A DNA stretch of 36,230 nucleotides from an uncultured Bacteroidales bacterium (GTDB lineage: Bacteria; Bacteroidota; Bacteroidia; Bacteroidales; UBA932): NCBI GenBank assembly GCA_944322925.1, contig CALUQM010000023.1, forward strand, positions 1-36,230, read 5' to 3'. Positions 1-36,230 of the stretch are shown here, piece by piece. The notes under the pieces were generated by a model, which did no database searches, had not been told where the DNA came from, and saw only the letters and a program-made list of their open reading frames with translations. The position numbers and the translations under genes were made by a program. Each line of letters starts with the position of its first letter. Positions within the stretch are counted from its first letter, which is position 1.

Positions 1-2
1 AT

Positions 3-536
3 GTCGGCACTTCCAACGGGGACTGGTACTCCGGAAAGATAGACCCTGAAACAGGACTTCCCGACGCTATGATGCGCGACGGCACTCCCCAGGGTTATGC
101 CATAGTGGACATAGACGGAAATGAATATTCATTCCGATACAAGACAGCAGGCAGGGACGAGGACTATCAGATGACTGTCTACGGACCCAGGACAGTGGCG
201 GCCGGAGGGAAAGGCTATCCGTTCTATGTCAATTTCTTCGTAGGGAAAAGCGATGACACCGTAGAATTCAGAATCGACGGAGGGGAATGGAAGAAAATGA
301 CACGGGTTACAAACGAGGTGGATCCGGTATTCGCCAACAAAGTGTACGAATGGGACAGGACCGAAGTCAGGTTCGAAGGCAGAAGGCCGAGTTCGCTGCC
401 TGTTTACAGCACTCATCTGTGGAAAGGGAGTCTTGACTGCAGGCTGTCTCCAGGCGAACACAGGGTAGACATCATCGCCACCGACATGTTCGGCAACAAA
501 CACGGCTCGCAATACGTATATAAAATAAATGAGTAG
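3..536 (+). CDS. Calcineurin-like phosphoesterase, C-terminal part (cut by window edge)
   Basis: The reading frame is open from base 3 and ends at a TAG at 534-536; the true start lies left of the window. The visible 177 residues match the C-terminal domain found after the catalytic domain in secreted Bacteroidetes calcineurin-like phosphoesterases (MetallophosC type). Recognisable pieces are a MRDGTPQGY segment, a GNEYSFRYKTAGR segment, and near the end THLWKGSL and ATDMFGNKH. No metal-binding residues are visible because the catalytic domain is upstream. The gene ends 3 bp before the sulfatase-GH43 gene on the same strand, so the two are probably co-transcribed. In such loci these phosphoesterases are often secreted, but the substrate is unknown. 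Family assignment is from memory of domain landmarks. Confidence 0.8.
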   Translation, partial: VGTSNGDWYSGKIDPETGLPDAMMRDGTPQGYAIVDIDGNEYSFRYKTAGRDEDYQMTVYGPRTVAAGGKGYPFYVNFFVGKSDDTVEFRIDGGEWKKMTRVTNEVDPVFANKVYEWDRTEVRFEGRRPSSLPVYSTHLWKGSLDCRLSPGEHRVDIIATDMFGNKHGSQYVYKINE

Positions 537-539
537 ACA

Positions 540-2963
540 ATGACAGGCAAGACAATTTCCGGAGCAGTGTCAGGAATGGCCCTGCTTCCGTTTTTCATTT
601 CATGCGGACAGACTTCTCCTGACGAAAGGCCGAATGTCATACTGATCTATGTCGATGACATGGGGTACTCGGATACCGGGATGTACGGGGGCAGATTCAC
701 TCCGACTCCGAACATAGACAGGATAGGTCGGGAAGGCATAGTCTTCGAGCAGTATTACACGGCATGTCCCATAAGTTCGCCGTCGAGGGTAGGCGTTACC
801 ACAGGCATGTACCCTGCGAAATGGGGAATCACGACCTTCCTCAACGACAGGAAATCCAATTACAGAAACGAATCCAACGACTTCCTCCTTGCCGATGCCC
901 CTACCCTTGCCAGGTCTCTCCGTGAAGCAGGGTACCGTACTGCCCATTTCGGGAAATGGCACATGGGTGGCGGCAGAGACGTGACCGGCGAACCGCAGAT
1001 TACGGAATACGGTTTCGAAGAGTACAGTTCCACATGGGAAAGCCCTGATCCTGATCCACTGCTTACGGCTGCGGACTGGATATGGAGCGACAGGGACAGC
1101 ATAAAAAGATGGGACCGGACTAGATATTTCGTGGACAAGACTCTCGACTTTCTCTCCAGACACAAGGGAGAACCATGCTATGTGAACCTCTGGCCTGACG
1201 ACATGCACACTCCTTACGTACCGTCGCAGGAAGCATACGAAAAGGGTGAAGGCAACAGCAGGTTCTGGGACAGGCAAGTCAATTTCACCCCTGTCCTTGC
1301 CGAACTCGACCGTCAGATAGGACGTCTGCTGGACGGTCTGGACAGCCTCGGGATTTCTGACAATACGATAATAATTTTCACGAGCGACAACGGACCGAAT
1401 CCGAGTTACAGGAACAGCCGCACTGCAGGACTGCGCGGACAGAAGGCCACCCTGTATGAAGGAGGCATACGCATGCCGTTCATGGTACGCTGGCCGGCGG
1501 AAATACAGGCCGGCCAGCGGAATGCCGGTACAGTCCTCTGCAGCATCGATATCTTTCCGACCATCTGTACCTTGACAGGTAGCACTCCGGTCACGGGAAA
1601 ATACGAACTCGACGGCCTTGACATGAGCGATGCGATTCTCGGAAAAGATGTCGTGCGGGAAAGCCCGCTGTTCTGGGAATTCGGAAAACAGTTCGTCGGC
1701 AAACCGCTCCCCGCAAATCCTTACCACACGAGAAGTCCCAATATCTGCATGAGGGACGGGAACTGGAAACTGATCGTGAACTACGACGGCTCCGGAGCGG
1801 AACTGTACAATCTGGAAACCGATATGTTCGAGACTGAAAACGTTGCTGCCGGAAACCCTGACATTACAAGGAAAATGTCAGAAGAAGCAATCAGATGGTT
1901 CGAGGAATCCTTCCGCAGGCATGCCGGCGAACTCGGGTGCCCGTCCATGACGGATTCATGCCCGGACCGGATAAGGACTTCCGAAATCAGATTCGGTGAT
2001 CCGTTCGTACTAAGGGCATCCGACGGGAAATATTACATGTACGGGACAGGAGGAGTGAAAGACGGATTCCGCTGCTATGTTTCCGACAATCTGGAAGAAT
2101 GGACTGACGGAGGAAGGGTTTACCGCGGCAACACAGGCAGTTCATGGACAAAAGCCAGTTTCTGGGCTCCGGAAGTCTATGAAATATCAGGAAAATATTA
2201 CATGTTTTTCAGCGCAGACTGGAAATACAATCCGGGAAACGAACAGGAGAACTTCAGGATAGGTGCAGCCGTATCGGATTCTCCCCTGGGCCCTTTCAGG
2301 GATCTGTCGGACGGACCGCTTTTCGATCCCGGCTACCCGGTTATCGATGCCAACATCCTTGCTGATGACGACGGCAGATATTACCTGTATTTTTCGAGAT
2401 GCTGCTACAAGCATCCTGTGGAGAGCGAAATTTCGCAATGGGCAAGGGAAAATGGAATGTTTGATGAAATAGAGGAAAGCTGGGTCTACGGAGTGGAACT
2501 CCGACAGGACTTTTCAGGCATCATCGGAGAACCTGTCCTGCTGCTCAGACCTCCTGTAAAGATGAATGACACTCAGGCGGAATGGGAAAGCCGCTCCGTA
2601 ACCTCTGGCGAGGTGAACAGAAGATGGACGGAAGGGTCTTTCATTGTCAGGAAAGACGGTCTGTACTACATGATGTATTCGGCCAATTTCTTCGGCGGAG
2701 CAGACTATGCGGTCGGTTATGCCACTTCAGACTCCCCTCTCGGACCTTTCGTCAAGTCTGATGACAACCCGATTCTGGAAAAGAACACAGACAAAGGAGG
2801 GGATATCACAGGAGTCGGACACAGCAGCATAACCGTTTCGGCCGACGGCAAACAACTCTACTGCGTATTTCACGGCAGAACGGAAGCTACCGGAGATGAC
2901 AGAATAGTTTTCATCAGGAAAATGGCTGTCGGCAACGGCCGCATCTCGGTATCTCTCGACTGA
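540..2963 (+). CDS. Sulfatase-GH43 fusion lipoprotein
   Basis: 807 residues with two catalytic modules. A lipoprotein-like signal ends at FISC (about residue 22). Residues 30-450 are an S1-type arylsulfatase: NVILIYVDDMGYSD metal-site segment, the maturation motif Ser79-Ser80-Pro81-Ser82-Arg83, a GKWHMGG segment and a TSDNGPN segment. Residues 475-807 are a five-bladed GH43-type propeller. Its likely catalytic residues are Asp487 (FGDPFV, base), Asp603 (VIDANI, pKa modulator) and Glu698 (WTEGSF, acid). GH43 enzymes are usually beta-xylosidases or alpha-L-arabinofuranosidases, so the protein could remove a sulfate and then the sugar that carried it. It follows the phosphoesterase gene by 3 bp and converges on the GH-A gene with a 9-bp gap. 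The frame is continuous with no sign of a sequencing join. Confidence 0.88.
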   Translation: MTGKTISGAVSGMALLPFFISCGQTSPDERPNVILIYVDDMGYSDTGMYGGRFTPTPNIDRIGREGIVFEQYYTACPISSPSRVGVTTGMYPAKWGITTFLNDRKSNYRNESNDFLLADAPTLARSLREAGYRTAHFGKWHMGGGRDVTGEPQITEYGFEEYSSTWESPDPDPLLTAADWIWSDRDSIKRWDRTRYFVDKTLDFLSRHKGEPCYVNLWPDDMHTPYVPSQEAYEKGEGNSRFWDRQVNFTPVLAELDRQIGRLLDGLDSLGISDNTIIIFTSDNGPNPSYRNSRTAGLRGQKATLYEGGIRMPFMVRWPAEIQAGQRNAGTVLCSIDIFPTICTLTGSTPVTGKYELDGLDMSDAILGKDVVRESPLFWEFGKQFVGKPLPANPYHTRSPNICMRDGNWKLIVNYDGSGAELYNLETDMFETENVAAGNPDITRKMSEEAIRWFEESFRRHAGELGCPSMTDSCPDRIRTSEIRFGDPFVLRASDGKYYMYGTGGVKDGFRCYVSDNLEEWTDGGRVYRGNTGSSWTKASFWAPEVYEISGKYYMFFSADWKYNPGNEQENFRIGAAVSDSPLGPFRDLSDGPLFDPGYPVIDANILADDDGRYYLYFSRCCYKHPVESEISQWARENGMFDEIEESWVYGVELRQDFSGIIGEPVLLLRPPVKMNDTQAEWESRSVTSGEVNRRWTEGSFIVRKDGLYYMMYSANFFGGADYAVGYATSDSPLGPFVKSDDNPILEKNTDKGGDITGVGHSSITVSADGKQLYCVFHGRTEATGDDRIVFIRKMAVGNGRISVSLD

Positions 2964-2972
2964 TGCAAAAAA

Positions 2973-4631
2973 TCACTTCGCGGCTTCCGCCCCGCCTGTA
3001 TTGAAAGTAAGTTTCGTAATAGAACGGGCAGGAATATCCAGACGGAAGCGGTCTGACTCTTCCGGAGAAACGACGAATGAGGTACCGGAATCGGGAGTGT
3101 CGTCAGTCCACTGCAGGACATTGACTTTTCCGGAAATTCCGGTGCCTGAGATTTCGAAAAGATAATCTTCATACGACTTTGCCCCGGCCTTGCCGGCTTT
3201 CGCGCACATGTTGACAAGAAAAACATTGACCTCCCCGTCACTGCGGATATAGGCCCGGGTCTGAAGCAAACCCCGCGTCATGGTGTCTTCCCCGTCATGA
3301 TCGGTCATCCGGATCGGCTGCGAACCGTAAATGGCAAGGGAATACGCCCTCATCAGCTGACCGCGGAGAGTCGCATCCGCCGGATAAGCCCACCACATGA
3401 AGGCATCGAGTCCGAGATCCGTCTGATCGAACATTGCACAGAGAGCCTGTTCCGCGTGATAAAGCATGTCCGCCTTGGCCTCGTCATCATTGTCCCAGTG
3501 AGGTTCGGTAGCCCAGAACTCGCGCTCCCTGTCTGACTGGGCGCATTCGAATTCCGCTGTCAGGGCATTGAAATAACCGGTCTTGTGGTGTTTCGGATAA
3601 TAGTGGGTTCCGTAAATGTCGAGTCTGTCGCCCAGTCCTGAGGAAAACAACGTATTGATCCAGCTTTTGCTGAAATCAAGTTCGGGATTGTACCTTTCGG
3701 GTCCTATCATCTGCGGTACCTTGAGACCCTCGGCTGCGGCCGTTTCCCGGACGATGTCCACCACCTCGGCGAATTTCTCCGGAGTGATGCCGCCTTCATT
3801 GAAATTCGTCTCGTTGTCGATTCCGAGCACATCCACTTCGACTCCCTGAGCCTTCATATATCTGAGATAATCCATGAGCATCACGGCATATTTTTCAGGA
3901 TCTATGCCACGGTTGCCGTCCATCACCCATTCAGGGAAAGAAGTCTTGCCGTCGAGTTTCTTGCTGGCCATTACGTAGAATTCCCTCGTTCCTCTGTATT
4001 TGCGGGCATTGGCTATGGAAGACAACACCTTGTCATATATACCGTCACCGACAACACCTTCTGCAGTATGCCCGCCGTTCTTCGCATCCCCGTAAATGGG
4101 AATCCTGACACCGTTCATGCCGTCAGTGCCGAAAAGCAGGGAGGCCTTCTGCTCATTCGTCAAGGCTCCGGCGCTTCCTTTAAGATCGAAGAAGAAATAT
4201 CTTGCCACCCGGCCGTAAGGTTCGTCGGGATATATGACGGCATCTGCCTTCTCTTCCGTTTTTACATAATCCGGGAGAACAGCAGAGAAAACTCTCTGCT
4301 GATTCCCGCAACGTAAAACAAACTGCTGGACGGCATTCCATTTTCCGGTAAGACTTGCCGGATCAGGATAGACAGTCACTCCTTCCCCGCAATCATAATC
4401 GGCTCCGGTTATCGACAACGGATCAGATATGCCTGGAAAAGTCACGGTCGACTTTTCTTCATCCACGATACCTTCTACATTGCCCGAAAGGGTTTTCAGG
4501 ATAAAACTTTCGAATGTCGGAATCCTGTCGCCGTCCGCGTTTTCCGCCCCCGAGCATGAACAGAATACGGCGACGAGTACAGCAGCTAAAAACAGCACCG
4601 ACAGCCTTGTATGAATCACGGAATACTTCAT
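2973..4631 (-). CDS. Clan GH-A glycoside hydrolase lipoprotein (GH30/GH39-like)
   Basis: 552 residues. The N-terminus is a hydrophobic signal followed by FCSCSG, consistent with a lipoprotein. Residues about 38-120 form a small beta-sandwich-like domain often found before catalytic modules in Bacteroidetes secreted enzymes (DUF5018-like). Residues about 140-460 look like a (beta/alpha)8 barrel of clan GH-A. The probable acid/base is Glu274 (GIDNETNF, the Asn-Glu pair typical of the clan) and the probable nucleophile is Glu376 (ATEPHW). A C-terminal beta domain (about 465-545) follows, as in GH30. It is the last gene of the PUL operon, 6 bp after the LRR lipoprotein. I cannot fix the GH family or substrate by eye; GH30, GH39 or an unassigned GH-A family are possible. 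Confidence 0.72.
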   Translation of the reverse strand: MKYSVIHTRLSVLFLAAVLVAVFCSCSGAENADGDRIPTFESFILKTLSGNVEGIVDEEKSTVTFPGISDPLSITGADYDCGEGVTVYPDPASLTGKWNAVQQFVLRCGNQQRVFSAVLPDYVKTEEKADAVIYPDEPYGRVARYFFFDLKGSAGALTNEQKASLLFGTDGMNGVRIPIYGDAKNGGHTAEGVVGDGIYDKVLSSIANARKYRGTREFYVMASKKLDGKTSFPEWVMDGNRGIDPEKYAVMLMDYLRYMKAQGVEVDVLGIDNETNFNEGGITPEKFAEVVDIVRETAAAEGLKVPQMIGPERYNPELDFSKSWINTLFSSGLGDRLDIYGTHYYPKHHKTGYFNALTAEFECAQSDREREFWATEPHWDNDDEAKADMLYHAEQALCAMFDQTDLGLDAFMWWAYPADATLRGQLMRAYSLAIYGSQPIRMTDHDGEDTMTRGLLQTRAYIRSDGEVNVFLVNMCAKAGKAGAKSYEDYLFEISGTGISGKVNVLQWTDDTPDSGTSFVVSPEESDRFRLDIPARSITKLTFNTGGAEAAK

Positions 4632-4637
4632 GACTGA

Positions 4638-6113
4638 CTATAATTGGGGTTCTTCCTTAATCGCTGCCGACACTTTCTTGAACTGGTTGGCATTCTGATA
4701 CCTTGCTCCCCAGGCTGTTATATAGGCATCGGAGCATCCGGCAGGGACATAAATGGTATCGAGGAAATTGACATTGAACGTATTGTTGGCATTGCTGGCA
4801 AGTTCCGGCGGAGTCGTTCCGAGGAAATGCACGACGAGTTTCACTGTGAACTGCGTATTGAAAATCTTGTCCATGTACTCGAGCGAAGCCGGCATCACCA
4901 CGTCATGCAGGGCGGCACAGCCGTTAAGGGCTCCCTGTTCGGCACGTCTCAACTTCGAATCGGAAGGGAAATTCACGGTCGTGAGTTTCTTGCAGTTGTT
5001 GAAACTCTGTACGCCGAGGACCTCGAGAGAAGCTGGAAAATCCACGACTGTCAAGGCGCAGTTCCTGAACGCGGTCTCACCGATAGAGGTCAGAGTGGAA
5101 TTCTCTTCGAATTCGAGGGTGGCAAGAGCCGAACAGTTGTCGAAAGCTGCCTGGCCTATTTCCGTGATATTCGCAGGAATCCGGACTCCGGTTATTTCCT
5201 TGTTCTGAAGAAGGAGGCTGGCCGGAACCACGGAAGTGGAGAAATAGATCTTTCCTGTCCCGTTTTCATATTCGGAAACATAGCCTGCAACCGTGATTTC
5301 AGACGGTGCCGTGTACTCTATGTAATATTCAGGCATGGCGAATTCGAAGACTTCGAGCTGTGTCATTTCTCCGGCCCTGAACGCGACAGGCACCGGAAAT
5401 TCCACCTCGGCAATGACACCGTCGGACTGGGTGACAGACACTTTGTAGCCGGAAGGAAGAGCCTGCGGCGCAACAAGGAAGTCGACATAGTCTCCCGACT
5501 CGTGCACAGTCATCGCGACAGTCTTGGAAACACCTGCTCCTGCCGTCCCGACAGCCCCTATGGACATGGGACCGACTCCAGGAGACACCATGAAACGGGT
5601 CGTTCCTGAAAGAGCTTCGCTTCCCATGGGCGTCAGCGAAACCTTCGTAATGTCTATGTCGTCACGGGGATTGCTGAACGGTATGCGTGCCGTGGCACAT
5701 GCCTGGTTCATGGAGAACTCCGTACCTGCCGATATGAAAATGCCGTCATAGCCGGTCTGGTCGGCGGCTATGTCTGCCGATATGACAAACTGATTCCCGT
5801 CAATGGAGGCTGCAGCTCCCTCCTGATATGGATAAAGCATGCAGTAAGAGTCCGATATCACCCCCTCTCCGACAAATGCGCCGGAATTATAGGCAAACAT
5901 CATGTTGGTGGCGACATCCCGGGATGAAAATACAGTAATATTGTCTGCCGGTCCGAATTCCGATCCGGACGGGGCAGCTATGGAAATTTCTCCCGACTCG
6001 GCCCTGAGGTAATCAGGCCAGACACCTTGCGGCTGCTCCAGTTCCTTGTCGGTACAGCCGGCGAGCAGGGCAAGAGCAAGCACCGGCATGAATATATTTT
6101 TCGCTGAAAACAT
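4638..6113 (-). CDS. Surface lipoprotein with fimbrillin-like N-terminus and LRR_5 (BspA-type) C-terminus
   Basis: 491 residues. The signal ends at LLAGCT, a good lipobox. Residues about 25-270 resemble the fimbrillin-like (Mfa/FimB-type) beta-sandwich region of Bacteroidetes lipoproteins, including a YPYQEG strand and the DYVDFLVAPQ segment. Residues about 300-450 are BspA-type leucine-rich repeats of about 23 residues (VRIPANITEIGQAAFDNCSA type units, then LEFEENSTLTSIGETAFRNC, VDFPASLEVLGVQSFNNCK and so on), ending with an IYVPAGCSDAY capping segment. It occupies the position where PULs usually encode a SusE/F-like surface glycan-binding protein, so glycan capture or adhesion is the likely role. 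It contains no catalytic motif that I recognise. Confidence 0.8.
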   Translation of the reverse strand: MFSAKNIFMPVLALALLAGCTDKELEQPQGVWPDYLRAESGEISIAAPSGSEFGPADNITVFSSRDVATNMMFAYNSGAFVGEGVISDSYCMLYPYQEGAAASIDGNQFVISADIAADQTGYDGIFISAGTEFSMNQACATARIPFSNPRDDIDITKVSLTPMGSEALSGTTRFMVSPGVGPMSIGAVGTAGAGVSKTVAMTVHESGDYVDFLVAPQALPSGYKVSVTQSDGVIAEVEFPVPVAFRAGEMTQLEVFEFAMPEYYIEYTAPSEITVAGYVSEYENGTGKIYFSTSVVPASLLLQNKEITGVRIPANITEIGQAAFDNCSALATLEFEENSTLTSIGETAFRNCALTVVDFPASLEVLGVQSFNNCKKLTTVNFPSDSKLRRAEQGALNGCAALHDVVMPASLEYMDKIFNTQFTVKLVVHFLGTTPPELASNANNTFNVNFLDTIYVPAGCSDAYITAWGARYQNANQFKKVSAAIKEEPQL

Positions 6114-6140
6114 AATCCTTGAATTTTATCAGTTATGACT

Positions 6141-7034
6141 CTACCATTCTTCGTATCTCAGATCATTTAGAGGGTCCTGCCTGCGTGTCAGGGTTTCCTG
6201 CACCGAGTACCTGACGCCTTCCTTTTCGAAACTGTATTCGAGATTGATCACGAGGCGTTCTCCCGAATCGTCGAATGTCCCGTGTCCGTCAGTTATGGCT
6301 ATGCCTCCCTCGGCGGAGGTAACGGCAACGGTCTTGTCCGAAGGATTCATCGCAAGCTGCACCATGTCGGCGGCGTCATCTGTCGGAAGATTGCCGACGC
6401 CCTGCCGGCAGACTACATCCCTGGACAACGTACTGACATTGCGGGTGATGTTTTTGGAAAGATCGGTGTCATTGTAAGACACGGATTCCGTGATATTTCC
6501 GGATTCATCCAGAGTATTGATGACCCCCTGGACATAGTATGTACCGTGATAGGTGCTGATATACTTTATCGCTATGACGGAAGTGCTCTTGTCGACAAGA
6601 ATCGAATCCAGAGAAGAATCCACCAGACGTAGAGGCAGGGCGTAACGGGCGGTTACGGCCTCCGGCAGGTTGTAGAAATCTTCGGTAAAGTTCACCGTAA
6701 CCTCCGCAAGAGCGATGGTACTTCTCGTAACCCTCATCATCCCCGGCTCCGAAAACGAGTAGCAGTTTTCTGGAAGAAGGGTCAGGGAGGTTCCTTCAAG
6801 CAGGGACGGATCCACTTCGAATCTCACCCAGTCGTTCAGGTCCACTTCCCTCTTTCCGCCTATGGCCGCACCTGCCTTGATAGTCATGTCCCTGTCGGCT
6901 ATTACAGTCCTAAGAGGCTTCTGGGATGCAAAATATGTCGCGGAATAGTCATAATCCTTGATATAGTCCTCATAGCAGGAAACAAGGGAAAACAGGCATG
7001 CTGCAAACAGTGATATTTTGAGAATATGTTTCAT
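6141..7034 (-). CDS. DUF1735-type SusE-like surface lipoprotein
   Basis: 297 residues from the Met that begins MKHILKISLF; an in-frame Met seven codons upstream would spoil the signal peptide. The signal ends at SLVSCYED, a lipobox. The mature part starts with a segment (YSATYFASQKPLRTVI) typical of DUF1735 / BT_3987-like domains, followed by the usual Asn/Ser-rich beta-sandwich and a second domain that opens with the HGTYYVQG segment (DUF4361-like). Proteins of this kind are encoded just after SusD in many PULs and are thought to be outer-membrane glycan-binding proteins. It lies 33 bp after the second SusD gene and 27 bp before the LRR lipoprotein gene. Ligand unknown. Confidence 0.8.
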   Translation of the reverse strand: MKHILKISLFAACLFSLVSCYEDYIKDYDYSATYFASQKPLRTVIADRDMTIKAGAAIGGKREVDLNDWVRFEVDPSLLEGTSLTLLPENCYSFSEPGMMRVTRSTIALAEVTVNFTEDFYNLPEAVTARYALPLRLVDSSLDSILVDKSTSVIAIKYISTYHGTYYVQGVINTLDESGNITESVSYNDTDLSKNITRNVSTLSRDVVCRQGVGNLPTDDAADMVQLAMNPSDKTVAVTSAEGGIAITDGHGTFDDSGERLVINLEYSFEKEGVRYSVQETLTRRQDPLNDLRYEEW

Positions 7035-7067
7035 ACTTTCAAAGATTAAATCCATTATTCAAAATTG

Positions 7068-8852
7068 TCATTCCCATCCGAGATTGTTCACAAGATTCGG
7101 GCTTTTCACGCACTCGTCGTATGGAAGAGGCGCATAATAATATCTGATACCGTCGAATTTGCGGTCTTCGAGATATGTCCCGGTATCGTATATGAACTGC
7201 CCGTCTTCCTCGGTCACTGTCACTCCGTAAACCGGTTCGGTAAGGTCGAGCAGCCATCTTCTCATATCGAAGTAGCGGTGATTCTCGAAAGCGAGTTCAA
7301 GACGGCGTTCGTTCTGGATAAGTTTCCTGAACTCATCCTTGCCCAGGGCGGCGACTTCGTCGAGATAGCCCGTATCCGTAATTCCTCCAGACTTCTCCCG
7401 GATAATCTTTATGATATCGTATGCAGAATACAGACAGCCCTGCGGATTTCCTGTCGGTCCCCATGCTTCGTTTGCCGCTTCAGCATAGTTCAGGAAAACC
7501 TCGGCCTTGCGGAAGATAGGATAATAGTGCTGGACATTGGCTGCTGCAAGAGGGTCGAGCATCGCTTCGTTCTTCGAAAGGAATTTTGCAAGATAATAAC
7601 CGCTCCGGGATCCGTACTGGTCGAATGCCGGCGAATCCTTGCCACCGTAGATGACATTTAACGGCTCCCCGTTGTTCCCGAATTTTGCCCCGTGATAATA
7701 GACATTCAGATAGAAGCGGTTGTCCCTGTTGGCATACGGATTGTCCTTGTCGTAGCCGGATGCAGGATTGTCCACAGGGTATCCGTTCTTCATCGGGAAG
7801 GCATCCACGAGATTCTGGGACGGCACCGTATTGGCAGTTCCGAGATAATATGGAGGGAAATGTCTGGTTTCAAGTGCCTTGTTGTTATAATACGACCTCA
7901 TAAGGAATTCGGACGGAGTGGTATTTGCCACATCAGCCAGATCCGTCGCCTGAAGAGCATAGAATTCGGTGCCGAAGCCTTCCATCCTTATCGTTTCGTC
8001 GGCAATAAGGGCGGCTTCTTCCCATTTGGAGGCATAGGCTGCCTCGTCGGCTACCGTAAAGTCTCCCATTCCGTTGATTCTGACGACATTGTCGGGTCTG
8101 TATGCAGGACTCGCCGCATAAAGGGCCACACGGCTCTTCAGTGCAGCGGCTACAAGGGCCGTAGCCCTTCCGATATTGACATCTCCGAGTACAGGGTCCG
8201 AGCCGGAATACGATGACGGCAGATTTTCGATGGCCACGTCGCAATCGCTCATTATCTGCTGCACGCAATCCTCGTAAGTCGCCCTCTCTATCGCATCAAG
8301 GTCAGCGGCCTCGTCCTCAGTGACAAAATAGATGTACTTGGGATAGCCGAGCACCGATCCGCCGGCAACCTTGCCTCCGTACTGCTGCAGGAGCCTGAAC
8401 CCCCAGTATGCCCTGAGGAAATGTGCCTCGCCGTACAACCTTTTCTTGTATGCCTCGTCCTGTACCGGATCCACCCTGTCGTAAAGAGTATTTTCCGTCA
8501 GTCCGTTTTCAAGGAAAAGATTTACATACTGCAGCGACTTGTAGCAGTCAGCCCAGTCTGCTATGGGATTGTTCGTGGTCGAGAGCTTGCCCATTGCAAG
8601 ATTATAGGCCGTGGAATTGTAATTGTTCGTCAGGGCATTGTCCGTAGCCACGTCGAGGAAGTTCGAACCGTAACTGTCCGGTACGGCCGGCATTGCTTCG
8701 TAGGCATTGTACAAGACGCCCTGGGCCATTTCAGCCACACTCCAGATATATTTCTGGTCCCAGTCGTTGGTCGGTTTCTCCTTCCACATGCCTTCGCATG
8801 AAACCAGGGACACCGAAACGGCTGCGACTGAAAAGATTTTCGCGATTTTCAT
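7068..8852 (-). CDS. SusD/RagB-like glycan-binding lipoprotein (second pair)
   Basis: 594 residues from the start MKIAKIFSVA; a Met five codons upstream is less likely. The lipobox is SLVSC followed by EGMWKEKP. The protein shows the SusD layout: an N-terminal helical TPR core with the LYGEAHFLRAYWGFRLLQQYGG segment, a central variable binding region, and the C-terminal LIQNERRLELAFENHRYFDMRRW segment that marks the family (quoted in parts: RRLELAFENHRYFD, then MRRWLLD). It ends NNLGWE, the usual SusD ending. It sits 38 bp after its SusC partner and should form the lid of that transporter at the cell surface. Substrate not predictable by eye. Confidence 0.93.
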   Translation of the reverse strand: MKIAKIFSVAAVSVSLVSCEGMWKEKPTNDWDQKYIWSVAEMAQGVLYNAYEAMPAVPDSYGSNFLDVATDNALTNNYNSTAYNLAMGKLSTTNNPIADWADCYKSLQYVNLFLENGLTENTLYDRVDPVQDEAYKKRLYGEAHFLRAYWGFRLLQQYGGKVAGGSVLGYPKYIYFVTEDEAADLDAIERATYEDCVQQIMSDCDVAIENLPSSYSGSDPVLGDVNIGRATALVAAALKSRVALYAASPAYRPDNVVRINGMGDFTVADEAAYASKWEEAALIADETIRMEGFGTEFYALQATDLADVANTTPSEFLMRSYYNNKALETRHFPPYYLGTANTVPSQNLVDAFPMKNGYPVDNPASGYDKDNPYANRDNRFYLNVYYHGAKFGNNGEPLNVIYGGKDSPAFDQYGSRSGYYLAKFLSKNEAMLDPLAAANVQHYYPIFRKAEVFLNYAEAANEAWGPTGNPQGCLYSAYDIIKIIREKSGGITDTGYLDEVAALGKDEFRKLIQNERRLELAFENHRYFDMRRWLLDLTEPVYGVTVTEEDGQFIYDTGTYLEDRKFDGIRYYYAPLPYDECVKSPNLVNNLGWE

Positions 8853-8890
8853 GTATTTGTGTTCCATATCCTGAAATTATCTTGAAATTG

Positions 8891-11800
8891 TTAGAAAGTG
8901 ACTGACAGGCCTCCTGTTACCGCAGAATATACCGGATAATTGTTGATGCCGGCATTCGGGAGTTCAGGGTCGAGATTCTTCTCCGCTCCGAGGACAAGAA
9001 GATTCGTACCTCTTGCGAAAAGACGGAGCTTCTTGCACCAGCTTTCGGCAAAAGTGAATGTATAGCTGAGTTCCACATCCTTGAGTCTGAAGAAAGAGGC
9101 GTTCTGAAGCCAGAAAGTGGAATTGACGAAATTGTTGGTCCCCTCGGTAGTGGTCAGTCTCGGATATGAGCCGTCAGGGTTGTTGACAGGATGCCAACGG
9201 TCGAGCACGACTTCCGAGTATTTGCCTTCTCCCTTGACCCAGTAATAGGAGTTGTTCATCCAGACATCGGCCCCGAGCTGTGCAGTCCCCTGCAGATAAA
9301 GCTGCCAGCCCCTGTACTGAAGAGTGACATCGATTCCGCCTGAAAGCCTCGGATATGTGTTCCCGACCATCCTTTGGTCTCTCTCGTCGACTGCTCCGTC
9401 ATTGTTCAGGTCCGCGTATGCGATATCGCCTTCCTGATAAGAACCGAGGTACTGGGGTTTGCTGCCTTCCAGAGCCACGTCCTTGCCGAAAAGGCCGAGA
9501 GCCTCATAGCCGAACATGGCATCCGTAGGTTTTCCGACATTCCTGCGGTATTCTTCCGGATATGCGATCTCATTCCATTCGAGAAGTCTGTTCCTGGACC
9601 ATATCGCATTGAGTCCTATCCTGTAGGAAAAATCTCCGGACTTGTCCGCCCACCAGATATTGAAGTCGACTCCATGATTCCTTACGGCACCGAGATTCTG
9701 ATACGTAAAGAAGTCTCCTACTACGTTCGAGAACAGGACATCGCCGCGGTTTATGATATTGTCTCTGAGTTCGTTGAAATACTCGAGATTGAATCCGAGC
9801 CTGTTTCCAAGGAAGACTCCTTCCGCTCCGGCACTGAATTCAGTGGAAGTCTCCCATTCGAGGTCAGGATCTCCGATACGTACCAGGTCGGTAGTATGGT
9901 TGTGCGTATTGGTAGTGTTCCTTTCTCCGAGCTTGATGGAAGTGCCGTCTTTCCATTTGGTCTGATAAAGCATGAAATCCGTAGCTCCGTCATAGCCGAG
10001 ACGGCCGAAAGTCGCTTTCAGCTTTAGGAAGTTGACATCCGGATTACCTTTCAGGAAACTCTCGTTGGAGATTATCCAGCCTATGCCGACAGCATCGGAC
10101 AGGAAATATCTGTTCGGGGAAGCGAACCTGTTGCTGCCCATGAGAGCAAGCGTGCCTTCGACAACATACCTGCTGTCGTATGAGTATTTAAGCCTCAGCG
10201 TCGTGTTGTTGTTCTTTATGTCCTGGTTGTCACCGGAAACTTCATCCTTGTACCAGCTGTATGCCAGATGTGCGGCTACATCGTTTTTTCCAAAACGGTT
10301 CTGGTATGAAATGTTGCCCTTATAACCGAGAGTCTGTTTCGTGGAAGTTCCTGTACGCTCCTGGTCGGACTGCAGATCGATGTTCTGCATCTGGGTGAAT
10401 ACGGGACTGTCGTAGTTCGTACTGGTCAAGGCGTATGTAGGATAGACATTCGTCTGGGCCTGATTGAATGAATTGTAATTGTCGAACATGATCATGGCCC
10501 CTGCCGTAAGTCCCTTTACATACCTGTTCAGGTCCAGATTAAGTCCGAGATTCGTCTGGCTCGTGATATAGCGCTCCTGGGCGAAGCCGCCGTAAACGAC
10601 GTCTGCGTACAGATTCGTTTTCTGACGGATACTGGTTCCGAAAAACGGAGTGCCGTCCTCGTTCGGAGCAAGCCCAAGTACGTCAGGAGATATCATCAGA
10701 GGATATTCGTTCGGACGGAGCGATGATATGCCCTGCATCACGGCCTGGTTGTTCTGGGTGCCGAGCTTGCGGATTTCGAGTCTTGCGGCTACGTCGGCGA
10801 CGACGCTCAGATAATCCGTCACCTTGATATCGAGGTTTCCCCTGATGTTCAGCCGGTTCAGATCAGGCATTTCTCCGAGAGCCTCGAAGCCGCTGCCTCC
10901 TATATAGCCCGCAACGAGCGAATAGCGGATGCGGTCATTTCCGCCCACCATATCCACGGTGGCCTTCCTGTAAAGGCTCGCCTTGTTGAGGAACAGGTCA
11001 TACCAGTCAGTATCCGGGAAAAACACGTCATTGGGACCGAGCGAATTCCTGTATCCGTCGAGCTGCTCCCCGGTATATCTCGGAGCAAGTCCGTCATTCG
11101 CCCTCGCTTCATTGTACAATGTGGCATAGTCGTACGAATTCAGGTATTTCGGAAGGCGTCCGGTCAGATAGGCCCCGCTTTCGAGTGTCGCCCTTACGAC
11201 CCTCTTGTTCGGTTCCCCCCTCCTTGTCGTTATCACTATAACTCCGTTCGTTGCACGCGAGCCGTAGAGAATCTTGGCCGTAGCGTCTTTCATAACCTCG
11301 ATCTTTTCCACCTCTTCTGGAAGAATGTCGTCCATGCCTCTTTCAAGACCGTCGATTATTACGATCGGGGCATTGTCGCTGTTGCGGTGAAGACCTCTTA
11401 CCGTAAAGGAGGATGAATTGTTGCCGAGACCGTTTACGGATGACTGTACCACAAGGCCCGGGATTCTGCCCTGAAGCATGTTCGACAGCATCAGATCAGG
11501 ATATGCCTCGATATCCCTGCCGCTGACCGACGCTATGGAACTTACTGTCCCCGTCTTCGTATCCTGACCTCCGTCCGGACGGGTAATTGCGAACCGCCTG
11601 TCGGCAAACATGTCCGCTTCTTTCATTCTGACGACCTTGGGAAGGCCTGCAGAAGACATGTATATCACCACGTCCTCATAACCGGGAGCCTCTATCAGAA
11701 CGACGCCGTTGTTTTTCACTCTGGCCGAAACCCGGCCGTTGTCATCTGCAAAGTAAGATATGGCCCCCTCATCGGAAATCAGCTGTGCATCCTTGACAGG

Positions 11801-11950
11801 ATTTCCGGTTTCACTGCTGACGATCACTGTCTCCGCATTGACATATACAGGCTTTTTGGTTTTTTTCCCGCCCTGTCCGTATGCAGGAGACATCAGCCCT
11901 ATCAGAAAGAGCGCCACCAGCAATCTCGTATATATAGTCTTGTTTTTCAT
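8891..11950 (-). CDS. SusC/RagA-like TonB-dependent outer-membrane transporter (second pair)
   Basis: 1019 residues from MKNKTIYTRLL, chosen because it gives a clean signal peptide ending at PAYGQG. An upstream in-frame Met at 11977 would overlap the preceding SusD gene. An N-terminal carboxypeptidase-like regulatory domain (about 30-110) is followed by a plug domain with LQGRIPGLVVQ, FTVRGLHR, IVIIDGLERG, VEKIEVMKDATA and YGSRATNGVIVITT. The barrel carries a Ca-binding-like DLNNDGAVDERD loop and ends GGLSVTF. The usual TonB-box/linker string (VVVGYG) is missing; a divergent FADRRFAITRPDG stretch sits there instead. It is encoded 20 bp after the first SusD gene. Confidence 0.93.
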   Translation of the reverse strand: MKNKTIYTRLLVALFLIGLMSPAYGQGGKKTKKPVYVNAETVIVSSETGNPVKDAQLISDEGAISYFADDNGRVSARVKNNGVVLIEAPGYEDVVIYMSSAGLPKVVRMKEADMFADRRFAITRPDGGQDTKTGTVSSIASVSGRDIEAYPDLMLSNMLQGRIPGLVVQSSVNGLGNNSSSFTVRGLHRNSDNAPIVIIDGLERGMDDILPEEVEKIEVMKDATAKILYGSRATNGVIVITTRRGEPNKRVVRATLESGAYLTGRLPKYLNSYDYATLYNEARANDGLAPRYTGEQLDGYRNSLGPNDVFFPDTDWYDLFLNKASLYRKATVDMVGGNDRIRYSLVAGYIGGSGFEALGEMPDLNRLNIRGNLDIKVTDYLSVVADVAARLEIRKLGTQNNQAVMQGISSLRPNEYPLMISPDVLGLAPNEDGTPFFGTSIRQKTNLYADVVYGGFAQERYITSQTNLGLNLDLNRYVKGLTAGAMIMFDNYNSFNQAQTNVYPTYALTSTNYDSPVFTQMQNIDLQSDQERTGTSTKQTLGYKGNISYQNRFGKNDVAAHLAYSWYKDEVSGDNQDIKNNNTTLRLKYSYDSRYVVEGTLALMGSNRFASPNRYFLSDAVGIGWIISNESFLKGNPDVNFLKLKATFGRLGYDGATDFMLYQTKWKDGTSIKLGERNTTNTHNHTTDLVRIGDPDLEWETSTEFSAGAEGVFLGNRLGFNLEYFNELRDNIINRGDVLFSNVVGDFFTYQNLGAVRNHGVDFNIWWADKSGDFSYRIGLNAIWSRNRLLEWNEIAYPEEYRRNVGKPTDAMFGYEALGLFGKDVALEGSKPQYLGSYQEGDIAYADLNNDGAVDERDQRMVGNTYPRLSGGIDVTLQYRGWQLYLQGTAQLGADVWMNNSYYWVKGEGKYSEVVLDRWHPVNNPDGSYPRLTTTEGTNNFVNSTFWLQNASFFRLKDVELSYTFTFAESWCKKLRLFARGTNLLVLGAEKNLDPELPNAGINNYPVYSAVTGGLSVTF

Positions 11951-11970
11951 CTTATGAGATTTTAGAAATT

Positions 11971-13863
11971 TTACCATCCGGGATTCTGTGCAAGGTTGTT
12001 CAGCGAAGCTACATCGTTCATCGAGAACGGATACCAGTAATTCCTCATCTGGAAGCCTCTCTGCTCCGGTATCAGGTCCACAATCTCGTATGTGAACTTC
12101 AGAGTGCTCTTGTCTGCCACGTCCTTATGATTCGGGTCCACAGGAGTCGCCCTCATGCCTTTTATCGGATAAGGATCGGCGAATACCTCGTGGGCTATCA
12201 TCCATCTTCTGAGATCCCACCAGCGGTTGTTTTCGAACATAAGTTCTACTCCTCTTTCACGTCTGTATGCTTCCCTGAATTTCTCAGGGTCGCTGTAAAT
12301 GGATGCCGGCATTTCACCTATTCCGGCTCTTTCCCTGACCACATTGATGGCATCGAGGGCAGACATGTCGCAGCCTTCGACTCTGGCGGTAGCCGAACCG
12401 GTCGCTTCGAACGAAGCCTCTGCGAAGTCGAGATAAACCTGCGCGAACCTGATGAATACCGTTATCACCCTGTACTGGCCGAAATTCTTGGTAAAGGAAT
12501 CCGCTCCTTCCCACATGAATTTCTTGCAGGCATAGCCTGTAATTGCCCTGTCATCGGTAGAGGTTGCTGAAGCTACCTGGTCGTAATCGAGTCCGTCTAC
12601 ATAGGATTCATAGTACATCGTCTTTCCGCTGCCGTCCACTCCCCATTTTTCTCCGGGAAGAATGATGTTTACATGGAGCCTCGGATCCCTCCCCTCATAC
12701 GGATTCTGCGGGTCGTAGTTCGCTTCCGGAGCATCTATAGGATAGTAAAGGCCGTCATCGCCTTCCTTTTCGAAAAGGTCCACCATGTTCTGGGTAGGCG
12801 CATTGTAGGCCATGGCATCGTTTCCCGTACCGTCGGCCCATCTGCCAGGAATCCAGAGGCAGCGCATCTGTCTTGTGAATGCTTCACTCTTGTTGTAGGT
12901 CGCTCCCGGAGTATTCTGGGATCTGTTGTACCAGAGATATTCCTCCTGGGTATAAGGAGGAGCCGACCAATAGAAAATATGCTTGTAGTCCGCCCCGTCG
13001 ATAAGGCCGTAGCCGAGCTGCGGATTGGTATTGATATAATTTATCAGATCCCAGGCAGACTTGGCGGCCGTGGCAGCCCTGTTCTTGTCGTAATCCATAA
13101 TCTGGATCGAACTCAGGTCATTCTGCATGAGAGGACTCGCATCATACAGCTGCGCCATTTCCTTCAGGGCCATGGCGGCAATCCTCGTGGCACGGCCTGT
13201 ATTGGAAGCGTCCCAGACATCGGGAAGCATCGAGATGGCGGCCTCGATATCAGTCATCATCCAGTCATGCGAGCCGTGATATGTCTGGCGCGGACGGTCC
13301 TCATCGCCGTCACCCATGAATAGCTTGTCGAAAATCGGCATGCCCCCGTATCTTCTGATAAGATTGAAATAAAACCATGCCCTGAGGAAATGCGCCTGCC
13401 CGAGAATCTCGTTGCGCTGGGTTTCCGTCAGATTGGGCACCTTGTCGATATCCTGGATTACCCTGCTGACGATTCTTATCCCGTGATAGGATTTGTTGAT
13501 GGACGTACCGCTGTAGTTACCGTTGCTCCCTTCGTGATTGCCTATTTCGAAATCGGTTATCGTCTGGGAAAGCCAGTTCCCGGAATTGACAGCCTTGGTA
13601 GGAGTGTAATTGTACAGCGATGCCAGCTCATCGGATATGGCTCCGATATGGCTGCGGCCGTTCTTGTATTTGTCGAACGTATGGAAGTTCTCGAGATAGC
13701 TGTAGGCTTCGTCCATGAAACCCCTGATGGAATTGTAGTCCTTGTAGACATCGTCTTCGCTCAATCCCTGGTCCGGAGACTTGTCGAGGAAGTCTTCGCA
13801 GGATGCAAAGGTCAGGATGGAAAGAAACCCGATTACAAAAAACAGTTTATATATCGATTTCAT
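11971..13863 (-). CDS. SusD/RagB-like glycan-binding lipoprotein (first pair)
   Basis: 630 residues. The signal ends at LTFASC followed by EDFLDKSP, the classic SusD mature start. The core shows ILGQAHFLRAWFYFNLIRRYGG in the TPR region and near the C-terminus REAYRRERGVELMFENNRWWDLRRW (quoted in part: ERGVELMFENNRWWD), then the ending NNLAQNPGW. It lies 12 bp after the first SusC gene and 20 bp before the second SusC gene. It is expected to be anchored in the outer membrane and to cap its SusC partner, binding oligosaccharides for import. It is clearly diverged from the other SusD in this operon, so the two pairs probably bind different fragments of the same glycan, which is an inference. Confidence 0.94.
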   Translation of the reverse strand: MKSIYKLFFVIGFLSILTFASCEDFLDKSPDQGLSEDDVYKDYNSIRGFMDEAYSYLENFHTFDKYKNGRSHIGAISDELASLYNYTPTKAVNSGNWLSQTITDFEIGNHEGSNGNYSGTSINKSYHGIRIVSRVIQDIDKVPNLTETQRNEILGQAHFLRAWFYFNLIRRYGGMPIFDKLFMGDGDEDRPRQTYHGSHDWMMTDIEAAISMLPDVWDASNTGRATRIAAMALKEMAQLYDASPLMQNDLSSIQIMDYDKNRAATAAKSAWDLINYINTNPQLGYGLIDGADYKHIFYWSAPPYTQEEYLWYNRSQNTPGATYNKSEAFTRQMRCLWIPGRWADGTGNDAMAYNAPTQNMVDLFEKEGDDGLYYPIDAPEANYDPQNPYEGRDPRLHVNIILPGEKWGVDGSGKTMYYESYVDGLDYDQVASATSTDDRAITGYACKKFMWEGADSFTKNFGQYRVITVFIRFAQVYLDFAEASFEATGSATARVEGCDMSALDAINVVRERAGIGEMPASIYSDPEKFREAYRRERGVELMFENNRWWDLRRWMIAHEVFADPYPIKGMRATPVDPNHKDVADKSTLKFTYEIVDLIPEQRGFQMRNYWYPFSMNDVASLNNLAQNPGW

Positions 13864-13875
13864 GTTTTTCAGGAT

Positions 13876-16800
13876 TTAAAATGAAAGTCTCACACCGATG
13901 TTGTATCTTTTCACTATCGGATATATCGCGGCTCCGCCGTTCTCAGGGTCACGTCTCGAGTCTACGCCAGAAACAGTGAATAGATTGTTGCCGTTCACAT
14001 ATACCTGACATCCCGACATCCTCATGGCTTTTGTCCATTTTTTCGGCAGCTGGTAGCTCAGTTCGAGATTCTTCAGCCTCAGGTAAGAGTAATCGGTATA
14101 ATTGTACGTGCTTCCTTTCGAATTGTAAGTATTGTCCAGGTGCACCGCTGGCCTTACCACCTCCGTGGCACCAGCATCTTCGACCGTCCACCTGTCGAGA
14201 GTATTTGGCTGCGCCTTTACATTGCCTCTCGGGAAATCGTAGAGGAAATCATTGATATCAGCCTTGTAGACACCGGTAGCCGCATAGAAAAGAGCATTGA
14301 GGGCAAGACCCTTCCAGCTGAACCCTATGGTGAGACCGTAAGTTGTCAGCGGATAGTTCAGATTCTTCACCGGCACGACATCCTTGTCATCTATGACACC
14401 GTCCGCATTGTAATCCATGTAGACAAGGTCTCCGGGCACAAGCTTGTTCTGATTCGTAGCCGATATGGCCGTCTGCGTATAGTTGAAGATATCGTCTATC
14501 GAAGCGAAGTTGCCGGTCGCCAGATACTTGGATGAATACCCGATAGGCTTTCCGGCATCCTTGAGATAATCGTCGAGCTTGTTCGGATCATCCCTGAAGA
14601 CAATACGGTTTTCGCTCGTCGAGAACGTGAATTTGGCGAAATACCTGAATTCCGGACCAATCTTTCCGTTCCACTCGGCTTCAAGGTCGATACCGTGATT
14701 CTTCGTCTTTCCGATATTCACCGAAGGCAGATCGGCTCCCATCCACGGCGCAACAGTCTTTCTTGCCATGAGGATACCGTCTCGTTTCTCGTCGAAAAGG
14801 TCTACAGTGATCCTGAGATTGTGGAAGAGAGTCATTTCGATACCGAGATTCTGCTTCACGGCCGTCTCCCAGGTAGCATTTGGATACGCAAGCGCCCCTT
14901 CCGTATATTTCGGTCCGAAATTCACTGTCTGGTCAAGACCGAACTGGGCATTTCCGCCGGAATCGAAAAGCTGGATATAGTTGAAGCGCGGAGCGCCCTT
15001 GTCGCTTCCGACTTCTCCGTAGGAATAACGGATTTTAAGGTTGTTCAGCCATTTCTTCTTTATTTCCTTCATGAAAGGCTCTTCAGTCACTCTCCAGCCC
15101 ACCGAAAATGAAGGGAAGAAACCGAATCTCTTGCCCGGGGCGAATTTCTCCGAGCCTGTATATGCTGCATTCACCTCCATCAGGTAACGCTCTTTCCAGT
15201 TGTAGGTGACGCGGCCGACCCAGTCTTCCTGATATGAAGGAAAGTCGATGGCAGTACCGGACGTCGAATCCGAAACCGTGCGGTTGAACACTGCAAGAGC
15301 CGTGACATTGTGTCCGCCGCGGAACTCGCGGGCGTAATTCAGGGCCACTTCGTAATACAGCTTTCTGGAATAGCTCTTGAAAATGTCGAATTCCGATCCT
15401 GTAGGCCTGTTTTCTTCCATCTGGTCATCCGGGAATCTGGTCTCGAGTATCATTGGATAGTCGACAGTCCCGTCAGCGTTGATGATCGGGTTGGAATAAT
15501 CGTATTCCCTGTAGTATCTGATCCCGCTGCTCTTCGAGGCATCAGAAGCGGCTACGTCATAGATCATGGCCTTGAATACGTTGGATTCCCTTCTGGACGA
15601 AGTAGTGTATGATACAGTACCTTTGATTGAAAGGCCTTCGGTAATCATGCTCAGGTCCTGTGTGAGGATGATGTCATAGAATCCCTGGAAAGTCTTGTAC
15701 TGCCTCTGTCCCTGCTTGTTCATCGAGAAATAGATGTTGTCTTCTCCCTGAAATCCTGCGCCCCAGGCTCCGTCCGAATACTGGATCGGGAAAGAATTTG
15801 AAGGGGCACGGATAAGAGGCTCGAAAATATACGAGTCGCCTCCGTCGGCGTCACGGAAACCTGGCTGATTCCTGTAGCCCATCTTGCCGGCTATGTTCAC
15901 CGACAGTTTCGTGGTATTGGTGATATTGAAGTCCAGGTTGGATCTCCAGTTGTACCGCTGGTAGTAGAACCGCGGGTCGAACTCGTCCTGTTTCTCGATA
16001 TTGTAGACATCGCCGTCGCGGAGATAGCCTATCGATGCGAAATAAGACATCCTTTCGGTGCCTCCCCTGACATTCAGGTTATAGTTCTGCTGGAAGCCGA
16101 AATCCTTGATCATCTCGTCCCACCAGTCGACCTGGGGGAAATAGTCGTTGTACGGGCCGTAATTCCCCGTCGCGTAAGCGTTTTCCCATGCAGCTATCGT
16201 GGATTCCGGGATAATGCTCGTCCAGTTGTTGTCATTGGCGGCAGCCTCGTTGTACATTTTCATCGCCGTGATATAATCGGCCCATTCATAGTCGACCGTC
16301 GGCTGTTTGAAACCGAAGTTGGCCGAGAAGTTCACTTTCGTCTCCCTGCCTTCGCCTCGTTTTGTGGTAAGGAGTATGACTCCGTTTGCGCCTTTTACGC
16401 CGTACACTGCCGTAGCCGAAGCGTCCTTCAACACGGATATGCTTTCTATTTCATTTATATCCACGTCATTGAAGTCTCGTTCCACCCCGTCTACAAGGAC
16501 AAGAGGCGAGGCGTTCCCCCAGGTTGCCTTTCCGCGGATGAATATGTCCGCCGCGTCATCACCGGGCTTCGAAGAGGAATTTATTGCCACTACTCCCGGC
16601 ATCTGGCCCTGCAGAGCCTCCGATACCATGTTGACGCTTCCTGCCATAAGCAGATCTTCTCCCTTGGCCTGCGTGATGGAACCGACGCTCGATGCCTTCT
16701 TCTGCTGGCCGTATCCCACAACAACGATTTCCTCGAGCACTTCGGAATCGACGCGCATCACAATCCTCAGATCGTCCATTGCCCCGTCTATGGTATAGCT

Positions 16801-17055
16801 TTCATCCCTGTAACCGATGAAAGAGAAAAGCAATGTCGCATTGTCCCTGACATCGATGGAAAACCGTCCGTCGATATCGGTTATGACACCGTTGGTAGTT
16901 CCCTGCTCGCTGACATTGACACCTATCATCGGCTCTCCGAGGGCGTCATCCCAGACCTGCCCCTTCACGGTCACGTTCTGTGCGTATGCCAGACCGGGAC
17001 TTGCCAGGGCAAGTATCAATGAGAGAAATAGCAAATAGAATTTATTTGTTCTCAT
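13876..17055 (-). CDS. SusC/RagA-like TonB-dependent outer-membrane transporter (first pair)
   Basis: 1059 residues. A signal peptide ends at GLAYAQ. Residues about 28-105 are a CarboxypepD_reg-like domain (VKGQVWDDALGEPMIGVNV). A standard TonB-box-like EEIVVVGYGQQKKAS string follows. The plug has ALQGQMPGVVAI, IFIRGKATWGNASPLVLVDG, IESISVLKDASATAVYGVKG and ANGVILLTTKRG. The long barrel includes a YMDYNADGVIDDKD Ca-binding-like loop and ends YNIGVRLSF. It would import oligosaccharides powered by TonB/ExbBD encoded elsewhere. It is the second gene of the operon, 26 bp after the propeller-GH105 gene. Confidence 0.95.
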   Translation of the reverse strand: MRTNKFYLLFLSLILALASPGLAYAQNVTVKGQVWDDALGEPMIGVNVSEQGTTNGVITDIDGRFSIDVRDNATLLFSFIGYRDESYTIDGAMDDLRIVMRVDSEVLEEIVVVGYGQQKKASSVGSITQAKGEDLLMAGSVNMVSEALQGQMPGVVAINSSSKPGDDAADIFIRGKATWGNASPLVLVDGVERDFNDVDINEIESISVLKDASATAVYGVKGANGVILLTTKRGEGRETKVNFSANFGFKQPTVDYEWADYITAMKMYNEAAANDNNWTSIIPESTIAAWENAYATGNYGPYNDYFPQVDWWDEMIKDFGFQQNYNLNVRGGTERMSYFASIGYLRDGDVYNIEKQDEFDPRFYYQRYNWRSNLDFNITNTTKLSVNIAGKMGYRNQPGFRDADGGDSYIFEPLIRAPSNSFPIQYSDGAWGAGFQGEDNIYFSMNKQGQRQYKTFQGFYDIILTQDLSMITEGLSIKGTVSYTTSSRRESNVFKAMIYDVAASDASKSSGIRYYREYDYSNPIINADGTVDYPMILETRFPDDQMEENRPTGSEFDIFKSYSRKLYYEVALNYAREFRGGHNVTALAVFNRTVSDSTSGTAIDFPSYQEDWVGRVTYNWKERYLMEVNAAYTGSEKFAPGKRFGFFPSFSVGWRVTEEPFMKEIKKKWLNNLKIRYSYGEVGSDKGAPRFNYIQLFDSGGNAQFGLDQTVNFGPKYTEGALAYPNATWETAVKQNLGIEMTLFHNLRITVDLFDEKRDGILMARKTVAPWMGADLPSVNIGKTKNHGIDLEAEWNGKIGPEFRYFAKFTFSTSENRIVFRDDPNKLDDYLKDAGKPIGYSSKYLATGNFASIDDIFNYTQTAISATNQNKLVPGDLVYMDYNADGVIDDKDVVPVKNLNYPLTTYGLTIGFSWKGLALNALFYAATGVYKADINDFLYDFPRGNVKAQPNTLDRWTVEDAGATEVVRPAVHLDNTYNSKGSTYNYTDYSYLRLKNLELSYQLPKKWTKAMRMSGCQVYVNGNNLFTVSGVDSRRDPENGGAAIYPIVKRYNIGVRLSF

Positions 17056-17081
17056 AAGCGGTTATTAATTAATATAGTTGG

Positions 17082-19463
17082 TTATAATATTCCAGTCACG
17101 GACAGCCTGAAGATTTCGGCAGCGGCGCACAGGAAAGCTCCGGTCCCGTAAATCTGGTTGCTCTTTTTCTCGAGTTTTTTCGGAGACGACCCTACCGGCT
17201 GCACCCAGCACAGCTTGCCTTCAGTATCGACAGCCGATACAAGGGCTTTCCAGCCTTTTTCCACTACAGGAAGATATGTATCCCGGTCCAGATATCCTGC
17301 ATTGATTCCATAGGCAAGAGCATAGACGAAAAGTCCCGTTCCGCTCGTTTCAGGCTGCGGATACGCCTCCGGATCGAGCAGACTTGTCCTCCAGAAACCG
17401 TCAGGCTGCTGCAGTCCCGCAATCCTGGCACTCATTGTACGGAAAAGATCTTCATACCACGGTCTGTATTTCCTGTCAGACTCTGGAATATTCTTCAGGA
17501 TTTCGGCAAGGCCGGCAAGAACCCATCCGTTTCCGCGGCTCCAGAACACCTTTTCGCCGTTGGCCTCGCGCATCGGAATGAACTTGCTGTCGCGCCAGAA
17601 CAGATTTTCTTCTTCGTCATAAAGTTGTGCCGCGGAAGCCTTGTACTCATTGTCCGCGAATTTCATGAAACTCCTGTCCCCGGTAATATTCCACAGACGG
17701 ACGAAGACAGCAGGGGCCATATAAAGGGCGTCGCACCACCACCAGCGGTCGCTGCGGCCCAGAGTATTGTCGATATTCGGAGCAGGAGGATTGGAAACGA
17801 TCCACTCCAGCCTCGCAAGAGTGGGTACAAGCATGTTTTCCCTGCCTTCCGTCATGAACATGTCAAGATATGTCTGGCCGACACAGATATCGTCGGCATT
17901 GTACATCCTGTCCTCGAGCTGCCATTTTTCTCCGTCCAGGATTCCGGAAAGAAAATCCAGTTGCTGCCGCGAGCCGGACACCGACGCCCAGTCGAACATC
18001 CCTGCATACAGGACACCCGCCCTCCAGTCTCTCCTGTTGTCTCTTGTACGCGGGGTTTCCTTCCAGTCCCTCATCTGCCACGCGAAAACTTTGTCGGCGA
18101 CAGCCGCCACGGATGCAGTATCCAGAGACGCATCCATCGGATCGGCCACCCTGTTTATTCTTATGGCCGACTCGTATGCCCTGAAACCAGGATATCTGTA
18201 ATTGTACATCCACAGCAGGTTCGGACTGCCTTCCGGGCTGTCCCTTATGACGAAAGGACGCACGTTGTCTCTGGTCGAGCCTTCCGTAACCCATGAAGTC
18301 GTCCACTCTCCTGAATCCGTCAGAGTCCACTTCCCTATCTCGAAAACATTATTGACAGGGACCGACGCATATACGGTCCGGGGATCGCCGTGGTCGATAT
18401 AGACTCCTGCCGAGTAGTTGTTTTCTTTCTCTATGAGATTCTTGTCATTATAGTCGTTGCGCATGAACCACTGGCCGGCATCCGTGATCTTTATGTTTTC
18501 CCACACGGAACCTGTCCATCTTGCATACCAGTATGAGTGCCTGTTGTCCGCATCGCTGAAGCGGGCATATACCAGAACAGGATTTCCGTCACCGCCGACA
18601 GCCACGTCCCATATCCATGCCTTGTCGAAAGTCTGCGAGGCGTCGTACACCTTGTCGGCCATGTCGGGATAGACCGTAGAAAGACCTTCGGAAACAATGG
18701 TGCCGTCCGCCTTGCGGAAAGCTCCGTCTTCATACATAAGGAAATAAATCGAATTCGTCGGTTCGTTCCTCGGATGACCGTCCGTGAATGCCAGATAGAT
18801 CCTGTCAGCGCCATTGCCTGCCACCTTCATGTACGGACGGCCGCCGGCATTTCTGCCCGGCCTTTTCCCGACTACGGTCACAGGTTCGCTCCATGTCTTC
18901 AGATCGTCAGACGTTACGACGCACGGCTTGAAGTTCTGTCCTCTGAAAAAAAGCCAGTATTTAGCGCACCCCCCACCGTCGAGAAAAACCGGGTTCGTGT
19001 AACAGTAACCCCTGTTCCCTTCGATCCGGGGTTCTATCAGCGAAATATCTTCCCATTCCGAAATGTCGCAGGGTCTCCGTGATACCGTATAATATATCGG
19101 CGAAGGACCGTGGGCGGAAAAGAATATCGCGATACGCCTGTCCGGCAATGCCATTACCGACGGCGCCGCATGGTCATCGTACTGCAGGCTGTCGAACACT
19201 TTTGTCTTTTCAGATTCGGCTGTCCGCGGATCGTATGAAAAGGCCCAGATATTTCCCTGGCTGTCCACATATCCGCCATATACGACTCCGTCTACATAGA
19301 CGGCCCTCGGGTCCGAGAACCAGCACCATGCCCCGTCACCGGTCACGAAATCATAGTCTTCCGCATAATGACTTCCGTCCGGATCAGCTGCCTGGGAAGC
19401 CGCAGCAGAAAACGCCGTCAGACATATCGGGACAAGAAACAGAAAAAACCTGATAATTTTCAT
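17082..19463 (-). CDS. BNR_4 beta-propeller (PL24/PL25-like) fused to GH105 unsaturated uronyl hydrolase
   Basis: 793 residues from MKIIRFFLFLV; an upstream Met adds 24 residues that break the signal peptide. Residues about 35-440 look like a BNR_4 seven-bladed propeller, the fold of PL24/PL25 ulvan lyases. His98 (DDHAAPS) and His118 (SAHGP) are 20 residues apart, which is the spacing I recall for the catalytic histidines of a PL25 enzyme. Tyr153/Tyr155 and Arg174 follow at plausible distances. Residues about 450-790 are a GH105 (alpha/alpha)6 barrel: Asp524/525 (YNADDICVGQ), Asp578 (WCDALYMAP) and WSRGNGW, matching the YteR-type catalytic Asp pair by spacing. A lyase makes the 4,5-unsaturated uronate that GH105 removes, so the fusion is functionally coherent. 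First gene of the PUL operon. Lyase activity is inferred; the propeller could instead be binding-only or a different enzyme. Confidence 0.82.
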   Translation of the reverse strand: MKIIRFFLFLVPICLTAFSAAASQAADPDGSHYAEDYDFVTGDGAWCWFSDPRAVYVDGVVYGGYVDSQGNIWAFSYDPRTAESEKTKVFDSLQYDDHAAPSVMALPDRRIAIFFSAHGPSPIYYTVSRRPCDISEWEDISLIEPRIEGNRGYCYTNPVFLDGGGCAKYWLFFRGQNFKPCVVTSDDLKTWSEPVTVVGKRPGRNAGGRPYMKVAGNGADRIYLAFTDGHPRNEPTNSIYFLMYEDGAFRKADGTIVSEGLSTVYPDMADKVYDASQTFDKAWIWDVAVGGDGNPVLVYARFSDADNRHSYWYARWTGSVWENIKITDAGQWFMRNDYNDKNLIEKENNYSAGVYIDHGDPRTVYASVPVNNVFEIGKWTLTDSGEWTTSWVTEGSTRDNVRPFVIRDSPEGSPNLLWMYNYRYPGFRAYESAIRINRVADPMDASLDTASVAAVADKVFAWQMRDWKETPRTRDNRRDWRAGVLYAGMFDWASVSGSRQQLDFLSGILDGEKWQLEDRMYNADDICVGQTYLDMFMTEGRENMLVPTLARLEWIVSNPPAPNIDNTLGRSDRWWWCDALYMAPAVFVRLWNITGDRSFMKFADNEYKASAAQLYDEEENLFWRDSKFIPMREANGEKVFWSRGNGWVLAGLAEILKNIPESDRKYRPWYEDLFRTMSARIAGLQQPDGFWRTSLLDPEAYPQPETSGTGLFVYALAYGINAGYLDRDTYLPVVEKGWKALVSAVDTEGKLCWVQPVGSSPKKLEKKSNQIYGTGAFLCAAAEIFRLSVTGIL

Positions 19464-19513
19464 ACTCTCTGATGTTTGCCATAAACAATCGGCCACACGG
19501 CCAATACCGCTAT

Positions 19514-19521
19514 CAAAGATA
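19514..19521 (-). promoter_or_regulatory. Predicted -7 box of the PUL operon promoter
   Basis: On the minus strand the box reads TATCTTTG, an exact match to the Bacteroidetes -7 consensus TAnnTTTG. It lies 51 bp upstream of the chosen start of the propeller-GH105 gene, implying a leader of about 40-45 nt. I do not see a convincing -33 TTTG. The leader contains a small GGCC/GGCC hairpin. It is the only good promoter-like box seen before this eight-gene operon. Confidence 0.5.
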
Positions 19522-19590
19522 TGGAATACACGCAACGATTGCGGGTGGTTTTTCTTTCAATTATTGGTTAAAATTCATCTAAAGGGGAAA

Positions 19591-19647
19591 AAATCCGCAG
19601 AATTAACATTTATTTATGAAATATTACTGTTTTCCGTAAGCGGATTT
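19591..19647. repeat. 8-bp inverted repeat upstream of the PUL promoter (possible operator)
   Basis: AAATCCGC at 19591-19598 is matched by GCGGATTT at 19640-19647, with an A/T-rich spacer of 41 bp. It lies about 70 bp upstream of the predicted -7 box of the PUL operon. The arms are short enough to arise by chance; an operator role is only a possibility. Confidence 0.2.
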
Positions 19648-19664
19648 CCGGATATCTTCATGCA

Positions 19665-19702
19665 ATGCCCGCCTGTCTGCCCGAGGCAGAAGTCCCGGGC
19701 AT
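19665..19702. repeat. 38-nt hairpin, first of three palindromes
   Basis: Outer arms ATGCCCG (19665-19671) and CGGGCAT (19696-19702) enclose concentric inner arms CTGCC (19677-19681) and GGCAG (19685-19689). It lies in the non-coding stretch between the sulfatase operon and the PUL promoter. I see no poly-T tract that would make it a standard terminator. Confidence 0.55.
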
Positions 19703-19714
19703 CGTCTGGCCATA

Positions 19715-19831
19715 AACCATATTGTCGGGATGGCATGAGGAAAACTGAATTCCTCCCGCCAGACGGCGGGCCCCCCGTTCACGAGCCACGGGCGGCTACG
19801 GTTTTCCTCTTGCCATCCCGACAATATGGTT
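19715..19831. repeat. Long inverted repeat, 31-bp arms
   Basis: The arms 19715-19745 and 19801-19831 are inverted copies with 30 of 31 positions matching. The outer 21 bases, beginning AACCATATTGTC, are perfect, then there is one mismatch, then nine more matches. The 55-bp loop is GC-rich and holds a smaller CCCGCC/GGCGGG hairpin (19755-19770). It encodes nothing recognisable. Such a pair can be the termini of a small non-autonomous transposable element (MITE-like), an intergenic palindromic repeat, or a strong structured transcript. No target-site duplication was convincingly seen. Confidence 0.65.
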
Positions 19832-19880
19832 CTATCAAATAAAAACAAGAGAATGTATAGTCTTTCGAAGAAAGACATTT

Positions 19881-20005
19881 GAGAGGGTGACCAAAAAGGA
19901 GGAATTTCAAGGCTTGCGCAGATGAGAAAACCGGAGTGTACTGGTGTACATGAGGATTTTCGAATCAAGCGTAACGAAGAAAGTACCCTTTTTAGTCACC
20001 CTCTC
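19881..20005. repeat. 125-nt concentric palindrome, possible dispersed repeat and terminator of the sulfatase operon
   Basis: Outer arms 19881-19899 (GAGAGGGTGAC...) and 19987-20005 (...GTCACCCTCTC) match at 18 of 19 positions and include an A5/T5 run. The exact centre is a small TGTAC-TGGT-GTACA hairpin (19937-19950), and partial pairing (GCTTG/CAAGC, GAAAA/TTTTC) occurs between. It begins 15 bp after the stop codon of the sulfatase at 20021 (minus strand), so it could stop or shield that transcript. From memory it resembles palindromic intergenic repeats of Bacteroidales, but copy number cannot be tested here. Confidence 0.6.
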
Positions 20006-20020
20006 TACTCTTCAAACCGG

Positions 20021-21466
20021 TCAATGTATCTCCACCCTGTAATCGAAATTGAAAAGGTCGGAATCCGTCCTGGACACTCTCATAAGAGAGTCGAAATGTT
20101 CTGTCAGGTCCGGATTTTCAGCAGCAAGGTCATGTTCTTCTCCCGGGTCCTCGGCCAGATTGTACAGCTGCATCGGGTCTTTCCTGTCAAGATTGTACCG
20201 CACGGCTTTCCAGTCGCCCTGCCTGATGGCCTGACGGCCGCCGGCCTCATGAAACTCCCAGTACAGATAGTCATGCTCCTGCTGGATTCCCTCCCCTGTC
20301 AGTTCAGGCAGATAAGATATGCCGTCAACGGCAGCCCCGGCCGGAACTTCGACACCGAGAATATCCGCCATCGTCGGAAGGAAGTCCCAGAATGCTGAAA
20401 TATGTTCCGAAGTGGTGCCGGCTTCAACCTTGCCGGGCCATCTGACAATAAGCGGGACTCTGATGCCGCCTTCGTACAGATCCCGTTTCAGTCCCCTGTA
20501 CGGACCGTTGCTGTCGAAAAAGTACGGATCGGCACCGCCTTCGATATGAGGACCGTTGTCCGAGGAAAAGACAATTACCGTGTTGTCGGCAATGCCGAGA
20601 CTGTCGAGCACGGACCATATTTCGCCTACCTGCCTGTCGAGAAGCGACACCATGGCAGCAAATGCCGCATGGGTACGCTCCTGGGAGCCGTATCCGCCCT
20701 GCTTGTAGTCTGGACCGTCATCGCAGCCTTTGTATGACTTCTCCTTCTCGAGTTCAGCCCGTCCGGCAAACCGGCTTATTTCCTCCTCCGGAAGCCTGAG
20801 TTCGGCATGAGGGATAGTCGTGGTGTACCACAGGAAGAAAGGCTTTTCCCTGTTCTCCCTTATGAAATCCAGGGCCATGGAATGTATCAGATACGGTGCA
20901 TACGCCCCTTCCTGATGATCGCGGTTGGCCTCGAGGACCACCTTGTCGGCATTGTGCCACAAATGATACGGATAATAGTTATGGGCAAGACGCTGACAGT
21001 TATAGCCGTAAAATTCGTCTACTCCCTGATTCTCCGGAGCGCCTTCAGTTCCCGGAGCTCCGAGTCCCCATTTCCCGAATACTCCGGTACTGTAGCCGCA
21101 ATCCTTGAAAAGCCTGAATATATTGTATATGCCGCCTGGAATAGGGTGCTGGCCTTCTACGGGATATTCCTTGTTGCCACGTATGGGAGTATGTCCGGTA
21201 TGCTGGCCGGTGACTATGCACGACCTTGAAGGTGCGCTGACGGAAGATCCGGCGTAATGCTGTGTGAAAAGCTTTCCTTCAGAGGCAAGCCTGTCTATGT
21301 TCGGGGTAGGTATCTTCTGCTGTCCGAGGCAGCCTATGTCCCCGTATCCGAGATCGTCCGCAAGGATGAAGACGACATTCGGACGCGGCTGTACCTTTTC
21401 GCCGCACGAGGCCAGAGCCGCTGCAGCAAGAACTGCAGGAGGCAGAACCTTGACGATATTTTTCAT
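20021..21466 (-). CDS. S1-type sulfatase lipoprotein
   Basis: 481 residues. The signal ends at ALASCGEK, a lipobox, so the enzyme is probably membrane-anchored. An arylsulfatase fold is shown by NVVFILADDLGYGD (metal site), the maturation motif Ser77-Ala78-Pro79-Ser80-Arg81, the TGQHTGHTPIRGN segment after it, GVFGKWGLG, PHAELRLP, SSDNGPH and a C-terminal LYNLAEDPGEEHDLA. The serine would be converted to formylglycine by an anaerobic maturase. Length and motifs are complete. It is the second gene of a two-sulfatase operon, 9 bp after the other, and ends 15 bp from a large palindrome. Substrate sulfate position is not predictable by eye. Confidence 0.92.
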   Translation of the reverse strand: MKNIVKVLPPAVLAAAALASCGEKVQPRPNVVFILADDLGYGDIGCLGQQKIPTPNIDRLASEGKLFTQHYAGSSVSAPSRSCIVTGQHTGHTPIRGNKEYPVEGQHPIPGGIYNIFRLFKDCGYSTGVFGKWGLGAPGTEGAPENQGVDEFYGYNCQRLAHNYYPYHLWHNADKVVLEANRDHQEGAYAPYLIHSMALDFIRENREKPFFLWYTTTIPHAELRLPEEEISRFAGRAELEKEKSYKGCDDGPDYKQGGYGSQERTHAAFAAMVSLLDRQVGEIWSVLDSLGIADNTVIVFSSDNGPHIEGGADPYFFDSNGPYRGLKRDLYEGGIRVPLIVRWPGKVEAGTTSEHISAFWDFLPTMADILGVEVPAGAAVDGISYLPELTGEGIQQEHDYLYWEFHEAGGRQAIRQGDWKAVRYNLDRKDPMQLYNLAEDPGEEHDLAAENPDLTEHFDSLMRVSRTDSDLFNFDYRVEIH

Positions 21467-21475
21467 CTGTACGGA

Positions 21476-23014
21476 TTATTTGAGTTCGCGTTCCTTGGTT
21501 CTTGGATTATAATAGTCGCCGACTATCGAAAGGAATCCGGCCTTGAGGCTGTCGAGAATTTCAGGATTTTCAGCAGCGATATCCGTCTGTTCCCCCCTGT
21601 CCGCCGTCAGGTCGAAAAGTCCCCAGGTTTTCATGTTTCCGAGCTCGTTTCCGGTAATATTCGTTTTCGGGCCCGAGTATGCCGGTATCATGGCATATTT
21701 GCCGCTTCTGTATGAAAGTTTGCCCTGAGCCTCATGGACAAGGTCGTCCCTTGCGGCTTCCGACCTGCCGAGGAAAGCATCCAGATACTCTTCGCTGTCA
21801 AGGCCTTCCGGCACTTCACCGCCGACAAGTCTGCCGAGACTCGCAAAGAAATCCAGCTGGGATACAAGAGCGTCGGAAACCTTCGGGGTTATCTGCCCTT
21901 TCCAGTAAACGATGAGCGGAATATGTGTCCCTCCGTCGTAAAGGCTGTACTTTCCGCCTCTTGTACCGGCCCTCGGATCATGATCCCCGAGAAGTTCTAC
22001 GGCATTGTCGCAGTAGCCGTCATTGATTACCGGGCCGTTGTCACTCGTGAAAATCACGAGAGTATTGTCCAGAAGGCCCTTTTCATCAAGATATGCTATG
22101 ACTTCGCCTACACACCAGTCGGCTTCGACGACGGCATCACCTCTCGGACCGAGATCCGTACTGCCGACGAACCTCTGATGCGGAGCTCTCGGCACGTGCG
22201 GCTGATGAAGGCCGTAGTAAAGGAAGAACGGCTTGTCCGCACTCTGCAGGTCGATGTATCCCTTAACTTCATTCACGAAATAGTCCGCCATTTCCTCGTC
22301 GACCCATCTTGCCTTCTGGCCGCCCTTCATGAAACCGATTCTCGGTATTCCGTTGACAATGGAATTGTTGTGTCCGTGGTCCCACTTCATCTTCAGCATT
22401 TCAGGATTGGTCAGAGCCGTGGGTTCGCCCTCGAAATTCTTGTTGTAGTCCACATAGATCGGATCATCCGGATCGAGTCCTTCCACAAGGCCGTTCTTGA
22501 CATAAACGGTAGGGACTCTGTCATTGGTCGCGGCGATAAGGCAGGTATAATCGAAACCTACGGTATTCGCACTCGGACTGATCTGCGTGTTCCAGTCCAC
22601 GTTCCCGTCTCCCATCCCGAGGTGCCACTTTCCTATCGCGGCCGTATTGTATCCTGCCGCCTGCAGCATTTTCGGCATGGTAGGTATGTCAGTCGGTATA
22701 ATCAGCGGGGCATCTCCCGGCAATATCCTGGCATCCGCATTTCTCCACGGATACAGTCCGGTGAACATCGCATAGCGGCTCGGCGTAGACGTGGACGATG
22801 TAGCATAGCCGTTCTCGAACAGGATGCCTCCCGTTGCCAGTGAATCTATATTCGGGGTATGAATGGCTGTTCCGCCATAGGCCCCGAGATCGCCCATACC
22901 CAGGTCGTCGGCGACAATGAGCAGAATGTTCGGCCGCTGGGCCTGCTTTCCGGAATTGCACGACACTGCCACAAGTCCGATGGCAGGAAGCGCAAACATG
23001 AATTTTCTCTTCAT
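21476..23014 (-). CDS. S1-type sulfatase lipoprotein
   Basis: 512 residues. The lipobox is VAVSC followed by NSGKQ. Sulfatase landmarks in order: NILLIVADDLGMGD, Ser76-Thr77-Pro78-Ser79-Arg80, FTGLYPWR, AIGKWHLGMGD, HQPHVPRAPHQRF, TSDNGPV and DGGTHIPLIVYWKG. It has a long central insertion (about residues 150-240) not seen in its neighbour, so it belongs to a different S1 subfamily. It is the first gene of the two-sulfatase operon and diverges from the WYL regulator gene, with 104 bp between the chosen starts. A predicted -7 box lies just upstream. It probably acts on the same polysaccharide as the PUL, an inference from position. Confidence 0.92.
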   Translation of the reverse strand: MKRKFMFALPAIGLVAVSCNSGKQAQRPNILLIVADDLGMGDLGAYGGTAIHTPNIDSLATGGILFENGYATSSTSTPSRYAMFTGLYPWRNADARILPGDAPLIIPTDIPTMPKMLQAAGYNTAAIGKWHLGMGDGNVDWNTQISPSANTVGFDYTCLIAATNDRVPTVYVKNGLVEGLDPDDPIYVDYNKNFEGEPTALTNPEMLKMKWDHGHNNSIVNGIPRIGFMKGGQKARWVDEEMADYFVNEVKGYIDLQSADKPFFLYYGLHQPHVPRAPHQRFVGSTDLGPRGDAVVEADWCVGEVIAYLDEKGLLDNTLVIFTSDNGPVINDGYCDNAVELLGDHDPRAGTRGGKYSLYDGGTHIPLIVYWKGQITPKVSDALVSQLDFFASLGRLVGGEVPEGLDSEEYLDAFLGRSEAARDDLVHEAQGKLSYRSGKYAMIPAYSGPKTNITGNELGNMKTWGLFDLTADRGEQTDIAAENPEILDSLKAGFLSIVGDYYNPRTKERELK

Positions 23015-23040
23015 AGCTTGTCCATTAATTTCAGTGGTAA

Positions 23041-23048
23041 CAAAATTA
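23041..23048 (-). promoter_or_regulatory. Predicted -7 box of the two-sulfatase operon
   Basis: On the minus strand the box reads TAATTTTG, an exact TAnnTTTG match, 26 bp upstream of the sulfatase start at 23014. The leader would be about 20 nt. The region is A/T-rich and shared with the divergent WYL regulator gene, so one regulator could control both directions. Confidence 0.45.
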
Positions 23049-23118
23049 AATGAAAAATAATGTAAAAACTAACACCAATCATTCATTTTATACCTATTTT
23101 TATTCAAATTTTGACAAT

Positions 23119-24030
23119 ATGGTAACGGAGCTTCTGAAGAAATACATCTGGCTCGTACAGAAATTCATCACGGCCGGGGAAAGGGGGCTGAGTCTTCCGG
23201 AAATACAGGGAGACTGGAAGCGGAAATTCGGCACGGAATATCCGCGGCGCACTTTCAACAATCACCGCGAAGCGGTATATGAAGTTTTCGGCATAGAGAT
23301 AGAATGCGACAGAAGTTCCAACAGGTATCTCATACGGCACGGCGATGACATTTCTGACAAGGATGCGAACACAGGCTGGCTGATAGACACTTTCACTGTA
23401 AACAGTATGGTCCCGCTCGCAAGGGAAAGGCTTTCGGGACGGGTTTCCGTAGAAAACATCCCTTCCGGACGCAAATATCTCGCACCGCTTATGAACGCCA
23501 TGCAGGAAAACAATATTGTGGAAATCTCCTACAGGAAATACGGGGCGGCCGCCCCGGATCTCCGCCATGTCCGTCCATACGGAATAAAGGAATTCTCCCT
23601 GAGGTGGTATCTCGTAGGATGGGCTGAAGAAAGGGCCTCATGCCGGGTATATGCCCTGGACAGGATAGAACGGATGAAAATTCTTCCCGAAAGATTCGAC
23701 ATGCCTGCCGGATTCGACATCGATACCATGTTCGCGACATCTTTCGGCAGCTACCTTTCATCGGAGCCCGGGCAGAAAATCGTTTTCAGGGCATACGGCA
23801 AGGAAGCCTCCTATATCAGGGATCTTCCACTGCACCACACCCAAACAGTAGAGAAAGAAGATGGAAATTCGACAACTTTTTCGATATTTGTATCCCCGAA
23901 CACAAGCCTTTTCCTGGAATTTCTCCGGCACGGGGCGGGAATCGAGGTCCTGTCCCCGCCGCATATAAGAGAAAAAATGAAGGATGTGACCGGTGAAATG
24001 AACGGATTATACAATAAAAGCATTCTATAA
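23119..24030 (+). CDS. WYL-domain transcriptional regulator
   Basis: 303 residues from the Met that begins MVTELLKKYIW. The open frame extends 23 codons further upstream, but that extension is Asn/Thr/Phe-rich and overlaps the likely promoter. Residues about 1-80 form an HTH-like N-terminal domain (LSLPEIQGDWKRKFG, PRRTFNNHREAVYEVFGI). Residues about 120-225 are a WYL domain, shown by HVRPYGIKEFSLRWYLVGW and RVYALDRIERM, followed by a WCX-like C-terminal region. WYL regulators sense ligands, often nucleotides or nucleic acids. It is divergent from the sulfatase operon and 16 bp ahead of the peptidase gene. It is the only intact transcription factor in the window. Confidence 0.88.
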   Translation: MVTELLKKYIWLVQKFITAGERGLSLPEIQGDWKRKFGTEYPRRTFNNHREAVYEVFGIEIECDRSSNRYLIRHGDDISDKDANTGWLIDTFTVNSMVPLARERLSGRVSVENIPSGRKYLAPLMNAMQENNIVEISYRKYGAAAPDLRHVRPYGIKEFSLRWYLVGWAEERASCRVYALDRIERMKILPERFDMPAGFDIDTMFATSFGSYLSSEPGQKIVFRAYGKEASYIRDLPLHHTQTVEKEDGNSTTFSIFVSPNTSLFLEFLRHGAGIEVLSPPHIREKMKDVTGEMNGLYNKSIL

Positions 24031-24046
24031 GCTATAAGGAATATTT

Positions 24047-26398
24047 ATGATACAGAAAAGGAAATCTGCCTCCGACAGGAAAACATCAAGGAATATCCTG
24101 CAGGCCCTGAGCTGGATAGCGGGGATTGCATGCCTCGTCTATGCCGTGTCTTTCCTCGTGAAAAGAAGTTATGATGTCATGAAACGGAATACTGAAAAAG
24201 GATATGTGTCCAGGCCGGAACCGGTCATCGAAGACGGACGGCTGACTCCGGAAGTCCTGCTGTCCTTCGGCAAGGTCTCGGACCCGCAGGTCTCCCCGGA
24301 CGGAGCATACATATTATATAATGTATCCTACACTTCGATTGAAGAAAACAAGTCATGCGGCAACCTGTATGTCTGCAACACGGACGGCAGCGGAAGATTC
24401 CAACTGACTGCAAGCGCTGAAAGCATCAGCAATGCACGCTGGTGCGACAACGGCAGAAAAATCATATACCTCAAGGGAGGGCAGATCTGGACCGCAGGCA
24501 TCAGGAAGACAGATAAGGGATGGAGACTGAGAAACGAAGAACAGATGTCCGACATTCCTGCCGGCGTCAGCGAATTCAGTCTTTCTCCTGACGAAACCAT
24601 GATAATGTACACGAGCCGCGTCAAGGGCATGGTCAGGACACCTTCCGACATATACGCCGATCTCGCCAAGGCGGACGCCTACTGCACCGATGACCTGATG
24701 TACAGGCACTGGGATCACTGGGTCACTGAAATTCCGCATACGTTCATCGCCAGGATCAATATAAGGTCAGGCAAATCCAGAAACATCCTGCCGGAAAATT
24801 CCACCGACATTCTGGCGGGCGAAAACGGCCTGTACGAACTTCCTGCCGAACCGTTCAGCGGCATGGAACAGCTGGATTGGAGTCCCGACGGGAAAACCAT
24901 TGCATATTCATGCAAGAAGATGGCCGGGAAAAGGTATGCCTTCTCCACCGACTCGGACATATACCTGTATGACGTTGCATCCGGAAAATGCACGCAAATA
25001 CTTGTCGGCGGAGGATACGACACGACTCCTGTCTGGTCGCCGGACGGCAGCATGCTCTGTTGGACAAGCATGGAAAGAGACGGATATGAAGCGGACAAAC
25101 AGAGACTGATGGTCGCGGATATCGGATGGAAGGACCCTGACGGAAACGGATACAGGATGCCGGTAGCCGGCAACATACGTGACCTGACGTCGGATTTCAG
25201 ATACAATGCCTCGGCTCCGGTATGGTCTCCGGATTCGAAAACGATATATTTCTCTGCCCTGGCAGAAGGGCTCCAGGGCATCTTTGCAGTAGAAACGGCT
25301 GCCGGAAGCGGCATACGCAGGATAACAGGGGAAGATCTGTGGTATGACTTCAGTTCTCCTTTCAGGATAGACTGCACTGACGGCCGGACCGAACTGCTTG
25401 CGTCATGGTGCAGCATGGACTTTCCTTCGGAACTGGTATCGGTAGATATCTGCGGTGACAGCACTTCCATAAAACCTGTGACCTCCGAGAACTCATATAT
25501 CCTCGACAGGCTTGCCGGAACCAGGACGGAGGCAAGACAGATCAGGACAGTGGACGGCAAGGATATGCTGACCTGGGTCATATACCCGCCGGAATTCGAT
25601 GAGAACAAGGTCTATCCTTCGATACTCATCTGCCTCGGCGGACCTCAGGGGACTTTGAGCCAGGGCTGGTCATACAGATGGAACTACAGGATGATGGCAT
25701 CGCAGGGGTATGTCGTCGTATTGCCGAACAGGCGCGGTACTACAGCTTTCGGACAGGAATGGACCGAACAGATTTCCGGCGATTACTGCGGGCTGAACAT
25801 CCAGGATTACCTGTCCGCGGCCAAAGCTCTCAAATCCGAGAAATATATAGGCAAAATGGCAGCCTGCGGAGCCAGCTACGGAGGATATTCGGTATATTAC
25901 CTTTGCGGCGTACACGGCGATGTATTCGATGCGTTCATAGCTCATGCCGGCATTTTCAATGAAGAGCAGATGTACATGACGACAGAAGAAATGTGGTTCC
26001 CCAACTGGGACAACGGAGGTCTGCACGAAGCGGAAATAGCTCCGGAAGTCGGTACCGGGAGCTGTCCTGTCGGTCCTGCGGGTGACGGCGAGACTTTCGG
26101 AGGGATAAGGCAGGGAGGTTCTCCGTGGAGTACCGTGCCGGCATCGGTCAGACATTACGCCAACTCTCCGCACAAATTCGTCACCGACTGGCACACGCCT
26201 CTGCTCGTCACCCACGGAGCCATGGATTTCAGGGTGCCGGCAGACCAGGGCATGGCTGCCTACAACGCGGCCCAGATGATGGGAGTGCCGTCAAGGCTCA
26301 TCATATTTCCTGATGAAAACCACTGGATACAGAAGCCTCAGAACGCACTGTTCTGGCACCGGGAGTATTTCAAATGGCTTGACAGATACCTGCGCTGA
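24047..26398 (+). CDS. Membrane-anchored S9 prolyl-oligopeptidase-family peptidase
   Basis: 783 residues. One transmembrane segment lies near the N-terminus (about residues 18-40, SWIAGIACLVYAVSFLV), so the enzyme is probably tethered facing the periplasm. Residues about 65-480 are a propeller with PD40/TolB-like units (VSPDGAYILY, WSPDGKTIAYS, WSPDGSMLCW, WSPDSKTIYFS). The C-terminal alpha/beta hydrolase has Ser610 (GASYGGY), Asp727 (GAMDFRVP) and His759 (DENHW) as the catalytic triad. The family includes dipeptidyl and acylaminoacyl peptidases. About 33 residues around 657-689 look like an in-frame insertion (see findings). It follows the WYL gene by 16 bp. Confidence 0.9.
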   Translation: MIQKRKSASDRKTSRNILQALSWIAGIACLVYAVSFLVKRSYDVMKRNTEKGYVSRPEPVIEDGRLTPEVLLSFGKVSDPQVSPDGAYILYNVSYTSIEENKSCGNLYVCNTDGSGRFQLTASAESISNARWCDNGRKIIYLKGGQIWTAGIRKTDKGWRLRNEEQMSDIPAGVSEFSLSPDETMIMYTSRVKGMVRTPSDIYADLAKADAYCTDDLMYRHWDHWVTEIPHTFIARINIRSGKSRNILPENSTDILAGENGLYELPAEPFSGMEQLDWSPDGKTIAYSCKKMAGKRYAFSTDSDIYLYDVASGKCTQILVGGGYDTTPVWSPDGSMLCWTSMERDGYEADKQRLMVADIGWKDPDGNGYRMPVAGNIRDLTSDFRYNASAPVWSPDSKTIYFSALAEGLQGIFAVETAAGSGIRRITGEDLWYDFSSPFRIDCTDGRTELLASWCSMDFPSELVSVDICGDSTSIKPVTSENSYILDRLAGTRTEARQIRTVDGKDMLTWVIYPPEFDENKVYPSILICLGGPQGTLSQGWSYRWNYRMMASQGYVVVLPNRRGTTAFGQEWTEQISGDYCGLNIQDYLSAAKALKSEKYIGKMAACGASYGGYSVYYLCGVHGDVFDAFIAHAGIFNEEQMYMTTEEMWFPNWDNGGLHEAEIAPEVGTGSCPVGPAGDGETFGGIRQGGSPWSTVPASVRHYANSPHKFVTDWHTPLLVTHGAMDFRVPADQGMAAYNAAQMMGVPSRLIIFPDENHWIQKPQNALFWHREYFKWLDRYLR

Positions 26399-26476
26399 TC
26401 CCATTGCCTGCCGTAGCGGGAAAGCCGCGGCGAAAAATTTTTTCCGAATTTTTAAGGTTATTCCGCTTATTAATCA

Positions 26477-26484
26477 TAATTTTG
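26477..26484 (+). promoter_or_regulatory. nadB: Predicted -7 box upstream of nadB
   Basis: TAATTTTG matches TAnnTTTG exactly and lies 15 bp before the nadB ATG, in an A/T-rich 101-bp gap after the peptidase gene. The implied 5' leader is very short (about 8-10 nt). No clear -33 element was seen. Confidence 0.45.
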
Positions 26485-26499
26485 TAAAATTTTTCTGCT

Positions 26500-28083
26500 A
26501 TGACACGGGAATTTGACTATGTGATTGTCGGCAGCGGACTGGCCGGTCTCTATTCCGCCTTGTGCGCCTCCAGATACGGGAAAGTAGGGATAGTAACGAA
26601 AATGGACATGACTGACAGCAATTCTTACAATGCCCAGGGAGGCATTGCAGCCGTGTCCGGCAAGGATGATGACCCGAAACTGCACTTCGAAGACACGATA
26701 ATCGCAGGAAGAGGACTGTGCGACTATCCGGCAGTGGACATTCTCGTGAACGAAGGCCCCGAACTCATACATGATCTCATTGAAAAAGGCATGCACTTCG
26801 ATGTCACCGACAGCGGGAAACTTGCTCTCGGCCTCGAAGGAGGACATCACAGAAGGAGAATCCTGCATGCAGGAGGCGACGCGACAGGAAGACTCGTGAC
26901 AAGTTTCGTACTTGAACTTGTGAAAAAGGAGCAGAACATAGAAATCATACCTCACTGCTCGCTGATCGGGTTTCTCGTTTCGGACAACGTGTGCGACGGG
27001 GTCAGATGCTGGAATTTCATGGAAAATTCCGAAGAACTCATTTACGGCAAGAACATAATTCTGGCAAGCGGCGGAGTAGCCGCTATTTACCCGAGGACTA
27101 CGAATCCTAAGACGACAACCGGAGACGGACTTGCCATAGCCTACAAGGCAGGCTGCCCCGTTGAAGACATGGAGTTCATCCAGTTCCACCCGACGGCCAT
27201 TGCCAAGGAAGGGGCAGACAGTTTTCTCGTAAGTGAAGCCGTACGCGGAGAAGGTGCCCGTCTGCTGAATCTCAAGGGTGAAAGATTCATGGTCGGGGCC
27301 CACGAACTCGCGGAACTCGCCCCGCGTGATGTCGTAGCACAGAAAATCGACGAACAGATACGCAAGGAAGGCAAAGGTTACGTATATCTGTCACTGAAGC
27401 ATCTCGATCCGGACCTTATAAAATCCAGATTCCCTACTATTTATGCAAAGTGTACCGAATACGGGATCGACATGTGCGACCGAATCCCGATCGCCCCTGC
27501 CGCACACTATACGGTAGGCGGAGTGTGCTGCGATGAAAACGGAGAAACCGGAATCAGGCATCTGTATGTATGCGGAGAAGTGGCATCCACCGGAATAATG
27601 GGAGCCAACAGACTGGCATCCAACTCTCTGATAGAATGTATGGTCTTTGCACAAAGAGCCATCAGGGATTCCCTCTCACGGAAGGACTGCGGCAGGGAAA
27701 GACCCGAATACGGGATGCTGCTCCACTGCAATCCCGGCAACAAGGCTTTATACTCTGCGGTCAGGGAGAAAGTTTCCGGAATAATGTCCGGCCATGCCGG
27801 CATAGTCCGCAGCGAGGAAGGACTGAAGAAGGGACTTGAAGCGCTCGAAAGCCTGGAAAAGGAACTTGCCGGTTCCGGGACTTTCGACAAGGACGAAATA
27901 TATTGCTGCCTCGCATCCAATCTGCTGACGACTGCCGGACTGATCATCAGGGGGGCGCTTTTCAGAAAAGAAAGCCGCGGATGCCATTACAGATCCGATT
28001 ATCCTGAGGAACGGGCTGAATTCAAGGTGCACACAGTCCAGCAATACGGTCACGAGATCAAAGTATCACCTGTAAAAGAATAA
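26500..28083 (+). CDS. nadB: L-aspartate oxidase
   Basis: 527 residues. It oxidises L-aspartate to iminoaspartate, the first step of de novo NAD synthesis, in the cytosol with FAD. The N-terminal FAD-binding fold is shown by DYVIVGSGLAGLYSAL. NAQGGIAAV, HRRRILHAGGDATGR, QFHPTAI, RGEGARLLN and APAAHYTVGGV are hallmarks of the succinate dehydrogenase/aspartate oxidase flavoprotein family. The association with nadC and nadA settles the call against fumarate reductase. GEVASTGIMGANRLASNSL near residue 360 is the second FAD segment. It is the first gene of nadB-nadC-nadA; nadC begins 5 bp after its stop. Confidence 0.96.
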   Translation: MTREFDYVIVGSGLAGLYSALCASRYGKVGIVTKMDMTDSNSYNAQGGIAAVSGKDDDPKLHFEDTIIAGRGLCDYPAVDILVNEGPELIHDLIEKGMHFDVTDSGKLALGLEGGHHRRRILHAGGDATGRLVTSFVLELVKKEQNIEIIPHCSLIGFLVSDNVCDGVRCWNFMENSEELIYGKNIILASGGVAAIYPRTTNPKTTTGDGLAIAYKAGCPVEDMEFIQFHPTAIAKEGADSFLVSEAVRGEGARLLNLKGERFMVGAHELAELAPRDVVAQKIDEQIRKEGKGYVYLSLKHLDPDLIKSRFPTIYAKCTEYGIDMCDRIPIAPAAHYTVGGVCCDENGETGIRHLYVCGEVASTGIMGANRLASNSLIECMVFAQRAIRDSLSRKDCGRERPEYGMLLHCNPGNKALYSAVREKVSGIMSGHAGIVRSEEGLKKGLEALESLEKELAGSGTFDKDEIYCCLASNLLTTAGLIIRGALFRKESRGCHYRSDYPEERAEFKVHTVQQYGHEIKVSPVKE

Positions 28084-28088
28084 AGACA

Positions 28089-28928
28089 ATGAACAAGGAA
28101 AGTCTGATCGAGGCCCTTATCGACCTCGCTATTGAAGAAGATATAGAATCCGGCGACATAAGCACGGACGCAATAATCCCTGTCAAATCCAAAGCTACCG
28201 CCCTGATGACGGCAAAGGCAGACGGAGTGATTTCCGGGCTGGAAGTAATACGGAAGGTTTACGAAAGGTTCGAAGATGACTTCGGCTGGAAAGAATTTGT
28301 CCATGACGGAGACAAGGTAAAGAAAGGAGACAGGATTCTGGAAATCAAGGCCGGGTACAGGACCTTGCTTTACGGTGAAAGGCTTTCGCTGAATATTCTT
28401 CAGAGAATGTCCGGTATTGCAACGGCGACTGCAAAATATGTAGCAGAACTGGAAGGCACCGGAACCGTTCTTCTCGATACGAGAAAGACTGCTCCCGGAA
28501 TGCGTATTCTCGACAAGATGGCTGTCAAGGACGGCGGAGGAAAGAACCACAGGATGGGGCTTTACGACATGATAATGCTCAAGGACAATCACATCAAGAT
28601 AGCCGGAGGTATTCCTGCAGCCGTAGCTGCAGTAAGGAAAAACCTGCCGCTGAGCATAAAACTCGAGGTCGAGACTACCACTCTCGAGGAAGTCCGTCAG
28701 GCAATCGAGGCCGGCGCGGACATCATCATGCTCGACAACATGGACACCGCGACAATGGCCGAGGCGGTAAAACTTATCGGAGGGAAGGCAAAGACCGAAG
28801 CTTCCGGCAACATGAGTATCCCGCGTCTGAAAGAGGTTGCCGCCACAGGAGTCGACTACATCAGCGTCGGTGCCCTGACTCATTCTGTCACCGCACTCGA
28901 CATCAGTATGAACATCACCCAGGATTGA
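28089..28928 (+). CDS. nadC: Nicotinate-nucleotide pyrophosphorylase (quinolinate phosphoribosyltransferase)
   Basis: 279 residues, the usual length. It converts quinolinate and PRPP to nicotinate mononucleotide with loss of CO2. Family segments: EDIESGDIST near the N-terminus, GERLSLNILQRMSGIAT, DTRKTAPGMRILDK, KDGGGKNHRMGLYDMIMLKDNH (quoted in part: NHRMGLYDMIMLKDNH), EVETTTLEE, IIMLDNMD and SGNMSIPRLKEVAATGVDYISVG (in part: GVDYISVGALTHS). These form the alpha/beta barrel active site. It sits between nadB (5-bp gap) and nadA (1-bp gap), so the three are almost certainly one transcript. Confidence 0.96.
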   Translation: MNKESLIEALIDLAIEEDIESGDISTDAIIPVKSKATALMTAKADGVISGLEVIRKVYERFEDDFGWKEFVHDGDKVKKGDRILEIKAGYRTLLYGERLSLNILQRMSGIATATAKYVAELEGTGTVLLDTRKTAPGMRILDKMAVKDGGGKNHRMGLYDMIMLKDNHIKIAGGIPAAVAAVRKNLPLSIKLEVETTTLEEVRQAIEAGADIIMLDNMDTATMAEAVKLIGGKAKTEASGNMSIPRLKEVAATGVDYISVGALTHSVTALDISMNITQD

Positions 28929-28929
28929 T

Positions 28930-29850
28930 ATGGAGAATATACGGGAACGGATATCACGGTTGAAGAAAGAGCGCAATGCGGTTATCCTTGCGCATTACTA
29001 TGCGGCGCCCGAAGTCCAGGACGTGGCTGACTTTCTCGGGGATTCCCTCGGCCTGTCCCGTCTGGCTGCCACGACTGACGCATCCGCAATCATTTTCGGC
29101 GGTGTCCATTTCATGGCAGAGACTGCCGCAATCATATCTCCGGAAAAACGTGTTTTCGCACCTGCACCGGATGCGGGGTGCTCGCTGGCCGACAGCGTGG
29201 ATGCCGCAGCCCTGAGAAAATGGAAGGAGGCCCATCCCGAGGGAATCATCGTCAGCTACGTCAATACTACGGCGGCCGTAAAGGCGGAAACAGATTACTG
29301 CTGCACTTCCGCAAACGCCGTCAAGGTAATTCAGGCTCTTCCGGAAAACAGGGAAATACTCTTCGGTCCCGACAGGAATCTCGGAACTCATATCATGGAA
29401 ATTACGGGAAGGAAAATGGAACTGTGGAGCGGAGTATGCACCGTTCATGATGAGATTTCATCCGGAATGATACTCGATGCCGCCGCCAGATATCCCGATG
29501 CCGATATTCTCATCCATCCGGAAGCCGCATGTTCAGGTGACTCGGAAGTTCTGCAGCTTGGCAGCGTATATTTCTATTCGACTGCGGGAATGCTCTCGCA
29601 TGTCTCCGGATCGGACAAAAAGAAATTCGTGATAGCTACCGAAATCGACACAATACATCAGCTCAGAAAAGAGAACCCTGAAAAGATTTTCATTCCGCTT
29701 GCCCCTTCCCTTCTGTGCAATGAGATGAAGAAAGTCACCCTCGATAAAATCCTTGCCAGCCTTGAACATGGTGAAGGCGAGGTCCTGATCGACAGCCGCA
29801 CCCGTGAACGTGCACTTCTGCCGATACGAAGGATGCTTGAAATAGGATGA
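28930..29850 (+). CDS. nadA: Quinolinate synthase
   Basis: 306 residues, the usual length. It condenses iminoaspartate with dihydroxyacetone phosphate to make quinolinate and carries an oxygen-sensitive 4Fe-4S cluster. The three expected cluster cysteines are Cys84 (DAGCSLAD), Cys170 (SGVCTVHD) and Cys263 (LLCNEMKK), at spacings close to characterised NadA proteins. Other landmarks are ILAHYYAAPEVQDVADFLGDS near the start (part: AHYYAAPEVQDVADFLGD), FGGVHFMAETA, SYVNTTAAVKA and FGPDRNLG. It follows nadC by 1 bp and is the last gene of the NAD operon. Confidence 0.96.
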   Translation: MENIRERISRLKKERNAVILAHYYAAPEVQDVADFLGDSLGLSRLAATTDASAIIFGGVHFMAETAAIISPEKRVFAPAPDAGCSLADSVDAAALRKWKEAHPEGIIVSYVNTTAAVKAETDYCCTSANAVKVIQALPENREILFGPDRNLGTHIMEITGRKMELWSGVCTVHDEISSGMILDAAARYPDADILIHPEAACSGDSEVLQLGSVYFYSTAGMLSHVSGSDKKKFVIATEIDTIHQLRKENPEKIFIPLAPSLLCNEMKKVTLDKILASLEHGEGEVLIDSRTRERALLPIRRMLEIG

Positions 29851-29890
29851 AACAGCGATGCAATGATATTTCATTTTCTCTGAAAATTGT

Positions 29891-29898
29891 TATCTTTG
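29891..29898 (+). promoter_or_regulatory. Predicted -7 box of the tRNA-Arg gene
   Basis: TATCTTTG is an exact TAnnTTTG match ending 11 bp before the first base of the tRNA. The spacing suits transcription starting a few bases ahead of the mature 5' end. It may also serve fabD downstream. Confidence 0.55.
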
Positions 29899-29909
29899 CA
29901 TTCCGTTCC

Positions 29910-29981
29910 GCCTCCGTAGTTTAATGGATAGAATTTCAGATTCCGGTTCTGACGGTTGGGGTTCGATTCCCCACGGGGGTA
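29910..29981 (+). tRNA. tRNA-Arg (anticodon CCG)
   Basis: The 72-nt cloverleaf has acceptor strand GCCTCCG pairing with CGGGGGT (two G-U pairs), a D-arm region TAGTTTAATGGATAGAA, and anticodon stem TCAGA/TCTGA (29936-29940 / 29948-29952). The loop is TTCCGGT with anticodon CCG at 29943-29945, reading CGG arginine codons. The T-arm is TGGGG-TTCGATT-CCCCA, and the discriminator is A. CCA is not encoded. It lies between nadA and fabD, and both flanks look undisturbed. Confidence 0.95.
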
Positions 29982-30003
29982 CAAATGATATTAAATTTAC
30001 GAT

Positions 30004-30897
30004 ATGAAGAAAGCATACGTTTTTCCCGGACAGGGCTCACAGTTCCCCGGGATGGCAAAAGACCTTTATGAGTCTGACGCCCGCGCCAAGGAAATGCTCG
30101 AAAAGGCGAATGAAATTCTCGGGTTCAGAATAACGGACATCATGTTCAACGGAACGCCCGAGGAGCTCAAGGCAACCAAAGTTACCCAGCCTGCAGTATT
30201 CCTGCATTCAGTCGTACTGGCAAAATGCTATGAAGGCTTTGCTCCGGACATGGTTGCCGGACATTCTCTCGGCGAATTTTCAGCATTGGCAGCAGCAGGA
30301 GCAATGGATTTCGAAGATGCACTCAAACTCGTATCCATCAGGGCTCAGGCCATGCAGAAAGCCTGCGAAATCAAGCCGTCTACCATGGCCGCAATCATAG
30401 CTCTCCCTACCGAGAAAGTCGAAGAAATATGCGCGACATGCTCAGGTGTCGTCGTTCCTGCAAACTACAACTGCGACGGACAAATAGTAATATCGGGTGA
30501 AATCGATGCCATCAATGAGGCTTGCGAGAAAATGAAGGCCGCAGGTGCAAAGCGCGCACTCATCCTTCAGGTCGGAGGAGCATTCCACTCCCCTCTCATG
30601 GAACCTGCCCGCGAGGAACTTGCCAAAGCTATCGAAACCACTTCGTTCAAGGTACCTGTCTGCCCTGTCTATCAGAATGTTACTTCTATGCCGTCTACCG
30701 ATCCCGACACCATCAAGAAGAATCTGCTCGCGCAGCTGACTTCTCCTGTCAAGTGGACTCAGAGCGTAAAGAACATGATTGCAGACGGAGCAGGATATTT
30801 CATGGAAATCGGTCCGGGAACAGTGCTTCAGGGCCTCATCAAGAAGATTGCAGGCGATACCGTCACCATAGAAGGCATCAGCGCCCTTGGCAAATAA
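30004..30897 (+). CDS. fabD: Malonyl-CoA:ACP transacylase
   Basis: 297 residues, the normal length. It loads malonyl groups from CoA onto acyl carrier protein for fatty-acid synthesis in the cytosol. It has FPGQGSQFPGMAKDLY at the N-terminus and the nucleophile Ser88 in GHSLGEFSAL. It also has the conserved Arg in SIRAQAMQ, the catalytic His in GGAFHSPLM, and the ending segment MEIGPGTVLQGLIKKI. It begins 22 bp after the tRNA-Arg gene and may share its promoter. Base composition and codon use look ordinary. Confidence 0.96.
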   Translation: MKKAYVFPGQGSQFPGMAKDLYESDARAKEMLEKANEILGFRITDIMFNGTPEELKATKVTQPAVFLHSVVLAKCYEGFAPDMVAGHSLGEFSALAAAGAMDFEDALKLVSIRAQAMQKACEIKPSTMAAIIALPTEKVEEICATCSGVVVPANYNCDGQIVISGEIDAINEACEKMKAAGAKRALILQVGGAFHSPLMEPAREELAKAIETTSFKVPVCPVYQNVTSMPSTDPDTIKKNLLAQLTSPVKWTQSVKNMIADGAGYFMEIGPGTVLQGLIKKIAGDTVTIEGISALGK

Positions 30898-30929
30898 TAT
30901 TACGGGATAAAGTCCTGTCAGGCTTTTCT

Positions 30930-30988
30930 GCCGGAGGAATGGAACTGTTCCAGAACTGGACGTTTTGCCATAGCTCCGGCTTCCATTC
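30930..30988. repeat. Interleaved inverted repeats A-B-A'-B' downstream of fabD
   Basis: GCCGGAG (30930-30936) and GAATGGAA (30937-30944) are adjacent. Their complements CTCCGGC (30974-30980) and TTCCATTC (30981-30988) are also adjacent and in the same order. This gives the interleaved topology of an H-type pseudoknot or of two mutually exclusive hairpins, not a simple stem. It starts 33 nt after the fabD stop. The rest of the gap, 30898-30929, shows nothing else. Confidence 0.35.
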
Positions 30989-30989
30989 G

Positions 30990-31228
30990 TTAGGCCTTTT
31001 CATCTGCAGGAACCATTCCCTGAAAATATGATGAAGTCAGGAGTCCGGCTCTGGACGGGGAACTGACATTTGCCGTTACATAGGCGTCCGTAAACCTGAC
31101 GCCCTCGGCACAATATGCCGACAGATTGGGCATCGCCTGCCGGATACCTCCCGAGGTCCGGCGGCAGACAGCAGACAAGTCGAGGCTCCTCCGGCCACAA
31201 GTGATGTAAGAATTCCGGTTTTCCGCAT
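30990..31228 (-). pseudogene. Decayed N-terminal stub of a sulfatase gene
   Basis: Reading from 31228 on the minus strand, a Met opens a signal-peptide-like stretch (MRKTGILTSLVAGGAS, then TCLLSAAGP). The frame then shifts, and in the frame from about 31145 to 30990 a sulfatase N-terminus continues: PNLSAYCAEGVRFTDAYVTANV followed by Ser-Ser-Pro-Ser-Arg-Ala-Gly-Leu-Leu (motif codons at about 31064-31050). The usual metal-site block (NILFIFVDDLGYGD type) between them is missing, and the protein stops 22 residues after the motif. About 400 C-terminal residues are absent. It lies 10 bp after the stop of the intact sulfatase on the same strand, so it was probably the next gene in that operon. Confidence 0.8.
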
Positions 31229-31238
31229 TTCCGAAAAT

Positions 31239-32861
31239 CTAATTTTCAAGATATGATTCATAATCGGACGGATTTATCCATCCGGTGGATTTCCACGGCT
31301 GGGCAATCTCTCCGCTGACGACTTTCTCGTAGAAATCCCACTTGTCAGGACTGTCGAACGGATATCTGTCGAAGACATCCCCGTCATCGCCCATCCTCGG
31401 GTCATTCTGTCCGGCAAGGCGGCTTTTCAGTTCGGAAGACAGTTCCTCCACGACAGTCCTGAAGGCAGTATCTTCAGCAAGATTGTCCATGCAGTACGGG
31501 TCGTGCGCCAGATCGTACAGTTCATATTCAGGCCGCAGACCGAAAGACAATTGCCACAGGCCGGTATCCGTCCCCTCCCGGTGCATGTTCAGAATTGCTG
31601 TCTTTGTCGGAGATCCGTCCACATCCATATATCCGGTTTCCGGATTTCCCGCAGGCATGAGTGCAGGTTTCAGATTCCATATCAGCATCATGTCGTCCCG
31701 GATTATCGAACGTATCGGATATCCCTGGTTGCCCGGCCTTCCATAGTCGTCCCGCTCTCTTCCGAGCAGTATTGTGCGCCTTTTTTCCACCTCGCTCTCC
31801 GGAACATTATCTTCCAGAAATCCCCTGAGACTTGTTCCTGACATTTCAAGCATGCCTGCATCCATGCCGTCTGCTCCGGCCATATCCAGAATGGTGGGAG
31901 CGATATCTATGAAACTGACGTAAGAGTCGACGGATCTGCCGGGATTGACTATGCCGTCGATCCACATCATCGCGCAAGGCATGTGCGTGGAGTATTCATA
32001 ATTGTTGGCCTTGCAGCGCGGAAACGGCATCCCGTTGTCTGAAGTCACAATGACAAGGGTATTCGACAACTGTCCCCTTTTTTCAAGTTCGGCAAGCATC
32101 TTTCCGATCTGCGAATCGAAATATTCTATTTCATATCCGTAATCGAGCATGTCGGTCCTTGTCTCTTCATTATCGGCCCAGAACGGAGGAACCTCGTCTA
32201 TTTCATCCAAAGACCTGCCTCCGAGCCCTGTACCGGATCCGTAAGCATATTTTCTGTGAGGCTCATGACTGCCGAACCAGAAAAACCACGGACGGCTGCC
32301 GCCGTTGTCATCGAGGAAATTCCTGAAATTTTCGGCATAGTCGCATTTGTTTATCGCCTTTGTAGGAGGAGTACACTTCTCGGACTGGTACGGTCTGCCT
32401 GTCAGCTGCCTCGGCTTGCCGTCCGCAATGCCCGGATTGCCCGGTCCCCAGCCTTTCCCCGTACAGGCCACATCGTAGCCGGATTCGGAAAGCACTTCGG
32501 TAAAAACCTTTATGTCCGTCGGAAAGTTGCAGATATGGTTTCCAGCTTCCTTCAGCTGCCATGAATACCTGCCGGTCAGCAATATGGCACGGGAAGGCGC
32601 AGACTTGGCGTTCGGAGTATAACATCTGCCAAAACATATTCCGTCATTCGCTATCCTGTCGAAATTGGGCGTGGAAACCCATTTGCAACCCGAATTGGAA
32701 AAATGATGGAACGAGGCGTCGTCAGCTATGCAGAACAGGATATTCGGCCTGGTCCCGCTGTCGGGAGCCTGACCTTCCGCAGCATTTGCGGTGTTCCCTC
32801 CCGAATACATAAGGGCAGCGGGAACTGACAGGAGTGTAAAAATTTGTCTTTTTGTTTTCAT
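31239..32861 (-). CDS. S1-type sulfatase, sulfamidase-like (S1_8-like)
   Basis: 540 residues. A signal peptide without a clear lipobox ends near NTANAAEG, so the enzyme is probably periplasmic. Motifs: NILFCIADDASFHHF (the variant metal-site segment seen in N-sulfoglucosamine sulfohydrolase-like enzymes), Ser87-Ala88-Pro89-Ser90-Arg91, LLTGRYSWQLKEAGNH, GKGWGPGNPG, FGSHEPHRKY, TSDNGMPFPR and LYDLAHDP. The FxIADDAS and TGRYSWQ features suggest S1_8, a subfamily I recall from heparan- and ulvan-degrading loci, but the subfamily call is from memory. It lies 7 bp after the chimeric ORF and 10 bp before the sulfatase stub. Confidence 0.88.
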   Translation of the reverse strand: MKTKRQIFTLLSVPAALMYSGGNTANAAEGQAPDSGTRPNILFCIADDASFHHFSNSGCKWVSTPNFDRIANDGICFGRCYTPNAKSAPSRAILLTGRYSWQLKEAGNHICNFPTDIKVFTEVLSESGYDVACTGKGWGPGNPGIADGKPRQLTGRPYQSEKCTPPTKAINKCDYAENFRNFLDDNGGSRPWFFWFGSHEPHRKYAYGSGTGLGGRSLDEIDEVPPFWADNEETRTDMLDYGYEIEYFDSQIGKMLAELEKRGQLSNTLVIVTSDNGMPFPRCKANNYEYSTHMPCAMMWIDGIVNPGRSVDSYVSFIDIAPTILDMAGADGMDAGMLEMSGTSLRGFLEDNVPESEVEKRRTILLGRERDDYGRPGNQGYPIRSIIRDDMMLIWNLKPALMPAGNPETGYMDVDGSPTKTAILNMHREGTDTGLWQLSFGLRPEYELYDLAHDPYCMDNLAEDTAFRTVVEELSSELKSRLAGQNDPRMGDDGDVFDRYPFDSPDKWDFYEKVVSGEIAQPWKSTGWINPSDYESYLEN

Positions 32862-32868
32862 CAGCGTA

Positions 32869-33813
32869 TCAGTTATCAGTATTGTTCGACATGTTTTCAG
32901 AATCTCTGGTCTGGCTCGGCAGATATCCGAATTCTTCCTTGTATGCTTTGGTAAAACCGCTGTGGGAACGGATACCTATTTCCCAGATCACTTCCTTTAT
33001 CGAATAATTGCCGGATGCCAGAAGATGACGCGCATGGTTCAGTCTTATACCCTTGATGAAGGCGGAAGGAGACTTCCCGATTATCCTCTGGAATTCCCTG
33101 GTAAGGTGTACGCGGCTGATACCCATTTCATTGCTTAGGGCCGCTACCGAGAATTCCTCATCAGACATTTTACTGTATATTATCTCACGCGCCTTGTTGA
33201 TGAATGCTTCGTCCTTGTTCCTTACCGGGACATTTCCCCTGTCGTGAGCGGCCGTCTCCGATGCCAGGTTTTCTTTGCTCAGATAATACTGCGCCAGTAT
33301 GTTCCCGATCTTCATGAGAAGGATGTGGGGATTGAAGGGTTTTGTAATATAGTCCACGGCTCCGGTCCTGTATCCGGCCGAATTCAACACGTCGGCGATA
33401 GTCGTTTCGGATTTCGGGAGGAACCTTCTGTTCGGAATGTGACCGGGATCCGTTGCCAGCATCTCGTATTCTCCCGTTCCGAACGGGTCTTCATTACGGC
33501 TGTTTATATGGCGGGTAATACCTTGTTTTACAGGGTATTTTCCCGTAAGCAGGGCTGCTCTGGAAGGACTTGAAGTCGGAGAAGGAACATAGGCATTCAC
33601 GAAATTTACAGACTGGGAGGCAAGCCTGTCTATATTCGGAGTATTGAACGAACTGTTCCTGAATCCGAGATCATTGTAGCCGAGGTCATCTACGAAGATT
33701 ACAATAAAATTGGGACGGACCTTACCATCCGGCCGTCCGGCTTCCTTCGCAAAGGCTGAATCAGCAATACAGCCCAACATGGCGGCGCACTGAATAATTG
33801 GAATTATCTTCAT
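32869..33813 (-). CDS. Chimeric ORF: sulfatase N-terminus joined in frame to response-regulator end and AraC-type HTH
   Basis: 314 residues from MKIIPIIQCAAM, which gives a signal peptide ending near DSAFAKEAG; an upstream Met at 33897 adds 28 residues and lies before a promoter-like box. Residues about 32-150 are a sulfatase N-terminus: PNFIVIFVDDLGYND, Ser81-Ser82-Pro83-Ser84-Arg85, LLTGKYPVKQG, SETTIADVLNSAGYRTG. At about residue 151 (near 33360) it switches without a stop to DYITKPFNPHILLMKI, the last strand and helix of a REC domain with its conserved Lys. An AraC-type HTH follows (ALSNEMGISRVHLTREFQ, IGIRSHSGFTKAYKEEFG). That is the C-terminal end of a hybrid two-component PUL regulator. 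The sulfatase lacks about 300 residues and the regulator lacks its sensor and kinase. A signal peptide would prevent DNA binding, so the full product is probably non-functional; an internal start could still make an HTH protein. Confidence 0.85.
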   Translation of the reverse strand: MKIIPIIQCAAMLGCIADSAFAKEAGRPDGKVRPNFIVIFVDDLGYNDLGFRNSSFNTPNIDRLASQSVNFVNAYVPSPTSSPSRAALLTGKYPVKQGITRHINSRNEDPFGTGEYEMLATDPGHIPNRRFLPKSETTIADVLNSAGYRTGAVDYITKPFNPHILLMKIGNILAQYYLSKENLASETAAHDRGNVPVRNKDEAFINKAREIIYSKMSDEEFSVAALSNEMGISRVHLTREFQRIIGKSPSAFIKGIRLNHARHLLASGNYSIKEVIWEIGIRSHSGFTKAYKEEFGYLPSQTRDSENMSNNTDN

Positions 33814-33829
33814 CCGACTGTTCTTTTTG

Positions 33830-33837
33830 TAAAGATA
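33830..33837 (-). promoter_or_regulatory. Near-consensus -7 box before the chimeric ORF
   Basis: The minus strand reads TATCTTTA, one base from TAnnTTTG, 16 bp upstream of the ATG at 33813. It would drive the chimeric ORF, the intact sulfatase and the stub, and supports the downstream start. The remaining divergent gap 33838-33989 shows no other clear signal. Confidence 0.3.
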
Positions 33838-33989
33838 CATCCAAACGGCAGCCTGCCTCTTGCAGATTCGTAACATGGATTGTCCATAAAGAAACATGGT
33901 GTTTATGAAACGAATAAAGCAATTATTGGAGCATATCTGAAACTGATAGTTGAAGTTCCGGGCTTAATTTACGGAAAATTTTACATGAA

Positions 33990-35825
33990 ATGAGACACCT
34001 TGTTTTATCCGGCATGTTTTTTCTGTACGCAGCGATATGCGGGCATGCCGCCGTGACCGTTTATGTCGATGATGTCGCACCGGAAAATTGCCGCGACTAT
34101 ACACCTGTGGTCCAGGATATTCTCGACAGCCATCCGGAAGGAAATGTCAGAATCGTATTCAGCGGACGCGAATATCATTTCCACAGGACTTACGCCAAAG
34201 GCAGGTATCATGAAATCACTAATCACGACAACGGGTACAAGTATTTCGCATTCATGCTGGAAAACATGAAGAACGTGGAAATAGACGGGAACGGGGCTGA
34301 ATTCATATTCCATGGTGTAATGACACCTGTACTCATCGAAAACTCGGAAAATATCACAATACGCAACCTCGCCATCGACTGGGAGGAACCGTTCTTCATC
34401 CAGGGCACGGTAATCAGGTCATATCCTGAAGAAAAGGCTGCCGACATAGAATTTACAGGTTTTTCCAGGATACAGCCGGAAGGGAACCGCCTGAATATCG
34501 TCAGCAATGACAACGAAATGTATTTTCTTGGAGAAAGCATGGTTTTCGACCCCGCTACCGGAGCCGTTGCATACAATGCGCATGCCAGCACTATCGGCGG
34601 CACGAGGGGAAGAACGGCGGAATGCGTCAGGATCAGCGGAAACACGTACCGCGTCAAGGCGGAATTTGCAAAAAAACCTGCCGGGGAAGGCCTCGTATAT
34701 GTATTCAAGGGCCCCAACGGCTCCAACAGGCTGGCTCCTGCGATACACGCGAAATCCTCCTCGGACATCAGCATGGAAGATGTAACCATACACCATGCCG
34801 GCGGAATGGGCTTCATCGCGGAAAAAAGTGAAGACATACACCTGGACAATGTGGACGTACGCCTCAGGGACGGAACGGACAGAATGGTCACTACAACGGC
34901 GGATGCGACACATTTCTGCAATTGCCGAGGAAAAGTCATCATAGAGAACTGCCTGTTCGAAAACATGCTGGATGATGCTGCGAACGTTCACGGAACATAC
35001 CTGAAAGTCGACAGGATTCTGTCCGGGAACAAAGTCCTGGCAAAACTGAACCACCGCCAGCAGTTCGGATATGATTTTGCGGATGCCGGAGACAGAATAA
35101 GGATAGTGGATGCCGTCTCCATTCTCCCGAAAGCAGAAGTTTCCGTAACCTCGTACAGACAGATCAACGAAGTATATGCCGAAATATCCTTTTCGGATGA
35201 CATAAAGGACGACATTGCCGTCGGAGACGGGCTCGAAAATATTTCCTGGTACCCGGAACTGTATTTCAGAAACAATATTGTCAGGAACAACAGAGCCAGG
35301 AGCATTCTTGTCAGCACCGGGAACAAGGCTGTCATCGAAGGGAACACTTTTTCATCGATGATGACATCGATCCTGTTCGAAGGGGACCTGAACCACTGGC
35401 ATGAATCCGGAGCCGTGAACAACGTCATCATCCGCAACAACAGGTTTCTCGACTGCTGCTACGGAGGCAACAACGCCTTTGTAATCTGGATAAACCCGAG
35501 AGTATCAGAAATGCCTGAAGACAAATACTTTGAAAAGAACATAACGATAGAGGACAATATCTTCAACAGCTTCGACAGGCCTGTCGTGTATGCGAAATCG
35601 GTAGACGGACTCATTTTCCGCAACAACAGCATCACCCCGTCCGGGACTTATCCGCAGCTGCGTCCCGACATGCCGGAATTCGACATCGAACATTGCAGGA
35701 ATATCATATTTTCAGGCAACAGGTACAATGGCGACAGTCAGGCCGAAATAAAAATCGACAGCGAGTCCGAAAAAAGCGCCGATTTCCGGAAAAACAGCGG
35801 TTTCGCAGATATCTGCACGGACTAA
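33990..35825 (+). CDS. GH110-like alpha-1,3-galactosidase (parallel beta-helix)
   Basis: 611 residues. A signal peptide ends near GHAAVTVYVDD. The body is a right-handed parallel beta-helix with many VIIRNNRF / ITIEDNIF type coils. The segment HEITNHDNGYKYFAFMLENMKNVEIDGNGAEFIFHG (in parts: HEITNHDN, then VEIDGNGAEFIFHG) and the RNLAIDWEEPFF segment match the N-terminal region of GH110 exo-alpha-galactosidases. Candidate catalytic residues are Asp305 (TADATHF), Asp328 and Asp329 (LDDAANVHGTYL), with a spacing close to what I recall for a characterised GH110. GH110 enzymes remove terminal alpha-1,3-galactose from blood-group-B-type glycans or from carrageenan fragments. It is transcribed divergently from the chimeric ORF. 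Family call is strong, substrate open. Confidence 0.85.
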   Translation: MRHLVLSGMFFLYAAICGHAAVTVYVDDVAPENCRDYTPVVQDILDSHPEGNVRIVFSGREYHFHRTYAKGRYHEITNHDNGYKYFAFMLENMKNVEIDGNGAEFIFHGVMTPVLIENSENITIRNLAIDWEEPFFIQGTVIRSYPEEKAADIEFTGFSRIQPEGNRLNIVSNDNEMYFLGESMVFDPATGAVAYNAHASTIGGTRGRTAECVRISGNTYRVKAEFAKKPAGEGLVYVFKGPNGSNRLAPAIHAKSSSDISMEDVTIHHAGGMGFIAEKSEDIHLDNVDVRLRDGTDRMVTTTADATHFCNCRGKVIIENCLFENMLDDAANVHGTYLKVDRILSGNKVLAKLNHRQQFGYDFADAGDRIRIVDAVSILPKAEVSVTSYRQINEVYAEISFSDDIKDDIAVGDGLENISWYPELYFRNNIVRNNRARSILVSTGNKAVIEGNTFSSMMTSILFEGDLNHWHESGAVNNVIIRNNRFLDCCYGGNNAFVIWINPRVSEMPEDKYFEKNITIEDNIFNSFDRPVVYAKSVDGLIFRNNSITPSGTYPQLRPDMPEFDIEHCRNIIFSGNRYNGDSQAEIKIDSESEKSADFRKNSGFADICTD

Positions 35826-35843
35826 TTGCTGCCGAAGAAATCA

Positions 35844-36143
35844 TCAGTCAGTTTCAATCTCCGGATGCTTCCCTGCATAACGAATTGTCCATTCCGCTGT
35901 CTCAGGATTGATATCCAGTTCTTCGTTTACAAGCTTGCGCATGAATCCGCACGAATTGCCTATCGATTCCGCCCATGCTTCATAGCTTGCCTGATAAGGC
36001 TTGCGGGCCTCGCCCCGGAATGTCAGATATTGTGGAAAACTGCAGTCAAAGACTGTCTTGCCGTCCAATGCGGACTTTGCCGTCTGCCCGCAAACTGCAT
36101 GCAGGCATCCGAACAAAAGTGCCAATGCCAGAAACTTTCTCAT
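35844..36143 (-). CDS. Short secreted protein of unknown function, possibly 3'-truncated
   Basis: 99 residues with a clear signal peptide (MRKFLALALLFGCLHAVCGQ), then a hydrophilic segment including FDCSFPQYLTFRGEARKPYQ and SCGFMRKLVNEELDINPE. I do not recognise the family. It ends at a TGA 18 bp from the stop of the convergent GH110-like gene. The shape (signal peptide plus about 80 residues, no full domain) fits either a small secreted protein or the stub of a longer enzyme cut at its 3' end. The upstream side runs directly into sequence resembling an insertion-sequence edge. Confidence 0.5.
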   Translation of the reverse strand: MRKFLALALLFGCLHAVCGQTAKSALDGKTVFDCSFPQYLTFRGEARKPYQASYEAWAESIGNSCGFMRKLVNEELDINPETAEWTIRYAGKHPEIETD

Positions 36144-36158
36144 ATTATCGAAGTCATT

Positions 36159-36230
36159 AGTGTCCGGTAAAAAATCGCAAAAGTTCTTTGAAAATATTGA
36201 AGTATAGGTAATTACAAGGATGGGACGAGC
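36159..36230 (+). mobile_element. Possible left edge of an insertion sequence, running off the window
   Basis: The stretch beginning AGTGTCCGGTAAAAAATCGC and continuing with AAAAGTTCTTTG resembles, from memory, the ends of IS4-type elements in Bacteroidales. It is followed by a short A/T-rich leader and an ATG at 36220 that opens MGR(A) on the + strand, a plausible transposase start. Only 11 bases of that frame are in the window. No inverted-repeat partner or target duplication can be seen here. Confidence 0.3.

Follow-up and report, generated by a model that had tools for sequence, protein, structure and literature searches.

An in-frame sulfatase-AraC fusion in an uncultured Bacteroidales bacterium is most likely a deletion-born pseudogene

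Introduction

Can a reading frame that opens as a secreted sulfatase and closes as a DNA-binding regulator be a working gene? One such frame lies on the minus strand of the window, the whole stretch of 36,230 nucleotides analysed here (contig CALUQM010000023.1 of assembly GCA_944322925.1, from an uncultured Bacteroidales bacterium). A first-pass annotation of this DNA had proposed that one deletion fused a sulfatase gene to the adjacent downstream gene of a hybrid two-component regulator (HTCS). Deletion-born fusion pseudogenes are a general class in bacteria, and the fusion in the window is likewise an in-frame join of two same-strand genes at a short shared sequence. We conclude that it is most likely real and belongs to this class; we saw no essential difference, its parents and its retained candidate operator being particular to it.

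Results

A sulfatase N-terminus runs without a stop into the end of an HTCS

The minus-strand frame is open from an ATG at 33897 (342 aa) through to the stop at 32871-32869, and an ATG at 33813 opens a stretch that, judged by eye, resembles a signal peptide. The fused ORF probably starts at 33813 rather than 33897, because the latter ATG sits within the promoter repeat described below. In the following list, the C20 HTCS is an intact HTCS encoded on another contig (C20) of the same genome.

32869..33813, minus strand: fused ORF, 314 aa from Met 33813, stop TGA 32871-32869
33358..33813, minus strand: sulfatase-derived half with a signal-peptide-like N-terminus (by eye), DD and SSPSR, stopping before GKWH
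33559..33573, minus strand: S-S-P-S-R, residues 109-113, read from the sequence
33358..33363, minus strand: junction codons GGA-GCC, the same six bases as at that place in the C20 HTCS
32872..33363, minus strand: HTCS-derived half (receiver end, linker, AraC HTH), 66-68% identical to the C20 HTCS C-terminus
32902..33138, minus strand: complete HTH_18/AraC DNA-binding domain (Pfam), conserved positions retained

A Pfam scan of the fused ORF returned Sulfatase (E 1.2e-19), HTH_18 (E 2.6e-21, residues 254-332; 76.1 bits against a cut-off of 33.6) and HTH_AraC, placing an AraC-type HTH in the fusion. Pfam, the translation and the alignments together bore out the earlier reading of a stop-free run from a sulfatase N-terminus with its maturation motif into the end of a receiver domain plus an AraC HTH, and a two-part origin of the ORF is, judging by these sequences, far beyond chance.

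The change-over falls at residues 179-180 (numbered from ATG 33897), in the codons GGA GCC at 33363-33358. On the 5' side, the residues aligned with sulfatases as far as their GKWH motif; on the 3' side, they aligned with the intact C20 HTCS (GAVDYITKPFNP versus GAVDYIVKPFNP, 66-68% identity), and the 34 residues directly before the junction GA gave a single match to the C20 HTCS. The switch had initially been put near 33360, in a short GA similarity; it can now be placed at GGA GCC, bases that the C20 HTCS shares. Judged from the C20 HTCS, both parents seem to have had only about six to perhaps a dozen bases in common at the join (GCAGGAGCC versus ACCGGAGCC). A junction 30-mer had no match in viral contigs.

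The sulfatase part comprises residues 29-180, numbered from ATG 33897. We take SSPSR to be the serine-type formylglycine maturation motif (C/S-x-P-S-R) and DD to be the metal motif. In an alignment of 42 sulfatases with frames of 380 to 700 aa, P111 was kept in 41 and R113 in all 42, and the maturation motif is present in the fusion. The fusion deviated at two of the 17 columns conserved to at least 90% in these sulfatases, namely G96S and K180 at the join, where all 42 relatives have K and the fusion has A; the GKWH motif is absent. Also missing are the 298-309 residues that run from GKWH onward in the three nearest sulfatases (genomes G488, G725 and G574), which are 45-46% identical to the sulfatase half. 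At 1e-26, this half was matched in three of the 353 other genomes of an order sample, the same three, and at 1e-20 in six of the 399 other genomes of a genus sample. With type I sulfatases (PF00884, S-type, Bacteroidales polysaccharide utilization loci) the fusion shares the signal-peptide-like start, DD, SSPSR and the sequence before GKWH, but it has neither GKWH nor the later part of the fold, and because of this its product should be dead as a sulfatase.

The HTCS part (residues 179-342 in the same numbering) holds the receiver end beginning with GAVDYITKPF, then a linker and an AraC HTH that is complete. Of the receiver, roughly the final sixth survives, from position 1141 of the Pfam receiver match 1049-1159 in the C20 HTCS; the phospho-acceptor Asp is missing. 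Pfam found no sensor, HisKA or HATPase domain in the fusion, and in the C20 HTCS it found Reg_prop, Y_Y_Y, HisKA and HATPase_c all present. The HTCS half scored 216.5 bits with the C20 HTCS versus 101.5 bits with the best match outside the genome in a 400-genome genus sample, and at 1e-30 it had no match in the other 353 genomes of the order sample. It deviated at two of the 17 columns conserved to at least 80% in 77 HTCS-like proteins (frames of 500 aa or more), as did the intact C20 copy. The DNA-reading helices of the fusion and the C20 HTCS are identical at 14 of 14 and 15 of 16 positions, and among 77 HTCS-like proteins the others reached at most 8 and 9. Between the fusion and the C20 HTCS, dN was 0.30; dS was not computable, so dN/dS was unusable.

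Bacteroidetes HTCSs have a propeller sensor, Y_Y_Y, HisKA, HATPase and a receiver Asp, whereas the fusion has none of these. We share the first-pass view that a working secreted sulfatase-regulator is unlikely, given that GKWH, sensor, kinase and phospho-acceptor are lacking and that the HTH is on an exported protein, which for that reason cannot reach DNA. As far as sequence can tell, the product is almost certainly without function as a sulfatase or as a regulator.

The sulfatase half seems to sit in its native place

Three neighboring genes set the context of the fusion.

31239..32861, minus strand: intact sulfatase, beginning 7 bases past the fusion stop, with a 66% homologue in G298
33990..35825, plus strand: GH110-type alpha-galactosidase homologue, divergent from the fusion, with GLAA-B and beta-helix domains (Pfam)
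30004..30897, plus strand: fabD, left boundary of a variable segment

We take GH110 to be the family number of the gene at 33990..35825. A GH110-type homologue was found in all three loci of the nearest sulfatases: in G725 it is 39% identical and directly adjoins the sulfatase, in G488 it is 35% identical and lies about 2.3 kb from the sulfatase, and in G574 it lies about 10 kb off and is a cut piece, 42% identical across 108 residues. Because each of the three loci carries such a homologue, the sulfatase half seems to sit in its native place. In these GH110-linked relatives, there was no HTCS match as the gene next after the sulfatase; in G725, about 4.4 kb ahead of the GH110 gene, there is an 859-aa ORF resembling the HTCS sensor part (25%).

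The sulfatase at 31239-32861 is probably co-transcribed with the fusion. On contig C24 of G099 it has a 43% homologue; downstream of this homologue, on the same strand, come a second sulfatase and next an HTCS, and the sulfatase-HTCS gap is 55 bases measured between stop-to-stop frames and 90 measured from stop to ATG. Contig C20 of G099 carries a run of sulfatases and then a same-strand HTCS (115 bases between stop-to-stop frames), and G410 has a sulfatase run and then an HTCS, apparently the same gene set. Among 41 HTCS-like ORFs with flanks, a same-strand sulfatase lay within 600 bases upstream of two and downstream of three. An HTCS directly downstream of a sulfatase thus occurs in the genus, yet is uncommon in the sample. 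An intact sulfatase-HTCS-sulfatase order with close sequence was not found in the sampled genomes of the genus and order. Searching relatives for the two halves separately turned up adjacent sulfatase-HTCS pairs, and not the full ancestral order. This, the modest identity of the closest sulfatases (45-46%) and of the closest HTCS (66-68%), and the occurrence of the fusion in a single genome count against the deletion proposal.

In seven of eight sister fabD loci, the gene after fabD encodes a pyruvate:ferredoxin oxidoreductase, and the eighth contig ends just past fabD. The oxidoreductase gene had no match in the window, and the sulfatase at 31239-32861 had none in the eight sister loci at 1e-10. 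By these comparisons, the segment right of fabD is variable; its right boundary would lie beyond the end of the window's contig at 36230.

Several other genes of the window were noted. A protein family with members at window 35844-36143, L096 4857-6854 and L097 14000-16429 (no Pfam match in two members) is present in three copies in this genome. They lie on C20 and C23, close to HTCS or sulfatase genes, and share about 36% identity with the piece in the window. The gene at 540-2963 encodes Sulfatase and GH43 domains, both nearly full length, in one 807-aa protein (Pfam), and a 76% identical homologue of its sulfatase part is a separate 496-aa frame in G410. At 17082-19535, BNR_4 and GH88 domains are found in one protein, next to two pairs of TonB-receptor-like and SusD-like genes, and a WYL/WCX-domain regulator at 23050-24030 is divergent from two sulfatase genes.

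The promoter retains a candidate HTCS operator

Two features lie upstream of the fusion.

33872..33899, plus strand: direct repeat AACATGG - 14 bases - AACATGG, period 21, candidate HTCS operator
33830..33837, minus strand: TATCTTTA box, one mismatch from the consensus -7 element of Bacteroidetes, separated from the start codon by only 16 bases, a short distance for such an element

The AACATGG pair was spotted by eye in a promoter alignment and tested for significance afterwards: it was the only 7/7 repeat at periods 8-119 in the 176 bases that separate the fusion from its divergent neighbor, and an equal repeat arose in 8 of 1000 dinucleotide shuffles at period 21 and in 21 of 1000 at periods 20-22. 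The authors of PMC3878776 we take to be Ravcheev and colleagues. The HTCS motifs predicted in that paper are reported to be direct repeats spaced, on average, 21 bp apart (PMC3878776). New here is that the promoter retains a perfect AACATGG repeat in this published layout of HTCS operators (PMC3878776); the fusion shares with Bacteroidetes HTCSs the receiver end, the linker, the full AraC HTH and a 21-base direct repeat in the promoter.

The promoter of the C20 HTCS has the same TATCTTTA box, 33 bases from its repeat versus 34 at the fusion, and its AACATAT/AACACGG pair is like the repeat of the fusion at 20 of 28 bases on the same strand. Taken alone, the C20 repeat was not significant (best 5/7, equalled by 407 of 500 shuffles). 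The joint 20/28 match of the two sites was reached in one of 60 shuffles. When the two promoters were aligned with gaps, 3 of 200 shuffles did as well, versus 32 to 194 of 200 for the other five promoter pairs. An operator motif built from these two sites themselves had 28 matches genome-wide with up to one mismatch, close to the 20 of a reversed control, and a third exact match (contig C29) falls within a 745-residue reading frame. With up to two mismatches, the window had 12 occurrences against 4.44 expected, 11 of these occurrences lying inside ORFs, and C20 1-20000 had five against 4.00 expected. The lack of significance of the C20 repeat and these motif counts weaken the idea of an operator common to both promoters. 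Because its reading helices are near-identical to those of the fusion, the C20 HTCS could probably recognize the candidate operator that remains.

One deletion would account for the fusion

Most probably, a single in-frame deletion of about 4.4 kb at GGA GCC joined the sulfatase gene to a downstream HTCS gene on the same strand. Gene contexts in relatives suggest, as the most economical ancestor, a GH110-type gene divergent from a sulfatase - HTCS - sulfatase series. A deletion at the short GGA GCC similarity would have retained about the 5' third of the sulfatase gene and the last 164 codons of the HTCS gene, in frame, at the estimated cost of some 300 sulfatase codons, a short gap and about 1140 HTCS codons. 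It would have left the promoter and its 21-base repeat in place, and the downstream sulfatase, 7 bases behind the fusion, would therefore now be under the promoter of the first sulfatase; the C20 HTCS may drive it. The ancestral gene order, the single event, the size of the deletion and its origin in the cell rather than in the assembly are what we infer. The earlier choice of a single deletion as the simplest reading stands: the contexts in relatives fit, the genome gave no strong orphan of the missing pieces, the matches listed and ORFs compared below gave no second case, and nothing contradictory was found.

The open frame may reflect a one-in-three chance at the join and a recent age, possibly helped by avoidance of polarity on the downstream gene. 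Assuming neutral decay and no indels, a 314-codon open frame would be retained with a probability of 0.28 at 0.05 substitutions per site and lost with 95% probability at about 0.12. Both halves retain conserved positions about as well as their intact relatives. Because these positions and the open frame fit a short neutral decay, the fusion fits a recent event for which selection is not required. The first-pass annotation had named recency and selection as possible reasons for the open frame; the former agrees with the decay estimate, and the latter is not needed as a cause, since recent age suffices.

Assembly error, a selected chimera and an internally started fragment are less probable

We considered whether an assembler could have joined different contigs or strains. 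The genome consists of 78 contigs, is 94.46% complete and presumably comes from a metagenome, all of which would allow such an error. However, the six to perhaps a dozen bases that the parents seem to share at the join are under the usual assembly word sizes, and both flanks of the junction fit one locus. The rest of the genome yielded no strong orphan of either missing piece, sulfatase C-part or HTCS sensor part: its four strong HTCS matches are all long frames (1314, 1341, 1375 and 1435 aa), and the C-part of the G488 sulfatase had 23 matches, in frames of 467-808 aa except for a weak one (E 2.3e-4, 272-aa frame). At 94.46% completeness, this absence of orphan pieces is not proof. Taken together, these observations argue against mis-assembly, which we regard as unlikely.

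A secreted chimera selected for a new function would explain the open frame and the intact parts. Such a protein would pair a partial sulfatase fold without catalytic Lys/His with a DNA-binding domain on an exported protein, and a second genome was not found: among the matches listed for 61 genomes, the window's was the only one with sulfatase motif and HTH together, and of 3144 ORFs (fetched loci and window) the only ones with both halves were copies of the window's own. The same architecture, which the first-pass annotation had said would make the fusion a real family if many unrelated genomes carried it, had no other case in either set, and we rejected a family of sulfatase-HTH fusions. In L054 (Marinoscillum) and L055 (Bacteroides finegoldii), one match spanned both halves; these ORFs are an intact HTCS and then an intact sulfatase, in reverse order, and are not fusions. 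In literature searches, none of the listed titles and abstract openings names a sulfatase-HTH fusion. A single-sequence AlphaFold model of the fusion was too poor for use (mean pLDDT 40); its pLDDT, which stays below 50 almost throughout residues 1-221 of the 314, speaks against the chimera too, weakly so because the model was made without an alignment. We consider a selected chimera scarcely credible.

The fusion might instead be retained because an HTH fragment, started internally, evades export, binds the operator and competes with the C20 HTCS. Candidate starts are ATG 33462, GTG 33357, ATG 33315 and ATG 33168. The in-frame ATG 33462 lies in the sulfatase half, ahead of the junction; a GGGAG stands eight bases upstream of it (by eye), and translation from this ATG would yield 197 aa without a signal peptide. 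Within the HTCS half, no start is preceded by anything similar (by eye). Because of ATG 33462 and its GGGAG, a cytoplasmic HTH fragment is possible, and the retained conserved HTH positions, the reading helices shared with the C20 HTCS and the perfect 21-base repeat are in line with it. Short sites like GGGAG are, however, common by chance, and Bacteroidetes depend little on Shine-Dalgarno sites. From 34050 to 32800 the minus strand has no exact -7 box, and the two boxes with one mismatch, at 33837 (the main promoter) and 33608 (146 bases before ATG 33462), both lack TTG/TTTG at the expected -33 distance, leaving no good internal promoter. Recent age alone also accounts for the conservation. 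Retention for such a fragment thus strikes us as very unlikely, and it is equally doubtful that a sensor-less HTH fragment occupies the surviving repeat and damps or insulates control by the C20 HTCS; if it did, the deletion would have made a newly born competitor regulator through gene loss. Our preferred reading is still the recent deletion-born pseudogene.

A second HTCS remnant was observed in the same genome, on the minus strand of L097 at 18541-18998 (contig C20 end, 38541-38998). Its receiver begins (PDLVISDVMMPGMDG...RTSH) and then breaks off, lacking its second half, and the AraC HTH follows in another frame; this HTH region shows 66% identity with the HTCS of G201 C104. With the fusion, the genome therefore carries two HTCS remnants, alongside four HTCSs whose frames are long.

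Discussion

The fusion appears to be ordinary gene decay, a clean instance of gene loss and not a novel type of protein. For annotators it is a warning that an open frame with two good Pfam matches need not be a working fusion. For the organism, a regulator of a sulfated-sugar locus has seemingly been caught during its loss, with the candidate operator and the HTH intact, and the C20 paralogue could take over from the lost HTCS. The second HTCS remnant hints at an ongoing loss of HTCS regulators in this lineage.
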